Shown: positions 1 through 64,000 of the stretch, piece by piece
Layout: every line of letters starts with the position of its first letter
Numbering within the stretch: the first letter of the stretch is position 1
Origin: Capnocytophaga canimorsus
GTDB lineage: Bacteria; Bacteroidota; Bacteroidia; Flavobacteriales; Flavobacteriaceae
DNA: 64,000 nt
Direction: 5' to 3'
Assembly: GCF_002302565.1 (NCBI RefSeq)
Contig: NZ_CP022382.1
Location: 1,621,001-1,685,000 of the forward strand
Translations under genes and position numbers: made by a program
The notes under the pieces: model-generated
Seen by the model: only the letters and a program-made list of their open reading frames with translations
The model's database searches: none
What the model was told of the DNA's origin: nothing

Positions 1-664
1 TAGTTTGAATATCCATCACTGTAATTTTACCCTTGAAAGCACAACCCGTATCAACATTCCAAACACCAAAAGCATTCATAGGCTCGGTACTTCCAAAACG
101 CGTAGTGGGGGTATGACCAATGAAAATTTCAGAATAAAGTTTAAGACGTGCTGGATAATATGGGTCATTTTTTTCAATTTCCTTAGGAAGAGACAAGGCT
201 AATTCCCAAAGGGTTCTGTCCCAATAAAACATCTCTGGAAAATACTCAAAAACAACTCCTCTTAAATTGGTAAATCCGGCGTGAACAAAAAGCCTATTTT
301 GAGGATCTAAATGATAGGTTTCCAAGGATTCCAAAAAAGAAATATGTACTTCTTTTTCAGTATCAGAAACTTCAGCATAAGCTTTTTCTGTGGCATCTCC
401 TCCGTGAAAATACCATAAATCACTCATCGGTTTTCCTTTCAAAAATTGCAAACAAAGTGCATCGTGATTTCCTTTGATGAACAAACACTTATTGGTAGAT
501 TTCAAATTTATCAAAAAACGAATCACTTCGGGGGTTTGACTCCAACCATCGGCATAATCCCCTAAAAAAATAAGAAAATCATCTTTTTGAATTTTTGCTC
601 TTTCTAATACCTGAACAAGTGCTTTGTAAGCACCGTGAATATCTCCTATAACAAGGGTTCTCAT
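1..664 (-). CDS. Metallophosphoesterase (Ser/Thr phosphatase / diadenosine tetraphosphatase type), C-terminus cut by window edge
   Basis: Reading leftward from an ATG at 664, the frame is open to the window edge, giving at least 221 residues. The N-terminus carries the calcineurin-like metal-binding series: GDIHG (residues 7-11), GDYADG (about 41-46), and GNHD (about 70-73), followed by later histidines in VHAG and GHTP. This order is the PPP-type phosphoesterase signature, so the protein should bind two metal ions and hydrolyse phosphate esters in the cytoplasm. Bacteroidota paralogues are usually named serine/threonine phosphatase or symmetrical Ap4A hydrolase; the sequence alone does not separate these. 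The start directly abuts the stop of the upstream AlbA_2-type gene (TAA at 665-667), suggesting co-transcription. The C-terminus lies outside the window. Confidence 0.85.
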   Translation of the reverse strand, partial: MRTLVIGDIHGAYKALVQVLERAKIQKDDFLIFLGDYADGWSQTPEVIRFLINLKSTNKCLFIKGNHDALCLQFLKGKPMSDLWYFHGGDATEKAYAEVSDTEKEVHISFLESLETYHLDPQNRLFVHAGFTNLRGVVFEYFPEMFYWDRTLWELALSLPKEIEKNDPYYPARLKLYSEIFIGHTPTTRFGSTEPMNAFGVWNVDTGCAFKGKITVMDIQT

Positions 665-1804
665 TTATGAATTGTATTTTATTTTTCTTAATATTCGAAG
701 AGATTCTTTAAGCGAAATATAAGCCTCAACATCTATAGTTTTAAGTAGTGGACGTATGTTTTCCATACGTTGTTTTGCCTCCCCTACCCCATTTAAATAA
801 CAAAGTAAAGCTACAAATGGTAAACTTTTAAGTTGCTCTTTTTCTTTTTCACTTAAAGTCATTTCATTTTCTATTTTATCAAAAAGTATTGAACTGACTT
901 GCCAGACGCCTTCAATGACGGAAGATTCAAAAACAGGTGGCTGAAAAATTAGTTTTTGTTCTATTTTGTAACTTCCGTTATTAAAAAAATAAATATCAGT
1001 GGTTTCCAACGGATAATACTTTTGATTTGCGTTTATACCCAGTTGTATATATTCAACAATACTAAAACTATTTTCAGTATAACTGATTTCAACTTCATCT
1101 AAGGCCGAAAAAAACAAACGAACTTGCTCATTGATCAGTTCAATATCCACACGTGTGTAATAGGTTTTATCTTTGGAAATTTTAGATTTTCCTGCCCAAC
1201 ACAAAATAAATTGCTCTTCATAGACCAAATAATTTGCTTGTAAATCTTTATGTCTATGATAGATAAAATCAATAACTCCGTCAAGGCTATGTTTGATATT
1301 ATTTTTTGATTTTTTTTCTATCTCAGCAACAATGGTTGCATTAGTTAAATTAGGCTTTGATTTTTCTTTTTTGGGTTTACTATTACTTCCTTCACGATAA
1401 AAAATCATACCCGCAGGATACTTCCAAATACCTTTATGCAAAGAACATATTTTACCAGAAGACAATACCGTTACCAAACCCACTACCTTATTTTCAGGAA
1501 GCTCAGGAAAAATAATATTTTCATAAGCGATATTGGGCGCATTATCTAAAAACGCATTTACTAAATTTTGTATGCGACTATCATCAAAAAAATCAACTCC
1601 TACAATTTTTCGTGAATCATCTTCAACTCCTATCACAATAAAAGCTGAATTTTTAGGATTGGAATTTGCCAATGCACAAACAAGCTTTAAAAATTTAGCT
1701 TTTCCTTCCGTTGAAGATAAGTCAATAAAACGTTTACGGTCATAAAAACTATTTTCGTCACTATGCCCCAACAAATTTTTTATCAGTAAACGTTTATTTA
1801 TCAT
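665..1804 (-). CDS. AlbA_2 (Schlafen-type) putative DNA/ATP-binding domain protein
   Basis: A 379-residue protein. Residues about 15-140 match the AlbA_2 pattern: an early E/K-rich strand, an ALANS helix, and a FIVIGVEDD strand followed by VGVDFFDD. These domains occur in predicted transcriptional regulators, helicase-like proteins and Schlafen relatives, and bind nucleic acid. The remaining 240 residues are not recognised. There is no signal peptide, so it is probably cytoplasmic. A TATTTTTG promoter motif lies 25 bp upstream of the ATG (1829-1836, minus strand), supporting this start. The stop touches the phosphatase start, so the two probably form an operon. The specific role is unknown. 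Confidence 0.65.
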   Translation of the reverse strand: MINKRLLIKNLLGHSDENSFYDRKRFIDLSSTEGKAKFLKLVCALANSNPKNSAFIVIGVEDDSRKIVGVDFFDDSRIQNLVNAFLDNAPNIAYENIIFPELPENKVVGLVTVLSSGKICSLHKGIWKYPAGMIFYREGSNSKPKKEKSKPNLTNATIVAEIEKKSKNNIKHSLDGVIDFIYHRHKDLQANYLVYEEQFILCWAGKSKISKDKTYYTRVDIELINEQVRLFFSALDEVEISYTENSFSIVEYIQLGINANQKYYPLETTDIYFFNNGSYKIEQKLIFQPPVFESSVIEGVWQVSSILFDKIENEMTLSEKEKEQLKSLPFVALLCYLNGVGEAKQRMENIRPLLKTIDVEAYISLKESLRILRKIKYNS

Positions 1805-1828
1805 AACACATATTTGACATTACGCCTC

Positions 1829-1836
1829 CAAAAATA
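1829..1836 (-). promoter_or_regulatory. Promoter -7 element TATTTTTG
   Basis: Matches the Bacteroidota -7 consensus TAnnTTTG on the minus strand, 25 bp upstream of the AlbA_2-type gene start. Confidence 0.55.
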
Positions 1837-1899
1837 ATCAATTTTATCGAACTAAAAAGTAAAAGCTTTTTAAAAACATTTCATTAAAATATATTTCCA

Positions 1900-1907
1900 T
1901 ACTTTTG
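1900..1907 (+). promoter_or_regulatory. Promoter -7 element TACTTTTG
   Basis: TAnnTTTG motif 26 bp upstream of the methyltransferase (ogt-like) start at 1934. Confidence 0.55.
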
Positions 1908-1933
1908 TAAAAACTAAAACCTGGTATAAACCA

Positions 1934-2455
1934 ATGGAAAATAAACTTATCGCAAAATATATCCAAACTCCTTTAGGTGAAATGATGGGCATTTTCACCC
2001 AAAACGGATTATGCTTTTTAGAATATACGGATAAGAAAACATTTCAAAAAGACATTACTTCATTAAATAAAGAAATTGTTTTTACTGAAAATCCATTAAC
2101 TATACTTTTAGAAACAGAAATCAGAAATTATTTCGATGGCAATCTAAAACAATTTTCGATTCCTTTAGACCTTACAGGAACCCCTTTTCAGCAGAAAGTA
2201 TGGAGGATACTACAACAAATTCCGTACGGAAAAACCATTAGTTACAAAAAACAAGCCCAAAAATACGGAGATAATAAAGCAATACGTGCCATTGCTTCGG
2301 CTAACGGAAAGAATAAAATTTCGATTATCATTCCTTGCCATCGCGTTATTGGCAGTGACGGAAACTTGATAGGCTACGCCGGAGGAATTTGGCGAAAGAA
2401 AAAATTACTCGAATTAGAACAAAATACAATAAACTATCAAACCAAACTATTTTAA
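1934..2455 (+). CDS. ogt: Methylated-DNA--[protein]-cysteine S-methyltransferase
   Basis: A 173-residue DNA repair protein that transfers the alkyl group from O6-alkylguanine (or O4-alkylthymine) to its own cysteine in a single-use reaction. The active-site motif PCHRVIG is present with the acceptor at Cys135, followed by the GYAGG loop. The helix-turn-helix region (about 84-125), with GTPFQQKVW and IPYGKTISY, is typical of the family. Length is normal for the Ogt/MGMT family. It appears to be a single gene with its own TAnnTTTG promoter. The family assignment is secure; ogt versus the ada C-terminal domain type rests on the lack of an Ada N-terminal domain. Confidence 0.93.
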   Translation: MENKLIAKYIQTPLGEMMGIFTQNGLCFLEYTDKKTFQKDITSLNKEIVFTENPLTILLETEIRNYFDGNLKQFSIPLDLTGTPFQQKVWRILQQIPYGKTISYKKQAQKYGDNKAIRAIASANGKNKISIIIPCHRVIGSDGNLIGYAGGIWRKKKLLELEQNTINYQTKLF

Positions 2456-2467
2456 ATTTTCATTTAA

Positions 2468-2483
2468 GGTTCCACGTGAAACA
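2468..2483. promoter_or_regulatory. parS: parS site 1 (ParB/Spo0J binding), one mismatch
   Basis: GGTTCCACGTGAAACA matches the bacterial parS consensus TGTTNCACGTGAAACA except for the first base. It is one of three sites within 312 bp of an intergenic region. Confidence 0.8.
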
Positions 2484-2545
2484 TTTTAAAGAAGATTTTA
2501 AAACAACAATATAAAAATCATTTTTATATGAATCGAAGTATAATT

Positions 2546-2561
2546 TGTTCCACGTGGAACA
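2546..2561. promoter_or_regulatory. parS: parS site 2, perfect palindrome
   Basis: TGTTCCACGTGGAACA is a perfect 16-bp palindrome. It differs from the parS consensus by one base (G for A at position 12) and retains the invariant CACGTG core. Confidence 0.8.
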
Positions 2562-2660
2562 TAAAAAACAATAAAACAAGTTTAATTCAACTTTATTTAA
2601 TATTTAAAAAATATTTTTACAATAAAAATAATATAATCATAACAATGTTCGGTCGTATTA

Positions 2661-2750
2661 TAAAAAGTATGATAACGGTTTTGGTTACCGGGATTCGACT
2701 ACGCTCAACCTAACAAGAATACCCTATTTTTAAAGATATCATACTTTTTA
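2661..2750. repeat. Inverted-repeat element between parS sites 2 and 3
   Basis: Two perfect 14-bp arms (TAAAAAGTATGATA at 2661-2674 and its complement at 2737-2750) enclose 62 bp. The core contains ATTCGACTACGCTCAACC, a word resembling short REP/MITE-like elements I associate with flavobacterial intergenic DNA. No credible coding sequence is present; the region reads as non-coding, possibly a mobile miniature element or an RNA hairpin. Confidence 0.55.
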
Positions 2751-2763
2751 CATTACCTCCCAA

Positions 2764-2779
2764 TGTTCCACGTGAAACA
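2764..2779. promoter_or_regulatory. parS: parS site 3, exact consensus
   Basis: TGTTCCACGTGAAACA is an exact match to the parS consensus TGTTNCACGTGAAACA. It sits 40 bp upstream of the methyltransferase gene. Confidence 0.88.
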
Positions 2780-2819
2780 TTAGTAAAATAATAACTAAAA
2801 TATTAAAAATCTGATATTT

Positions 2820-3659
2820 ATGCATAAAATAATGGTTAAAGATTACAGTATTAGTCAAGAAATTTTTGAACTCATTTATCAGCCCGAACTTGATTTATAT
2901 CAAACCACCTCCCTACCCCAAAACTTAAGTAAATACTACGAAAGTGATGTATATATTTCACACACCGATAGTAAAAAAACGCTGTTCGATAAGGTTTATC
3001 AAGCGGTAAAAAACATCAATTTAAAAAGTAAAATACATATCATTTCTAAGTACAAAAAGCAAAAAATTCAATTACTAGATATCGGTGCAGGAACTGGTGA
3101 TTTCGTTTTGAGTTGCAAAAAACAAATGCATTGGGAAGCCACAGGTATTGAACCTAATGAAAAAGCAAGACAATTAGCCAAAAAAAAACAAATCCGTTTG
3201 CTTGAGAATTACGATGATTTAAAAGAAAAATCATTTGACGTAATTACCCTCTGGCACGTACTGGAACACATTCCCGACTTAGAAAACGAAATTCAAAAAA
3301 TAAATTCACTCTTAAAAGAAGACGGAATCTTGATTGTAGCCGTGCCCAATTACAAATCGTGGGACGCCCAGCATTATAAACAATTTTGGGCAGCGTATGA
3401 TGTTCCTCGTCATTTATGGCATTTTTCAAAAACAAGCATACAGAAAATTTTTACCTCAAAAGGATTTCAACTTTTAGAAATCAAACCGATGCTTTTCGAC
3501 GCTTTTTACGTATCGATACTTTCCGAACAATATAAAACTGGAAAAAAGAATTTCATCAAAGGATTTGTAAACGGAATGCGTTCAAACCTCTATGGAATGC
3601 GAAAAAAAGAGTTTTCATCACATATTTACGTCCTTCAAAAAGTGAAAAATTATTTTTAA
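2820..3659 (+). CDS. Class I SAM-dependent methyltransferase
   Basis: A 279-residue protein with the Rossmann motif I LLDIGAGTGDF at about residues 85-95, an acidic strand (TGIEPNEKA), and the DVITLWHVLEHIPD motif typical of Methyltransf_11/23 enzymes. The C-terminal third has the PRHLWHFSKTS and LLEIKPMLFDAFYVS segments seen in flavobacterial homologues. It should transfer a methyl group from S-adenosylmethionine; the substrate is unknown. An alternative start at Met5 (2832) is equally plausible. No TAnnTTTG box was seen; the parS site lies just upstream. Soluble and probably cytoplasmic. Confidence 0.85.
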   Translation: MHKIMVKDYSISQEIFELIYQPELDLYQTTSLPQNLSKYYESDVYISHTDSKKTLFDKVYQAVKNINLKSKIHIISKYKKQKIQLLDIGAGTGDFVLSCKKQMHWEATGIEPNEKARQLAKKKQIRLLENYDDLKEKSFDVITLWHVLEHIPDLENEIQKINSLLKEDGILIVAVPNYKSWDAQHYKQFWAAYDVPRHLWHFSKTSIQKIFTSKGFQLLEIKPMLFDAFYVSILSEQYKTGKKNFIKGFVNGMRSNLYGMRKKEFSSHIYVLQKVKNYF

Positions 3660-3863
3660 GTCTATTTTTTTGATTATCTCGAGTAGAAATATAACTTTAT
3701 ACGGAAAATTTTTAAAAATCAAAATTTAAGCCATTTCTGAAGGTCGATTTTTATAGATAAAATTTATATTTTTAAAAATATCATAGAAAAAATCCATAAA
3801 ATAGTATTTGTAAAAGAAAAATGAATTTCACTATGATAATTTCATTTCGTGTAAAAACTTTTC

Positions 3864-3871
3864 TATTTTTG
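3864..3871 (+). promoter_or_regulatory. Promoter -7 element TATTTTTG
   Basis: TAnnTTTG motif 30 bp upstream of the OmpH-like lipoprotein start. The preceding 3660-3860 stretch is AT-rich with no gene seen. Confidence 0.55.
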
Positions 3872-3901
3872 TAATCGAATCAATATTTAAGAAATTTAGA
3901 A

Positions 3902-4408
3902 ATGAAAAAAATTTTAATCGGAGGAATTGCCATCTTTACTTTGACGGCTTGTCAGGAAAAAATTGCCTACATTGACAATACCAAACTACTAAACGAATAT
4001 CAAGAGAAAAAAGACATTGAAGAAAAACTAAAAGAAAAAATCAGTGCTTACGAGAAAAAAAGAGATAGTATTTCAAAAGCATTTCAAAGTGAAGCACAAG
4101 CCTTCGATGCACAATCCAGAAATCTGGCTCAAAACGTAGCACAAAAAAAGTATAATGAACTTATTCAAAAAAGTCAAATGCTACAACAACATTTGATGCA
4201 AGAAGAAGAAAGCATTAAAATGGAAAGCCAAACCCAAATGGATAGTTTAGTAAACAAGGTAAAAAAGTTTGTAAAAAATTACGGAAAAGAGAAAAAATAT
4301 ACTTTTATACTTGGTGCTAACGATGGAGGAAGTGTACTTTACGGCGATGAAAAGAAAGACATCACCGCTGAAGTTATCAAAGCTATGAACGAATCTTACA
4401 AAAAATAA
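3902..4408 (+). CDS. OmpH/Skp-family periplasmic chaperone-like lipoprotein
   Basis: A 168-residue protein with a lipoprotein signal (LTAC, modified Cys17), followed by IAYIDNTKLLNEYQEK, the start of the Skp/OmpH fold. A long Lys/Glu/Gln-rich coiled coil covers about 35-115, and a conserved ending has YTFILGANDGGSVLYGDEKKDIT. Family members hold unfolded outer-membrane proteins in the periplasm; this copy would be membrane tethered. It is monocistronic: its own promoter lies upstream, and a strong hairpin with a T-run follows 10 bp after the stop. The family is clear; chaperone activity is inferred. Confidence 0.85.
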   Translation: MKKILIGGIAIFTLTACQEKIAYIDNTKLLNEYQEKKDIEEKLKEKISAYEKKRDSISKAFQSEAQAFDAQSRNLAQNVAQKKYNELIQKSQMLQQHLMQEEESIKMESQTQMDSLVNKVKKFVKNYGKEKKYTFILGANDGGSVLYGDEKKDITAEVIKAMNESYKK

Positions 4409-4417
4409 CAAATTCAT

Positions 4418-4449
4418 AAAAAAAGCAGTTTTTAAAAACTGCTTTTTTT
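4418..4449. terminator. Bidirectional Rho-independent terminator
   Basis: A hairpin with arms AAAAAGCAGTTTTT / AAAAACTGCTTTTT sits between the convergent OmpH-like and LysE genes, with T/A runs on both sides. Confidence 0.85.
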
Positions 4450-4458
4450 ATACCTATT

Positions 4459-5169
4459 TTAATTGAAAATTTCAAATTTATTCAATTGTTCACCAATAGT
4501 TTCCTTACTTTCTGGGAAAATTCCTTGAAGAAATAGCAACACTCCGAAAACCAACAAAACAATACTTATAATGCGTTTTATTTTATGAATATGGAAAGCA
4601 GTCAGCTTATTTTTAAGTTGTTTAGCTAAAAACATCTTCAAACAATCTACCAAAAAATAGCTAAGAATAATCGCAGAAAAGAAAACAGATATGCGATAAG
4701 TATCCATATCCAACCTTGGAGCAAAAACAATAATAATTCCTAACCAAAAACCTAAAACCCCGATATTTATAAAATTAAGTAAAAATCCTTTTACAAATGT
4801 GGAAAAGTAATTCTTCTTTACTTGAAGACAAATCTCGCTACCTTGTTCCTTGATTTTTCGTTGCTTATTAAAATCCTTTTTCTCTTTAATAAAGGAAAAC
4901 AAGCCATAAAAAATCATTATAATACCTCCAAACATAAACAAACGTGGATCGTCCTTTATCTTTTCTAATAAATTACTGGTAGTAAAATAAGCAATCAAAA
5001 TAAAGAGAATATCGGCTAGAATAACTCCAAAATCAAAAACCATTGCCATACGAAAACCCTTAGTAATAGCCGTTTCCAATAAAACAAAGAAAACCGGACC
5101 AATGGTAAAAGCTAATATTAAACCCAAAGGCAAAGCAACTAATATATCGTGTAACATAGTTATAATCAA
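4459..5169 (-). CDS. LysE-family amino-acid exporter
   Basis: A 236-residue inner-membrane protein with about six hydrophobic segments. The N-terminus LGLILAFTIGPVFFVLLETAI is the LysE/RhtB first-helix signature (GP motif), followed by the hydrophilic loop at about 95-118. Members export basic or neutral amino acids by proton antiport; the substrate here is unknown. A TATTTTTG promoter ends only 20 bp upstream of the first ATG, so the second ATG (Met5, at 5157) may be the true start. Monocistronic, converging on the OmpH-like gene across a shared terminator. Confidence 0.85.
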   Translation of the reverse strand: MIITMLHDILVALPLGLILAFTIGPVFFVLLETAITKGFRMAMVFDFGVILADILFILIAYFTTSNLLEKIKDDPRLFMFGGIIMIFYGLFSFIKEKKDFNKQRKIKEQGSEICLQVKKNYFSTFVKGFLLNFINIGVLGFWLGIIIVFAPRLDMDTYRISVFFSAIILSYFLVDCLKMFLAKQLKNKLTAFHIHKIKRIISIVLLVFGVLLFLQGIFPESKETIGEQLNKFEIFN

Positions 5170-5188
5170 TGAAATAAAAGTGAGCTAA

Positions 5189-5196
5189 CAAAAATA
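5189..5196 (-). promoter_or_regulatory. Promoter -7 element TATTTTTG
   Basis: Minus-strand TAnnTTTG motif upstream of the LysE-family gene. Confidence 0.55.
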
Positions 5197-5268
5197 AAGA
5201 AAAATCAAAAAAAATCAAAAAAATAAGGAAGAAGTTTTTGACCTCTCCCCTACTTCATTACAATTATT

Positions 5269-5463
5269 TTACTTTATTTGAACGCTTTTTATATCTATGC
5301 AAAATATAAAAAAAATTAAATTTGCTACTAAATATGCCATTAAAACATAGATATTCCCAACCAATTGGTCTGGAAAAATAAGCCATATCAAGAAAGTAAC
5401 CAAACAGAATATTAAAAAAAACAATCCAAATTTCTTTTTTATCAACTGATTTTTTGTCTCCAT
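5269..5463 (-). CDS. Small two-helix membrane protein, unknown function
   Basis: A 64-residue protein with a basic N-terminus (METKNQLIKKK) and two hydrophobic stretches, about residues 12-29 and 36-56, so an inner-membrane hairpin is likely. I do not recognise a family. Support for a real gene comes from a TATATTTG promoter motif 33 bp upstream (5496-5503) and the hydrophobic pattern. It lies between the LysE exporter and ribonuclease R, all on the minus strand. Confidence 0.6.
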   Translation of the reverse strand: METKNQLIKKKFGLFFLIFCLVTFLIWLIFPDQLVGNIYVLMAYLVANLIFFIFCIDIKSVQIK

Positions 5464-5495
5464 AGCAGAAATAGTTTAGTTATAGCTATCAAAAA

Positions 5496-5503
5496 CAAAT
5501 ATA
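5496..5503 (-). promoter_or_regulatory. Promoter -7 element TATATTTG
   Basis: Minus-strand TAnnTTTG motif 33 bp upstream of the small membrane protein gene. Confidence 0.5.
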
Positions 5504-5608
5504 TAAAAAAGTCAAAATAACAAAATTTTTAAATTATCTTTTAATACAAGAATTCATTTGCAATAATATTTTATATATCCCTTAAAATAATTTTATTAAT
5601 CAATTTTT

Positions 5609-7831
5609 CTAATTTGTTCCCATCAACTCAAAATCTAGTTGTTTTTTGAGTAAGTCCGTATTTTTTACGCGAACAACTACTTCATCACCAAGCTGATACA
5701 TATTTTTAGTTACCTCTCCTACCAAAGCGTATTGCTTCTCATCGAAAATATAATAATCGTCTTTGATATCTCGAGCTCTGACCAAACCTTCACACTTGTT
5801 TTCCACAATTTCAACATAAATACCCCATTCGGTAACTCCTGAAATGACTCCTTTAAAATGCTGATTTTTATGATTTTCCATAAATTTCACTTGCATATAT
5901 TTGATAGAATCACGCTCGGCAGACGAAGCCAAATTTTCCATCTGTGAAGAATGTTTGCATTTCGTTTCATAAACTTCCTGTTTTTCAGAAGGTTGATTAT
6001 CCAAATATTTCTGCAATAGCCGATGTACCATCACATCAGGATAACGACGAATAGGCGAAGTAAAATGCGTATAAAAATCAAATGCCAAGCCATAATGACC
6101 AATATTTTCCGTTGAATATGAGGCTTTTGCCATAGAACGAATAGCAAGTGTATCCACCAAATTCTGTTCTTTTTTGCCTTTTACTTCTTCCAAAAGAGAA
6201 TTCAACGAATGTGTAATACTCTTTCTGTCCTTCATATTGATGCCATAACCGAAACGAGAAATCACACCATTGAGCTGCATCAATTTTTCGTCATCAGGCT
6301 CATCGTGAATACGATACACAAAAGTTTTCTTCTGCTTGGCTATGAATTCAGCTACTTTTCGGTTTGCCAAAAGCATAAATTCTTCAATGAGTTTGTTGGC
6401 ATCTTTGCTTTCTTTGAAATATACGTGCGTTGGATTATCGTTTTCATCTAAATGGAATTTTACTTCAATTTTGTCAAAAGAAATCGCTCCTAATCGCATT
6501 CGTTTGGTACGCAGTTTTTTAGCCAAATCGTCCATAAGTAAAATGGCTTGAACTACATCTTTTGGAACAGAATAACTTCCTTCTTTACGAATTGAAATTT
6601 CAGAAGGCATTTGAAAATCAGATAGTTCTACTTTTTCTTGCTTCTCTCCTACTCCTGCAAAATTTTCAATGATTTCTTGAGCTTCCTCATACGCAAAACG
6701 ATGGTCGGAAAGCGTTACGGTTCGTCCGAACCACGTATTTAGGATTTCTGCCTTTTTATTCATCTCAAAAACCGCTGAAAATGTGTACTTTTCTTCATTC
6801 GGACGCAACGAACACGCAAAATTAGAAAGCACTTCGGGGAGCATCGGCACTACCCTATCCACCAAATACACGGAAGTGGCTCGATTGTAGGCTTCTTCAT
6901 CTAAAATAGTTCCTTCTTGGACATAATGCGACACGTCGGCAATGTGTACGCCAATTTCGTAATTTCCGTTTTCCAAAATTTGGAACGAAAGCGCATCGTC
7001 GAAATCTTTGGCATCTTTCGGATCAATAGTGAAAGTCAGCACGTTACGCATATCACGGCGTTTGGCAATTTCCTCAGCGGTGATGGAGGTGTCCAATTGT
7101 TTTGCAAAGGCTTCCACTTCGTGCGGAAACTCGTAAGGCAAACCATATTCTGCCAAAATGGAATGCATTTCAGTGGATTGTTCACCGGGTTTTCCAAGAA
7201 TTTGCTCAATCACTCCGAAAGGCGAATTGGATTTTCCTTCCCATTTTTCGATACGAACGATGACTTTATCGCCGTTTTCAGCTCCGTTAATGTCATTTTT
7301 CGATACGAAAATATCGGTGTACATTCGGTGGTCGGTTGGCAAGACGAAAGCAAAATTTTTCTGCATTTGCACCACGCCCACAAAGCGCATTTTTTTACGC
7401 TCGATAATTTTTGTAACCTCGCCTTCTAATTTATTTCCTTTTCGGAATCGAGGAAAAATATAAACTTCCACCAAATCCCCGTGAAGAGCTTTGTTGAGCA
7501 TATTGGAAGGAACAAACACATCTGTTTCTAACTCATCTACAATAACATAGGCATTTCCTCGAGAGGTAATATCTACCGTTCCTGTATAGTAATTCTGACT
7601 TGGAATGGCTTTGTATTTTCCGCGTTCAACTTCAAGGATTTTCTTTTTTTCTTTGAGTTGTACCAATCTTTTTATGAGTAGATTACGTCCGGAGGCATCG
7701 GTAATGTTCAATTTTGCAGCAATTTGTTTGTAGTTAAAACTCTCATTCTGATTGGTTTCCAATACAGAAAAGATGCCTTTGGTAAGGTCGTGTTTTTTAG
7801 CTTTAGCTGTTTTCTTAGATTTTTTTGCCAT
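5609..7831 (-). CDS. rnr: Ribonuclease R
   Basis: A 740-residue 3'-5' exoribonuclease that degrades structured RNA, rRNA fragments and mRNA. Domain order: a Lys-rich start and winged-helix domain (about 14-75), cold-shock/OB domains (about 80-200), and the RNB catalytic domain (about 255-580) with the metal-binding series DPKDAKDFDDALS (about 270-282). Downstream are the conserved HFTSPIRRYPD segment and a C-terminal S1 RNA-binding domain (about 645-735). Length and order match bacterial RNase R rather than the shorter RNase II. It is read divergently from the SusC gene across a large AT-rich gap. Several long antisense frames over this gene are shadows. Confidence 0.95.
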   Translation of the reverse strand: MAKKSKKTAKAKKHDLTKGIFSVLETNQNESFNYKQIAAKLNITDASGRNLLIKRLVQLKEKKKILEVERGKYKAIPSQNYYTGTVDITSRGNAYVIVDELETDVFVPSNMLNKALHGDLVEVYIFPRFRKGNKLEGEVTKIIERKKMRFVGVVQMQKNFAFVLPTDHRMYTDIFVSKNDINGAENGDKVIVRIEKWEGKSNSPFGVIEQILGKPGEQSTEMHSILAEYGLPYEFPHEVEAFAKQLDTSITAEEIAKRRDMRNVLTFTIDPKDAKDFDDALSFQILENGNYEIGVHIADVSHYVQEGTILDEEAYNRATSVYLVDRVVPMLPEVLSNFACSLRPNEEKYTFSAVFEMNKKAEILNTWFGRTVTLSDHRFAYEEAQEIIENFAGVGEKQEKVELSDFQMPSEISIRKEGSYSVPKDVVQAILLMDDLAKKLRTKRMRLGAISFDKIEVKFHLDENDNPTHVYFKESKDANKLIEEFMLLANRKVAEFIAKQKKTFVYRIHDEPDDEKLMQLNGVISRFGYGINMKDRKSITHSLNSLLEEVKGKKEQNLVDTLAIRSMAKASYSTENIGHYGLAFDFYTHFTSPIRRYPDVMVHRLLQKYLDNQPSEKQEVYETKCKHSSQMENLASSAERDSIKYMQVKFMENHKNQHFKGVISGVTEWGIYVEIVENKCEGLVRARDIKDDYYIFDEKQYALVGEVTKNMYQLGDEVVVRVKNTDLLKKQLDFELMGTN

Positions 7832-8813
7832 ATATTTTTTGCTTTATTATTTAAAGAGCGTACAATGTACAATAAATAAGTTAAAAACAAATTTTTGTAC
7901 ACATATATTTTTAAAAAAACGTTTTTAAAATTTTTCCACAATTGAATTTATAATAAAAATAGAATTTAAAAATTTAAAAATAAAATGATGATTATTATAG
8001 GCTGTTAATTGTATAGAAAAAATGAAATTAAAAAATTTGGAAATATTGTTATTCACAATTTATCAACAGTTTTAAACATTCTTTATAGCTTTAATATATT
8101 AGAAATCAGTTATTATATAAATGTTATTAGTAATGTTAATAAATGATTTTTCTTTCTATTTGAAGATAACTTTCAAAAATAGGATTGTTAATAACTGTTC
8201 AAAAAATCAGTGATATTTTTATAAAAATAAATTTGTTTTGTAAGTAGTAAGCCTTGTATGTACAAATTTTTTACAGTGACAAATAATCTATCGAAATTTT
8301 ACATCGTAAATTATTAACTTTTCCAGAAAAAAAATAAACATTTTAATATCAGAATCTTATAAAAAATAGCTAACAATATTGTTGATAACTCTAAGCAGTG
8401 ACTAATAAGTTAGTACATGTATCTTTATTGAATACTTAGATAGATAAAAAATTTATATTCAATCATAAATTCATAAAATAAAGTTTGTAAAATTATCTAA
8501 TTATAGTTGCATTCTGCTTTCGAAAAATGAATATAAAAATATAGAATTGTTCATTTTTTCAGCCCATTTATTAATGAATACAAAATTTAACACATGAAAT
8601 AATATTTCAATGAATTTATTTATTATTTTTTAAAAAATAATTTTTATGTATAAATTTATTATTATTATTCAATTTTTTAACTCAATTGTTTTTTAAATAT
8701 AATGAATAACTGAAATGTTTTTTTGATAAAAAGTTTATTTAAAACAGAAGGTATTTGTTTTTTCAAAAAAAATGATAAATATTTGCCTCGAGACTAATTC
8801 AAAAAGAATAACT
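7832..8813. other. Large AT-rich divergent intergenic region, candidate replication origin (oriC)
   Basis: About 980 bp with no convincing gene, very AT-rich, between divergent rnr and SusC genes. It contains DnaA-box-like words: TTATTCACA (8049-8057), TTATCAACA (8060-8068; also 8380-8388 on the minus strand), and two weaker TTATTAACA words on the minus strand (8134-8142, 8186-8194). With three parS sites 5.5 kb away and mostly rightward genes beyond, it is a plausible oriC. However, TTATCAACA also occurs elsewhere in this AT-rich window (for example 31119-31127), so the assignment is tentative. It also holds the promoters of both flanking genes, not resolved here. Confidence 0.3.
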
Positions 8814-11800
8814 ATGAGATTAAAATTAACTTGGATGGTAATGTTGTTCTTTACAGCATTGCAACTGTCCTTTGCACAAGAAAAAACGGTGAAAGGTACA
8901 GTAAAGGATGCCTCTGGTGTAGAATTACCAGGAGTAGCTGTTCAAATTAAAGGAGAGCAGCGAGGCACAGAAACAGATTTTGACGGGAATTACTCACTAC
9001 AAGTAGCTCCAGGAAAAATTCTGGTTTTCTCTTATTTAGGAATGAAAAATGTAGAGAAAACCGTAGGGAATTCCAATACCATAAACGTGGTAATGGAGGA
9101 GGATACTCATCAATTGGGAGAAGTTGTGGTTACTGGAGCTATGGGGATATCTCGTAGTGAAAAATCTTTGGGTTACGCGGTTTCCAAAATTGGTGGAGAA
9201 GATATTGTAAAAACCAAAGATCCTAACTTGGTTAATAGTTTAGCTGGAAAGGCTGCGGGTATCAATATTACTCAACAATCAGGAAGTGTAGGAGGTTCTT
9301 CTAAAATCGTAATACGTGGGGCATCTTCATTAAGTGGAGATAACCAACCTTTGTTTGTAGTTGATGGTATGCCTATTAACAATACTTATTTGTCTAATGG
9401 TATTCAAGGGGCTGTTGATTATGGAAATGCTGCTGCCGATATTAACTCTTTAGATGTGGAATCAATGGATATACTTAAAGGTGCTGCTGCAACCGCTTTG
9501 TATGGAGCTCGTGCCAAAAATGGTGCTATCATTATTACAACTAAAAGAGGAAAACAAGGAAAAATGAATTTGGTGTACAACACAAGTATCCGTATGGATA
9601 GAGTTGCTAAACTACCAGATTACCAAAATGAATATTCACAAGGTCTTGACGGAAGATATTCAGTGACTAGCTTTAATGGTTGGGGAGAAAAAATAAATGG
9701 TCAAACTGTGAAAAACTTTTTAGGTCAAGATGTAACTTTACAAGCATATCCTGATAATGTGAAAAACTTTTTTAATACAGGAACTACCCAAATACATAGT
9801 TTTGATTTAAATGGAGGTGATGAAAAAAGTGATTATCGATTTGGATATACTTTAACCTTACAAAATGGTGTTATGCCATTCAGTTCTTACAAGAAAAACG
9901 ATTTAACCTTCAATGTAGGGCGCAAATTAAATCAGTGGTTAGATAGCCGTATCACAGGTACTTATACACGTGGTTTAAGAAATGGTCTTTCTGCACAAGG
10001 CTCTAATGATCCGAATGTTATTATTGGAAGCATTTTGGGTATGCCAAGAACTACAGATATTGATTTTCTAAGAAAAAATGTATACAATGAACAAGGAAAA
10101 CCTAATTCTTGGGATGGTGCTGGAAAAACAAATATTCCTTATTATGTGCTAGAAAACAATAAAATAGGAAGTGACAATGAAAGATTTTTAGGATCCGTTT
10201 CTTTTCAAGCAAAACCATTGAGTTGGCTTACAATTAAAAACCAATCAGGAATTGATACAAGTATTGAAGAACGAAATACTTTATGGTCAGTAGGAACTAT
10301 TGGTGAGATAAAAGGTAAATTTTCTGATCAGGTTTATAGAACCCGTATATTGAATAATGACTTGATTGCTATGGGAAATTTCAAGTTAGGAAATAAATTT
10401 GGTTTAAATACTATCCTGGGATATAATGTGTTCCAAAGAGAATATTCTCGAAAAGGAAATACAGCTTCTGAATTGATTGTTCCTGATTTGTTGACGTATG
10501 CCAATGCGAAAGCAAATGTTCCTACAAATTATTACTCTATAAAAAGAATTCATGGGGTATATGGTGAGATTAGTGCAGATTATGACGATACATTTTTCTT
10601 GACTTTAACAGGGCGTAATGACTGGTCAAGTACTTTACCAGTAGAGCATAATAGTTATTTTTATCCGTCAGTGAGTTTTAGTTATGTATTTACTAAAAAC
10701 CTGCATTTAAATTGGTTGAATTTTGGTAAAGTTCGTCTGAATTGGGCAAACGTTGGTAGTGATGAAGATCCTTATTTGCTAGAGTATGAGTATGCAGCTC
10801 AATCTACTTGGTTCTCTCAATATGGAGCAGGAGGGGAATTTCCTCATAAAGGAGTTAGTGCATTTTCAATTCCAAGAACACTACCTAACAAAAATCTTAA
10901 ACCTCAAAATCAAGTAAGTTACGAAGCAGGTTTAGACTTGAGATTATTTAATAACCGAGTAAATATTGATGCCACAGTATATCGTATTGATACTGATGAT
11001 CAAATCATATCTATTGATGTACCTCTATCTACTGGGTTCTTTGCTAAAAAAATTAACGCAGGGAAAGTTCGTAACGAAGGATTTGAGATTCAATTGGGAA
11101 TAATTCCTATAAAAACACAAGATTTTGAATGGAATACGACTTTCAATTTCAGCCAAAACAAAAATACGATAATTGAATTGGATGGTAATCTTAAAGAGTA
11201 TAGTGTAACGAGTGGTTGGTCTGGTTTACAAATCAAAGCTGCACCAGGAGAACCTTTAAGTATTTTTGGAACTGCTTGGAAACGTAATGATAATGGAGAA
11301 ATTATTATAAATGAAAAAACAGGTTTAAGAGAAGTGGAAACAGGAAAGAATTTAGGTAATATAGATCCTGATTTCCGTTTGGGTATTAATAATTCATTCC
11401 GTATCAAAGATTTCACTTTATCTGCTGTAATTGATTGGAAACAAGGAGGTAAAATGTTTTCAGGAACAGCCGCTTCACTCCGATCAACTGGTTTGGTTCA
11501 AGAAACATTAGCACATAGAGGAGAAACATTTGTCGATACAGGAGTAAATCCAGTTGCTGGCGGTGGATACAAACCTAATGCAACCCCTGTGAAAAATATG
11601 CAAACTTACTGGGGGCATATCAGCAGTACAAGTAATACAGAAGGAAATGTTTATGATGCTTCGTATATGAAACTAAGAGAGGTGAGTTTAGTATGGAACA
11701 TGCCTAAAAAATACCTTCCCGAGAATTCCTTTATTAAAGGAGTTATGGTTGGAATAGAAGGACGTAACTTATGGAATATTATAGATAATGTACCTCACGT

Positions 11801-11909
11801 AGACCCAGAGTTAAACTTCTTCGGACCTGGTACAACAGGAGGTGGAGTAGAGTTTAACAGCATTCCTTTGACAAGAACTTTTGGAGTAAGTTGTAAAGTT
11901 AATTTTTAA
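8814..11909 (+). CDS. SusC/RagA-family TonB-linked outer-membrane transporter
   Basis: A 1,031-residue outer-membrane import channel. The start is placed at 8814 because it begins directly with a signal peptide (MRLKLTWMVMLFFTALQLS, cleavage after AQ); an in-frame ATG at 8772 would add 14 residues in front. A carboxypeptidase-regulatory-like domain (about 25-97) precedes the TonB-box-like LGEVVVTG, then the plug domain ending in ALYGARAKNGAIIITTKRG (about 220-245) and a long beta-barrel. Paired with a SusD-like lipoprotein 12 bp downstream, it should import an oligosaccharide or peptide driven by TonB. No degrading enzyme lies beside the pair, so the substrate is unknown. Confidence 0.93.
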   Translation: MRLKLTWMVMLFFTALQLSFAQEKTVKGTVKDASGVELPGVAVQIKGEQRGTETDFDGNYSLQVAPGKILVFSYLGMKNVEKTVGNSNTINVVMEEDTHQLGEVVVTGAMGISRSEKSLGYAVSKIGGEDIVKTKDPNLVNSLAGKAAGINITQQSGSVGGSSKIVIRGASSLSGDNQPLFVVDGMPINNTYLSNGIQGAVDYGNAAADINSLDVESMDILKGAAATALYGARAKNGAIIITTKRGKQGKMNLVYNTSIRMDRVAKLPDYQNEYSQGLDGRYSVTSFNGWGEKINGQTVKNFLGQDVTLQAYPDNVKNFFNTGTTQIHSFDLNGGDEKSDYRFGYTLTLQNGVMPFSSYKKNDLTFNVGRKLNQWLDSRITGTYTRGLRNGLSAQGSNDPNVIIGSILGMPRTTDIDFLRKNVYNEQGKPNSWDGAGKTNIPYYVLENNKIGSDNERFLGSVSFQAKPLSWLTIKNQSGIDTSIEERNTLWSVGTIGEIKGKFSDQVYRTRILNNDLIAMGNFKLGNKFGLNTILGYNVFQREYSRKGNTASELIVPDLLTYANAKANVPTNYYSIKRIHGVYGEISADYDDTFFLTLTGRNDWSSTLPVEHNSYFYPSVSFSYVFTKNLHLNWLNFGKVRLNWANVGSDEDPYLLEYEYAAQSTWFSQYGAGGEFPHKGVSAFSIPRTLPNKNLKPQNQVSYEAGLDLRLFNNRVNIDATVYRIDTDDQIISIDVPLSTGFFAKKINAGKVRNEGFEIQLGIIPIKTQDFEWNTTFNFSQNKNTIIELDGNLKEYSVTSGWSGLQIKAAPGEPLSIFGTAWKRNDNGEIIINEKTGLREVETGKNLGNIDPDFRLGINNSFRIKDFTLSAVIDWKQGGKMFSGTAASLRSTGLVQETLAHRGETFVDTGVNPVAGGGYKPNATPVKNMQTYWGHISSTSNTEGNVYDASYMKLREVSLVWNMPKKYLPENSFIKGVMVGIEGRNLWNIIDNVPHVDPELNFFGPGTTGGGVEFNSIPLTRTFGVSCKVNF

Positions 11910-11921
11910 ATTGAATACGAA

Positions 11922-13373
11922 ATGAGACTAAAAAAATATATAATAGGTGGATTTTTAGGGGCATTCCTATTAGGAGGATGTTCTTCTGATTGGTTAGATG
12001 TTAATAAAAATCCAAATGCTGCAACAGAAGTAGAACCTCGCTACCTTTTTGGATATGCAATTACTTCTTGGAGCGGAAATAGAACTGGAGGAGATAGTGG
12101 ATTACCACTTTCCATTGGTGCACAATTGTACTCTGTTGATGACGAGTGGGGACATGATGCTGATAGATACGATATTTCTCCATACTCTTTAGGAAATACT
12201 TGGAAGATGTATTATGCAACGTCAGGAGCAAACCTTGTTGACGCTATAAAACTTGCCAAAAATAAAGGGAGTAATAATACTGTGGCACAAGCTAAAATTG
12301 TACTCGCCCACCTAATGTATGAGGCAACAGTTATTTATGGAGATATCCCTTATTCAGAGGCTTGGACAGAAGAAAATTCTCCAAAGTTTGATTCACAACA
12401 AGAGGTGCTTAATCAATTGATTGATTTATTAACTGAAGCTACTAATTTAGTGGACGCAACTAGTGAAAAAATCACTACTGAGGATTTATTCTTCTCTGGG
12501 GATATGAACAAATGGAAGCAATATGCGAATAGCTTAAAACTGAAAATTGCTTTTTTAATGGTAGATAAAGACCCTTCAAAAGCAGCATTAATCGGAAGTT
12601 TGGTTGCCGACCCAATACAATTAGCTACAGAACCTTCCTCTAATGTAGCGTTCCCATATTATAATACTTCGGGACACAAAAATCCGAAATATAGACTTTT
12701 GGAAAAATATAACGGAGGAAAAAATACTTGGTTTTACGGAAGTGATGTAGTTATTGATGGGCTTATGAAACCTTATAACGACCCTCGTTTGGAGAAATAC
12801 TTTGTTATTGGAGAAGAAGGTAACGGAGAATTTTGGGGAGCTCCAGTTGGTACACTAACAGCGCCTAACAAGAAATATGCTTTTGTAAGTGAAAAGACAA
12901 TTCTTAGTCCAGAACGATCCGATTTGGTATTAAGTAGCCAAGAAATTAACTTATTGATAGCCGAAGCGTATGCTAGAGGTTTAGGTGTAGCACAAGACAA
13001 TGCACAAGCTCAGAATTATTTTGAGAAAGGATTGCGTCAATCTTTAAAATATTATCAAGTAGATGACGCAAAAATTAAAACTTTTGTGGAACAACCAGAA
13101 TTGAACTTAACAACTTCTTCCAATGTATTAAAGGTTTTAAGAGAACAACAATATGTTGATTTATTTGAGAGATCTTTAGAGGCTTGGGTACAACAAAGAA
13201 GAAGTGGAACAAAGGGTCAAGAAATCCCTAACCTTCAAACACCAGCTGATGCTCCAGTACCTAATGGTGAGATTATGAGACGTTGGGAATATCCTAAAGA
13301 TGAATTGAATGGAAATCAAAAAGCTCCTAAAACATCTCCCAAATTATGGGATAGTCAGTGGTTTGATTTATAA
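11922..13373 (+). CDS. SusD/RagB-family nutrient-binding lipoprotein
   Basis: A 483-residue surface lipoprotein with signal peptide and lipobox (LLGGC, Cys20), followed by the family opening SDWLDVNKNPN. The C-terminal half contains SSQEINLLIAEAYARG and LREQQYVDLFERSLEAW, typical of SusD-like helical TPR scaffolds. It caps the SusC barrel and binds the substrate before transport. It follows SusC by 12 bp and ends the operon; a GC-rich terminator lies 54 bp after the stop. Resembles the SusD-like_2 subgroup more than classical SusD, so the ligand could be peptide or glycan. Confidence 0.92.
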   Translation: MRLKKYIIGGFLGAFLLGGCSSDWLDVNKNPNAATEVEPRYLFGYAITSWSGNRTGGDSGLPLSIGAQLYSVDDEWGHDADRYDISPYSLGNTWKMYYATSGANLVDAIKLAKNKGSNNTVAQAKIVLAHLMYEATVIYGDIPYSEAWTEENSPKFDSQQEVLNQLIDLLTEATNLVDATSEKITTEDLFFSGDMNKWKQYANSLKLKIAFLMVDKDPSKAALIGSLVADPIQLATEPSSNVAFPYYNTSGHKNPKYRLLEKYNGGKNTWFYGSDVVIDGLMKPYNDPRLEKYFVIGEEGNGEFWGAPVGTLTAPNKKYAFVSEKTILSPERSDLVLSSQEINLLIAEAYARGLGVAQDNAQAQNYFEKGLRQSLKYYQVDDAKIKTFVEQPELNLTTSSNVLKVLREQQYVDLFERSLEAWVQQRRSGTKGQEIPNLQTPADAPVPNGEIMRRWEYPKDELNGNQKAPKTSPKLWDSQWFDL

Positions 13374-13426
13374 AAAAACTAATAAAGAATACTAGGTATT
13401 GATGTTTAGGTTTTTATAAAAATTAG

Positions 13427-13462
13427 ACGAAGCTGTCCGAAAAGGATAGCTTCGTTGTTTTT
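13427..13462 (+). terminator. Rho-independent terminator of the first SusC/SusD pair
   Basis: Stem ACGAAGCTGTCC / GGATAGCTTCGT with a 5-nt loop, followed by TGTTTTTAT. Confidence 0.8.
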
Positions 13463-13651
13463 ATAAACCTATGAATGTAAATTTGTTGAACCTGTTATAC
13501 TCTTGAGGTCTTACAATATGGTATTATTTCGGCAAGGAGTTTATAAACAGCTTGAATTACTTTAATTAGTTTAAGCACTTAATTTTTTGTTAAAATTGAA
13601 TTATTTTGTACCATTGATTCCATTCTTGATTATTCGTATTTGAAAAAACAT

Positions 13652-13659
13652 TACCTTTG
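13652..13659 (+). promoter_or_regulatory. Promoter -7 element TACCTTTG
   Basis: TAnnTTTG motif that lies inside the longest possible reading frame of the symporter (13640) but 29 bp upstream of the ATG at 13688. It therefore favours the later start. Confidence 0.6.
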
Positions 13660-13687
13660 TTCTATCTCAACTTTAAAACAACACAAA

Positions 13688-14866
13688 ATGCTCCAAAAAA
13701 TTTTTTCGAATCTGCTATTCAAAGTAATTATTGCTATTTTGTTGGGGATATTGTTTGGGCAGTTTTTCCCCGAGTGGTTCAATCGTATTTTTGCTACGTT
13801 TAATGGGCTTTTTAGTCAGTTTCTTTCCTTTTCCATACCATTAATCATTATGGGGCTGATTATGCCCGCCATTGCCGATTTGGGTAAAAATGCTGGTAAA
13901 TTGTTGCTCATCACAATTGGTATTACCTATACTTCTACTTTTTTTTCTGGATTTGCAACGTATTGGGTTAGCGATGCTATTTTTCCAGATTTAATACAGC
14001 ATACAGAGGGCATAACCGAAAATAATACCACTTACCCTGAATTACTTCCGTTTTTTACGGTTCCTATTCCGCCAGTTATTGATGTAATGGCTGCCTTAGT
14101 TTTGGCATTTATGATAGGTTTGGGACTTTCCTTTAAAAAAGAGGCTATTTTGGTACAAGTAGTTAAGGATTTTCAAGAGATTATTATTAAGGTAATTGAA
14201 AGGGTAATTGTTCCGCTTTTGCCTATTTTTATTTTAGGAATATTTTCGCAGATGACTTTTAATGGTAAGGTATATACCATCTTATCCGTATTTCTGAAAA
14301 TTGTCGGAATTATTTTTCTGATGCATATCGTTTTACTGCTTATTCAGTATTTGGTAGCAGCGGCTATAGCAAAGAGAAATCCGTTTAAGGCATTGCTCAC
14401 GATGATGCCTGCTTATTTCACGGCTTTAGGAACACAATCATCGGCAGCGACTATTCCCGTTACGCTCAAACAAGTACAAGCTAACGGAGTTTCTCCTGAT
14501 ATTGCAGGTTTTGTGGTACCGCTTTGTGCTACCATTCATTTGGCAGGAAGCATTATGAAGATAGTAGCTTGTGCCATTGCCCTAATGATTATTCAACAAA
14601 TTCCTTATGATTTTGAACTTATTGTAGGGTTTATACTGATGTTGGGTATTGTTATGGTGGCGGCTCCAGGGGTTCCAGGAGGTGCGATAATGGCTGCCGT
14701 TGGGGTTTTACAAACCATTTTAGGATTCGACCAACAGCAGGTCGCTTTGATGATTACCCTTTATATTGCTATGGATAGCTTCGGAACGGCTTGTAACGTT
14801 ACGGGTGATGGTGCCATTGCTTTGATAATTGATAAAATTTACAAAAAAAGGACAATGCATAATTAG
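13688..14866 (+). CDS. Dicarboxylate/amino acid:cation symporter (DAACS family)
   Basis: A 392-residue inner-membrane transporter with multiple hydrophobic helices. Conserved segments include SIPLIIMGLIMPAIADLGK, the substrate-site region TALGTQSSAATIPVT, and the final MDSFGTACNVTGDGAIALI, all typical of glutamate/dicarboxylate:Na+/H+ symporters. The start at 13688 is chosen because the TACCTTTG promoter falls inside the longer frame. The Ser/Thr-rich re-entrant loop and Asp/Asn residues of the last helix are intact, so it should be functional. Probably co-transcribed with the serine hydrolase 8 bp downstream and the exonuclease after it. Confidence 0.88.
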   Translation: MLQKIFSNLLFKVIIAILLGILFGQFFPEWFNRIFATFNGLFSQFLSFSIPLIIMGLIMPAIADLGKNAGKLLLITIGITYTSTFFSGFATYWVSDAIFPDLIQHTEGITENNTTYPELLPFFTVPIPPVIDVMAALVLAFMIGLGLSFKKEAILVQVVKDFQEIIIKVIERVIVPLLPIFILGIFSQMTFNGKVYTILSVFLKIVGIIFLMHIVLLLIQYLVAAAIAKRNPFKALLTMMPAYFTALGTQSSAATIPVTLKQVQANGVSPDIAGFVVPLCATIHLAGSIMKIVACAIALMIIQQIPYDFELIVGFILMLGIVMVAAPGVPGGAIMAAVGVLQTILGFDQQQVALMITLYIAMDSFGTACNVTGDGAIALIIDKIYKKRTMHN

Positions 14867-14874
14867 ATTTTCGT

Positions 14875-16023
14875 ATGATGAAACAGATAAAAAAATTTGT
14901 CATAGGTGCTTTGTTACTATTGCTTTTTGTTGTAGGAGGAATGTATGCTATGGGGTATGGCTATATTTTCAAAGCGATGCGTATCATTTACGGTTCAGGG
15001 CATAAAACGGCATTTTTATCAGATTATCAGCGCTTTGATAATCGAGTTATCCGAAAAGGAAGCTATACTGAACCTTGGGCTTTACATACGCAATACAATC
15101 AAGCCCCAATACCTAAATCTTTAGAAGTACTGCACCAAAAGTACAAAACGGTAGCTTTTTTAGTTATTAAAAATGATAGTATTTGGCACGAACAATATTT
15201 TGAAGGATATACCCAAAAATCGTTGAGTAATTCTTTTTCAATGGCGAAAACTTATGTTTCGGCATTGTTGGGTAAAGCCATTACTGATGGGTACATCAAA
15301 GATTTACAACAACCCGTTGGTGATTTTTTCCCCGAATTTTCAAAAGGATTAGCTGCCAAACTTACCGTTGGCGATTTGGCTTCTATGGCTTCTGGTTTGG
15401 ACTGGAATGAGGATTATTACAATCCTTTTTCCATTACCACCAAGGCTTATTTTGACGCGCCTTTGCAAGAGATAATATTAAATCTTAAAGTGACTGACCC
15501 CCCAGGGAAAAAATACGAGTATAAAAGCGGTAATACCCAGCTTTTAGCAATGGTTATTGAGAAAGCTACTGGCAAAACTTTATCCGAATATTTGTCTCAA
15601 TCACTTTGGGAACCTTTGGGCTGTGAATATGATGCTCTTTGGCAGTTAGATGGCAAAGAAGGCACAGAAAAGGCATATTGTTGTATTGCTTCCAATGCGC
15701 GTGATTTTGCTCGATTGGGCAAACTTTACAAAGATTTCGGACAATGGCACGGCAAACAATTACTTGATTCGGCATATGTGGCAAAATCCATTCAACCCCG
15801 ATTTTCTGACAGTCCTCAGTATGGCTACGGAATGTGGCTACTCAACTACAAAAACAAATCTTTTTTTATGATGCGAGGGCATTTGGGTCAGTATGTGATT
15901 GTTGACCCTAAAAATAATGTAATTATTGTGCGTTTAGGGCATTTGGATGCAGATGATTCCCAAAACATCTTCGGAGCGGATATTTATGGATATATTGATG
16001 AAACCTACAAACTGATGAACTGA
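14875..16023 (+). CDS. Beta-lactamase-fold serine hydrolase (class C / esterase-like)
   Basis: A 382-residue protein with an N-terminal membrane anchor or signal (about residues 5-29). The catalytic SxxK motif is SMAK (Ser122-Lys125), with YKSGN as the probable Tyr-x-Asn region and a late MRGHLGQYV segment in the HxG-type position. This is the class C beta-lactamase/penicillin-binding-protein-like fold, whose members are often esterases or D-aminopeptidases rather than resistance enzymes. It probably acts in the periplasm on an unknown substrate. It starts 8 bp after the symporter and overlaps the exonuclease gene by one base, indicating an operon. Confidence 0.85.
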   Translation: MMKQIKKFVIGALLLLLFVVGGMYAMGYGYIFKAMRIIYGSGHKTAFLSDYQRFDNRVIRKGSYTEPWALHTQYNQAPIPKSLEVLHQKYKTVAFLVIKNDSIWHEQYFEGYTQKSLSNSFSMAKTYVSALLGKAITDGYIKDLQQPVGDFFPEFSKGLAAKLTVGDLASMASGLDWNEDYYNPFSITTKAYFDAPLQEIILNLKVTDPPGKKYEYKSGNTQLLAMVIEKATGKTLSEYLSQSLWEPLGCEYDALWQLDGKEGTEKAYCCIASNARDFARLGKLYKDFGQWHGKQLLDSAYVAKSIQPRFSDSPQYGYGMWLLNYKNKSFFMMRGHLGQYVIVDPKNNVIIVRLGHLDADDSQNIFGADIYGYIDETYKLMN

Positions 16024-16736
16024 TGCTTACAAAAATCAATTTGGAGGACATCTTGTTTTTGGATATCGAAACCGTACCAATAGCTGAAAATTTTTCTTCA
16101 CTTACTACTGAAAGTCAGTTACTTTGGGAAGATAAAACCGAATATATGCGTAAAGGTGAAATTTCGGCGGAAGATTTTTATCAAAAAGCAGGAATATGGG
16201 CAGAATTTGGAAAAATTATTTGCATTTCGGTAGGTTATTTTTCTTTCAGAAATCAGCAACGTACCCTTAGGGTAACCTCTTTTTTTGGGGAAGAAAAGCA
16301 GATTTTAGCAGATTTTACCGCACTTATTGAAAACCATTTTTCTTACCCAAACAAATTGCTTTGTGCACATAATGGTAAAGAATTTGATTTTCCATACATT
16401 GCCAGACGGCTCATTATCAATAATATGAAAATTCCTTACAAGTTACAAATGTTTGGCAAAAAACCTTGGGAAGTGCCACATCTTGACACATTAGAACTTT
16501 GGAAATTTGGTGATTTTAAGCACTTTACTTCGCTCAAATTATTGGCAAATGTTTTAGGAATTCCTTCTCCAAAAGATGACATTGACGGCAGCCAAGTTCG
16601 TGATGTGTTCTATCAAGAAAAAGATATCGATCGTATTATTACCTATTGTGAGAAGGACACTGTTACCGTAGCTCAAATTTTTTTGAGATTTCGAGGTGAG
16701 ACACTACTGAGTGAAGATGAAATATTATTTGTTTGA
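16023..16736 (+). CDS. Predicted 3'-5' exonuclease, DnaQ-like DEDDy superfamily
   Basis: A 237-residue nuclease. The first acidic motif is FLDIET (Asp14, Glu16). The second is in LCAHNGKEFDFPYIARRL, and the third is YCEKDTVTVAQIFLR with Tyr and Asp of the DEDDy type. It resembles PolB-like 3'-5' exonuclease domains common in Bacteroidota and probably trims nucleic acid in the cytoplasm. The ATG overlaps the upstream TGA by one base, so it is translationally coupled to the serine hydrolase gene. It converges on the ABC transporter gene with 71 bp between them and no clear terminator. Confidence 0.85.
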   Translation: MLTKINLEDILFLDIETVPIAENFSSLTTESQLLWEDKTEYMRKGEISAEDFYQKAGIWAEFGKIICISVGYFSFRNQQRTLRVTSFFGEEKQILADFTALIENHFSYPNKLLCAHNGKEFDFPYIARRLIINNMKIPYKLQMFGKKPWEVPHLDTLELWKFGDFKHFTSLKLLANVLGIPSPKDDIDGSQVRDVFYQEKDIDRIITYCEKDTVTVAQIFLRFRGETLLSEDEILFV

Positions 16737-16807
16737 TCAATTAAAAATTTCCAACATAAAAATATCAATATTTTGAGAGTTATCGACTTAAACGAGCAAA
16801 TACAAAA

Positions 16808-18472
16808 CTAAACCTCAAAGGAACGTATAAGTTTCTGTGTATATGCTGATTGCGGATTTTGGTATAGGGCATCGGCTTCGTTGAGTTCTTCAATGATGCC
16901 TTTTTGCATAACTGCAATACGGTCGCTGATGTGTTTTACCACTGCCAAATCGTGTGAGATGAAAAGATAGGTAAACCCTTGTTTTTCTTTAAGTTCATTT
17001 AAAAGATTGATAATTTGCGCTTGGAGAGAGATATCTAAGGCAGATACCGATTCGTCACAAATAATGATTTTTGGTGATAGAGCAATGGCTCTGGCAATGC
17101 CGATGCGTTGGCGTTGTCCTCCCGAAAATTGGTGCGGATATCGTTCAAAATGGGAAGCATCTAATCCCACTTTTTCAAAAAGTTCTAATGCTTTTTCTTT
17201 TCTGTTTTTGCTATTGTCATACAACTGATGTACTTCCATAGGCTCCATAATGGCTTGACCTACTTTCATTTTTGGATTTAAAGAGGAGTATGGGTCTTGA
17301 AAGATGATTTGTATATCTTTACGTAATTTTTTTAACTGATTTCCTTTAAGTGAGGTAATATCTTTCCCACGATAAAAAATCTGTCCTTTTTCAGCTTTTT
17401 CCAGTTGTAAAATGGTTTTTCCTAAAGTGGTTTTTCCGCAACCGCTTTCGCCCACCAAGCCTAAGGTTTCGCCCTCAAAAATATCTAAAGAAATTCCGTT
17501 AATGGCTTTAAATTCTGTTGTTTTTCCAAAAAATGAGGATTGGGAAAAATATGTTTTTTCCAAGTTTTCAATACGCAATAGCGGAGGTTTTGCATACAAT
17601 TGGGTGTGTCTTAGAAATCGTTCTTCACGCGTTTCTAAAATTTGTTGTGGATTTCCAAGCTGAAAATCCGAAAGGGTAGGTAACCTTTTGGGGCGGTTTT
17701 TCAAATTGGGTTTAGCGGCTAATAAAGCTTTGGTATAAGTCTGTTGTGGTGAAGAAAAAATTTGTTCAGTGGTTCCGCTTTCAATGATATTGCCTTGGTG
17801 CATCACCAGAACTTTATCGGCTACTTGCCCAACCACATTCAAATCGTGGCTGATTAAAAGAATAGCCATTTGATTTTCTTGTTGTAATTCTTTTAAAAGG
17901 GATAGAATTTCTTGTTGTATGGTAGCATCGAGTGCGGTAGTGGGTTCATCGGCAATGAGTAATTTGGGTTCACAGGCAATTGCCATTGCAATCATCACGC
18001 GTTGTTTTTGTCCGCCTGAAATTTGATGCGGATAACTTTCGTAAATGCGCTCTGGCTCAGGAAATTTCACTTTTTTTAGTAAAGAAAGCACTTCGGTTTT
18101 GATGGCTTTTTTAGAGAATTGGGTATGGCTTTTTAGTACTTCACCAATTTGATAACCGCATTTTAAAGACGGATTTAAGCTACTCATCGGCTCTTGAAAA
18201 ATCATAGCGATTTGGTTTCCACGAATTTTTCGTAGTTCTTTTTGGTCAGTAATGGAGAGTATCTCTCTTTCTTGAAAATGAATAGCTCCACCAACCGATG
18301 CATTTTTTGGTAACAAACGCATCAAAGCCAGTGAGGTAATTGACTTTCCACTTCCTGATTCTCCTACAATACCTACAATTTCATTCGGACAAATATCAAA
18401 TGATATACCGTGAAGTATTTCATTTTTTCCGAAAGAAACAGATAAATTTTGAATTGAAAGTAGTGGTTTCAC
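16808..18472 (-). CDS. Oligopeptide ABC transporter, two fused ATPase domains (DppD-DppF type)
   Basis: A 554-residue cytoplasmic protein with two complete ABC modules. The first has Walker A GESGSGKS (residues 37-44), signature SGGQKQRVMIA and LLIADEPTTALD; the second has GESGCGKT, SGGQRQRIGIARA and IICDESVSALD. Each ends with the oligopeptide-family C-terminal extension. It powers uptake of di/oligopeptides or related solutes with permeases encoded elsewhere. I place the start at a GTG (18470-18472): no ATG is available near the domain start. A TAGTTTTG promoter at 18502-18509 lies 30 bp upstream. The longer frame from 18703 would run through that promoter and into the divergent gene. Confidence 0.88.
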   Translation of the reverse strand: MKPLLSIQNLSVSFGKNEILHGISFDICPNEIVGIVGESGSGKSITSLALMRLLPKNASVGGAIHFQEREILSITDQKELRKIRGNQIAMIFQEPMSSLNPSLKCGYQIGEVLKSHTQFSKKAIKTEVLSLLKKVKFPEPERIYESYPHQISGGQKQRVMIAMAIACEPKLLIADEPTTALDATIQQEILSLLKELQQENQMAILLISHDLNVVGQVADKVLVMHQGNIIESGTTEQIFSSPQQTYTKALLAAKPNLKNRPKRLPTLSDFQLGNPQQILETREERFLRHTQLYAKPPLLRIENLEKTYFSQSSFFGKTTEFKAINGISLDIFEGETLGLVGESGCGKTTLGKTILQLEKAEKGQIFYRGKDITSLKGNQLKKLRKDIQIIFQDPYSSLNPKMKVGQAIMEPMEVHQLYDNSKNRKEKALELFEKVGLDASHFERYPHQFSGGQRQRIGIARAIALSPKIIICDESVSALDISLQAQIINLLNELKEKQGFTYLFISHDLAVVKHISDRIAVMQKGIIEELNEADALYQNPQSAYTQKLIRSFEV

Positions 18473-18501
18473 TTGAGTTTTGCCTTTAAAATAACCCAAT
18501 A

Positions 18502-18509
18502 CAAAACTA
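18502..18509 (-). promoter_or_regulatory. Promoter -7 element TAGTTTTG
   Basis: Minus-strand TAnnTTTG motif 30 bp upstream of the proposed GTG start of the ABC ATPase gene. It decides that start. Confidence 0.6.
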
Positions 18510-18616
18510 CAAAAAAAAAGATGATATTTATACCAGAAACACGATTTAAAGACAGCATTTTGACGCTGAAATTCTAAAATATTGCAAAATATGATTACAT
18601 TTTCAGCATTTGGTTG

Positions 18617-18624
18617 TATATTTG
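18617..18624 (+). promoter_or_regulatory. Promoter -7 element TATATTTG
   Basis: TAnnTTTG motif 48 bp upstream of the ATG at 18672. It argues against the earlier in-frame ATG at 18582. Confidence 0.5.
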
Positions 18625-18671
18625 GGGTTCGTACGGATTTTGTGTATTTAACCATACAATTTTGGAGCAAT

Positions 18672-19376
18672 ATGAAAAAACTTTTAGGCAAAGAAATTAT
18701 CACTATAGCAAATCAAATTATTGAAAGTCAAGATAATTGGGATTTGAAGACCCTTCAACAACAAGTAAATTTGCTTAGCGAAAAAGTAACCATTTTAAAT
18801 TTCGTCGAGCAGTTTTACAGGCATAATGGTTCTTCCGAAAACAGAATACAATACTCCTTAGGAAAAACCTCCGAGTTTGTCGATGAAGTGATCCATAAAG
18901 ATAAACACACACCCGATTATTTAGAGGAACCCTTTACCGAAATGGAGGCTTTCGTCAGTGAAGAAACTTTTGAGCAACAACCCATTCAACAAACCACAAT
19001 TCAAGAACCACAAAAAGAGGTTGAATTAGTACAGAAAAATCCTGATGTAACCACTGTTTTTTCTGATGTGGTGGAGCACCCAGGTTTTGAACTCAAACAA
19101 GAGGTGGTTGAGCCTAAGCAAAAATCGCTTAATGATCACTTGGGCAAGTCTAACGCCATTGATTTGAATAATCGTTTGGCTTTCATTAAATATCTGTTTT
19201 TAGGTAGTGAAAGCGAGTACAATAAAGTGCTAAAAGCCATTGAAGAAAAGGAAAGCATTGCCGAAGTTGCCATCTATTTGGAGCAAGAGGTCAAACCTAT
19301 TTACAATTATTGGAAAGGTAAGGAAGAATATGAAGAGCGTTTTCTTACTTTGGTAATGAAACGATTTGATGTGTAA
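18672..19376 (+). CDS. Conserved flavobacterial protein of unknown function upstream of rsmI
   Basis: A 234-residue soluble protein. Residues about 1-60 form a helical region (KKLLGKEIITIANQIIESQ). The middle (about 60-155) is acidic and Gln/Glu-rich and probably disordered. The C-terminus (about 155-234) is a helical domain with NDHLGKSNAIDLNNRLAFI and YLFLGSESEYNKVLKAIE. I do not recognise a named family. Its stop overlaps the rsmI start (TAATG), and rsmI overlaps tsaB in the same way, so these three genes are translationally coupled. That suggests a link to translation or ribosome maturation, but no function is shown. Confidence 0.75.
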   Translation: MKKLLGKEIITIANQIIESQDNWDLKTLQQQVNLLSEKVTILNFVEQFYRHNGSSENRIQYSLGKTSEFVDEVIHKDKHTPDYLEEPFTEMEAFVSEETFEQQPIQQTTIQEPQKEVELVQKNPDVTTVFSDVVEHPGFELKQEVVEPKQKSLNDHLGKSNAIDLNNRLAFIKYLFLGSESEYNKVLKAIEEKESIAEVAIYLEQEVKPIYNYWKGKEEYEERFLTLVMKRFDV

Positions 19377-20050
19377 TGAAGCTGTATCTTGTTCCTACTC
19401 CTATTGGTAATTTAGAGGATATCACCCTTCGGGCGCTTCGTGTTTTGAAAGAAGCTGATCTTATTTTGGCCGAAGATACCCGTACCAGTGGAAAGCTCTT
19501 AAAACATTATCAGATTGATACCCCAATGCAAAGCTATCATATGCATAATGAGCATAAAATCGTTGAGGGATTTGTAAAGCGCATTCAGGCAGGACAGGTA
19601 GTGGCTCTGATTACCGATGCAGGTACTCCTGCAATTTCCGATCCCGGATTTTTGTTAGTACGTGCTTGTGTTCAGGCAGGGGTTTCTGTGGAATGTTTAC
19701 CAGGTGCCACAGCTTTTGTTCCTGCTTTGGTAAATAGTGCTTTGCCTAATGATCGCTTTGTTTTTGAAGGATTTTTACCCGACAAAAAAGGAAGACAAAC
19801 CCGCCTAAAAAGCCTTGTTGAGGAACAAAAAACAATGATTTTTTACGTATCGCCACATAAGCTACTCAAAACCATTTCGGAGTTCATAGAAATTTTTGGT
19901 GCTGAGCGAAATGCGAGTATCTCTCGAGAAATCACTAAATTACACGAAGAAACCCAACGCGCAACGCTCCAAAGTTTGTTACAATATTATCAAAACAAAC
20001 CTGTAAAAGGCGAAATAGTAATGATTGTTGAAGGCAAACGAAACGCATAA
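19376..20050 (+). CDS. rsmI: 16S rRNA (cytidine(1402)-2'-O)-methyltransferase
   Basis: A 224-residue tetrapyrrole-methylase-fold enzyme that methylates the 2'-OH of C1402 in 16S rRNA using SAM. Characteristic motifs are present: LVPTPIGNLEDITLRAL at the N-terminus, LAEDTRTSGKLLKHY, ITDAGTPAISDPG (SAM loop), and LPGATAFVPALVNSALP. The length is normal. The start codon overlaps the preceding stop (TAATG) and its own stop overlaps tsaB, giving a tight translation-related operon. Confidence 0.95.
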   Translation: MKLYLVPTPIGNLEDITLRALRVLKEADLILAEDTRTSGKLLKHYQIDTPMQSYHMHNEHKIVEGFVKRIQAGQVVALITDAGTPAISDPGFLLVRACVQAGVSVECLPGATAFVPALVNSALPNDRFVFEGFLPDKKGRQTRLKSLVEEQKTMIFYVSPHKLLKTISEFIEIFGAERNASISREITKLHEETQRATLQSLLQYYQNKPVKGEIVMIVEGKRNA

Positions 20051-20730
20051 TGAAAGATATTTATTTACTTTGTATAGAAACCTCAGGGGTAAGTTGTTCG
20101 GTAGCAATTGCTAAAAATGGAATTTCTTTTGTGGAAAAAGGTGAAAATATAGGGCAATTTACACATTCCGAAAAATTACACATTTTTATTGAACAAGCTC
20201 TTAAAGAGGCAAATATTACTTTTGATACCCTTGATGCCATAGCTGTAAGTGGTGGACCGGGTTCGTACACCGGTTTACGTATAGGAGTTTCGGCAGCTAA
20301 GGGGCTTTGTTTTGCTAAAAGAAAACCGCTTATTGTACTTCCTACATTACAAATTTTGGCAAAACAGGTTGATAGTTGCATCATTATCCCGATGCTTGAC
20401 GCTCGCCGAATGGAAGTGTATAGCGCGGTTTTTAATCAGCAGCATTTACAGCAAGAGCCCACTAAGGCAGTAATTCTTCAAGCCGATAGCTATCAACATT
20501 GGTTGGAACAAGGCAAGGTAGTTTTTTTGGGTGATGGAGCTGAAAAGTTCTCCAAAATTTGTCAACATCCTAATGCAATTTTTATATCCGATGCTTTTCC
20601 AAAGGCTTCGGATATGTGTGCTTTGGCTTTTGAGAAATTTAAAAATCAAGCCTTTGAAGATATTGCCTATTTTGAGCCTGATTACCTCAAACCATTCCAT
20701 ACTACAGCTGCTAAGAGTGGTAATTCTTAA
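20050..20730 (+). CDS. tsaB: tRNA threonylcarbamoyladenosine biosynthesis protein TsaB
   Basis: A 226-residue ASKHA-fold protein that partners TsaD in making t6A37 in ANN-decoding tRNAs. Motifs are LCIETSGVSCSVAIAKNG at the N-terminus and AVSGGPGSYTGLRIGVSAAKG (about 67-87). It lacks the metal-binding HxxxH of TsaD, as expected for TsaB. The start overlaps the rsmI stop (TAATG). Full length compared with family members. It ends the operon; only a weak hairpin is seen downstream. Confidence 0.94.
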   Translation: MKDIYLLCIETSGVSCSVAIAKNGISFVEKGENIGQFTHSEKLHIFIEQALKEANITFDTLDAIAVSGGPGSYTGLRIGVSAAKGLCFAKRKPLIVLPTLQILAKQVDSCIIIPMLDARRMEVYSAVFNQQHLQQEPTKAVILQADSYQHWLEQGKVVFLGDGAEKFSKICQHPNAIFISDAFPKASDMCALAFEKFKNQAFEDIAYFEPDYLKPFHTTAAKSGNS

Positions 20731-20860
20731 CACATTTTAAAAATTTGTTATTCAGTGATTTAGTGCTGAATAATAAAAATTAGATAGCAAAAATGTTAAA
20801 ATTTTTAGCATATAATGATTTTATCCGTAAATTAGCGTGCTATTTTAAACAGGTTTACCA

Positions 20861-22171
20861 ATGCAGAAAAATTATAAAAGTGCGTTTATCTTCGTTACCG
20901 TACTATTCTTTTTGTGGGGATTTATTACGGTGCTTGTTGATTCTTTAATTCCGCGTCTCAGAGATGTTTTTACGCTTAGTTATTACGAGGCGGGCTTAAT
21001 TCAATTTTCATTTTTTATTGCTTATTTTATCCTATCCATTCCTGCAGGATTTATTCTCTCTAAAATAGGATACAAAAGAGGAATTATTTTGGGGCTTTTC
21101 ACGATGGCTTTGGGCTGTTTGCTGTTTTATCCTGCCGCCTCCGAACGTATTTTGTTTGTATTTATGTTGGCAATATTTATCTTAGCCGGAGGGATAACCA
21201 TTTTGCAAGTGGCAGCCAATCCGTATGTTTCGGTTTTAGGAGATGAGTCGGGGGCTTCGAGTCGTTTGAATTTGTCTCAGGCTTTTAATTCCTTAGGAAC
21301 AGCCATTGCTCCGATGGTGGGTGCGTTGTTTATTCTAAGTGATAAAGTATTGCAAAAGTCAGAAATCGAAGCACTTAATGAAGTTGATAGAAATGCTTAT
21401 TTCATTAGTGAAGCCTCGGCAGTACAGATGCCGTTTTTGTCTATAGCTGCTTTCATTGTTGTTTTGGCAGTGCTATTTATCTTTATAAAACTTCCTGATG
21501 TGATTGGCGAAGGCGCAAAAAGTGGCGGTTATTTGAGTTTACTTTCTAAAAAAGGGTTGTTACTTGGGGCGATTGGTATATTCCTTTATGTTGGGGCTGA
21601 GGTAGCTATCGGGAGTTATTTGGTAAGCTATTTTTCAGAAATGAACCTGTCAAAGAATATTCTTGAAAATGATTTGATGCGCAATATTTTAGGTTTTATT
21701 TTTGGCGATAAAGACCTTTCGGGTAAAGATTCCAAAGCCATCGTTGGGGCATTTGTAACTTTCTATTGGACAGGTGCTATGGTAGGGCGTTTCATAGGAG
21801 CTTATTTGACCAAAGTTATGGCACCCTCCAAAGTACTGATATTCTTTGCATCAGGAGCAATTTTACTGATACTGGTTTCAGTAAATACCGACGGATTACT
21901 AGCAATGTGGAGTATTTTGGCCGTGGGGTTATTCAATTCCATTATGTTCCCGACCATTTTCACTTTGTCGTTAGACGGGCTGAACGAATCCAAACCTCAA
22001 GCTTCTGGAATTTTGTGTACAATGATTGTTGGAGGGGCTGTTATTCCACCTTTGTGCGGATTTTTTGCCGACTCACTTGGGTTCAAAATAGCATTTTTAT
22101 TGTTAACCATTTGTTACGTTTACATTGCCTTTTTCGGATTTTATAAGCGAAAAACCGTAACAATTCGTTAG
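20861..22171 (+). CDS. FucP-type sugar:proton symporter (MFS)
   Basis: A 436-residue inner-membrane permease with about 12 hydrophobic helices. The N-terminus FVTVLFFLWGFITVLVDSL and the AGGITILQVAANPYVSVLG segment in the first half are typical of the fucose/glucose-galactose permease subfamily. The second half carries FNSIMFPTIFTLSLDGL and QASGILCTMIVGGAVIPP. It should import a hexose or deoxyhexose with protons; the sugar is not determined. It is alone between tsaB and a long hairpin, so probably monocistronic. No exact TAnnTTTG element was found. Confidence 0.9.
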   Translation: MQKNYKSAFIFVTVLFFLWGFITVLVDSLIPRLRDVFTLSYYEAGLIQFSFFIAYFILSIPAGFILSKIGYKRGIILGLFTMALGCLLFYPAASERILFVFMLAIFILAGGITILQVAANPYVSVLGDESGASSRLNLSQAFNSLGTAIAPMVGALFILSDKVLQKSEIEALNEVDRNAYFISEASAVQMPFLSIAAFIVVLAVLFIFIKLPDVIGEGAKSGGYLSLLSKKGLLLGAIGIFLYVGAEVAIGSYLVSYFSEMNLSKNILENDLMRNILGFIFGDKDLSGKDSKAIVGAFVTFYWTGAMVGRFIGAYLTKVMAPSKVLIFFASGAILLILVSVNTDGLLAMWSILAVGLFNSIMFPTIFTLSLDGLNESKPQASGILCTMIVGGAVIPPLCGFFADSLGFKIAFLLLTICYVYIAFFGFYKRKTVTIR

Positions 22172-22236
22172 GGCTTTTTATTTGTAATGGACTAATTTTA
22201 CAGTTTAGTCATCAAATGCACAAAATATTATAATTA

Positions 22237-22282
22237 AAACCACATAGAAACATACAATAAATGCTATGTTTCTATGTGGTTT
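22237..22282. repeat. Long perfect inverted repeat (18-bp arms)
   Basis: AAACCACATAGAAACATA (22237-22254) pairs perfectly with 22265-22282 around a 10-nt loop. It lies 65 bp after the FucP-type gene. The T-run after the stem is weak, so it may be a terminator for this convergent region or a small element. The rest of 22172-22474 shows no gene. Confidence 0.7.
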
Positions 22283-22474
22283 AAAATTTGCTTTACGTTT
22301 TTTGTTTTTACTAATTTCTCCAAGGTCAAAAAACGACTCCAATCAACGGTTGGTGATTTTCGTGTATTTAGTCTGTATTTTTTACCTTTAATTTTATAGT
22401 TTTTTAGGTCAAAATTCCAAACAATGATTCAAAGGTTGGAGTAGGGGGTGAGGAGCAAATTTTTATGACATATT

Positions 22475-22738
22475 TTATGGCTTCAAATACAGTTCTTTAA
22501 AATATCTGGCATAAAAACCAGCAGGGATAACTCGGTTGTAATTTCCTTTTTCAGGAAGGATATTTTTATAATACAATCGTTTACGGTCAATAAATGAGCG
22601 ATAAACGGTGGTGTATAAGATAATCCCCACAGCAAATAGAATGCTACTCATACCTAAATATTTTAGTCCAATAAATAAACCTGCTAATGGAAAAAGAATT
22701 AGCATATAATATACCCAAATGTTTTTCACGATTTTCAT
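22475..22738 (-). CDS. Small membrane protein of unknown function
   Basis: An 87-residue protein with two hydrophobic helices, about 9-28 and 31-46, followed by a basic tail (SFIDRKRLYYKN). I do not recognise a family. It begins 17 bp after the DUF4837 lipoprotein gene on the same strand, so the two are probably one operon. The C-terminal part after residue 50 is hydrophilic and likely cytoplasmic or periplasmic. Confidence 0.65.
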   Translation of the reverse strand: MKIVKNIWVYYMLILFPLAGLFIGLKYLGMSSILFAVGIILYTTVYRSFIDRKRLYYKNILPEKGNYNRVIPAGFYARYFKELYLKP

Positions 22739-22755
22739 AAAAAATCCAATAAAAA

Positions 22756-23733
22756 TTATTTAGTAAATTCAATAGATTTGATGATGGACTCCAACTCGAA
22801 CAGATAATCGCGTTTGCTGGTCATCGGTGCAGAAACGAAGCCTTCTAAAACTACCAAACGTGCATTAGGAGCATCTTCAATGATATAGTTCACAAAAGGT
22901 CCTCCGAGTAAAAAATCCTTTACTTCCCATAAACCACGACTTTCAATGGTTTTTCTATCTTTCACTTGTGTTTGATAAATGCTTGGAGCAAAAGCTTTTT
23001 CGGTAATCATATACATACCATCTTTGGGTCCGGGTACATATTTTTTACCAATGGAATCGCGCATTTTTACGATGCTTTCAGCCAATTGGTTATTTTGTGG
23101 CATACGCTGCAAAGGCATTTCATAAATGATAATGTTTGCTGTTCCGCCTTTGATTTGGCGTTCAATCCAAAAGAAATTATTTTCGTGTTTAGCAATTCTG
23201 TATATGGAAGGAAGGGTAAGTTTAAATCCTAAAGTTTTTTCAATATCGGTGGTTTTGTTTAACGAACTACGGAATCGTTTTTGGCTTTCTAAGATTTCAT
23301 TTTCTTTAAAGGCAGTTATGAATTTTTCGGCGTGTTCCTGAATTTGACAAACGATGTCTTTTTCGGTTTCCCCACGTATGATGCCCACTTTCTGAGGTTT
23401 AGCAAAAAGCGTATCTTTTAGGGCAAGTCCGTTTATGCTATCTTTTTGTATGATGAGAATATTACGGCTGTTTCGGGTATTTCCTTCGAAAACTTTTGGT
23501 GGTATTTGGTGTATGGAAAATAGGGGTTCTTCCACAGCAATTCCTTCCAAAGGAGCCGCAAAATATTTGCGAATGGTATCACCAACGGAGCCTTTCCATA
23601 GGGTATTGTCCACCACCACGGCTAAAGAGTTTATTTGTCCGTTAGATTGGGGGAGATATTGTTTCTTCTCTTTGGTAAAATCACACGACAAACAACAAAA
23701 GACAATAAGAACTCCAAATATAAAGTGTTTCAT
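22756..23733 (-). CDS. DUF4837-family lipoprotein
   Basis: A 325-residue predicted lipoprotein (FCCLSC lipobox, Cys17). After a short linker, SLAVVVDNTLWKGSVGDTIR and the segment NILIIQKDS match the DUF4837 pattern of Bacteroidota. The C-terminal half includes KHENNFFWIERQIKGGTANIIIY and LWEVKDFLLGGPFVNYI. The function of the family is unknown; it should sit in the cell envelope. Probably co-transcribed with the small membrane protein 17 bp downstream. No clear promoter motif; the 300 bp upstream (23734-24034) are otherwise AT-rich and hold the divergent ytxH promoter. Confidence 0.82.
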   Translation of the reverse strand: MKHFIFGVLIVFCCLSCDFTKEKKQYLPQSNGQINSLAVVVDNTLWKGSVGDTIRKYFAAPLEGIAVEEPLFSIHQIPPKVFEGNTRNSRNILIIQKDSINGLALKDTLFAKPQKVGIIRGETEKDIVCQIQEHAEKFITAFKENEILESQKRFRSSLNKTTDIEKTLGFKLTLPSIYRIAKHENNFFWIERQIKGGTANIIIYEMPLQRMPQNNQLAESIVKMRDSIGKKYVPGPKDGMYMITEKAFAPSIYQTQVKDRKTIESRGLWEVKDFLLGGPFVNYIIEDAPNARLVVLEGFVSAPMTSKRDYLFELESIIKSIEFTK

Positions 23734-23990
23734 AAAAAATAGTTAAAAAATAATATTTATTACCATTTTTATTACAGCTAAAATTGTTCCAAAAATGATT
23801 TTTTGAGTAGTTATTTTTGGTTTTCAAATGTTAAAATTTTACGGAAGAAATTTTCTTTGCGGTAAATTTTGGTTTTGGCATCAAATTTGCAGTAACACGT
23901 ATGATGTTGTTTTTTGATAGTTTGCTTTAGTTTATCAATAAAAAATCAAAAATTTAACATTAAATTAAAAACTTTTTATTTTAAAAGTGT

Positions 23991-23998
23991 TATCTTTG
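23991..23998 (+). promoter_or_regulatory. Promoter -7 element TATCTTTG
   Basis: TAnnTTTG motif 36 bp upstream of the YtxH-domain gene, likely driving the three-gene membrane operon. Confidence 0.6.
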
Positions 23999-24034
23999 TA
24001 AAAAATAATTATTAACAATAAAAATCAATTTATT

Positions 24035-24361
24035 ATGTCAAAAACAGGAAATACTTTATTGGCGTTGGTAACAGGAGTTGCCGTAGGTGTGGGAGCAGGA
24101 ATTTTGTTTGCTCCGGATAAAGGGAAAGAAACTCGTAAAAAAATTAAAAAATCGTTTGATGATTCAACGGCTAGTTTGAAACATAAATTAGATGATTTGG
24201 CGGATCAAGTAAAAGATAAAACTTCTGAATTGAAGGGTTCTTTGGAAGATAAAATGGAAAACATTTTATCAAAATCAAGCTACAAAGCCGAAGACGTAAT
24301 TACCGTTTTAGAGAAGAAATTAGCTCAATTGAAACAAGCCAACGCTAAACTTCAAAAATAA
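24035..24361 (+). CDS. YtxH domain-containing stress-type protein
   Basis: A 108-residue protein whose N-terminus has one Gly-rich hydrophobic helix (TLLALVTGVAVGVGAGILF) followed by APDKGKETRKKI, the YtxH/gas-vesicle-GvpP-like signature. The rest is a Lys/Asp/Glu-rich helix with the repeating spacing of a coiled coil. YtxH proteins are commonly stress-induced. It is first in a compact operon with a holin-like protein (2 bp downstream) and a third small protein. Confidence 0.85.
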   Translation: MSKTGNTLLALVTGVAVGVGAGILFAPDKGKETRKKIKKSFDDSTASLKHKLDDLADQVKDKTSELKGSLEDKMENILSKSSYKAEDVITVLEKKLAQLKQANAKLQK

Positions 24362-24363
24362 TT

Positions 24364-24738
24364 ATGGCAATCAAATCCATTAAGGAAACCGCTAAGGAAG
24401 TTCCTTTAAGGGCAGAGGAGGCTTTTAAATCGCAGGTAGAATATTATAGGTTATTTGCGTTTCATTTTATAGCCAAGTCTTCCTACGGGTTGTTGAATAT
24501 TTTTATATTTGGGCTACTATGTCTTTTGGTATTGTTTTTCTTGTCATTTGCAGCTGCCTTTGCAGTGGGTAAATGGGTGAATGATACTGGATTGGGCTTC
24601 TTGATTGTAGGTTTCTTTTTTGTTTTAGTCGCTTTGATTATCTTTCTTTTCAGAAAGATTTTCATAGAAAAACCACTTCTAGAAAAGTTGTCCGATATAT
24701 ATTTTAAAGATGATGATGAAGATGAAACAGATGCATAA
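24364..24738 (+). CDS. Phage-holin-family / DUF1469-like membrane protein
   Basis: A 124-residue protein with an N-terminal amphipathic stretch and two strong hydrophobic helices (about 43-70 and 78-100), ending in an acidic tail (YFKDDDEDETDA). This matches the 'phage holin family' annotation used for Actinobacteriophage-holin-superfamily-III-like proteins of Bacteroidota. These proteins regularly follow YtxH genes and are not part of a prophage here; there are no other phage genes nearby. Probably an inner-membrane protein of an envelope-stress operon. Its end overlaps the next gene. Confidence 0.75.
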   Translation: MAIKSIKETAKEVPLRAEEAFKSQVEYYRLFAFHFIAKSSYGLLNIFIFGLLCLLVLFFLSFAAAFAVGKWVNDTGLGFLIVGFFFVLVALIIFLFRKIFIEKPLLEKLSDIYFKDDDEDETDA

Positions 24739-24967
24739 TTACCGATCGTTTCAGCAAATAGAGGCTGACCTAAGGGTTCTTAAACTTAAAAAACAAGTAG
24801 ATTTACTTTTTTTAAAAAACAGCATCTCTTCAACTAAACAATCATTGTCATTTAAAGCAATGATGGCTAATTTTTTAGGAGGATTGGGTTTTACTTTGGC
24901 AAGAAGGCGTAACCAAATTTTTATTTCTGCCCTTGAGTTTGGGTTGCGTTACTTTTTAAAAAGATAG
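24731..24967 (+). CDS. Small DUF6327-like protein, third gene of the YtxH operon
   Basis: About 78 residues from the ATG at 24731, which overlaps the upstream gene by 8 bp. In-frame ATGs at 24710, 24713, 24716 and 24722 are also possible. The start HNYRSFQQIEADLRVLKLKK resembles a small family that commonly follows YtxH and holin-like genes in Flavobacteriia. The C-terminus is basic with a short hydrophobic segment (MANFLGGLGFTL). The operon ends at a strong hairpin 24 bp later. The function is unknown; the family name is from memory and is uncertain. Confidence 0.65.
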   Translation: MHNYRSFQQIEADLRVLKLKKQVDLLFLKNSISSTKQSLSFKAMMANFLGGLGFTLARRRNQIFISALEFGLRYFLKR

Positions 24968-24990
24968 AGAAAAAGTAAATAACAAAAATA

Positions 24991-25019
24991 AACCGAGTGA
25001 ACTTTCACTCGGTTTTTTT
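24991..25019 (+). terminator. Rho-independent terminator of the YtxH operon
   Basis: Stem AACCGAGTGAA / TTCACTCGGTT followed by TTTTT. It also sits before the convergent immunity genes. Confidence 0.88.
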
Positions 25020-25058
25020 ATATTTCAAAATGAGTTTTAATTTAATGGTAGTAAATCT

Positions 25059-25718
25059 TTAACTTAAATCAATGATTTTACCTGTGGCTTGACCTATCAT
25101 ATCGACATAAGTTTTGGCATCTACAATTTGCAAGGTTTTGTATGATTTTTTACCTCCCAAAGCAGGAATAGGTGTATAACCGTAACACTCACCGTATTTT
25201 AACGGAGGTAAAACACGTTTGATTTTTTGATAATTTTTTGAGCGATATTCTTCGACATAAAAACCAAAATCCTCATCACTTTCATCAGTTCTGTTTATGT
25301 TTAGACTACCCAACCAATAGGCAGTATCTTCATCGCTCATTACATCATCATCACAATCATTGACAAAAACAATTTTTATATGATCCCCATTCATATTACC
25401 TTGATTTTTAATATCCCAAAGTAAAATATCTCCCAAGGCTGTTATACCAACAACTATACTTCTCTGATAAATATTATCAATATAATCAAAAAAGAATTCC
25501 CATTCATCAGGATTTACAAACTGCACAAAGCCGCGTTCGTAAATACCAAAACCCGTTCTTCGCCATACTTCCAAAATAGGTTCAGGCAATACCCCTGTAT
25601 ATTTATCTATCAATTCCTGTGGAACATCAGCGTATTTGATGTAATCTTGATTTCTATCAAAGAAAGGCTGAATATCCTTTTGTTCTAATTTGGTTAATTT
25701 TTCTGACATATTTTTCAC
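25059..25718 (-). CDS. GAD-like / T6SS immunity (Tdi1-type, DUF1851) domain protein, copy 2
   Basis: A 219-residue cytoplasmic protein. Residues about 18-80 are a GAD-like domain (YADVPQELIDKYTGVLPEP, GFVQFVNPDEWEFFF). The C-terminus matches the DUF1851/Tdi1 immunity domain (GITALGDILLWD, KYGECYGYTPIPALGG, GQATGKIIDLS). It is clearly homologous along its whole length to the neighbouring gene, from which it is separated by 38 bp. In Agrobacterium, proteins of this architecture neutralise a DNase effector. Here both copies lie downstream of a broken toxin gene, so an immunity role is inferred from family and context. Confidence 0.85.
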   Translation of the reverse strand: MKNMSEKLTKLEQKDIQPFFDRNQDYIKYADVPQELIDKYTGVLPEPILEVWRRTGFGIYERGFVQFVNPDEWEFFFDYIDNIYQRSIVVGITALGDILLWDIKNQGNMNGDHIKIVFVNDCDDDVMSDEDTAYWLGSLNINRTDESDEDFGFYVEEYRSKNYQKIKRVLPPLKYGECYGYTPIPALGGKKSYKTLQIVDAKTYVDMIGQATGKIIDLS

Positions 25719-25756
25719 GTTTTACAATTAACAATTAATAATTAACCATTACAAAC

Positions 25757-26353
25757 CTAACTTAAATCATAAATTTTCCCAACCGCTTGACCGATAATAT
25801 GAATGTAGGCTTTGGCATTGACCACTTGCAGATTTTTATTACTACGACTACCGCCCAACGCCAAAGCAGGAACATAGCCATAACATTGCCCATATTCTAA
25901 TTTAGGGAGTTTATCTTTCATTTCCAAGTAAGGTTTGTCATTGAAATAATCTTTTGATGTTATAAAAAAATCACTTCCTATGAAAATATTTAGAAATCCT
26001 GTAATTTGAGTAATGACCTCTGATGTCCCCTTATTGTTGTTAATCAAGAAAACTCTATTTACATTTTTAGGTTTATCTTCTTCCCAAAAAAGCAAATCTC
26101 CCATAGCTGTCATACCCCATACAATAGTAGGATCATAGAGTTTATCAATATATTCAAACACAAAATCCCATTCTTCGGGGTTTACCAATTGTAAATAACC
26201 ATTTTCGTAAATGCCAAAACCCATATTTTCCCAAAGCCAAATCAGTTCATCAGGTAAAATATTTTTGTATTTATCTATTAATTCTTGCGGAACATCAGCG
26301 TGTTTGATATAACTATCCTTGTTTCGGTCTATAAATTTTTGTATTGTTTCCAT
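25757..26353 (-). CDS. GAD-like / T6SS immunity (Tdi1-type, DUF1851) domain protein, copy 1
   Basis: A 198-residue protein with the same two-domain plan as its downstream copy: HADVPQELIDKYKNILPDE and GYLQLVNPEEWDFVFEYID (GAD-like), then GMTAMGDLLFWEEDK, YGQCYGYVPALALGG and GQAVGKIYDLS. The ATG lies 2 bp after the stop of the toxin remnant, the usual toxin-then-immunity order. Differences from copy 2 are concentrated in the middle (about 95-145), where such proteins contact toxins, suggesting the copies recognise different toxin variants. That is an inference. Confidence 0.86.
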   Translation of the reverse strand: METIQKFIDRNKDSYIKHADVPQELIDKYKNILPDELIWLWENMGFGIYENGYLQLVNPEEWDFVFEYIDKLYDPTIVWGMTAMGDLLFWEEDKPKNVNRVFLINNNKGTSEVITQITGFLNIFIGSDFFITSKDYFNDKPYLEMKDKLPKLEYGQCYGYVPALALGGSRSNKNLQVVNAKAYIHIIGQAVGKIYDLS

Positions 26354-26355
26354 AT

Positions 26356-26748
26356 TTATAATAATTTCACATTCATCATATCTGTAACAGGTATGTCATC
26401 AATTGTTTTAGGTGGAATTCCATAGGCTTGTTTTATTTGATTTTCTATGGAAACCGCTCGTCCTTTTCCCCACTGCGAACCTATGGAAGAGTTTACTCGG
26501 CTATTTCCTAAACCTGTTATGGCATCGGCTTTTCCTCCTGCTACATCTCACAGGCATTATGCACCAACAACGCCCACAGCCCCACAAAATAGTTATGCTA
26601 ATTCTCCACCTCAAAGTTATACACTTTTTTGGTTTGGTAAAGAAAATTATGCCCTTTTATGCGTTGCCATTGGTGGTTTTGTGTTTTTATGTGGTCCGTG
26701 GTGGTCAGGTCGGCTTATGGATTAAGGTATTTGCTGTATCAATTTTCA
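26356..26748 (-). pseudogene. Decayed polymorphic toxin: HINT-type region plus C-terminal toxin fragment
   Basis: Read leftward, the sequence encodes DLTTTDHIKTQNHQWQRIKG, then KKVYNFEVEN, a stop (TAG at 26598-26600), then HNYFVGLWALLVHNACEM and another stop (26541-26543). The HNYFVG...VHNAC ending is that of HINT/pretoxin domains in RHS-like and other polymorphic toxins. After a one-base frame change at about 26541, an open stretch continues for 61 codons (AGGKADAITGLGNSRVNSSI..., ending NMMVKLL-like MMNVKLL) to a TAA at 26356-26358. A further frame break lies near 26725. The 5' part of the gene is missing. Two stops and two frameshifts make it non-functional, yet it abuts two intact immunity genes. 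The toxin domain itself is not recognised. Confidence 0.75.
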
Positions 26749-26854
26749 GGAAAAAAAGACAAATAGTCTTTAAAAGGGCTATAAAAACAGTAAAAGATAA
26801 ATGATGATTTTATTTTTTTCATAATTTCGCAACTTAAAGAAATTTATACAGCAT

Positions 26855-27283
26855 ATGAAAATAGCCATAGGTAATGACCACGCTGGTCCAGACTATAAAA
26901 AAGCCATTGTTGCTTTTTTAGAAAGTAAAGGAATTGAAGTTCTTAATTTCGGAGTAGATACACATCAAAGCGTTGATTATCCTGATTTTGGACACGCCGT
27001 AGCAGAAGCCGTAGAAACTCAAAAAGCTCATTTGGGTATCGTTATTTGCGGTAGCGGAAACGGTATTGCAATGACAGCAAATAAACATAAAGGCATACGT
27101 GCTGCACTTTGTTGGACCAAAGAAATAGCTGCCCTAGCACGGCAACATAATGATGCTAATGTGGTTAGCATTCCAGCGCGTTTTACTGCCATTGAACAAG
27201 CTGTTGAAATTGTCAAAACCTTTTTAGAGACTGATTTTGAAGGAGGCAGACATACCAACCGAGTGAATAAAATTTGCAGATAA
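26855..27283 (+). CDS. rpiB: Ribose 5-phosphate isomerase B
   Basis: A 142-residue enzyme interconverting ribose 5-phosphate and ribulose 5-phosphate in the pentose phosphate pathway. The N-terminus AIGNDHAGPDYKKAI (Asp8, His9), SVDYPDFGHAVAEAV, and the phosphate-binding ICGSGNGIAMTANKH are the LacA/RpiB signatures. Full length. It is 10 bp upstream of pth, so the two are probably co-transcribed. No exact TAnnTTTG was seen; TAATTTCG lies 25-35 bp upstream. Confidence 0.95.
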   Translation: MKIAIGNDHAGPDYKKAIVAFLESKGIEVLNFGVDTHQSVDYPDFGHAVAEAVETQKAHLGIVICGSGNGIAMTANKHKGIRAALCWTKEIAALARQHNDANVVSIPARFTAIEQAVEIVKTFLETDFEGGRHTNRVNKICR

Positions 27284-27293
27284 AACTATAACA

Positions 27294-27860
27294 ATGAAAA
27301 AATTCCTGATTGTGGGTTTGGGCAATATTGGTCTTGAGTATGCAAATACAAGGCATAATATTGGGTTTAAAGTACTCGATTATATGGCTCATTGTCACGA
27401 TTTAAAGTTTGAAACTCAAAAATTGGGTGATGTGGCTTGGTACAAACACAAAGGGCGAACACTTGTTTTTCTCAAACCCTCTACCTATATGAATCTCAGC
27501 GGAAAGGCTGTCCGATATTGGCTTGAAAAAGAGAATATTCCGTTGGAAAATTTACTCGTTATTACCGATGACTTGAATTTACCATTTGGTACCATACGCA
27601 TTAAAGCCAAAGGAAGCGACGGAGGGCATAACGGATTGAAAGATATTCAAGCACAGCTTAGTACCATAAATTATGCACGATTTCGTTTCGGAATAAGCAG
27701 TGATTTTTCCAAAGGAAAGCAAGTGGATTACGTATTGGGGCAATGGAATGAACAAGAGCAAGAATTACTCCCTGAGCGTTTAGAAAAAGCTGCTGAGGCT
27801 GTCATTTCGTTTGCTATGGCAGGGCTAACCAATACAATGAATTTGTTTAATAACAAGTAA
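27294..27860 (+). CDS. pth: Peptidyl-tRNA hydrolase
   Basis: A 188-residue enzyme that releases tRNA from peptidyl-tRNAs that have dropped off ribosomes. VGLGNIGLEYANTRHNIGF contains the catalytic His21; FLKPSTYMNLSG and TDDLNLPFGTIR with GSDGGHNGLKDI are the other conserved blocks. Normal length. It follows rpiB by 10 bp and precedes the rhodanese gene by 79 bp. Confidence 0.96.
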   Translation: MKKFLIVGLGNIGLEYANTRHNIGFKVLDYMAHCHDLKFETQKLGDVAWYKHKGRTLVFLKPSTYMNLSGKAVRYWLEKENIPLENLLVITDDLNLPFGTIRIKAKGSDGGHNGLKDIQAQLSTINYARFRFGISSDFSKGKQVDYVLGQWNEQEQELLPERLEKAAEAVISFAMAGLTNTMNLFNNK

Positions 27861-27939
27861 TTTGGTCAATCTGTAACATTGGTTGCTTTTTAAGTAAAAA
27901 GTAGTCCTTAGCTTTGCTCTCGTATAGATTACAATAGTT

Positions 27940-28407
27940 ATGAAGTATATCATTGCAAAAAATAAATGGATTTTATTAGGTATTATTTTGGGGGCAATGG
28001 CTGGGTATTTGTATTACCACTATGTAGGTTGTTTATCAGGAACTTGCGCTATAACCTCAAAACCCATCAATAGCACACTTTACGGTGCCGTTTTAGGTGG
28101 ATTACTATTTAGTATGTTTAAAAATAAAAAGAAAGATACGATGAATTTGAAAGAAATAGCTACAGATGCACTGATTGTGGACGTACGCACACCTGAGGAA
28201 TTTAATCAAGGTCATTTTCAAGGGTCGATAAATATTCCTTTACAAGAAATAGCCCAACGTGCCGATGAAATTAAAAACTCTCAAAAGCTGGTTATTTTTT
28301 GTTGTCGCTCTGGGGCAAGAAGCGAACAGGCAACAACGTATTTTCGAAACCAAGGGCTTGATTGTTACAATGGCGGTTCTTGGCAAGAAGTACGAGATTT
28401 GTTTTAA
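27940..28407 (+). CDS. Membrane-anchored rhodanese-like protein (DUF6132-like N-terminus)
   Basis: A 155-residue protein. Residues 10-63 form two hydrophobic segments with CLSGTC and GGLLFSMFKNKKKD, resembling a small DUF6132-type membrane protein. Residues 68-155 are a rhodanese domain with VDVRTPEEFNQGHF and the active loop CRSGAR (Cys122). It may transfer sulfane sulfur at the inner membrane. An in-frame ATG at 28141 would give a stand-alone rhodanese, so the two parts might be independently translated. A strong shared terminator follows 13 bp after the stop. Confidence 0.85.
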   Translation: MKYIIAKNKWILLGIILGAMAGYLYYHYVGCLSGTCAITSKPINSTLYGAVLGGLLFSMFKNKKKDTMNLKEIATDALIVDVRTPEEFNQGHFQGSINIPLQEIAQRADEIKNSQKLVIFCCRSGARSEQATTYFRNQGLDCYNGGSWQEVRDLF

Positions 28408-28420
28408 ACTTTAAAATAAA

Positions 28421-28457
28421 AAAACGGCAGATTACTTTTTGATAATCTGCCGTTTTT
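28421..28457. terminator. Bidirectional terminator
   Basis: AAAACGGCAGATTA and TAATCTGCCGTTTT (28443-28456) form a 14-bp stem with an 8-nt loop between the convergent rhodanese and porin genes. Confidence 0.92.
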
Positions 28458-28477
28458 TATTGTTCTTATCAAATGGA

Positions 28478-29608
28478 TTAAAAAGCTTTTATACGATACA
28501 TCATACCCAAACTAACGCGATTGGTATCGGGTGATTGTCCGTGTTTATAATCATACTGACGCCCTACGTAGGTAAGGAAAAAACGCAAATCTTGGTCGCT
28601 GAAAGGCAAGTATTCTACACCAAGGTAGTAGCCCATTGAATTTCGTTCATTGTCAACAAATCCTGTGGGCATTTTGCTTTTATCTACACGTGCCGTTTCG
28701 TACATTCCTTTAGCAAATAAATTCCATTTTGGGTCAGGCTGATATTCCGCTTTTAAAATGAAAGTATTGTAAGTGGTATTTTGCAAAGCCATATCGTGGC
28801 TCAAACCAGAGGAATATACTGAAGCATAACCCAAACGATCCAAATCTTGTTTTGCCATCATATAGTCAAAAAACACCTGAAAATTATCCAAATTCAATCG
28901 ATTACCTAAGGTAACCATCATTGAATTGTGATTTTTTGCTTCATTTTCCAAGCCTATTGCCCAACGAGTTTGGAATTTTCCGTCCCAAAGGTTTCCATTC
29001 CAATTGATGATGTAGGTTAGCGGAGATTTACTTTTTTCAACTCCTGCAGGCAATTTTCCTTCATAAACTTTATCTAACGGATTGTTTCTTACATCGGTAA
29101 TTTGGAAATTGATTTCGTGATTGGCATCGGGGGCATAGGTGAGCATACCGCCTACCACAAAGTTATCCATATTTTCAATAAAATCGGAATATTCATAAAT
29201 GTTCATTGGGTTGAGGTCAAACTCAAAACCACCCCACGCTTGGCACATTTTTCCTGCTGTGAGCGTCCATTTTTCATTCAATCGGAAACCGGCATACATC
29301 AAATCGGTGGCTCGGGCAAGATTATCCAAGTCCGCACCTGCGTTTGATTTGTTTAACCGATGGCGCAGTCTGTAAAAAATTCGCTCGTTGATATTTCCTC
29401 GAAATTCCAAACGTAACTGACGCGCTTTGAAATAAGTTTCAGTGCCAACGTCTTGAGTGTTTATAACATCAAAACTGGATTGAAAATTTAAAAAGACATT
29501 AAATTTATCTGATTTTTGTTTAAGTTCATCTATTTGCTCTTGAAAGCCTTGTTGTGCCAATGCAACGCCTCCCAGTAGGAAAGCCATTGCTAGATACAAA
29601 TTTTTCAT
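28478..29608 (-). CDS. OprO/OprP-like outer-membrane porin
   Basis: A 376-residue beta-barrel protein with a cleavable signal peptide (YLAMAFLLGGVALAQ, cleavage near residue 19) and a short periplasmic coiled segment (QEQIDELKQKSDKFN). Then come alternating aromatic strands ending in SLGMMYRIKAF with C-terminal Phe, as in outer-membrane porins. It resembles phosphate-selective porin O/P family members of Bacteroidota. The specificity is unknown. It lies 75 bp downstream of the asparaginase gene on the same strand without an obvious promoter between, so the two probably share a transcript. Confidence 0.82.
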   Translation of the reverse strand: MKNLYLAMAFLLGGVALAQQGFQEQIDELKQKSDKFNVFLNFQSSFDVINTQDVGTETYFKARQLRLEFRGNINERIFYRLRHRLNKSNAGADLDNLARATDLMYAGFRLNEKWTLTAGKMCQAWGGFEFDLNPMNIYEYSDFIENMDNFVVGGMLTYAPDANHEINFQITDVRNNPLDKVYEGKLPAGVEKSKSPLTYIINWNGNLWDGKFQTRWAIGLENEAKNHNSMMVTLGNRLNLDNFQVFFDYMMAKQDLDRLGYASVYSSGLSHDMALQNTTYNTFILKAEYQPDPKWNLFAKGMYETARVDKSKMPTGFVDNERNSMGYYLGVEYLPFSDQDLRFFLTYVGRQYDYKHGQSPDTNRVSLGMMYRIKAF

Positions 29609-29683
29609 ATCTTCTGATTTTTTTAAGGCATTGAAAACTAATAAAAAAACAGATTTATTAAAGCTTTCAATGCTTATTGATTT

Positions 29684-30736
29684 TTAATATTCATTGAAAT
29701 ACTTCTGAATTTGCTTCCAATCTTTGGTTTTGGTAAGAGCGAGCATTAAAAGTACACGTGCCTTTTGCGGATTAAGATTTTGAGCTGCCACGAAATGATA
29801 TTTAGCATCGTCCACTTCGGCATCCAAAGTTGTCGCTCCTGTGGCTACACGTGAAGAACGAACAATTTGGATTCCTTGTTTTTGCGCTTTTTGTGCCAAA
29901 TCAAATAGGGTGTGATAGAAATTACCGTTTCCTACCCCAGCATATACAATTCCATCGAATTTAGCATCCATAAAGGCTTTCATAGGAAGTTCGGACATAT
30001 TGGAGTAACCATAAACGATGCCTACTTTGGGTAATGATTTCATATTATCAACATTGAATACGGATTGAGCCGTATGCTTGTTTTGAGGTATGCGATTGAA
30101 ATAGGGTTTTCCGTTATGAATGTAAGCCAATTTTCCGTGATTAGCCCCTTGGAAAGTTTCCACAGCGGTAGTACTGGTTTTAATTACGTCTTTTGCATCT
30201 AAAACGATGTCGTTCATACAAACCATAACGCCTTTTCCCATAGCATCTTTATTGGCAGCAACGGCAACGGCATTGTATAGATTTAGAGGTCCGTCAGCGC
30301 TCATACCCGTAGCAGGACGCATAGCCCCAACCATTACAACGGGTTTATTGCTATGTACCGTTAGGTTTAGAAAATAAGCGGTTTCCTCCATAGTGTCTGT
30401 ACCGTGAGTGATGACCACACCATCATATCCTTCTTTGTTTAACAGTTCATTGATGCGTTTGGCTAGTTTGAGCCACACATCATCGTTCATATCCTGAGAA
30501 CCGATTTTTACCAATTGCTCCCCGCTAACCTCGGCAATGTTTTTCACCTCTGGAACGGCTTGTAAGAGTTGGTAAACGCCCAATTCCCCTGCTTTGTAAC
30601 TACTTTCAGTAGATGATTTGCTCACCCCAGCGATGGTTCCACCCGTGGCAATAATACGAACTTTCGGTTTTTGCCCGAAAACAACTACAGATGTTGATAA
30701 CAACACCATTAACGCAATGCTTCTTAAAAAATTCAT
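29684..30736 (-). CDS. ansB: Periplasmic type II L-asparaginase
   Basis: A 350-residue secreted enzyme hydrolysing asparagine to aspartate and ammonia. The signal peptide (about 1-21, ending VVVFGQ) directs it to the periplasm. Both asparaginase signatures are present: ATGGTIAG (nucleophile Thr34 region) and VVITHGTDTMEETAYF (Thr113, Asp114). VGAMRPATGMSADGPLNLYNAV is also conserved. Length fits type II (high-affinity) enzymes. The porin downstream may be co-transcribed, which would pair substrate entry with hydrolysis. A candidate promoter lies at 30856-30863. Confidence 0.94.
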   Translation of the reverse strand: MNFLRSIALMVLLSTSVVVFGQKPKVRIIATGGTIAGVSKSSTESSYKAGELGVYQLLQAVPEVKNIAEVSGEQLVKIGSQDMNDDVWLKLAKRINELLNKEGYDGVVITHGTDTMEETAYFLNLTVHSNKPVVMVGAMRPATGMSADGPLNLYNAVAVAANKDAMGKGVMVCMNDIVLDAKDVIKTSTTAVETFQGANHGKLAYIHNGKPYFNRIPQNKHTAQSVFNVDNMKSLPKVGIVYGYSNMSELPMKAFMDAKFDGIVYAGVGNGNFYHTLFDLAQKAQKQGIQIVRSSRVATGATTLDAEVDDAKYHFVAAQNLNPQKARVLLMLALTKTKDWKQIQKYFNEY

Positions 30737-30855
30737 AATACTACTATTTTTAACCCAATTTCACTTGAGTTGGTTACTAACTAAACTAAAATTTTCACAT
30801 CCGAAAAAAAGCTCTTTTAAAAGCACTATAAAGGTAAATTATTTTACAGATAAAT

Positions 30856-30863
30856 CAAACATA
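30856..30863 (-). promoter_or_regulatory. Possible promoter -7 element TATGTTTG
   Basis: Minus-strand TAnnTTTG motif 120 bp upstream of ansB. The long distance makes it a weaker call. Confidence 0.35.
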
Positions 30864-31102
30864 AAACGCTATTTTTATATAATATTTAACGTAAGTGAAA
30901 TTTTAGACTTTCTTTTTGAAAGATTGATAAAATAAATATATCAAAAATAGAGTTAGTTTTCGCTTGTTAGAATAAAATAGTTGTTTTGTAAACTGATATA
31001 ATCAATTCAAATATTGATAGAGTTAACTGCGAATAAATCAAAAAAAGACAGATTAAATCTTAAATTGTAAAGGTAAAAAATGGTTTTTTATGATTTCTTT
31101 TT

Positions 31103-31110
31103 TATATTTG
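31103..31110 (+). promoter_or_regulatory. Promoter -7 element TATATTTG of the SusCD operon
   Basis: TAnnTTTG motif about 150 bp upstream of the SusC start, implying a leader of roughly 140 nt. No other gene is seen in 30737-31259, and no known riboswitch was recognised in the leader. Confidence 0.5.
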
Positions 31111-31259
31111 CGCCCTTTTGTTGATAAAAAAATATGAAACTATTTACTGATGATTTTATTTTGAAAACTGAAGAATATTCAAAAGTAGTTTTTTAAATGT
31201 AAATCATTGGTTTTCAAAAGGAATAAATTATAATTGTATTAATAAATTAAGCATTTCGT

Positions 31260-34200
31260 ATGAAAAAACTTTTGCTCAAGGGTTTGCTCTTCTTGATGCC
31301 AGTTGTTATGTTGGCTCAAGAGAAAATATCAGGAACGGTTAAAGATACCGAAGGTGAGCCTATGCTTGGGGTCAGTATTATTATTAAAAACACAAACAAA
31401 GGTACAACAACTGACTTTGACGGAAATTTTGAAATCGTAGCCAATGCATCGGATATTTTGGTGTTCAATTATATCGGATACGCTCAAAAGGAAGTTCTGA
31501 TCGGAAAAAAGAAACATTTGGATGTGGTATTGAGTGAAGATACTCAAGAACTCAAAGAGGTTGTGGTTACCGGATATCAAAAAACTGACCGAAAATTATT
31601 TGCAGGTGCTGCGACCAAAGTAAGTGCAGAAGACACAAAAATTGACGGTATTGTTGATGTTGGAAAGATGATTGAAGGGCGTGTATCGGGAGTGAGCGTA
31701 CAGAACGTATCGGGGTCTTTTGGGGCGGCTCCTAAAATTCGTATTCGTGGAGCTTCATCAATCTACGGGGATACTAAACCTTTGTGGGTGGTTGATGGTG
31801 TTGTTCTTGAAGATGTTGTAGATGTAAATCCTGACCAACTTTCCTCAGGAGATATTTCAACCCTCATAAGTAGCTCAGTAGCTGGATTAAATGCAGAGGA
31901 TATTGATAGTTTTCAAATTTTGAAAGACGCATCGGCAACAGCGCTTTACGGAGCTCGTGCAATGAATGGTGTTATTGTGATTACTACCAAAAACGGAAGT
32001 CGTGACCGAGTTTCGATTGATGTTAAATCCGAATATACGATGCGAAGCAAACCTTCTTATAACGATTATGACATTTTGAATTCACAAGATCAAATGTCCG
32101 TTTTCAGAGAGATGGAACGCAAAGGTTGGCTCTCGCACGCCGATATGATGAGTAGCCGAGATGGAGGTGTTTATTTTCAAATGTATAACGCTATAAACAC
32201 TTATCAAAATGGTTCTTACGGACTTCTCAATACTCCACAAGCACGTGCCGAGTATCTTAAAACTTATGAAAAAATCAATACGGATTGGTTTAAATTGCTA
32301 TTTCAGAATAATTTACAACAAAATCATTCCGTAAGTTTTAAAGGAGGTTCGCAAAAGTCACAATTTTACGCCTCTACGAGTTTCTTACACGATACGGGCT
32401 GGACGATTTCCGATAAAGTGAATCGATACACCATTAACGCTAAAGGAACTTTTGATATTTCTGACAAATTCACTTTAGGTATTTCAACCAAAGGGAGTTA
32501 CCGTGAGCAAAGAGCACCTGGTACTTTCTCTCGCCAACCCAGTCAAGTTAATGGAGGATATACTCGTGAGTTTGATATCAATCCGTTCTCGTATGCACTC
32601 AATACCAGTAGAACCATCAGTCCTTATGAAACCGATGCAAAAACCTATCGCTATCATCGTATGAACTATGCTCCATTTAACATATTAAATGAATATAACA
32701 ACAACTATATTGATTTAGATGTACTTGACTTGAATATTCAAGCAAATCTTGATTACAAAATCAATCCGAATTGGAGCTATTCTTTCGTAGGAAATATCAG
32801 ATATGTAAAAAATACAACAGAGCATAAAATCAAGGCAGATGCTAACGTAGCCAAAGCATATCGTGCCAATGATGATGCAACCATTGAAGACCAAAACAAT
32901 TATTTGTGGAAAGACCCCGAAAACCCAAGCAGTCGCCCCATTGTGGTGCTGCCTAAAGGAGGTTTTTACAATCGCGAGGATAATCTTCTTAAAAACTTCT
33001 ATTTAAGAAATATTATTGAGTATAAAAATATTGCTTTGGAAGACCATCGTTTCAACGCCATATTGGGGCAAGAAGTACGTGCCTCTGACCGAAAGGGGGC
33101 TTCCTTTGACGGATATGGAATTCAATACGACAAAGGGAATACCGTTTTTACCGACCCTAACATAATCAAAAAATTGACTCAGGCAGGATTTCCTTATTTT
33201 GCCGTTTCCAATTCTTATGACCGATTTGTGGCGTTTTTCGCCAACGGAGCGTATAGTTTCAACAGCAAATACATTTTTAACGCTACAGCTCGTTTGGACG
33301 GAAGTAACCGATTAGGAAGCTCTACCGATGCGCGTTGGCTACCTACTTGGAACGTAAGTGGAAGATGGAATGCCAAAGACGAAAGCTTTTTACAGAACGT
33401 GGATTGGCTTTCCAATTTGAATATTCGAGCAACCTATGGGCTCACTGCAAGTATGGGACCAGCTACCAACAGCCGAGCCGTATTACGAAGTACCCTCACC
33501 ATTGCACCATATCCTGATGAAATACAAAACGGATTGTTGGTACGTAGTTTACAGAACTCTGAACTGACTTGGGAAAAACAATATGAAGCCAATGCTGGTT
33601 TTGATATCGGAGTTTTCAATAATAGATTCAGTATCAGTGCAGATTTTTATCACCGAAAAGGATTTGACCTTATTGCTGCCATCAGAACCAGTGGTATCGG
33701 AGGGGAACTTATTAAATTGGCAAATTATGCTGATATGGTTTCCAAGGGGGTTGAATTTAGCCTGAACTCGCGTAACATAGACACTCCGTCTTTTAAATGG
33801 ACAACCGATGTAACTTTTGCTTATAACGAAAATGAAATCACGCGTTTGTATAGTGAGCCTAACGTATTTTCGTTAACAAGAAGTGAAGGAGCAGCCAAGT
33901 TGGGTGGACCTGTCAGAGGGCTTTATTCCATTCCATTTGCTGGACTTAGCAATGAAGGAATTCCTACTTTTTATGACAAAGAAGGAAAGGCTTCCTATGA
34001 TATTTTCTTTCAAGACAGAAATGTCAATCATTTGAAATACGAAGGAAGTATCGACCCTAAGATAACTGGTGGAGTATCAAACCGATTTACCTTTGATAAT
34101 TTTTCACTAAATTTGTTCTTTACCTATCAACTCGGAAATGTGGTGCGCCTATACCCCAGCTTCCAAGCCAGATATAGTGATTTGAATGCGATGCCTTCTG

Positions 34201-34574
34201 ATTTGAAAGACCGTTGGTTACACTCTGGTGATGAGGCACATACTAACGTTCCTACTATCTTGAGTAAACCGCTTTATGACAAGTACGGAAATAACATTTT
34301 ATCTACTTATAATGCTTATAACTTTTCAACTGAAAGAGTGGCAAAAGGCGATTTTGTAAGGCTCAAAGAGGTATCATTGACTTACAAAGTGCCTAACGAT
34401 TTTGCTAAAAAATTGGGCGTAGCTGGGGCAAGTTTCAAAGTTTCTGGAACTAATTTGTTCCTGCTTTACTCAGATAAAGCACTTAAAGGACAAGACCCCG
34501 AATTTTTTGGCTCTGGAGGTGTAGCCCTACCCATTGCACGTCAATACTCTTGGAGTTTAAACATCAATCTGTAA
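31260..34574 (+). CDS. SusC/RagA-family TonB-linked outer-membrane transporter
   Basis: A 1,104-residue import channel. Signal peptide MKKLLLKGLLFLMPVVMLAQ; carboxypeptidase-regulatory-like domain about 22-100; TonB-box-like LKEVVVTGYQ; plug with KIRIRGASSIYGDTKPLWVV and ending ALYGARAMNGVIVITTKNG (about 227-245); then a barrel. It heads a five-gene operon with a SusD-like protein, an HExxH lipoprotein, a DUF4302 protein and a fibronectin-like lipoprotein. The presence of a predicted metallohydrolase lipoprotein suggests a protein or peptide-linked substrate rather than a simple sugar. That is an inference. Confidence 0.94.
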   Translation: MKKLLLKGLLFLMPVVMLAQEKISGTVKDTEGEPMLGVSIIIKNTNKGTTTDFDGNFEIVANASDILVFNYIGYAQKEVLIGKKKHLDVVLSEDTQELKEVVVTGYQKTDRKLFAGAATKVSAEDTKIDGIVDVGKMIEGRVSGVSVQNVSGSFGAAPKIRIRGASSIYGDTKPLWVVDGVVLEDVVDVNPDQLSSGDISTLISSSVAGLNAEDIDSFQILKDASATALYGARAMNGVIVITTKNGSRDRVSIDVKSEYTMRSKPSYNDYDILNSQDQMSVFREMERKGWLSHADMMSSRDGGVYFQMYNAINTYQNGSYGLLNTPQARAEYLKTYEKINTDWFKLLFQNNLQQNHSVSFKGGSQKSQFYASTSFLHDTGWTISDKVNRYTINAKGTFDISDKFTLGISTKGSYREQRAPGTFSRQPSQVNGGYTREFDINPFSYALNTSRTISPYETDAKTYRYHRMNYAPFNILNEYNNNYIDLDVLDLNIQANLDYKINPNWSYSFVGNIRYVKNTTEHKIKADANVAKAYRANDDATIEDQNNYLWKDPENPSSRPIVVLPKGGFYNREDNLLKNFYLRNIIEYKNIALEDHRFNAILGQEVRASDRKGASFDGYGIQYDKGNTVFTDPNIIKKLTQAGFPYFAVSNSYDRFVAFFANGAYSFNSKYIFNATARLDGSNRLGSSTDARWLPTWNVSGRWNAKDESFLQNVDWLSNLNIRATYGLTASMGPATNSRAVLRSTLTIAPYPDEIQNGLLVRSLQNSELTWEKQYEANAGFDIGVFNNRFSISADFYHRKGFDLIAAIRTSGIGGELIKLANYADMVSKGVEFSLNSRNIDTPSFKWTTDVTFAYNENEITRLYSEPNVFSLTRSEGAAKLGGPVRGLYSIPFAGLSNEGIPTFYDKEGKASYDIFFQDRNVNHLKYEGSIDPKITGGVSNRFTFDNFSLNLFFTYQLGNVVRLYPSFQARYSDLNAMPSDLKDRWLHSGDEAHTNVPTILSKPLYDKYGNNILSTYNAYNFSTERVAKGDFVRLKEVSLTYKVPNDFAKKLGVAGASFKVSGTNLFLLYSDKALKGQDPEFFGSGGVALPIARQYSWSLNINL

Positions 34575-34588
34575 TTACATTATTGAAT

Positions 34589-36085
34589 ATGAAATATATA
34601 AAATACACATACTTGGTTTTTGCAATCGCTTTATTTTCGGCTTGCGACGATTTTTTGAGCAAAAACCCCGACGATAGAGCCGTGTTGGATTCCTATGATA
34701 AGATAGGGGAGCTTCTCACGTATGCTTATCCTGACCAAAATCATCAAATGTTTTGTTACGCGATGAGTGATAACGCTACCGAAAAAGTAAACGGTGCAAC
34801 TAAAAATATTATTATGGCAGATGCTTATCATTGGCGTGAACATCACTTAACCTCACAAGATACTCCTGAAGCCTATTGGACAGCTTGCTATAGCGCCATA
34901 AAGCAAATCAATCACGCTTTGGAAGGGATTGATAACTTCAGAGTAAACGGGCAAATTCCTTCTGAACTTACTGCGTATTACGGAGAAGCATTGGTAGCCA
35001 GAGCTTATGCTCATTTTATGTTGGTAAGTTTATGGAGCAAATCTTATAATCCGCAAACGGCGGCTTCCAATATGGGAATTCCTTACGTGAAAGAACCTGA
35101 AAAACAGGTCCTTAAACAATACCATAGAGGAACAGTACAAGATGTTTATAAAAACATTGAGGCTGACCTAATTGAAGGAATTGCTTATATTGATGATACC
35201 AAGTATAAGAACAAAAAATTACATTGGAATAAAGATGCAGCAAACGTTTTTGCAGCAAGAGTTTATAGCGTTCTTGGAGATTTTGAAAAAGTATTAGCTT
35301 ATACCAATAAGGTACTTTCGGCAAACCCTGCACAGCAAATACGCGATTTGAACGATAAATATACCAAAATGGATGTCTTGGAAATGCTCGCCCAATGGTC
35401 AAAAACTTCCGAAAATGCAAACTTATTGGTTGTTCCTCAATATAGTAACTGGTTTTCATACACCTATGGAAGAGATATCTTCGGGATGAGCTACGATGCG
35501 TATCGTTATATCTTCCGAAACCCTTTCGTTGGAGGGCAGTGGATTTGGGATTTGTACGGACAAGACCCTAATATTTTCATTCCTAAATGGCAATTCCATA
35601 GAGAGAGAAGTGGAATAAACGCTTCAGAAGGGTATTATATGATAATGAATCCTTTAATTCAAATGGAGGAAGCCTTATTTTTGAGAATGGAAGCTAACGT
35701 GATGCTCAATAATTTTGCCGCCTTTGAACAAGATATGAATGCCTACTTGAGTAAACGTTTAAAAAATTATCAGTTTGATACCCACGCTTTTTCTTATGAA
35801 AAAATGGAATTAGAATACAGAGAATCAGAAATCTACGGACTAAATCCGTTTTATGCCATATCAAAAGAACAACGTCCGTACTTAAACTGTTTGTTCGATT
35901 TAAGAAGAAAAGAATTCTATTACACAGGAATGCGTTGGTTCGATTTAAAACGATTTAATGTAAGAGTACGTCACTTTTTTGCACGTCAGTCAAAGCCTGT
36001 ATTTTTAGAACCTGACGATAACCGAAGAGAACTACAAATACCCTCTAATGCAATATCAAACGGAATAACCCCTAATCCAAGATAA
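34589..36085 (+). CDS. SusD/RagB-family nutrient-binding lipoprotein
   Basis: A 498-residue lipoprotein (LFSAC, Cys19). The start at 34589 is chosen over an in-frame ATG at 34550 because the latter overlaps SusC and the signal peptide begins here. Typical blocks are FLSKNPDDRAVLDSYDKIGE at the N-terminus, LVARAYAHFMLVSLWS in the helical repeat core, and LFDLRRKEFYYTGMRWFDLKR near the C-terminus. It caps the SusC barrel and binds the ligand. It is 14 bp after SusC and 2 bp before the metallohydrolase gene. Confidence 0.93.
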   Translation: MKYIKYTYLVFAIALFSACDDFLSKNPDDRAVLDSYDKIGELLTYAYPDQNHQMFCYAMSDNATEKVNGATKNIIMADAYHWREHHLTSQDTPEAYWTACYSAIKQINHALEGIDNFRVNGQIPSELTAYYGEALVARAYAHFMLVSLWSKSYNPQTAASNMGIPYVKEPEKQVLKQYHRGTVQDVYKNIEADLIEGIAYIDDTKYKNKKLHWNKDAANVFAARVYSVLGDFEKVLAYTNKVLSANPAQQIRDLNDKYTKMDVLEMLAQWSKTSENANLLVVPQYSNWFSYTYGRDIFGMSYDAYRYIFRNPFVGGQWIWDLYGQDPNIFIPKWQFHRERSGINASEGYYMIMNPLIQMEEALFLRMEANVMLNNFAAFEQDMNAYLSKRLKNYQFDTHAFSYEKMELEYRESEIYGLNPFYAISKEQRPYLNCLFDLRRKEFYYTGMRWFDLKRFNVRVRHFFARQSKPVFLEPDDNRRELQIPSNAISNGITPNPR

Positions 36086-36087
36086 TA

Positions 36088-37083
36088 ATGAAAAAGAAAT
36101 ACATTTCCTTACTATTACTTGCTTTTTTATTCGTTACTTGTAACCAAAAAGATGCTGTAAGCAAAGACTCTGTAATTTATTTGGAAGACGAACACCAAAG
36201 CGATTTTGACCAATGGTTGTATGAAACCTTCACAAAACCTTATAACATTGAGGTAAAATGGAAGTGGGACGATACCGAGATTGATAATTCCTTCCACGTT
36301 ACACCTCCGCAAAAACAGAAGGCAAGGCAAATTATGGAAGCACTACACGCCATCTGGATCAAGCCTTATGAGGAAGAAGCTGGAACCGAATTTATCAAAA
36401 CTTATGTTCCTAAACTCATTTATTTGGTAGGAACTCCTCAATTTAATCAAGACGGAACGAAAACCTTAGGCCTTGCTGAGGGCGGACGAAAAATAACACT
36501 ATTCGATGTAGATAGCTTTGACAATCAAGATTTAGATAAGATGACAAAAGCATTTCATACAATGCATCACGAGTTTGCACATATCTTGCATCAAAAAATT
36601 GCTTTCTCCACCACATATAAGGATTTGACCAAGGGGCAGTACACCGGAGCTTGGTTTAATGTATCAGAGGTAAGAGCCAATGCTCGAGGGTTCATTACCC
36701 CTTATAGTATGTCCAACGAGAATGAAGATTTTGTTGAAGTGGCAGCTACTATTTTATCTACAGTGCAAAACAGTAATTCACCCATACAACGCATCGTTCC
36801 AGAAAAAGACGATACAGGAAATGTTACTGGAAATCTGGTACGTATGAATTTGACAGATTTTCAACTTAAACTATATATGTTTGGTATCTCTATTCAACAG
36901 CAAAGTAATGGAAGTCTCAGAATCGTTCAAGAGCAAACTGCGCCACAAGGGTTGAACACGATGCTTAAGAAAATTGATATGGTTTCCGATTATTATAAAG
37001 AAGTTTGGGGAATTGACCTTTTCCGACTTCAAGGAAAAATTGAACAGGCTACCAACGAATTAATTCTTCAAAATACACCTTAA
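36088..37083 (+). CDS. Substrate import-associated zinc metallohydrolase lipoprotein
   Basis: A 331-residue lipoprotein (LFVTC, Cys18) with an intact zinc motif HEFAH (residues 161-165). It belongs to the HExxH lipoproteins that occur next to SusC/SusD pairs in Bacteroidota (the TIGR04549-type family, as I recall). Upstream of the motif is LYLVG-like IYLVGTPQFN; downstream is the acidic segment NENEDFVEVAATIL that probably contributes the third zinc ligand. It probably acts at the outer surface to cut a protein or peptide before import. Two bp from SusD and 4 bp from DUF4302: one operon. Confidence 0.88.
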   Translation: MKKKYISLLLLAFLFVTCNQKDAVSKDSVIYLEDEHQSDFDQWLYETFTKPYNIEVKWKWDDTEIDNSFHVTPPQKQKARQIMEALHAIWIKPYEEEAGTEFIKTYVPKLIYLVGTPQFNQDGTKTLGLAEGGRKITLFDVDSFDNQDLDKMTKAFHTMHHEFAHILHQKIAFSTTYKDLTKGQYTGAWFNVSEVRANARGFITPYSMSNENEDFVEVAATILSTVQNSNSPIQRIVPEKDDTGNVTGNLVRMNLTDFQLKLYMFGISIQQQSNGSLRIVQEQTAPQGLNTMLKKIDMVSDYYKEVWGIDLFRLQGKIEQATNELILQNTP

Positions 37084-37087
37084 AAAG

Positions 37088-38506
37088 ATGAAAAAATATA
37101 TTTACAATATCGTTGCTTTGTTGTTTGTAGCTTTGGGCACGACTTCTTGTCAAAAAGATGATGAAACAAAGTTCAGTCAACTACCCGACCAAAGAGTACA
37201 AGCTAAAATGGCAGAATACAAACAAGTTTTAACTCAAGCTCCTTTTGGTTGGCAAATGTTTTATTCCTTAGGGTCGAATATTGAGTATTTGTCATACCAA
37301 ATAGCTACTTTTTCGGCTGATAATACGGTTACTTTGCATTCTCCTGATTTGTCAAAGCCTATAACCAGCGAATACAAACTCATAGCCAAAGATGATATTG
37401 AGTTGATGTTTAGCACATTTAATGAAAATTTAACCATTTTCAGTTATCCTAGTGAAAGAGTTCCGAAAGGCTACGGAGGAGATATTGAATTTAATTTTAA
37501 ATCGGTAAATGCTCGAAAAAATGAAGTTGTTTTAGAAGGAAAAAAATATAAAGGTAAACTCATTTTACGAAAAGCCAAAGAGGAGTACAAAGACTTCGAT
37601 AGGCTTAAAGATTTTGTAAAATATCTGGCGGAGCAACGTGGCGGAGTTCGTTATATGAATTTGGCGGTGACTCACGGTCTTGAAGGGGCTTCGGAAGAAA
37701 AACCCGTTTCCATAGGATTAGACTTAAGTTCCATAGCCAAGGCTGCTGATTATGCTTACAATTATAAAAATATTTTCCGTAACGGACGTAAAATGCTTTA
37801 TTTCAGCCATACAGGTATGGGTCTGAGTTCGCCTATCGAAATAGATGGACATCAAATACAGTATTTTGTTTATAACAGAGAGAAACAACGTTACGAGATT
37901 GATCGTTCTGACTTAAAGGGATATATTTATACCTCTAATTTGCCAGTGTATTATGTGCCTGGTGTTGTTAATGAATTCTTAGATGATTACAGCCTTTGGT
38001 TTAAAGCAAGTTTTGGGCAGCCTAATACCAAATACGCTCAAATGAGAAGGCAATTGCCTGTTATCAAAGGAATGGTTTTTGTTACCGACTACAACCGAAG
38101 AATACCGCTTTTTGATGAAAAAGGAAACCCTATTTATGATAGTGCATTCAACCACGATTATGAAAAAGGAGAGAAATTAGGAAATGGTTTGCTCTTTTCT
38201 TTTGAGGAAGGCAATCAATTCTATTTCTATTTCGTTCCTTTGGAAATTGAAAAATTGCAAGAAGATCGTCTTCGTTTCAAACGTAAACCCAAATCCGAAG
38301 AATTGTGTTTGCCTAAAGAAGGAGAAGATGCTGTTGCTATAGCCAATGAAATTAAGGATAATCCTGCTTTTAATGATTTAATTGATTATCTATGTAATCC
38401 AACGGGGTGGTACATTAAACGAACTGTTGAGTCTGGGCAAATTGACTGGGATTTTGTATCCATTGCCAATCCTACAGAGGATTATTTCTATACCCGAATT
38501 AAATAA
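37088..38506 (+). CDS. DUF4302 lipoprotein
   Basis: A 472-residue lipoprotein (ALGTTSC, Cys21) matching the DUF4302 family by its opening KFSQLPDQRVQAKMAEYKQ followed by APFGWQMFYSLGS. The family regularly follows a SusCD pair with an HExxH lipoprotein. No catalytic motif was recognised. It is probably a surface-exposed accessory binding protein of the import system. Spacing is 4 bp from the metallohydrolase gene and 11 bp to the next gene. Function unknown. Confidence 0.83.
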   Translation: MKKYIYNIVALLFVALGTTSCQKDDETKFSQLPDQRVQAKMAEYKQVLTQAPFGWQMFYSLGSNIEYLSYQIATFSADNTVTLHSPDLSKPITSEYKLIAKDDIELMFSTFNENLTIFSYPSERVPKGYGGDIEFNFKSVNARKNEVVLEGKKYKGKLILRKAKEEYKDFDRLKDFVKYLAEQRGGVRYMNLAVTHGLEGASEEKPVSIGLDLSSIAKAADYAYNYKNIFRNGRKMLYFSHTGMGLSSPIEIDGHQIQYFVYNREKQRYEIDRSDLKGYIYTSNLPVYYVPGVVNEFLDDYSLWFKASFGQPNTKYAQMRRQLPVIKGMVFVTDYNRRIPLFDEKGNPIYDSAFNHDYEKGEKLGNGLLFSFEEGNQFYFYFVPLEIEKLQEDRLRFKRKPKSEELCLPKEGEDAVAIANEIKDNPAFNDLIDYLCNPTGWYIKRTVESGQIDWDFVSIANPTEDYFYTRIK

Positions 38507-38517
38507 AAAAACATCTA

Positions 38518-40215
38518 ATGAAAAAAATACAATACCTAATAACAAGTATTTTGTGTCTGTCGGTTTTGCTATCGTGCGAAAAGCAAGATGGAGAAAGTAA
38601 GCTAGTTGCAGATACTATCAGCAAAGCAGAGCTTACCTCTCCTCAAAAGGAAGCAAAAGCCATATCGCGTATTCCTACTTTCCGTTGGAATAAAGTACAG
38701 GCAACTCGTCCTGAGATTTTCTATCAAGTTTGGGTTTCTTCCGATGAGCATTTTACTTCAGAAAAAACTTTCAAAGCCATTGATATTGAGGATACTTTTT
38801 ATACTTTTGAAAGCAAACAACTCCAGCCTTTGTCTAAATATTTTTGGAAAGTAATTGCTTCTGACGACAAAAATAATTTGTCCGAATCCGAAATATTTTC
38901 TTTTACAACAATTGATGTTGATTTAAGAGTGAATTTGTTAGAACCTAAGGATAAAACGGCACTCACTACAAATCAAACCACAATAAAATGGAAAGCCCTT
39001 AGAAATGAAGTTTACAACGAAGATTTGACTTTTTCGGTTTATTTAAGAAATGGTTCAGCTTCTTTTTCAACTCCTTTCAAAAAGGGAATTAAAGAAGAAG
39101 AAATCACATTGAATGACTTAAAGGGAAATGCTACATATTATTGGGCAATTGCAGCTGTAAACGCTAAAGGCACAGAAGTGTTACGTAGTGATGTTTTCAC
39201 CTTTACCACTCCCAATACTTTGCCAACTCCAGCCCGATTGAGCAATCGTGTAGAAGAATTACTTGCCGATGATAAAAATAGCGTAGCTTTAAAATTCAAA
39301 TGGGAAAAATCTACCGATGAAGACCGAATTTTTGAAAACGGAAAGCTCCGCCCCGAGGTGCTTACTTATGAGTTTTATTTAAGTGAAGATGAAAACTTCA
39401 CCCAAGATGAAATTAAAATGACCTCGGAAAGTGAACTTTCATATACTGTCATAGGGCTTGATTTCTCCAAAACATACTGGGCTAAGGTGGTTACCAAAGA
39501 CGAAAACGGAGGCGTTGTTAGTAGTAATATCGTTTCAAAAACTACCCAACAAGCTCCTATAAAAGATGAACTTACCATTGTTGAAGGCACTTGGACTGAT
39601 TCAAGAGACGGAAAAACCTACAAAACAGTAACCATCAACGGAGTTACTTGGTTGGCTGAAAATTACGCATACATTCCTGAAAATCAGGTTGAATTTTGTT
39701 CAGTTTACGGAGTTCAGGGCGAAGGTAAAACAGCCAATGAGCTAAAAACAACTGAAAATTACAACAAATATGGTGTTTTATATGCTATGGAGATGTTACC
39801 CACCATTGCCCCACAAGGTTGGCGTGTTGCCACCGATGAGGATTGGAAAACCATAGAATTGCTCAGCGGAATGGCACAAACTGAAATCAATACAACCGGA
39901 TACAGAAATCGTGGAGAAATGATGCACAAATTTATCAGTTTAACTCAAAGATTTTCTTCCCCAGCTATAAAACCTACCAATGAAATGAAAACCGGATTCA
40001 CATACGGTGGATATTTTGGAAAATCGTCAAGAGAAACTTCATTTAGTTTTAAAGGGGCTAATGAATATGTTTATGTTTGGACGGGAACAAAACAAACCGA
40101 TTTGCTCAACAAAGAAGTGTATTGGTATCGTGCCTTTTCTTACAGAAGAAAAGCCATTGAACGAGACCAAAAAGGGGATAAATTCAGAATGTATGTAAGA
40201 TTGATTAAAGAGTAG
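38518..40215 (+). CDS. Lipoprotein with fibronectin-type III-like repeats and a C-terminal FISUMP domain
   Basis: A 565-residue lipoprotein (LLSC, Cys20). Residues about 35-350 contain three Ig/fibronectin-like units with the signatures FYQVWVSSDEHF, TYYWAIAAVNAKG and YEFYLSEDENF. The C-terminus (about 365-565) is the Fibrobacter succinogenes major paralogous domain: DGKTYKTVTINGVTWLAENY, GVLYAMEMLPTIAPQGWRVA. This last gene of the operon likely forms a surface accessory or ligand-binding module. The operon ends at a hairpin at 40301-40330. Confidence 0.85.
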   Translation: MKKIQYLITSILCLSVLLSCEKQDGESKLVADTISKAELTSPQKEAKAISRIPTFRWNKVQATRPEIFYQVWVSSDEHFTSEKTFKAIDIEDTFYTFESKQLQPLSKYFWKVIASDDKNNLSESEIFSFTTIDVDLRVNLLEPKDKTALTTNQTTIKWKALRNEVYNEDLTFSVYLRNGSASFSTPFKKGIKEEEITLNDLKGNATYYWAIAAVNAKGTEVLRSDVFTFTTPNTLPTPARLSNRVEELLADDKNSVALKFKWEKSTDEDRIFENGKLRPEVLTYEFYLSEDENFTQDEIKMTSESELSYTVIGLDFSKTYWAKVVTKDENGGVVSSNIVSKTTQQAPIKDELTIVEGTWTDSRDGKTYKTVTINGVTWLAENYAYIPENQVEFCSVYGVQGEGKTANELKTTENYNKYGVLYAMEMLPTIAPQGWRVATDEDWKTIELLSGMAQTEINTTGYRNRGEMMHKFISLTQRFSSPAIKPTNEMKTGFTYGGYFGKSSRETSFSFKGANEYVYVWTGTKQTDLLNKEVYWYRAFSYRRKAIERDQKGDKFRMYVRLIKE

Positions 40216-40300
40216 TTTTTCAAAATATACTTTCTGTAAAAACAGACATATAAGCTAAAAATCGTATAGGTAACACTTAACGATTTTGAAAACATGTAGA

Positions 40301-40330
40301 AGTTGGGATATGATTATCCCAACTTTTTAG
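40301..40330 (+). terminator. Terminator of the SusCD/metallohydrolase operon
   Basis: Stem AGTTGGGATA / TATCCCAACT (40315-40324), 4-nt loop, then TTTTTAG. Confidence 0.82.
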
Positions 40331-40413
40331 TTTATTAAAGACAGATACGATAATTTTTCGTACATTTGACTTGCTAATACATAATCATTTACGAATATCG
40401 TTGTCTTTTTTCA

Positions 40414-40421
40414 TATCTTTG
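40414..40421 (+). promoter_or_regulatory. Promoter -7 element TATCTTTG
   Basis: TAnnTTTG motif 25 bp upstream of the U32 gene. A second match, TACATTTG, occurs at 40361-40368. Confidence 0.6.
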
Positions 40422-40446
40422 CACCCGCTAACTTTCAATCACATTT

Positions 40447-41703
40447 ATGACAAATTCAGGAAAAATAGAGCTGATGGCTCCCGCAGGAAACTTCGAATCG
40501 TTACAAGCAGCTATTGACAATGGTGCTGATTCGGTATATTTTGGAGTTGACCAGCTGAATATGAGGGCAAGAGCAAGTATCAATTTCACCATTGACGATT
40601 TGGACGAAATCGCAAAACGTTGCCACCCAAAAGGTATCCGTACCTATCTTACCTTAAATACAATCATATACGACCACGATTTATCCATCATAAAAACCTT
40701 GCTCGACGCTGCAAAGAAGGCAAACTTAACCGCAGTTATTGCTATGGATCAAGCAGTTATTGCCTATGCTCGTCAAATTGGTATGGAAGTGCATATTTCC
40801 ACCCAAATCAATATTACAAACATCGAAACGGTGCGTTTTTATGCAATGTTTGCCGATACAATGGTAATGAGTCGTGAATTGAGCCTTAGGCAGGTAAAGA
40901 AAATCGCTGAGCAAATCCAAAGGGAGCAGATTAAAGGTCCGTCAGGGAATTTGGTCGAGATAGAAATCTTCGGTCACGGAGCGTTGTGTATGGCAGTTTC
41001 AGGAAAATGCTATCTGAGTTTGCATTCGCATAATTCGTCGGCAAATCGAGGGGCGTGTAAGCAAAATTGCCGAAAAAAATACACCGTAATCGACCAAGAA
41101 AGCGGTTTTGAAATCGAAATCGATAATGAATATATGATGTCGCCCAAAGATTTGTGTACGATTGACTTTCTCGACCAAGTGATTGACGCAGGAGCCAAAG
41201 TACTCAAAATTGAAGGACGCGGAAGAGCTCCCGAATACGTGGCGACTGTCATAAAAACCTATCGTGAAGCCATTGATGCGTATTACGAGGGGACATATTC
41301 AAAAGAAAAGGTTGAAAAATGGATGGAAGCCCTTTCAACTGTTTACAACAGAGGATTTTGGAGTGGATATTATTTGGGACAGAAATTGGGAGAATGGAGC
41401 GAGAATCCGGGGTCGAACGCTACACAGAAAAAGGTGTACGTGGGGCAAGGAAAGCACTATTTTCCAAAATCGGGGATTGCGGAATTTCTCATCGAAGCCT
41501 ACGATATTAAAGTGGGCGACAAACTCCTCATTACAGGACCTACCACAGGCGTACAGGAGTTCGTTTTGGAAAATATGATGGTAAATGACGCTCCTGCACA
41601 AACAGCAACGAAAGGCGATTCTTGCACCATTAAAACCGATTTCAGAATTCGTCTGTCAGATAAATTATATAAGATTGTAGCTACGGAGTTTGCAAAATCA
41701 TAA
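40447..41703 (+). CDS. U32-family protein, probable iron-sulfur RNA-hydroxylation or quinone-biosynthesis type
   Basis: A 418-residue cytoplasmic protein formerly annotated as peptidase U32. The N-terminus IELMAPAGNFESLQAAIDNGADSVYFG, GHGALCMAVSGKC and NRGACKQNCRKKY carry the conserved cysteines. Characterised E. coli relatives (TrhP, RlhA, UbiU/UbiV) are not peptidases: they act in tRNA or 23S rRNA hydroxylation or O2-independent ubiquinone synthesis, and several bind a 4Fe-4S cluster through these cysteines. The closest match by length is the TrhP type, but I cannot assign one. A ferredoxin gene follows 210 bp downstream. Confidence 0.82.
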   Translation: MTNSGKIELMAPAGNFESLQAAIDNGADSVYFGVDQLNMRARASINFTIDDLDEIAKRCHPKGIRTYLTLNTIIYDHDLSIIKTLLDAAKKANLTAVIAMDQAVIAYARQIGMEVHISTQINITNIETVRFYAMFADTMVMSRELSLRQVKKIAEQIQREQIKGPSGNLVEIEIFGHGALCMAVSGKCYLSLHSHNSSANRGACKQNCRKKYTVIDQESGFEIEIDNEYMMSPKDLCTIDFLDQVIDAGAKVLKIEGRGRAPEYVATVIKTYREAIDAYYEGTYSKEKVEKWMEALSTVYNRGFWSGYYLGQKLGEWSENPGSNATQKKVYVGQGKHYFPKSGIAEFLIEAYDIKVGDKLLITGPTTGVQEFVLENMMVNDAPAQTATKGDSCTIKTDFRIRLSDKLYKIVATEFAKS

Positions 41704-41719
41704 CCGAATAGATAATAAA

Positions 41720-41885
41720 CATCAAAAACACCCTTCGGAGCGTTTAAATGAGCTAATGCACCACTAAAAAACATTCCGAAGCATTTTAATAAGTCGATGC
41801 GGACTAAAATAAACAAATGTACAACTAAAAAGCCCTCCGAAGTATTAAAATAACAACGGGAGACACTAAAACATAAAAAGAATTT
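41720..41885 (+). repeat. Degenerate ~40-bp intergenic repeats with CTAAAA and CCGAAG cores
   Basis: Between the U32 and ferredoxin genes, four CTAAAA blocks recur (about 41763, 41803, 41823, 41863). Two of them, and an ATCAAAAAC variant at about 41721, are followed by a CTTCGGAG- or TCCGAAG-like word and an A/T tract. The spacing is irregular, 39 to 42 bp for most. No coding sequence is seen here. Confidence 0.4.
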
Positions 41886-41913
41886 ATAAAATAAAGAAAC
41901 AAAAGATGAAGAA

Positions 41914-42144
41914 ATGGTAGTAGTAACCTTACAGCGTGATAAATGCATTGGGTGTAATTATTGTGTGGAAGTAGCTCCGGAGCAGTTCCAAATGTCGAAG
42001 AAAGACGGAAAAAGTGTTTTGCTTCGCTCTACAGAGAAGAAGGGTTTTTTCACACTCAAATCGCACGATGATAACATTTTAGAGCCTTGTGAAGCCGCCC
42101 AAAAAGCGTGTCCCGTTAAAATTATTTCAACCAAGAAGATATAA
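41914..42144 (+). CDS. 4Fe-4S ferredoxin
   Basis: A 76-residue electron-transfer protein. CIGCNYC supplies the first three cysteines (Cys11, Cys14, Cys17) and CEAAQKACPVK the fourth, with the proline that follows the last cysteine in single 4Fe-4S ferredoxins. Sequences such as VEVAPEQFQMSKKDGK fit the flavobacterial family. A strong palindromic terminator follows immediately. Its position after the U32 gene suggests it could be the electron donor for that enzyme; this is an inference. Confidence 0.9.
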   Translation: MVVVTLQRDKCIGCNYCVEVAPEQFQMSKKDGKSVLLRSTEKKGFFTLKSHDDNILEPCEAAQKACPVKIISTKKI

Positions 42145-42188
42145 AAAACGGAACGTTGATAAAAAATTATCAACGTTCCGTTTTTTTT
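42143..42188. terminator. Strong bidirectional terminator
   Basis: A perfect 19-bp stem (42144-42162 with 42167-42185) and 4-nt loop between the convergent ferredoxin and vWA genes. Confidence 0.93.
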
Positions 42189-42202
42189 AAAAGATAATCA
42201 AA

Positions 42203-43993
42203 TTATTCGTTTTTTAATAGCTTTGCACTCTCCACCAATCGGATAAATTCTTTTCGATAGCCTTCTTTGTCATCTGCCAATGCGTTTTGGGCAAGGTTGA
42301 TGACTTGTTCGTAAGAAGAATTGGCTTTAAATTCAGAATTACGTAGTAACATACCAAACTCTGCAACGGCGGCAGCAAATCGGAAATTGTCAGAGGTTTT
42401 TAAAAGTTCTTTTAACTGAAAATCAATAGGCTGTGAAACTTCAATGCTTTTATTGGTTTTGGAATCCGGATTTTTATATCGAATTTTCAAGAAAGCAATT
42501 TCATTTCCTTTTTTTCCTTTTTCGTTGAGTTCTTGTTTTTGATAGCGTAGGGTATTTTCATTTTTGCCTTTGGTAGGAACAATTTCGTAGAAAACAGTTA
42601 CGGTATGCCCTGAACCTACTTCACCAGCATCTTTTTGGTCATCTTCAAAATCTTCCGTGTTTAACATTCGGTTTTCGTAGCCTACCAATCGGTACTCTTT
42701 AACGTGTTTGGGATTAAATTCCAATTGAAATTTCACATCTTTAGCCACTGTGTAAAATGTTCCACCAAACTCGTTTACCAACACTTTTTTAGCTTCAATA
42801 ATATTGTCAATATAAGCATAGTTTCCGTTGCCTTTATTGGCGATAGTTTCGGTCATATCATCACGATAATTTCCCATTCCGAATCCTAAAACACTGATAT
42901 ATATACCGCTTTTTCGTTCCTCTTCCACCAATCGTTGCAAATCGCCATAGTTATTTATACCGACGTTAAAATCGCCATCGGTAGCCAAAATGATGCGATT
43001 GTTTCCGCTTGGAATAAAGTTCTCACGGGCTACTTTGTAGGCTAATTTCAAGCCTTCTCCACCTGCGGTGCTTCCACCTGCATTTAAATTGTCTAAAGCA
43101 GCTTCGATTTTTGCTTTTTCTTTTGCTGAGGTGGAAGGCAAGACCAATCCAGACCTACCTGCATAAACCACAATCGCCACTTTATCAGTAGATTTTAATG
43201 AGTTAAGAAGCAATTTGAAAGACGATTTCAGTAGTGGTAATTTGTTAGGATAATCCATTGACCCCGAAACATCTATCAAGAAAACGATGTTGGAAGGAGG
43301 TGTTTTTTCCAAATTGATTTTTTCAGCTTGTACTCCAATTTGAAGTAAGTAATTTTTTGAATTCCAAGGAGCTTCACTTAGTTCGGTAGTAACTTTAAAA
43401 GGAGTTTTGCTATTTGCATCGGGTTGTGGATAGTCATAGTCAAAGTAGTTAATCATTTCCTCAATGCGAACTGCATCTCTGTCGGGCAAACTACCATTAT
43501 TGATCATACGCCGAATGTTGCTGTACGAGGCTCTGTCCACATCTGCTGAAAACGTAGAAACAGGGTCGGTAGTTGTCTTCTTGAACTTGTTTTCCTGAAT
43601 GTTTTTGTAGGTTTCTCTCTCTTGATAAGACGCTATTCCTCGTATGGTTGCTCCTGCTTTATACGATTTATTTGGATTGCCATACCCAACTATAACTACA
43701 TCTTGAAGTATTTGTTGGTCTTCTTTTAAAACTACATTGAGTGTTTTTTGTTTTTTGATGGTGATTTCTTGGCTTTCAAAACCAATATAGCTAAAAATCA
43801 GTACATCATTAGGCTTTACACGGATAAGATACTTTCCCTCGAAATCCGTTTGTGTGCCCTTAGTTGTTCCTTTAACTATCACAAAAGCACCTACCAAAGG
43901 AGTTTTTGATTCATCGGTTACGATACCGCTCAATTCGTATTCTTGCCCATAGGCAACTACTAAAGTCAGAAAAAATAATAGAATTGTCCTCAT
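42203..43993 (-). CDS. Secreted von Willebrand A domain protein with carboxypeptidase-regulatory-like N-terminus
   Basis: A 596-residue protein with a signal peptide (about 1-16). A carboxypeptidase-regulatory-like domain (about 18-95: GIVTDESKTPLVGAFVIVKG, DVLIFSYIGF) is followed by VVIVGYG, the kind of TonB-box-like end seen in SusC proteins. A YfbK-type N-terminal region (about 135-215) and a vWA domain follow with the metal-site DVSGS (Asp241-Ser245) and TDGDFNVGI. The C-terminal domain (about 460-595) resembles DUF3520. Function unknown; it probably acts in protein-protein contact at the envelope. Promoter TATTTTTG lies 20 bp upstream. Confidence 0.86.
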   Translation of the reverse strand: MRTILLFFLTLVVAYGQEYELSGIVTDESKTPLVGAFVIVKGTTKGTQTDFEGKYLIRVKPNDVLIFSYIGFESQEITIKKQKTLNVVLKEDQQILQDVVIVGYGNPNKSYKAGATIRGIASYQERETYKNIQENKFKKTTTDPVSTFSADVDRASYSNIRRMINNGSLPDRDAVRIEEMINYFDYDYPQPDANSKTPFKVTTELSEAPWNSKNYLLQIGVQAEKINLEKTPPSNIVFLIDVSGSMDYPNKLPLLKSSFKLLLNSLKSTDKVAIVVYAGRSGLVLPSTSAKEKAKIEAALDNLNAGGSTAGGEGLKLAYKVARENFIPSGNNRIILATDGDFNVGINNYGDLQRLVEEERKSGIYISVLGFGMGNYRDDMTETIANKGNGNYAYIDNIIEAKKVLVNEFGGTFYTVAKDVKFQLEFNPKHVKEYRLVGYENRMLNTEDFEDDQKDAGEVGSGHTVTVFYEIVPTKGKNENTLRYQKQELNEKGKKGNEIAFLKIRYKNPDSKTNKSIEVSQPIDFQLKELLKTSDNFRFAAAVAEFGMLLRNSEFKANSSYEQVINLAQNALADDKEGYRKEFIRLVESAKLLKNE

Positions 43994-44012
43994 AATTAAA
44001 ATGATTTTTCTA

Positions 44013-44020
44013 CAAAAATA
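44013..44020 (-). promoter_or_regulatory. Promoter -7 element TATTTTTG
   Basis: Minus-strand TAnnTTTG motif 20 bp upstream of the vWA gene. Confidence 0.55.
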
Positions 44021-44115
44021 AGCTAAAATTATGCCAAATAAAGAGTGTGTAACAATTTTAACAACATCTAAAACTATTCATTTTTTAGGTAGATGATAAT
44101 CTATTATAAAATTGG

Positions 44116-44123
44116 TATTTTTG
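44116..44123 (+). promoter_or_regulatory. Promoter -7 element TATTTTTG
   Basis: TAnnTTTG motif 25 bp upstream of crcB. The short leader leaves no room for a fluoride riboswitch. Confidence 0.55.
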
Positions 44124-44148
44124 AAGGCTTTATTTTAAAAAATGACAG

Positions 44149-44529
44149 ATGTTAAAATTTTTATTGTATGTAGGTTTAGGCAGTGCCCTTGGCGGTGTAT
44201 TTCGGTTTTTGTGTTATTTTCTAATCACATTGAAATTTGGGAAAAATTTTCCGATAGGAACCTTTATAATCAATGGGATAGGAAGTTTTCTGATTGGTTT
44301 TTTGTTTGCTTTTTTTCATAAGCGAAATTTTAGTGCCGATTTACAAATATTTCTACTTACGGGAGTGCTCGGCGGATTTACTACGTTTTCAGCTTTTTCT
44401 CTGGAAACACTGCAATTGATTGAACAGAAAGAATGTTACAAAGCCATTATTTACGTTTTAGGAAGTGTTTTTTTAGGAGTAGTAGCTTGTTTTGGCGGAT
44501 ATCTTTTAGCTCATTGGGGGCATAAATAA
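44149..44529 (+). CDS. crcB: Fluoride ion channel CrcB/Fluc
   Basis: A 126-residue inner-membrane protein that lets fluoride escape from the cytoplasm as a dual-topology dimer. Four hydrophobic helices are visible. GSALGGVFRFL at the N-terminus, GTFIINGIGSFLIGFL (with the channel Asn), and GVLGGFTTFSAFSLETL (phenylalanine box and Na+-binding motif) are the family signatures. Single gene with its own promoter and normal length. Confidence 0.94.
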   Translation: MLKFLLYVGLGSALGGVFRFLCYFLITLKFGKNFPIGTFIINGIGSFLIGFLFAFFHKRNFSADLQIFLLTGVLGGFTTFSAFSLETLQLIEQKECYKAIIYVLGSVFLGVVACFGGYLLAHWGHK

Positions 44530-44601
44530 TACAATTTTTACAATTCGGAAGTGAATAGAGTTACAAAAAGAAAGTTTTAGATGAATAGACTTGGCAATTT
44601 G

Positions 44602-44609
44602 TATTTTTG
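44602..44609 (+). promoter_or_regulatory. Promoter -7 element TATTTTTG
   Basis: TAnnTTTG motif 91 bp upstream of the GH92 gene. Confidence 0.5.
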
Positions 44610-44700
44610 TCTCTTGACTTTATTTCTACAATTTGTATTTTATTCTTATTTTTTTCGTATTTTCGACGGATTAAAAAAGAGTCTATAAAAATTTTAAACA

Positions 44701-46980
44701 ATGATAAGAAAATACATTTCATCATTGGCGCTTTTAGGGCTGATGGTGACTTCGTGCCAAGAAGTAAAACATCCTATAACAGAGCAAGAAACACAGCAAA
44801 AACCACTCACCACGTACGTTGACTCTTTCATCGGTACGGGCGGACACGGACATACCTACCCCGGAGCTACCGTTCCGTTCGGAATGTTGCAAGTGAGTCC
44901 TGTGAATGGCATCAGCGGTTGGGATTGGTGTTCGGGTTACCACCACAGCGATACGTTGCTCATCGGTTTTGGGCATTTGTCGCTCAGTGGAACAGGTATT
45001 GGTGATTTGAACGATATTTTACTGATGCCTGTCAATAAAGAGTACGATTTATCACAGCTTTCTACTGGAAAAAAAGACCAATATCCGAAGGCTGCTTTGG
45101 ATTTCCGCAATCAAGTTTCGTACAAATCGCGTTATTCGCACCAAAACGAAAAAGCGGAACCTGGTTACTATCAAGTTTTCCTTGAAGACCCCAAAGTAAA
45201 TGCAGAACTTACAGCAGACCAATACGTTGCTTACCACAAATATACCTACCAAAAAGGCGATACACAATCCGTTATTTTGAATTTAGGATTTGCCATCAAT
45301 TGGGATAGCCCTACGGAAATGTTTATCCAACAATCCAATCGAAAATTGGACGGACAAAACGACGGAAACATCATCACAGGACATCGATTCAGTACGGGAT
45401 GGGCGAAAAATCAAAAAGTGTTCTTCGCTATTGCATTTTCCAAACCTATTAAAGATTTACAACTTCAAAATAGTGGAAAACAAATCTCATCAGGGCAATT
45501 CTTCTTTGATAATTCCACAGGGGAGGAATTGGTCGTGCGTGTAGCGGTTTCTTCTGTAAGTGAAGAGAATGCGTTGGCGAATTTGGATTTGTACAACAAA
45601 CGCACCTTTGCCGAAGTACGCCAAAAAGCTCACGACACTTGGGAAAAACATCTTTCTTCTATCGAAATTGAAACGCCTGTCGATTCGCTTAAAACGATTT
45701 TCTATACGGCTTTGTATCACACGCAAGTAGCTCCCGTGACGTTTTCTGACAAGAACGGACAATTCCGTCAGCAAAACGATGAAATTTATTCCACCAAGGA
45801 TTTTACAGCCTATTCTACTTTGTCATTGTGGGACACATTCCGTGCTGAAAATCCGCTAATTACTTTGCTTCAACCTAAAAAATCTTCGGATATTATTAGC
45901 TCAATGTTAGCGTATTCCGACGTTATCAATAAACTTCCCGTTTGGACGCTCTACGGAAACGAAACCGATTGTATGACGGGCTATCATTCTATTCCTGTGA
46001 TTGTTGAGGCGTATTTGAAAGGAGTTCGTTCGTTCGATGCTGAAAAAGCCTTCGAAATGATGAAAAAAACGATGATGGGAGACGAACGCGGACTGAAATT
46101 CTACAAACAATATGGCTACATTCCGTACGACAAATGGGACGAATCGGTAACCATTACGTTGGAATATGCTTACGATGATTGGTGTGTAGCACAAATGGCA
46201 AAAGCCTTAGGAAAAACCGATGATTACGAGTTCTTTATGAAGCGAAGTGAGGCGTACAAACATTTGTTTGACCCCACAACGGGCTTTATGCGAGGCAAAT
46301 CGGCAAGTGGTAAATGGCGTGAGCCTTTCGACCCGAAACACTCCAACCACCGCGAAGCTACCGATTACACCGAAGGAAATGCTTGGCAACATTCGTGGTT
46401 TGTTCCGCAAAATCCGCAAGGACTTATTGAGGCTTTCGGCGGAAAAGAGAAATTCACAACACATTTGGAAAAACTATTTACCGAAAGTTCTGAAATTACG
46501 GGCGATAACGTTTCGGCGGACATTACGGGACTGATTGGGCAGTACGCTCACGGCAACGAACCGAGCCACCATATTGCGTATCTGTTTAACAAAGCGGGAG
46601 AGCCACATCGCACACAATATTGGGTAAATGAAATTTTGAAAACGCAATATAACACCACGCCGAACGGATATTCAGGGAATGAAGACTGCGGACAAATGTC
46701 GGCTTGGTATGTGTGGAGTTCCATTGGTTTGTATCCGATGAATCCTGTTTCGGGTGAGTACGAAATTGGGCGTCCGTTGTTCCCGAAAGCGAAAATAAAT
46801 CTGCCTAACGGAGAAACCTTTACCATCATTGCTGAAAATGTGTCTGCGGAAAATATGTACATTCAGTCGGCAACGCTTAACGGCAAACCACTCGACCGCA
46901 CTTTTATCACTGATGAAGAACTTAAAAACGGCGGAGAGTTGAAATTCATAATGGGGTCGGTAGCACCAACAAACAACTAA
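44701..46980 (+). CDS. GH92-family alpha-mannosidase lipoprotein
   Basis: A 759-residue lipoprotein (MVTSC, Cys19). The N-terminal beta-domain starts YVDSFIGTGGHGHTYPGATV and includes SGWDWCSGYHHSD. The (alpha/alpha)6 barrel holds YSTLSLWDTFRAENPLITLL, EGNAWQHSWFVPQN and NEDCGQMSAWYVWSSIGLYP, containing the acidic residues that bind calcium and catalyse inversion. GH92 enzymes remove mannose, often from host high-mannose N-glycans, and this one should be surface or periplasm facing. It is alone, with a promoter before and a hairpin after. Base composition looks richer in GC than its neighbours. Confidence 0.93.
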   Translation: MIRKYISSLALLGLMVTSCQEVKHPITEQETQQKPLTTYVDSFIGTGGHGHTYPGATVPFGMLQVSPVNGISGWDWCSGYHHSDTLLIGFGHLSLSGTGIGDLNDILLMPVNKEYDLSQLSTGKKDQYPKAALDFRNQVSYKSRYSHQNEKAEPGYYQVFLEDPKVNAELTADQYVAYHKYTYQKGDTQSVILNLGFAINWDSPTEMFIQQSNRKLDGQNDGNIITGHRFSTGWAKNQKVFFAIAFSKPIKDLQLQNSGKQISSGQFFFDNSTGEELVVRVAVSSVSEENALANLDLYNKRTFAEVRQKAHDTWEKHLSSIEIETPVDSLKTIFYTALYHTQVAPVTFSDKNGQFRQQNDEIYSTKDFTAYSTLSLWDTFRAENPLITLLQPKKSSDIISSMLAYSDVINKLPVWTLYGNETDCMTGYHSIPVIVEAYLKGVRSFDAEKAFEMMKKTMMGDERGLKFYKQYGYIPYDKWDESVTITLEYAYDDWCVAQMAKALGKTDDYEFFMKRSEAYKHLFDPTTGFMRGKSASGKWREPFDPKHSNHREATDYTEGNAWQHSWFVPQNPQGLIEAFGGKEKFTTHLEKLFTESSEITGDNVSADITGLIGQYAHGNEPSHHIAYLFNKAGEPHRTQYWVNEILKTQYNTTPNGYSGNEDCGQMSAWYVWSSIGLYPMNPVSGEYEIGRPLFPKAKINLPNGETFTIIAENVSAENMYIQSATLNGKPLDRTFITDEELKNGGELKFIMGSVAPTNN

Positions 46981-46990
46981 TTGACAATGT

Positions 46991-47024
46991 AAGGGCGAAA
47001 AGATTTTTTCGCCCTTAGCTTTTT
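46991..47024 (+). terminator. Terminator after GH92 gene
   Basis: Stem AAGGGCGAAAA / TTTTCGCCCTT with a 4-nt loop; the T-run that follows is interrupted. Confidence 0.75.
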
Positions 47025-47041
47025 AAATAATTTATAATTTT

Positions 47042-48916
47042 ATGAATGAGGAGGAAATAGACAAACTAATAGGAGAGGGGATTAACCTACTTGAACATAA
47101 AAAAGTTCGAGAGGCTATTGATAACTTTCATAAAGCATTAGACCAAGGAATGAATCAGGCAAAAACGTTAGAGGTATTAGATTTACTTGGAGAATATTTT
47201 TTTGAAGAAAAAGATTTTAACAAGGCAATTAAATTTTTTTCGAAGCAATTGGATTTTACAGATAGTGTGGAAAAACAATTAACCCCTCTATGTTGGCTTG
47301 GACGATGTTATTTTGAACTAAAAGACTTTAACAAAAGTATTGATTTTTTTTCGAAACGATTACGTCTTACAAAGGAAAAGAAAATCATAGATGTACAATT
47401 AGACTCTCTTTATTGGCTTGGGCGATGTTATTTTGAACAGAAAAATTTTGATAAGGCAATTAGTTTTTTTTCGAAACAACAGGCTCTCTCAGAAGGGAGG
47501 GACCATATGGAACAACTAAATTCTTTATTCTGGCTTGGAATTTGCCATCTTGAGGATAAGAGAATTGACAACGCTATTCACTTTTACGAACAACTAAAAT
47601 TAAAAGAGGAAGAACGAAATCTTGGTACAGAATTAATTCCTCAGTGCTGGCTTGGTATTTGTCGTTTTTTAAAAGAAATGAAAAGAATATCAACACAAAA
47701 AAAAGAAAATAAAGATAAATACGAAGAAGAATGTAATAAACTTGAAAGTCTATTTAGTACATTAGAAAAAGAAACAAAAGAATTTTTAGGAAAGGAGCTA
47801 AAAAGACTTTTATTTATTTACGATTTATACTTCGAGTATTTTGAGAGAAAAAAGAAATCTATTTTTAATAATTTGTTTGAACACAATACTCAAAGTAATG
47901 AATTAGAAGAGCAGATAGCTACTATTCTTGCTGTGCTAAACATTCATCAGGTAGAATTAAGAAATACTCCCTTAGCACATTACACAAGTCCAGTTGTTTG
48001 TGAAAATTTGTTTGGTTTGAAAGGCAAAGAAAGAAGCAATATGCGTATGGGAAGTTCCACTTATATGAATGACCCGACGGAGGGTGGTGTTTTATTAGAA
48101 TTGTTAAACCAGCAAGATTTAGAGTTAGATAATAAACGTGAATTATCCCCTTACAATGCTTTCTTTACTTGTTTATCTATAAGAATTAATGATTTGAATC
48201 AATTCCGATTGTATGGCAAGGAAGATGGTGTGGAAGCATCAGGTTGTTGTTTAGTATTTAACAAGAAAGGAAATTGGTTACAAGATACGGATATTGCTTC
48301 CTCCTACCGACCGTTGGTAAATGGAGAAAAAGAATTACCTACACCAAATGAGGAAGACAAATCAGATGAGTCTCTCAAAAAGAAGCCTCTTTATCAAGTA
48401 GCTTATATTGCGTATTTAGATGAATACATTAAAGAGAGTAAATGTGAGATTAAATTACCCATTGACAATCCAAAGTTTGGAGTACTATTGAATAACATTA
48501 GTGATAATAAAAAATGGCACGAGGTACGCAAGAAAAAATTGGAGAAAGCCTTAGTTAACCTAATGGAATATTTCAAAGCAGAAAGTGTATCAGAAGAAGA
48601 TAGAAATAAATTGGAGTACATTCGTTATTTGTTTAAAGATTTTGCCTTTCGTGATGAAGAGGAATTCCGATTAATGCAAATAGAAAAAATGGATTCTGAC
48701 AAAATAAAATATTGCAAAGAATCGAATTCTATTTATGTGCCTTATTCAGATATAACTAATATGGTAGATGAGGTAATTTTAGGAACAAACTACGAAAAAA
48801 CTAACCAGAAAAGAAAAGTAGAAATATTCAGATACCAGATGAAAGATTTTACTCATATTAAAATTTCGCATTCTTCATTGCCAATCAACGCTAGTTTGCC
48901 TTACCGAAAGGAATAG
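47042..48916 (+). CDS. TPR-repeat protein fused to a DUF2971-like domain
   Basis: A 624-residue cytoplasmic protein. Residues about 5-215 carry at least five TPR-like units with the recurring WLGRCYFE...FNKAI..FFSK pattern, so the helical repeat is strongly self-similar. A charged coiled region (about 215-260) follows. The C-terminal part (about 305-600) has HYTSPVVCENLF, SSTYMNDPTEGG and FFTCLSIRINDLNQFRLYG, the layout of DUF2971 (HYTS..., NDP-E-, CFS..QWR-YG) proteins. The role is unknown; some DUF2971 genes occur in defence-type accessory regions, so a partner-sensing or toxin role is possible but unproven. Starts 17 bp after the GH92 hairpin with no clear promoter. Confidence 0.78.
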   Translation: MNEEEIDKLIGEGINLLEHKKVREAIDNFHKALDQGMNQAKTLEVLDLLGEYFFEEKDFNKAIKFFSKQLDFTDSVEKQLTPLCWLGRCYFELKDFNKSIDFFSKRLRLTKEKKIIDVQLDSLYWLGRCYFEQKNFDKAISFFSKQQALSEGRDHMEQLNSLFWLGICHLEDKRIDNAIHFYEQLKLKEEERNLGTELIPQCWLGICRFLKEMKRISTQKKENKDKYEEECNKLESLFSTLEKETKEFLGKELKRLLFIYDLYFEYFERKKKSIFNNLFEHNTQSNELEEQIATILAVLNIHQVELRNTPLAHYTSPVVCENLFGLKGKERSNMRMGSSTYMNDPTEGGVLLELLNQQDLELDNKRELSPYNAFFTCLSIRINDLNQFRLYGKEDGVEASGCCLVFNKKGNWLQDTDIASSYRPLVNGEKELPTPNEEDKSDESLKKKPLYQVAYIAYLDEYIKESKCEIKLPIDNPKFGVLLNNISDNKKWHEVRKKKLEKALVNLMEYFKAESVSEEDRNKLEYIRYLFKDFAFRDEEEFRLMQIEKMDSDKIKYCKESNSIYVPYSDITNMVDEVILGTNYEKTNQKRKVEIFRYQMKDFTHIKISHSSLPINASLPYRKE

Positions 48917-48950
48917 CATTTAATAAAAGTTAAGTCATTATAAAACAGAT

Positions 48951-49232
48951 AATGATTAAATATTTTTTGTAATTATTTTAAGAAAGTAACAATTAAATAA
49001 TTTTTAATGAAATCTCCATAAAGAAACTAATAACTAAACACTTTTTACTTCAATCATCATCACTAAACCAATGACTAAATGATTTTTCATCAAATCACTA
49101 TAAGGAACAAATGACTAAATACTTTTCATTTCAATTATCGTAAAAGAAGCAATGACTAAATAGATTTTAGTCAAATTATTACAAAGGAGTTAATAACTAA
49201 ATGATTTTAGTGTCAAATTATCATCAGGATTA
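48951..49232 (+). repeat. Seven imperfect 41-bp tandem repeats
   Basis: Copies begin at 48951, 48988, 49029, 49070, 49110, 49151 and 49192, each with the core AATGACTAAAT (or a close variant) followed by an A/T-rich tail. The period is 40-41 bp except between the first two (37 bp). It lies in a 498-bp gap without genes. Function unknown. Confidence 0.75.
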
Positions 49233-49307
49233 GGGTTATAAATGTGTAAGTAAGCAAAAAAATATTTTTAAAATGAAAATTTATTATGTAAAACGCTTGT
49301 GTTTTGT

Positions 49308-49315
49308 TAATTTTG
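49308..49315 (+). promoter_or_regulatory. Promoter -7 element TAATTTTG
   Basis: TAnnTTTG motif 99 bp upstream of the methyltransferase-like membrane protein gene. Confidence 0.45.
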
Positions 49316-49414
49316 TCGCCCTTATTTTGAAAAAGATGTGTTTTTGGTTTTAAGAAATTATCATTTTTTAATAAGGCAGAAAATTGGAATATTCATTTTT
49401 AAAATTATAATCAG

Positions 49415-49930
49415 ATGCAAGAAGTAATTATTTTATTCGTTTGTTTTTTCGGATTACGACTTATTTCACTGGCAATTTCCTTAAAAAATGAAAAGCGAAT
49501 CCAAGCCTTAGGCGGTGTTCAATACGGAAAAATAAATTCAATGTTGCTTACGTTGGCTCATATTTCATTTTACTTTTTGTGCTTGTACGAAGCCATTAAA
49601 AATGATAATCTGTTGTTGGACAATACCTCAAAACTGGGTGTGGCGTTGCTTGTTTTTGCCTATGCAATGCTGTTTTACGTCATCTACCAATTGCGAGAAG
49701 TTTGGACCCTTAAAATATATATTCTTCCTGAGCATAAAGTAAATACGTCCTTTTTATTCAAATGGATAAAACATCCGAACTATTTTTTAAATATTCTGCC
49801 TGAACTTGTGGGTATGGCACTTTTATGTAAAGCATATTACACCTTTTGTTTTCTTTTTCCTATTTATATGATTATTTTGTCGGTACGTATTTATCAGGAG
49901 GAAGTAGCTATGAAACATCTGTACAAATAG
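49415..49930 (+). CDS. Isoprenylcysteine carboxyl methyltransferase-family membrane protein
   Basis: A 171-residue protein with about four or five hydrophobic helices. The C-terminal block LREVWTLKIYILPEHKVNTSFLFKWIKHPNYFLNILPE contains the RxxxHPxY-type signature of ICMT/PEMT-like membrane methyltransferases, and the end REYQEEVAMK-like IYQEEVAMKHLYK fits as well. It probably methylates a small or lipidic substrate using SAM; bacterial substrates of this family are mostly unknown. Single gene. Confidence 0.8.
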   Translation: MQEVIILFVCFFGLRLISLAISLKNEKRIQALGGVQYGKINSMLLTLAHISFYFLCLYEAIKNDNLLLDNTSKLGVALLVFAYAMLFYVIYQLREVWTLKIYILPEHKVNTSFLFKWIKHPNYFLNILPELVGMALLCKAYYTFCFLFPIYMIILSVRIYQEEVAMKHLYK

Positions 49931-50165
49931 TTATAAATCAATTCTTGTTCTAAAAATAAGTAACAGCTCTAAAAGCAGATTTTTACGTTTCTACTTTCTT
50001 TAAAATAAAATTAGAACAAACACACGAGTTGTTTTATGGCAAGGCATAAAGCATTCGAAGTGATGAGAAAATATAATTTTTTGTATAGACTGAGCTAAAA
50101 AATAATTTTGTGTCGCTCACCTAAAAAACAAAATACTTAAACATCTTAAAATACTAAAAAAATAG

Positions 50166-50173
50166 TACCTTTG
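50166..50173 (+). promoter_or_regulatory. Promoter -7 element TACCTTTG
   Basis: TAnnTTTG motif 54 bp upstream of the symporter gene. The rest of 49931-50227 shows no gene. Confidence 0.55.
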
Positions 50174-50227
50174 CCCACGCAACAAATTTTGGCAATGCAA
50201 ATAAATTAACAACCAAAACGTACACCT

Positions 50228-52105
50228 ATGAGTAAAATAGATATTCTAATTATTGTACTTTATATTGTATTAACTGTAGCTGTAGGGGTTTGGATTTCCA
50301 AACGTGCATCTAAAGGATTGGACTCTTACTTTTTAGGAGGCAATAGCATCAAATGGTACTATCTGGGGCTGAGTAATGGTTCAGGAATGTTTGACGTTTC
50401 TGGAACGGCTTGGATGGTGGGCATTCTGTTTCTTTATGGGGTAAAGAGCTTTATGTTTATGTGGATGTGGCCTATTTGGAACCAAATTTTCGTGATGGTG
50501 TTTTTGGCAGCTTGGATTCGGCGCTCGAATATTATGACGGGTTCGGAGTGGATTCTTACCCGATTTGGTGATGACCGAGCCGGACGCGCATCGCACTTAA
50601 TCGTTGCTATTTTCGCCGTGATTGCTTCGGTAGGTTTCATTGCTTATTTCTTTGAGGGTGTTGGTAAATTTATGGAAATTATTCTCCCTTGGGATATGAC
50701 TCTTTCCGTTGGTGATACGCTTTTACTCACCTCAAAGCAATCCTATGCCTTATTGGTGATTTTCCTAACCACTATTTATACCATTAAAGGGGGGATGTTT
50801 TCGGTGGTAGCTACCGAAGTGCTTCAATACGGAATTATGGTTTTGGCAGGTATTTTAGTGGCAGGATATGCTTTTTTTACTATCAGCGATGCCCAAATTC
50901 AAAGTATTATTCCTCAGGAATGGAAAAATGTATTTTTTGGTACAGAATTGACTCCTTTTTGGGACGAAAAATATAAGGTATTTAATGATTTTATAGATTC
51001 GGAAGGGTATAAAATGTTCGGAGCTTTTATTGGTATGACGCTAATGAAAGGTTTTTTTGCCAGCATTGCTGGACCTACTCCAAGTTATGATATGCAACGC
51101 ATTCTTTCCACACGCAACGTGAAGGAAGCTGCTTATATGAGTGGTTTTACGAATTTGATTTTGTTTATCCCTAGATATTTACTCATTGGTGGTATTGTGG
51201 TAATTGCTTTGGTGGCAATTGCTCCTCAAATGGGAACTCTGACACAATTAAGTAATAATGATTTGGAGGTGATTTTGCCCAAGGTGGTGAATTTTCACGT
51301 TCCGGTAGGGATAAAAGGCTTGTTACTTGCAGGGTTGTTGGCAGCATTTATGTCCACATTTTCGGCTTTTGTAAATTCGGGTCCTGCTTATATAGTTAAT
51401 GATATTTATAAAAAATACTTCAAACCCGAAGCCTCCGTTAGTCATTACATACGCGCTTCGCATTTGGCTTCTTTTGGGGTAGTTACCCTTGGGGTGATTA
51501 TGGGCTTCTTTGCCGAATCTATCAATGCCATTACCCTTTGGATTACCAGTGCCCTTTACGGTGGATATGTAGCGGCAAATTATTTGAAATGGGTTTGGTG
51601 GCGTTTTAACGGTTGGGGATATTTCTGGGGAATGCTTGCCGGATTGGTCATTGCAACTCTTCAATTTTTGATGGATAGCTATAAAGAGCATTTCACCCCT
51701 GGAAGTTGGTTGTATGAACTGGCTCACATTCCTGCGATTTATTTGTTTCCACTAATTTTTGGCTTTTCGCTTTTGGGTTGTTTTTTAGGAACTTATTTGA
51801 CCAAACCTACCGATATGAATGTACTGGTTCAGTTTTACAAAAACATACGTCCGTGGGGTTGGTGGCATCCTGTATATATGCAGTTGCGTGAAAAAGAGCC
51901 TACTGCTCGTAAAAATCACGATTTTTGGAAAGATATGGGAAATTGTGCCATAGGGATTGTATGGCAATCAAGTATGATTCTGTTGCCTATCTATTTGATG
52001 GTGCGTGATTATCCTAAAATGTGGTGGACATTGGCTGTTTTTGCACTGACCACAGTCATATTAAAATTCACTTGGCTTGATGTCGTTAAAAAATATAAGG
52101 ATTAG
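50228..52105 (+). CDS. Sodium:solute symporter (SSS family)
   Basis: A 625-residue inner-membrane protein with about 14 hydrophobic helices. The N-terminus DILIIVLYIVLTVAVGVW, SYFLGGNSIKWYYLGLSNGS and the sodium-site region AGPTPSYDMQRILSTRNVKEA are family features. It should import a solute (sugar, proline, pantothenate or similar) driven by Na+; the substrate is unknown. Longer than the usual ~500 residues, with an extra C-terminal pair of helices (about 565-620). No terminator was found downstream; TAGGCAATAG is repeated at 52105-52140. Confidence 0.88.
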   Translation: MSKIDILIIVLYIVLTVAVGVWISKRASKGLDSYFLGGNSIKWYYLGLSNGSGMFDVSGTAWMVGILFLYGVKSFMFMWMWPIWNQIFVMVFLAAWIRRSNIMTGSEWILTRFGDDRAGRASHLIVAIFAVIASVGFIAYFFEGVGKFMEIILPWDMTLSVGDTLLLTSKQSYALLVIFLTTIYTIKGGMFSVVATEVLQYGIMVLAGILVAGYAFFTISDAQIQSIIPQEWKNVFFGTELTPFWDEKYKVFNDFIDSEGYKMFGAFIGMTLMKGFFASIAGPTPSYDMQRILSTRNVKEAAYMSGFTNLILFIPRYLLIGGIVVIALVAIAPQMGTLTQLSNNDLEVILPKVVNFHVPVGIKGLLLAGLLAAFMSTFSAFVNSGPAYIVNDIYKKYFKPEASVSHYIRASHLASFGVVTLGVIMGFFAESINAITLWITSALYGGYVAANYLKWVWWRFNGWGYFWGMLAGLVIATLQFLMDSYKEHFTPGSWLYELAHIPAIYLFPLIFGFSLLGCFLGTYLTKPTDMNVLVQFYKNIRPWGWWHPVYMQLREKEPTARKNHDFWKDMGNCAIGIVWQSSMILLPIYLMVRDYPKMWWTLAVFALTTVILKFTWLDVVKKYKD

Positions 52106-52235
52106 GCAATAGAGGTTAGGCAATAGGCGGTAGAGATGAGTTAGGAAGAAAATCCTTCCCTACTTGACTTTTGTTACTTGGTTCTTGTTCAGCTTAAACC
52201 TTATTCTTTATCCTTTAAACTTTATCCTTTATTTA
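52103..52235 (+). repeat. Short direct repeats in intergenic DNA
   Basis: Two runs of small direct repeats: TAGGCAATAG twice with related AGAG words (about 52105-52135), and CTTTATCCTTTA twice (about 52206-52231). They look like low-complexity words rather than a defined element. Confidence 0.4.
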
Positions 52236-52570
52236 TGGACTGTAAGAGTAAAAAAACGTGGTCATTACAGCAAGACAAGCGCACGGAAAGTCAGCGAAGT
52301 ATGTTTCAGCCTACGGGTAAAACTGTCAAAAAAAATGATTGGAGGTATGTGCTTTCGGTACTTTTGATACTTTTGCTAATGAGTTATTTGCTTACTTTTT
52401 TTACACAAAAAAAAGTAGCCATTTGTTTTACCCAAGATATTTGCTTCAATTCGTATGATAATCGGTGGGTTTATGTATTATTCGTTTACTTCAACGTATT
52501 ATTATTGGTTTTTGGGGTGTATTTTGCGTATCGTTTCGGAAGCTATTTAGGTAAGAAATTGAAACGATAG
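52235..52570 (+). CDS. Small two-helix membrane protein, unknown function
   Basis: A 111-residue protein from the ATG at 52235; an upstream in-frame ATG at 52178 runs through the CTTTATCC repeats and is unlikely. A basic hydrophilic N-terminus (DCKSKKTWSLQQDKRTESQ) precedes two hydrophobic helices (about 40-54 and 78-98), separated by a Cys-containing loop (KVAICFTQDICFNSYD). The family is not recognised. It lies between the symporter and TolC genes, same strand. Confidence 0.62.
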   Translation: MDCKSKKTWSLQQDKRTESQRSMFQPTGKTVKKNDWRYVLSVLLILLLMSYLLTFFTQKKVAICFTQDICFNSYDNRWVYVLFVYFNVLLLVFGVYFAYRFGSYLGKKLKR

Positions 52571-52702
52571 TAAAGTACAAATCGTTAATTTACAAGATTT
52601 TATTTTAATAAAAAATAAAAAATCGGTTTTTGTGTGTTTTTTATGAAAAAAAAATCATACATTGACCGATATTTTTTAACCAATCAAAGCAAAAGGATTG
52701 TT

Positions 52703-54028
52703 ATGCCAATAAAAATTACTTTACTCATTGCCTTTGTAGTAGTGAGTTTTACTCAGGCACAAAACCGATGGAGTTTGGAGCAGTGTATTGATTATGCACT
52801 GAAAAACAATATTTCCGTAAAACAATCGGAAGTGGATTTGAAAATGAGTGATATTGAGCAGTTACAAGCACGAGGAGCCTTTTTCCCTTCAGTAAATAGT
52901 AACTTATCGTATCAGCTTAACGAGGGGAAAAACATCAATCCGGTAACCAATCAGTTTCAGAATGCGTTTTTTCAATCGGCTTCGGGGGGTGTAAATCTTA
53001 GTGTAAACTTGTTTTCGGGTTTGCAGAATTGGCGTAGGTTGCGTCTTGCTCAAATAAATGCGTTGGCTGCTCAATATAGTTTAGATAAAATGAAAGACGA
53101 TATTTTGTTGATGATTGTCAATTCATATCTGGAAATCATCTCTAATAAAGAGCAAATCAAAACCTTACGAGCTCAACACGAAATTACCAAGCAAAATTTC
53201 CAGCGCACTTCTGATTTGATTGAAGCTGGGGCGTTACCCAAAGGCGATATTTTTGAAGTAGAAGCCCAGCTGATGCTTAACGAACAACAAATCATTCTTG
53301 CTGAAAATGCGTTATTTATCTCCAAAATGGGACTCGCACAACTGCTTTTACTCAAGGATTATCATAATTTTGAAGTGGCAGATAGCTCTTTTGAAGTGCC
53401 CAATACCGACATCTTATCAAAATCACCTGCTGAAATTTTTAACAAATCAAAAGAGGTAATACAAGACTTGAAGTTGGCACAAGCCCAAGTGGAGTTGGCA
53501 CAAACCAATTACCAATTGGCTCGTTCGGCACAAGCTCCTCGCTTATCAGCTTTTATGGGATATAACTCTCAATGGTCGAAGAATTTCCCTGATGATTTTT
53601 GGTCGCAAGTTAATGCTAACAAGGGCTTGTCATCGGGCTTGTCGCTTTCTATACCTATTTTTAATGGGTTTTCCACATCGGCAAATGTTAAACGACAAAA
53701 AATGAATCTGTTGAAAGCTCAATTGAGCAGAGAGCAAACGGAACTTACTGCCGAGCGAACAGTTTATCAGGCATATAATGATGCTGTGAATGCTCGTAAA
53801 TTGTATGAGGCTACCCAAAAAACGGCTGAATCCAAAGAACAAGCTTTTCGTTATGCACAAGAGCGCTATGAGGTAGGGTTGATGAGTATTTTTGATTTCA
53901 ATCAAGTAAAAAATCAGTATGAAAATGCTCAGAATGAATATATCAGGACAAAATATCAGTATATATTTAAGCTCAAAGTACTCCAATATTATTTTGGGAT
54001 AGATTTAACACAAGATAATTTTTCATAA
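52703..54028 (+). CDS. TolC-family outer-membrane efflux channel
   Basis: A 441-residue protein taken from the ATG at 52703, where a signal peptide begins (MPIKITLLIAFVVVSFTQAQ); an in-frame ATG at 52634 would add 23 residues in front of it. The WSLEQCIDYALKNNISVKQ opening and the long internal helices (NSYLEIISNKEQIKTLRAQ; AQAQVELAQTNYQLARSAQ) are typical of the TolC trimeric tunnel. A periplasmic adaptor gene follows 34 bp downstream. Together they should connect an inner-membrane exporter to the outside, but no inner-membrane pump is encoded next to them. Confidence 0.9.
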   Translation: MPIKITLLIAFVVVSFTQAQNRWSLEQCIDYALKNNISVKQSEVDLKMSDIEQLQARGAFFPSVNSNLSYQLNEGKNINPVTNQFQNAFFQSASGGVNLSVNLFSGLQNWRRLRLAQINALAAQYSLDKMKDDILLMIVNSYLEIISNKEQIKTLRAQHEITKQNFQRTSDLIEAGALPKGDIFEVEAQLMLNEQQIILAENALFISKMGLAQLLLLKDYHNFEVADSSFEVPNTDILSKSPAEIFNKSKEVIQDLKLAQAQVELAQTNYQLARSAQAPRLSAFMGYNSQWSKNFPDDFWSQVNANKGLSSGLSLSIPIFNGFSTSANVKRQKMNLLKAQLSREQTELTAERTVYQAYNDAVNARKLYEATQKTAESKEQAFRYAQERYEVGLMSIFDFNQVKNQYENAQNEYIRTKYQYIFKLKVLQYYFGIDLTQDNFS

Positions 54029-54062
54029 AAAACATCAAAGTCAAAAAATAGAGAAAGGCAAT

Positions 54063-55328
54063 ATGAAAAAGAAAGTAATTATCATCGTAGGTATAGTTTT
54101 GGTATTGATACTGCTCATCGTGGGTAAAAAGTCAGGTTGGTGGGGCAATCAGCCCAAGGGCAAAGAAGTAGAAGTCAAGCAAATTACACGTAATTCTCTA
54201 ACACAAAAAGTATCGGCTACTGGAAAAATTCAACCGGAATTGGAAATCAAAATTTCTTCGGAGGTTTCGGGGGAAATTATAGAACTGCCTGTAGTTGAAG
54301 GGCAAATGGTAAAAAAAGGCGATTTGTTGGTGCGTATCAACCCCGATATTTATCAGTCGGTATTGAACCGAAGTGTCGCTAGTCTTGAAAACATAAAATC
54401 GTCATTACGCCAAGCCGAAGCTAATTTCAAAGAAAATGAAGCTAGTTTTGAGCGAAACCAAAAATTGTTTGAAAAGGGAGTTATTTCCAGAGCTGAATGG
54501 GACAAAGCCGTATCGGCTTACGATATAGCTAAAGCCAATAAAGAGTCTGCCAAATATAGCGTACAAAGTGCTATGGCGAGTGTTTCCGAAGCTCAAGATA
54601 ACCTTAAGCGTACTAGTATTTATGCTCCTGCATCGGGAACGATATCCAAATTAAATGTGGAACTTGGTGAGCGCGTGGTAGGTACGGTACAAATGACAGG
54701 AACCGAAATTATGCGTGTTGCCAATTTGAGTAGTATGGAAGTTGAGGTAGATGTTAATGAAAGCGATATTGTAAAGGTAAACATAAATGACAGAGCTACC
54801 ATTGAAGTAGATGCTTATCCGAAAAAGAATTTTGAAGGAAGGGTAACTAACATTGCCAATACGGCAAATGCCACAGCAAGTGTTGAGCAAGTAACCAATT
54901 TCAAAGTAAAAATACATATTGATGAGGCATCTTATCAGGCACTTCTAACGGGTAAGAAACAAGGATATTCTCCCTTTCGCCCTGGAATGACAGCAACGGT
55001 GGATATTTTAACTACCGAGCGTGATGATGTGGTAACGGTTCCAGTAAGTGCCATTGTAATGAAATCAATAAAAGAAATCAGTAAAGATAGTTTAATCAAA
55101 GAAAAGGATGACAAACGCCAAGAAGCGGTCTTTGTGGTAAAAGACGGAAAAGCACTGCTTAAAGCGGTTTCTACTGGAATACAGGATAATACTGATATTG
55201 AAATCCTCTCAGGGGTAGAGGCTGGAGAGCAAATCATCGTAGGTCCTTACAATTTGGTAAGCCGAATCCTCAAATCGGGTGATGAGGTAAGGGTTAAGGT
55301 AATTGATGAAAAATCTGAAAATAAATAA
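54063..55328 (+). CDS. MacA/HlyD-type periplasmic efflux adaptor
   Basis: A 421-residue inner-membrane-anchored adaptor. The N-terminal membrane helix is VIIIVGIVLVLILLIVG. A lipoyl half-motif (KISSEVSGEIIELPVVEGQMVKKGDLLVRINP) precedes an alpha-helical hairpin (about 95-185) rich in Ala/Glu, then the second lipoyl half (IYAPASGTISKLNVELGERV), beta-barrel and membrane-proximal domains. It is 34 bp after TolC. MacA proteins usually sit next to a MacB ABC permease; here the next gene is a dehydrogenase, so the pump must be elsewhere. Confidence 0.9.
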   Translation: MKKKVIIIVGIVLVLILLIVGKKSGWWGNQPKGKEVEVKQITRNSLTQKVSATGKIQPELEIKISSEVSGEIIELPVVEGQMVKKGDLLVRINPDIYQSVLNRSVASLENIKSSLRQAEANFKENEASFERNQKLFEKGVISRAEWDKAVSAYDIAKANKESAKYSVQSAMASVSEAQDNLKRTSIYAPASGTISKLNVELGERVVGTVQMTGTEIMRVANLSSMEVEVDVNESDIVKVNINDRATIEVDAYPKKNFEGRVTNIANTANATASVEQVTNFKVKIHIDEASYQALLTGKKQGYSPFRPGMTATVDILTTERDDVVTVPVSAIVMKSIKEISKDSLIKEKDDKRQEAVFVVKDGKALLKAVSTGIQDNTDIEILSGVEAGEQIIVGPYNLVSRILKSGDEVRVKVIDEKSENK

Positions 55329-55329
55329 A

Positions 55330-56274
55330 ATGAAAATATTACATCTGGATACCAACCATCCGCTGATGATAACTCAACTAAATCAGCACGGATTTCAAAA
55401 TGATGAAGATTATCACAGCTCTAAATCTGAAATCGAGCAAAAAATACACCAATACGAAGGTATTGTACTAAGAAGCCGGTTTACTATTGATAAACATTTC
55501 ATTGATAAAGCCACACGTTTGAAATTTATTGCCCGAGTAGGTGCAGGGCTTGAAAACATTGATGTGGAATATGCACAAAATAAAGGTATTTGCCTAATTT
55601 CTTCTCCAGAAGGGAATCGTAATGCTGTGGGGGAGCATACTTTGGCGATGCTGTTGGCTCTTTTAAATAAATTGAAGAAATCGGACAATGAAATTAAAAA
55701 CGGCAAGTGGCTTCGTGAGGAAAATCGCGGATTGGAACTTGATGATATGACCGTAGGGATTATCGGATACGGAAATATGGGAAAATCTTTTGCTAAGAAA
55801 CTTCGCGGATTTGATTGCAAGGTGGTTTGTTACGACATCTTACCTGATGTAGCAGATGCTAATGCAAAGCAAGTTTCTTTGGAAGAATTTTTTAAAATTG
55901 TAGATGTGGTGAGTCTGCATACCCCACAAACTCCTCAAACCACCCGAATGGTTAATGCGGAGTTTATTTCCAAATTTCAAAAGCCTTTTTGGTTTTTAAA
56001 CACAGCGCGGGGCAAAAGCGTAGTTACTGCCGATTTGGTTGAAGCCCTAAAACAAAATAAAGTTTTAGGAGCTGGTCTGGACGTGTTGGAGTACGAAAAA
56101 AGCTCCTTTGAAGATTTTTTCACAACAGAATTACCTCTCGATTTTCAATATTTATTGCAAGCCCAAAATGTTATTTTAACACCTCACATTGCTGGTTGGA
56201 CTATTCAAAGCAAAACTAAATTAGCTCAAGTGATTGTTGATAAAATTGTTGATAAAAAACCGTCTATAGAGTAA
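55330..56274 (+). CDS. 2-hydroxyacid dehydrogenase, phosphoglycerate dehydrogenase-like
   Basis: A 314-residue cytoplasmic NAD-dependent oxidoreductase. The start at 55330 is chosen because it lies 1 bp after the adaptor stop; an in-frame ATG at 55303 would overlap it. The Rossmann motif is GIIGYGNMGKSFAKKL (about 145-160), with the substrate-side VGAGLENID and EHTLAMLLALLNKL. The catalytic RGKSVV...AGLDVLEYEK and HIAGW (His) are present. The lack of an ACT domain separates it from full SerA. It may oxidise a D-2-hydroxyacid; substrate unknown. A strong terminator follows. Confidence 0.88.
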   Translation: MKILHLDTNHPLMITQLNQHGFQNDEDYHSSKSEIEQKIHQYEGIVLRSRFTIDKHFIDKATRLKFIARVGAGLENIDVEYAQNKGICLISSPEGNRNAVGEHTLAMLLALLNKLKKSDNEIKNGKWLREENRGLELDDMTVGIIGYGNMGKSFAKKLRGFDCKVVCYDILPDVADANAKQVSLEEFFKIVDVVSLHTPQTPQTTRMVNAEFISKFQKPFWFLNTARGKSVVTADLVEALKQNKVLGAGLDVLEYEKSSFEDFFTTELPLDFQYLLQAQNVILTPHIAGWTIQSKTKLAQVIVDKIVDKKPSIE

Positions 56275-56298
56275 AAAATCAAAAACATCTTGTGTGGT

Positions 56299-56343
56299 AA
56301 GCCTAAAAAACATCAAATTTTGTTTTTTAGGCTTTGTTTTTTT
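56299..56343 (+). terminator. Rho-independent terminator
   Basis: Perfect 14-bp stem AAGCCTAAAAAACA / TGTTTTTTAGGCTT (56321-56334) followed by TGTTTTTTT. Confidence 0.9.
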
Positions 56344-56538
56344 ATACTATTTTTAACAAATATAATGTGTATTTCAGTATCTTTTATGTTAATTAAAAAA
56401 TACCGAATAATTCTATTTTATGTATTTTATTATTGATTTTCAATTTTTTAAATATATATTTTAGATTTTTGAAAGATGTGTTAGTTTTAATAAAATCATA
56501 AAATTTTAAATGTGTATAGAAAAGGAGTTTAAAAAGAG

Positions 56539-56546
56539 TAATTTTG
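56539..56546 (+). promoter_or_regulatory. Promoter -7 element TAATTTTG
   Basis: TAnnTTTG motif 48 bp upstream of the giant adhesin gene; the 320 bp between it and the previous gene hold only this and the terminator. Confidence 0.55.
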
Positions 56547-56594
56547 CGGCATGCATTTTATGTGCAGATTACTTTCAAAAAAACTTTATTCACG

Positions 56595-59500
56595 ATGAGA
56601 AGATTAATTTTTTTATTTGTTTTTGTGTTGTTTGTTGGGTTGGCAACTGCACAATCAATTATTAATGTTTCTATTGAAACGGACTATTCTTTGGGTACGA
56701 ATAACTTCGAGGCGGGGAAGCTCACTGTGGAGGCCAATATACCTAATGGTACTTCGCTGGTGACCATTACCTTACCTGATGGGGTAACTTACAAAAATAA
56801 TTCGCTTGTTTTTGATACTTCCATATCAGGGGCGGCTGGTAATCCTACGGCTTCATCGGTAAGTGCTTCGGGCAATCAACTTACCTTTAATCTTGGAGTA
56901 ACTTCTGCTGGTGCTGTTAAATTTTCCATCGTTAAGGAAATGTCTCCGCAAGCACATTTTGCTGTTCGCAACGGGCAACAGTTGAAAGATAAGGTAAAAA
57001 TTCAGAACGGAACAACCTCTGATGAAAAAGTCTCTAACGACCATTACTTCTATAAGTACCCCATTATGAATTTACAACAAATGGACGCTAATACTACTGT
57101 TGTAAAAAATACGGAGTACACAGGTAGTTTCGTTATACTCAACGGAGGTACTGCAACCGCAGAAGATGTGTATTTTACTATTGAGTATCCCGAAGGCATT
57201 AGTGGAGGGGAGGTACGCCTAAATTCAGCAACGGGGACGATACTCACATCTTACCGTACAGAAGGCAACAAAAAATTTTTCAAGATAGCAAAAACGCAGT
57301 TTGCTGGAGCTAACGGCTTGGTTCCTGCTACTTCTGTTACGGTTTTTGATAAATATACCGTTACGGTTAACTGTTTAGATAAAAATATCACCTATACAGC
57401 CAATTGGGGAAAAACTGGTGATGTAAACGATTGGTATCAAGCGGATGACACTGCAAATAGAAAATTACGTCGTGTAGCTACCCCTGAGGGAGAACCCAGA
57501 CTTGAATACACACGAAAAGATCCGACAAGTCCTAATGTAAATAATGGTTATGATAATATAGATTATACCAAGACCTATTTCATCATAGATAAAGGGCTTT
57601 GTGCTACTGTGGGGGAATCGGTAGGAAAGGTAAGGCTTTCATTTACCAACTACGGATCAAATACCTCTTTGAGCTCTGCAATATATAAGGTAGCTATTTA
57701 CATAAAACAAGAGAGTTCGAGTTACTTTCCAGTCCTTTTTAAACCAGATAACGTGAAGGTAGGAACAAAAGTACTTACCACAACCCCAGTAGACACTTCG
57801 GGGCTTACCAATAAAGTAGATTTCAGTTCGTTGAATGCCGACCCCGATGGATCGGGAGGTTTAGATGACCTTGATGGTGACGGCGTTTATGACGATTTAC
57901 CATCAATGGCGACTTTTGTTTTGGAATACGACTTAATAAAAGTTGAAGACTCGTCCAATAAATGTGGCTCCACTAATTATTATTCATATTTATATTACCG
58001 ATATGATCCGTACATAACCTATCAAACCTTGTGTGGTAATAAGATGGGTGGGCAAGGGGCTGATCCACTTCAAGGAGCACGTTACTTACGAGATTGGACT
58101 TTTTATAGAAATTACCAAGCCCCAGACGCCTCGTTTGTGGTGCCTACTTTGTTTGAAGGAGAAGCCGCAAAACAGGTGCATTTTGCCATAGGACAGGCTC
58201 CCAATTATTGGATAAGAGAGGTAGGCTCTACGGGTCAGGAAGAAGCTAGATGGCGCATACGCTACAAAATCACCCTGCCTTCTAACGTAACGGCTTCCAA
58301 TTTTAAATGGTATAAATCCAATGGATATGAAGTTCTTCCCCCTACATCGGGGCAGACCGTAATACCCACTATTTCAGGGAATGTATATACCTTTGAGGCT
58401 CTTGAAGATAATGTCAGAGGATATATAACGATGGATCTTGCTGCCAATTGCGGAGCAAGTTCTAATACTACTATCGATTATGAAATTTCGCACTTGGATC
58501 ATTATGGTAAGCCCCAACAATGTGCCGTCAGGTTGATATGCGATAGCAAGCCTATAAGAATTATTTGTGGAGATGATTGTGATAATGATGGACCTCAAAT
58601 AGATGCAACATATGCTGAAAGGGCTGAAAATTCATTAGGGTGGACTGACCATACGATGCAAATTCGACATACCAAAGCAACCTTACGACCTATAGCTCCA
58701 GAGCTATTGGAATATGCCCTTGAACACGATGATGTAGAGGTGTTTGCTAAAGGAAAGCAAAATCGGGGCAACGCCGACAATCTATATTATCGTTTTAAAA
58801 CGGGTAAAAACGTAGCGCTGAAGCCTAAATCGGTTTTAGTAAAATTCACAAACGGAACTCGTGCAGGTACTCAGTACACCATTAATGCCGATCCATCTAC
58901 GCTAACTCAAATAAACAGTGGTTCAGGAATTAATCGGCAAATGACCTTTGATTGGAATTTGACCCAAGCGTTAGGTGGGCAACCTTTGTTACAAGGCGAA
59001 ACCTTTGAGGTAACGGCTACCTATCAAGTAACTAAATACGATTGGGTCGTAGGTTATGATATATCTTTTGACAATTATACAACACAACGTTACGTAGGAG
59101 AGTCTTCTCATTTTTATATGAAAAGAGCAGGAACCGAATTGTATTGTGGAGCACCTCGTACGCCTGAAAATATGAAAATTATTTTGTTGTATCCCTTTGA
59201 TGGCACTAATGGGAACCAAAGAACCAATGCTTGTATTCCTAAGGATGTTGATGGGAATCTATTACATATAGGTAAACGTCATAAGGGGTCGAATATATCG
59301 CTTACTAAACACGAGTTTCGTCCTGATCGTTTGATAAAGAGTTTTAAATTTACCCTACCCAAAACTTATTCAGTAACCGAAAGGGTACGCTATCAATATA
59401 GAATAGCACAACCCAGTGATAGCGGGGAAAAATTCATAACTAAATATTTTGAGTATTCTGACTTTATTAAAAGTGAAACGGCTGATTTTGTTACTTACGA

Positions 59501-62500
59501 AATTCATAATGAATACGATCCTGTAACCAAAACCTATAAATTGCCACCAGGTTTAATTTCAAAAACGAATGACTATGCTACCTACATAAGGGTAACAGTT
59601 ATTGGTTCGTGTCGTTCTACCCAGTCAGGGTTTACCACAGGTAAAAACAACACCCCTGATGATGTAATAATATATCCTACTTATTATGATGATTTTTACC
59701 ATTATGCAGGAATTAATCTTGACCCCTCGGTTTCTAATCCACCTGTGGATCAACTAAAAACGATCTCGTATGATTTGGATATGATTAACAAGCCTACCAT
59801 AAAATTAGAATCATCGGGTAACAATGAAGTAGTACTTACAGAGGCAGTAACAGAACTAAAAGTAAAACTCACAAATTTAGGTACGATATCAAAAGCGCCT
59901 TACACTTGGATTTCTATCCCCGATGTGCAAGGAGTTGAAATCTTAGGGTTTTATGATGGGGCGGACGCCATTACGCATTCACCTACTATTACAGGACAAA
60001 AAATGTATCATCTTTCAAAGCAAGGGTTAGCCCCTAATACCTCAAAAGAATACCGGGTTTTGGTTCGCTTGACGAATTGCCAAGATGCGACATTAAGTTT
60101 GTATGCAGGTTGGAATTGTACTTCGTTCTCAAAAGGATATAATGATCCTGAAACGTGTAGCAGTGCTAATACGACAGGATTGGATAATGCAAAAACTTCG
60201 TTTACACTGAAATCCGCAGCTAGTGAAACACAACTTGAACGTACCGTAACGCCTTATCCAGAAACACCTGGAAGCCAAATAGGTCGTTTGCATATGTGTG
60301 AAGACAACTGGTATGAGTACGAAATTAATAACGGAAAACCGGGTAACGTGGTAGATATTAAAATGTCTATTGCCAAAGCAACGGGTATCGACATCCACGA
60401 GGTACAGGCGTTTTATCCGTCAAACAGCACAGTAACTCGTACCCTTACAGCCGTTACAGTGGGGAATAATTTGGAATACAACTTATTGAATGCTGGTGAA
60501 ATCCTTAAAGGTACGGCAGCTGCATCAGGAACTAATTCGCCTGAACGTAAAATACGTGTTCGCGTAAATGTGAAACCAAAGTGTGATTTCCGTGTAGGAT
60601 CAACGTTCAGTGTTGAGGTTTTAGGTAAAAACGTTTGTGGCGGAGCTCTTGAAGGTACGCGTGATAACGCTATTACTGCGGGAGTTGATGGGGTGAATTC
60701 TGCGAACTATACGGTAAATAATACCCTTGTCAGAAAATCGGGTAATGCTAATTATTGTGCAACTGGAGTCGGAGCTGTATACGAAGGTATGCATCAAATT
60801 CAAGCCTCTGGAGGAAATTCTAGTGGAGCTGACGGAAAAGTAATCGTTAAAATACCTGATGGATTCCAGTACGTTACAGGAACGTTTACCGTTACCGGAA
60901 AGAACGGAACTTTTGCTGATCCTGTTTTGGAATCAACAACACAAAATACTGACCATCAGGAATTGGTTATAAAAATACCTTCGGGTATGCAAAACCTTAA
61001 CTATTTTAAATATGAAATAACCATTAAACAAGAAAATTCTCCTGCGGTGGATTGTGCACAATTAGCCAAAATAGATTATTATACGGTTGATGTGGCTAAT
61101 AATGTGTCGTGTAATGGAACAGCTTGTCCATCTATCATAGCATTAACTTCGCCAGAGAAAACTGTTGCTATTGAAACCGATAGGGCTAAACTTAGCATTG
61201 AAAATCTGAGTATAAATTCAGCGGTTACTGGCGGTCAGGAACAGTTGAACTTCGCTTTTGATATAAGAAATAATAGTGCAACGATTGGTTATACCGGTGA
61301 TTTAAAAATTTCGTTTTATGATGATACCGATAATAATGGAATCATTGAAGAGCCTGAAAAAATTGTCGGTAAAGAAATTGTTATTTCTGGAAAAACATTT
61401 AATGCCAACGATGTTGTTCAAAATTTAACCGGTACGGTTTCATTCCCTGAAAATCAGATTTGTCGATTGTATGTAAAAATTTCAGGGCAATCGAACCATT
61501 GTTTGTGTGATTCCCCTGTTTTACAAGCACCTATACCCAACCCGATTTCGGGCTTGGTAACGGATTTAACTGCTTGTGTAGGAGAACAGGTTTCGTTTGT
61601 CTATGTAGCAACAGCACCTAACTATCAAAGCTATCAATGGACGGCTACCAACATTGCTGATTTGGCGTATTTGTCTTCATCAAATATAAAAGACCCTGTG
61701 TTTACCTATACAGGAGTGTCAAGTACAAATACAAGAACCATTACTTATGGATTGAAAGTAACACGAACCAATGGCTGCGAATCTACCCAATCGGTAACAG
61801 TAACCATTAAGCCTTCATCAGCTATAACTGTTACAAGTCCACAGGACTTTTGTGATACGGCTACAGTGTTGGATTTGAAATCACGTATCAACCCATCAAA
61901 TCCGAATGTTGTAAAAGTATATAATGGAAGTTTGTTGTTAGACAATGCCACGACCTTGACACACGCCACAACCTATCAGGTTACCCAAACTCCCGCAGGG
62001 CAATGCGAAAGTACTAAAGCTAACGTACAGGTAAATGTTTTATCTACACCAAGTATTCCTGTTGTTCAGGTTGTTGAAAAATGTGGAGTAGCCGTAACAA
62101 CTGCTACTATAACCAATTATGACGCAAGTTTAACATATGAATTAACTCCTAATACGGCAACTGTAAGTGGTAACCAGATAACAGGTTTGCAAATTGGCAT
62201 CGATTATACGCTGACGGTTAAAAGAGGTAACTGCTTGGCAACTTCTGCGAATTTTAGCGCCAAAGCAGCATTGCCCGCATCTGTATCTCCAACAGTTACA
62301 GACCAAATGTTCTGCCCGTCAACAGCAATGGCAACCTTTATAGCTACGCCAACGGCAGGTCATACCTTACGTTGGTACGATACGGTAACTTCAACTACTT
62401 TTGAAACCACTGCACCAAATGTTTCGTTAAGCGTGACTACCAAAACAACGTTTACCAAATATGTAAGTCAGGTAAATGCAGAGGGTTGTGAAAGTGATAA

Positions 62501-64000
62501 AGTACCTGTAACCATCACTATTGATGATACCCAAGATCCTGTAATTGATAATTTAGCAGATTTGACCATTAGTTGTCAAGCTACTGATATTGATAATCAG
62601 GTAAATAATTGGTTGTCAACAATTGCTATTACAGATGCTTGTGGATCGGTAGCTACTACGACAAATAATTACCAGGCGGTTAAACCGACTGATTGGTGTA
62701 ATGTATCGGGTAATACGGTAACAGTAACCGTTACATCAACAGACACTTTTGGCAATACGGCTACTAAAACAGTGTTTATTAAATTGGTAACTATAGATGC
62801 TGTTAATGACAATTTCGGGGTAGTACAAGCAAATACAACCACTACGGGAAGCGTTTTGGATAATGATAAATTAGGAACAGCTTCGGCAACCACTGCCAAT
62901 GTAGAGATTAAAAATGTGGTTAGTCCGCACGCCGGAATAACCATTGCTACAACAGATGGTAAAGTGAGTATTGCTAATGATGTCCCATCAGGAACCTATA
63001 CGCTGACGTATACCATTTGTGCAAGAGTAAATGGTACCCCTTGCGATGAAGCTACGGTAACGGTAACGGTTGAAAACGGCATAGTCGCCGAAGATGATGA
63101 TTTAGGACCGGTAGTATCGGGAGGTACCACTACGCAAACGGTTATTAGTAACGATAAGCTTAATGGTACGCCTGTGGTTATAGGCACAGGAGTAGGTCAG
63201 GTAACCCTTACACCAATCATTACCCCAACAGGCATTACGATAGATGCTACTAACGGAAAAGTAACGGTAGGAACGAATGTTTCGAGCGGAGTTTATACGT
63301 TGACCTATAAAATTTGTGAGAACGGCTCGAATCCGTTGAATTGTGATGATGCTACGGTAACGGTAACGGTTGAAAACGGCATCGTAGCTGATGATGATGA
63401 TTTAGGAACGGTAGTATCGGGAGGTACGACTACGCAAACGGTTATTAGTAACGATAAGCTTAATGGTACGCCTGTGGTTATAGGCACAGGAGTAGGTCAG
63501 GTAACCCTTACACCAATCATTACCCCAACGGGCATTACGATAGATGCTACTAACGGAAAAGTAACGGTAGGAACGAATGTTTCGAGCGGAGTTTATACGT
63601 TGACGTATAAGATTTGTGAGAACGGCTCGAATCCGTTGAATTGTGATGATGCTACGGTAACGGTAACGGTTGAAAACGGCATCGTAGCTGATGATGATGA
63701 TTTAGGACCGGTAGTATCGGGAGGTACGACTACGCAAACGGTTATTAGTAATGATAAGCTTAATGGTACGTCTGTGGTTATAGGCACAGGAGTAGGTCAG
63801 GTAACACTTACACCGCTTATTACCCCAACGGGTATTACGTTGAATGGCGACGGAAAAGTAACGGTAGGAACGAATGTTTCGAGTGGAGTTTATACGTTGA
63901 CCTATAAGATTTGTGAGAATGGAGCGACCCCTGATAATTGTGATGAAGCTACGGTAACGATCACGGTTCAAAACGGCATAGTCGCCGAAGATGATGATTT
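56595..64000 (+). CDS. Giant secreted repeat adhesin-like protein (3' end outside the window)
   Basis: The frame is open from the ATG at 56595 to the window end with no stop, at least 2,468 codons. A signal peptide (LIFLFVFVLFVGLATAQ, about 1-20) starts it. Residues about 20-1650 are a long mosaic of beta-sandwich-like segments with scattered Cys. From about 1650 come PKD/Ig-like domains (CVGEQVSFVYVATAPNY; Ig-like unit at about 1895-1975 with LRWYDTVTS). A DPVIDNLADLTISC unit (about 1976-2060) and then nearly identical ~100-residue repeats (IVAEDDDLGPVVSGG..., VISNDKLNGTPVVIG) from 63081 complete it. No lipobox. Such proteins are usually exported by the type IX system with a C-terminal signal, but that end is outside the window. 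A role as adhesin or surface filament is inferred. Confidence 0.9.
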   Translation, partial: MRRLIFLFVFVLFVGLATAQSIINVSIETDYSLGTNNFEAGKLTVEANIPNGTSLVTITLPDGVTYKNNSLVFDTSISGAAGNPTASSVSASGNQLTFNLGVTSAGAVKFSIVKEMSPQAHFAVRNGQQLKDKVKIQNGTTSDEKVSNDHYFYKYPIMNLQQMDANTTVVKNTEYTGSFVILNGGTATAEDVYFTIEYPEGISGGEVRLNSATGTILTSYRTEGNKKFFKIAKTQFAGANGLVPATSVTVFDKYTVTVNCLDKNITYTANWGKTGDVNDWYQADDTANRKLRRVATPEGEPRLEYTRKDPTSPNVNNGYDNIDYTKTYFIIDKGLCATVGESVGKVRLSFTNYGSNTSLSSAIYKVAIYIKQESSSYFPVLFKPDNVKVGTKVLTTTPVDTSGLTNKVDFSSLNADPDGSGGLDDLDGDGVYDDLPSMATFVLEYDLIKVEDSSNKCGSTNYYSYLYYRYDPYITYQTLCGNKMGGQGADPLQGARYLRDWTFYRNYQAPDASFVVPTLFEGEAAKQVHFAIGQAPNYWIREVGSTGQEEARWRIRYKITLPSNVTASNFKWYKSNGYEVLPPTSGQTVIPTISGNVYTFEALEDNVRGYITMDLAANCGASSNTTIDYEISHLDHYGKPQQCAVRLICDSKPIRIICGDDCDNDGPQIDATYAERAENSLGWTDHTMQIRHTKATLRPIAPELLEYALEHDDVEVFAKGKQNRGNADNLYYRFKTGKNVALKPKSVLVKFTNGTRAGTQYTINADPSTLTQINSGSGINRQMTFDWNLTQALGGQPLLQGETFEVTATYQVTKYDWVVGYDISFDNYTTQRYVGESSHFYMKRAGTELYCGAPRTPENMKIILLYPFDGTNGNQRTNACIPKDVDGNLLHIGKRHKGSNISLTKHEFRPDRLIKSFKFTLPKTYSVTERVRYQYRIAQPSDSGEKFITKYFEYSDFIKSETADFVTYEIHNEYDPVTKTYKLPPGLISKTNDYATYIRVTVIGSCRSTQSGFTTGKNNTPDDVIIYPTYYDDFYHYAGINLDPSVSNPPVDQLKTISYDLDMINKPTIKLESSGNNEVVLTEAVTELKVKLTNLGTISKAPYTWISIPDVQGVEILGFYDGADAITHSPTITGQKMYHLSKQGLAPNTSKEYRVLVRLTNCQDATLSLYAGWNCTSFSKGYNDPETCSSANTTGLDNAKTSFTLKSAASETQLERTVTPYPETPGSQIGRLHMCEDNWYEYEINNGKPGNVVDIKMSIAKATGIDIHEVQAFYPSNSTVTRTLTAVTVGNNLEYNLLNAGEILKGTAAASGTNSPERKIRVRVNVKPKCDFRVGSTFSVEVLGKNVCGGALEGTRDNAITAGVDGVNSANYTVNNTLVRKSGNANYCATGVGAVYEGMHQIQASGGNSSGADGKVIVKIPDGFQYVTGTFTVTGKNGTFADPVLESTTQNTDHQELVIKIPSGMQNLNYFKYEITIKQENSPAVDCAQLAKIDYYTVDVANNVSCNGTACPSIIALTSPEKTVAIETDRAKLSIENLSINSAVTGGQEQLNFAFDIRNNSATIGYTGDLKISFYDDTDNNGIIEEPEKIVGKEIVISGKTFNANDVVQNLTGTVSFPENQICRLYVKISGQSNHCLCDSPVLQAPIPNPISGLVTDLTACVGEQVSFVYVATAPNYQSYQWTATNIADLAYLSSSNIKDPVFTYTGVSSTNTRTITYGLKVTRTNGCESTQSVTVTIKPSSAITVTSPQDFCDTATVLDLKSRINPSNPNVVKVYNGSLLLDNATTLTHATTYQVTQTPAGQCESTKANVQVNVLSTPSIPVVQVVEKCGVAVTTATITNYDASLTYELTPNTATVSGNQITGLQIGIDYTLTVKRGNCLATSANFSAKAALPASVSPTVTDQMFCPSTAMATFIATPTAGHTLRWYDTVTSTTFETTAPNVSLSVTTKTTFTKYVSQVNAEGCESDKVPVTITIDDTQDPVIDNLADLTISCQATDIDNQVNNWLSTIAITDACGSVATTTNNYQAVKPTDWCNVSGNTVTVTVTSTDTFGNTATKTVFIKLVTIDAVNDNFGVVQANTTTTGSVLDNDKLGTASATTANVEIKNVVSPHAGITIATTDGKVSIANDVPSGTYTLTYTICARVNGTPCDEATVTVTVENGIVAEDDDLGPVVSGGTTTQTVISNDKLNGTPVVIGTGVGQVTLTPIITPTGITIDATNGKVTVGTNVSSGVYTLTYKICENGSNPLNCDDATVTVTVENGIVADDDDLGTVVSGGTTTQTVISNDKLNGTPVVIGTGVGQVTLTPIITPTGITIDATNGKVTVGTNVSSGVYTLTYKICENGSNPLNCDDATVTVTVENGIVADDDDLGPVVSGGTTTQTVISNDKLNGTSVVIGTGVGQVTLTPLITPTGITLNGDGKVTVGTNVSSGVYTLTYKICENGATPDNCDEATVTITVQNGIVAEDDD
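63081..63977 (+). repeat. Three near-identical ~300-bp tandem repeats inside the adhesin
   Basis: Unit 1 is 63081-63380 (300 bp), unit 2 63381-63680 (300 bp), unit 3 63681-63977 (297 bp, one codon shorter); a fourth begins at 63978 and runs off the window. Units 1 and 2 differ at only a few bases, so the copies arose recently. A more divergent unit precedes them (about 62793-63080). Each encodes a ~100-residue beta-sandwich-like domain with VISNDKLNG. Confidence 0.9.

Follow-up and report, generated by a model that had tools for sequence, protein, structure and literature searches.

A conserved parS cluster near a probable replication origin, distant from dnaA, in Capnocytophaga canimorsus

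What do three short palindromes packed into a single intergenic gap say about where the chromosome of Capnocytophaga canimorsus starts to replicate, and about how its new copies are drawn apart? The gap lies in a 64,000-nucleotide stretch of DNA, called the window here, which spans positions 1621001-1685000 of a genome that was scanned as a single contig of 2,414,275 bp; coordinates below refer to the window unless the genome is named. A sequence-only reading had described three parS matches in this non-coding gap, one exact and two with one mismatch, and all three are confirmed where it placed them. Site 1, GGTTCCACGTGAAACA (2468-2483, forward strand), has one mismatch to TGTTNCACGTGAAACA; site 2 (2546-2561, assigned to neither strand) is the perfect palindrome TGTTCCACGTGGAACA and likewise has one mismatch; and site 3, TGTTCCACGTGAAACA (2764-2779, forward strand), has none. 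The non-coding gap that holds them is 364 bp long (2456-2819, neither strand), bounded by the stop of ogt at 2455 and the start of a methyltransferase gene at 2820. An imperfect 27-nt inverted repeat with a 62-nt spacer (2648-2763) is also seen between sites 2 and 3; no second copy occurs in the 544 kb of chromosome sampled, and Rfam reports nothing at gathering score in window positions 1-10000.

The same reading had held that a triple cluster was unlikely by chance, and this is borne out by shuffling, since TGTTNCACGTGAAACA with up to one mismatch matches nowhere in 100 dinucleotide-shuffled versions of the window. Searched with up to two mismatches, the full palindrome TGTTCCACGTGGAACA recovers only the same three sites in the window, again with matches in 0 of 100 shuffles, and discrimination is lost once three mismatches to TGTTNCACGTGAAACA are allowed (7 strand matches in the window against 2.82 expected). 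Nor are the sites scattered around the genome, the outcome that would have spoken against a landmark: at up to two mismatches the pattern occurs at four places, all within 1619318-1623779, a span of 4.5 kb. The fourth and weaker site, TTTTCCACGTGGAACA, is at genome position 1619318 (window -1682), 1.7 kb to the left of the window. In the same scan the reversed control matched once per strand. A 16-bp inverted repeat, occurring several times within a single region of the chromosome, is what is expected of chromosomal parS.

In ParABS systems ParB is loaded onto DNA at parS, from where it spreads, and its movement by ParA separates the new origins (the accessible part of PMC7022226). Both proteins are encoded here, in a pair 613 kb (0.61 Mb) from parS in which parA adjoins parB. 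The whole genome encodes a single ParB_N protein, which carries an N-terminal ParB_N domain, HTH_ParB, and the dimerisation domain ParB_C. Among proteins of solved structure, ParB/Spo0J chains match it best (up to 180 bits), with Noc chains so close behind (160 bits) that sequence score alone does not settle the matter, and it is the adjacent parA together with the sequence of the parS sites that identifies the protein as ParB and not Noc. From established knowledge of ParABS, this ParB would be expected to bind the three candidate sites. A further role of such sites, the ParB-dependent loading of SMC-ScpAB, finds no partner in the genus: ScpA was found in 0 of 20 Capnocytophaga genomes (controls positive in 9 of 14), and the SMC hinge likewise in 0 of 20 (controls positive in 10 of 14, with the Caulobacter control missed, so that divergent forms are possible). 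The parS sites therefore probably act through ParA and ParB alone, and comparison of these genomes suggests that ParB in Capnocytophaga probably works without loading SMC-ScpAB.

The sites are retained across the genus. At up to two mismatches the parS palindrome is present in 19 of 20 Capnocytophaga genomes, with eight stray places off the clusters (three in G004, two in G005 and one each in G002, G006 and G013); the reversed control matches in 7 of the 20 at this threshold. In every one of the 18 relatives' loci fetched, a set without G017 (no site; 89% complete), parS adjoins the same gene, that of a class I SAM methyltransferase (2820-3659, forward strand). Its placement varies by species, the sites lying before the methyltransferase gene, after it or on both sides. 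Beyond this gene the window carries an OmpH-like gene (3902-4408, forward strand), found nearby in 15 of the 18 genus loci and in 68 of the 80 named loci considered below, then a LysE-type transporter gene (4459-5169, reverse strand), found in 15 of 18 and 2 of 80, respectively. They are followed by rnr, encoding RNase R (5609-7831, reverse strand), which is near parS in 15 of 18 genus loci and, after extension, in 17, the remaining locus being a 5-kb contig.

Outside the genus, loci were chosen blind to parS, solely by an alignment of the methyltransferase (A1; 18 of 19 sequences, L063 omitted as its reference ran through a stop), and the best 80 of at least 592 relatives were taken as the named loci. 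Nearly all carry Flavobacteriaceae titles, and one is Capnocytophaga (L155, C. felis, which duplicates locus L053). With up to one mismatch, parS occurs in the fetched flanks of 75 of these best 80 of at least 592, against 0 of 80 for the reversed control; exact TGTTYCACGTGRAACA is present in 109 of 119 family genomes, and its reversed control in 0 of 119. The five loci among the best 80 that lack parS at this threshold (L192, L202, L209, L211 and L225) are all from Tenacibaculum and retain both the methyltransferase gene and rnr, and two further Tenacibaculum loci, L215 and L222, carry altered sites such as TGTTCCACATGGAACA; comparison of these sequences suggests that parS drifts in Tenacibaculum. 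In Flavobacterium sp. MC2016-06 (L184, about 6730-7100), four TGTTCCACATGGAACA sites spaced 116-118 bp apart resemble a tandem array, among eleven parS-like sites. The gene rnr occurs in only 9 of the best 80 of at least 592 loci (10-kb flanks), one of the nine being Capnocytophaga, and this count, with that of the LysE-type gene, makes the rnr link mainly a feature of the genus, as far as 10-kb flanks show.

This variation in placement bears on the explanation that survives best among the alternatives, improbable as it is: that a local transcription factor uses the palindromes as operators to control ogt or the methyltransferase gene, and that they are not centromere sites. The parS sites change gene side from species to species. 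Among the 269 parS sites in the named loci (best 80 of at least 592), only 84 are at most 1.5 kb from the methyltransferase gene; outside the genus most are about 2-3 kb upstream of it, where many loci have a second parS group. The open reading frames in the interval between the two groups, and hence between sites and methyltransferase, proved to be mnmG (gidA; GIDA family) in 6 of 6 tested. The sequence is, moreover, that of known parS, ParB is present, and GC skew switches at the sites, as described next.

GC skew was sampled in 25 stretches totalling 544 kb of the C. canimorsus chromosome (G000), one of which, at the cluster itself, is negative and was left uncounted. Skew is negative in 11 of 12 stretches to the left of the parS cluster and positive in 10 of 12 to the right, and the best origin position in a two-arm fit to the 25 stretches is the parS cluster. 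Over 124 contiguous kb, the cumulative skew minimum falls at window position 7560. The sampled skew thus changes sign at the cluster, at about 1.62 Mb, and again at about 0.4 Mb; together with the confinement of the sites to 4.5 kb, this supports the earlier proposal that the cluster is a landmark for the origin side of the genome. The return switch falls at 0.36-0.48 Mb, on the far side of the chromosome from the cluster, and fits a replication terminus in that region. No dif-like site was found opposite the cluster with a pattern based on E. coli dif, which gave one match, with three mismatches, at 1.31 Mb; the accessible parts of PMC3025954 and PMC3091885 print no Bacteroidetes dif sequence.

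The skew results also weigh on the reading, slightly less probable again, that the chromosome replicates from dnaA at base 1 of the record and carries its parS cluster away from the origin. The record does begin at dnaA (the DnaA domain is encoded by bases 265-750), and in other bacteria oriC is often found at dnaA. The gene is, however, 791 kb (0.79 Mb) from the parS cluster; skew is positive on both sides of it, cumulative skew rises overall through it with no switch at the locus, and its flanks hold no cluster of the DnaA-box-like nonamers described below. The switches in the sampled skew are those at about 1.62 and 0.4 Mb. Among relatives, the skew is clear in G019, where 9 of 10 stretches are as expected on each side. 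It is weak in G007, where 7 of 10 stretches on the left and 6 of 10 on the right agree and the best fit lies 0.08-0.13 of the chromosome away from the cluster, and weak in G009 (6 of 9 right, 7 of 11 left). In G013 it is not supportive (7 of 10 right, only 4 of 10 negative on the left), so that the picture is clear in two of the five chromosomes sampled, G000 and G019. Very probably the true start of replication in C. canimorsus is near the parS cluster and far from dnaA.

A specific candidate for this start lies a short distance from parS. Upstream of rnr, which adjoins it, and flanked on the other side by a SusC-like gene, is a 940-bp gap (7832-8771, neither strand) with a GC content of 17%; the cumulative skew minimum at 7560 sits 272 bp to its left. 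The gap contains five TTATNMACA nonamers, resembling DnaA boxes, at 8049, 8060, 8134, 8186 and 8380 (8049-8388, neither strand). This motif was picked after the sequences upstream of rnr in relatives had been read. Its five occurrences compare with a shuffle mean of 0.49, five or more being reached in 1 of 5000 shuffles, and they form the densest 600-bp cluster in the 544 kb sampled, the next independent cluster having two. A pattern set beforehand, TTATNCACA with one mismatch, also peaks at the gap, less sharply (7 per 600 bp, against 5 elsewhere in 124 kb). In the 800 bp upstream of rnr, TTATNMACA is enriched in 16 of the 17 relatives covered (out of 19, with G014 and G017 missing), and in each of the 16 no more than 24 of 1000 shuffles attain the observed count; the exception is G006, where the interval lacks the motif. 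Repeats resembling TTATTATTA, of DnaA-trio-like character, were also seen by eye upstream of rnr. Exact TTATCCACA was rejected as an origin marker, with 35 occurrences in the genome (15 and 20 by strand, against 10 and 20 for the reversed control) and none in the window.

The gap therefore offers a cluster of DnaA boxes, of TTATNMACA-like form, in AT-rich DNA at a skew minimum, as bacterial origins do; adjacency to dnaA, a common and not universal property of bacterial oriC, is absent, the gene being 0.79 Mb away. Replication most likely starts in this AT-rich gap upstream of rnr, where initiation would be expected from established knowledge of DnaA. In G007, which has four TTATNMACA upstream of rnr, a denser cluster of seven in 600 bp lies in another gap, at about 968 kb and 0.63 Mb from parS (L094:8331-8620), flanked, as judged by eye, by genes for a sigma-54-type regulator and a ketoacyl synthase. 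It may be another origin-like region or a regulatory cluster.

That the sites arrived with a plasmid or integrative element and partition that element alone, as the many partition sites on plasmids might suggest, is very improbable, given that the neighbouring genes are ordinary chromosomal ones, that the arrangement is conserved across genus and family, parS being present in 75 of the best 80 of at least 592 loci picked by means of a chromosomal gene, and that the single ParB_N protein of the genome has chromosomal-type relatives.

We are accordingly highly confident that the three sites are genuine chromosomal parS, a centromere-like cluster about 5 kb from the replication origin of the Capnocytophaga chromosome, at which ParB would load and spread and from which ParA would move the DNA, with oriC upstream of rnr and ParB probably acting without SMC-ScpAB. 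In the mechanism that we propose, DnaA would open the gap upstream of rnr and parS would be copied soon after initiation; ParB, encoded with ParA 0.61 Mb away, would then load on parS and spread along the DNA, and ParA would separate the newly copied origin regions.

The distance between these sites and the genes for the proteins that would act on them is shared by relatives. The dnaA-parS distance is 0.24-0.50 of the chromosome in all 12 countable genomes, and the parB-parS distance 0.25-0.48 in 5 of 5, both sets being relatives and so not independent. The 12 comprise 9 of 23 single-contig family genomes plus G007, G019 and G013 (the last in two contigs), the sizes of seven genomes being rounded; 4 genomes with no exact parS, 10 with matches beyond those listed, and multi-contig genomes are excluded. 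A broader reading of this arrangement, speculative and in our judgement rather unlikely, is that the cis-acting sites, parS with the methyltransferase gene throughout the family and oriC upstream of rnr in Capnocytophaga, form a stably linked unit, and that the genes for the trans-acting factors are terminus-proximal, giving a condensin-independent ParABS system whose initiator and partition genes are copied late. If this were true, late copying could link the dosage of dnaA and parAB to how far replication has advanced.

The parS cluster is real and a largely expected landmark, as both dnaA-distant origins and parS clusters that mark origins are already published for Bacteroidetes. What is new is the location of centromere and origin in Capnocytophaga, together with the conserved block of genes and the naming of a particular gap as candidate oriC; no publication on a Capnocytophaga origin or parS was found in the literature searched, from which most subscription papers were missing. 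The cluster provides a usable origin landmark for Capnocytophaga genomes. Several of the records encountered begin at dnaA, within the genus those of G000 and G019, so that analyses of growth rate, gene dosage or replichores which take base 1 as the origin would be wrong by up to half a chromosome. Capnocytophaga may also allow ParB-parS to be investigated in a setting free of SMC-ScpAB.

Compared with the chromosomal parS clusters of other ParABS systems, the sites in C. canimorsus are alike in their 16-bp inverted repeat, their several copies, their place at the skew-defined origin and the presence of ParB and ParA in the genome, and they differ in lying 0.61 Mb from parAB and in belonging to a genus in whose 20 genomes neither ScpA nor the SMC hinge was found. 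In E. coli, oriC adjoins gidA. Such mnmG/gidA-linked origins are echoed in the named Flavobacteriaceae loci, which have mnmG between two parS groups, and not by the window of C. canimorsus, where MnmG is absent among the seven proteins tested for family membership. The negative result for ScpA and the SMC hinge in all 20 Capnocytophaga genomes agrees with the two Bacteroidetes in which known condensins are reported absent, in the accessible part of PMC10197239; the same work placed the origins of 12 gut bacteria, the two Bacteroidetes among them, from parS clusters and skew, and warned against the use of dnaA. Bacteroidetes oriC is commonly distant from dnaA (PMC4755523, accessible part), and the origin of Prevotella intermedia described there resembles the present candidate in its skew switch, its several DnaA boxes and the location of dnaA elsewhere. 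The Capnocytophaga candidate differs in being tied, in addition, to a parS cluster and, within the genus, to rnr.
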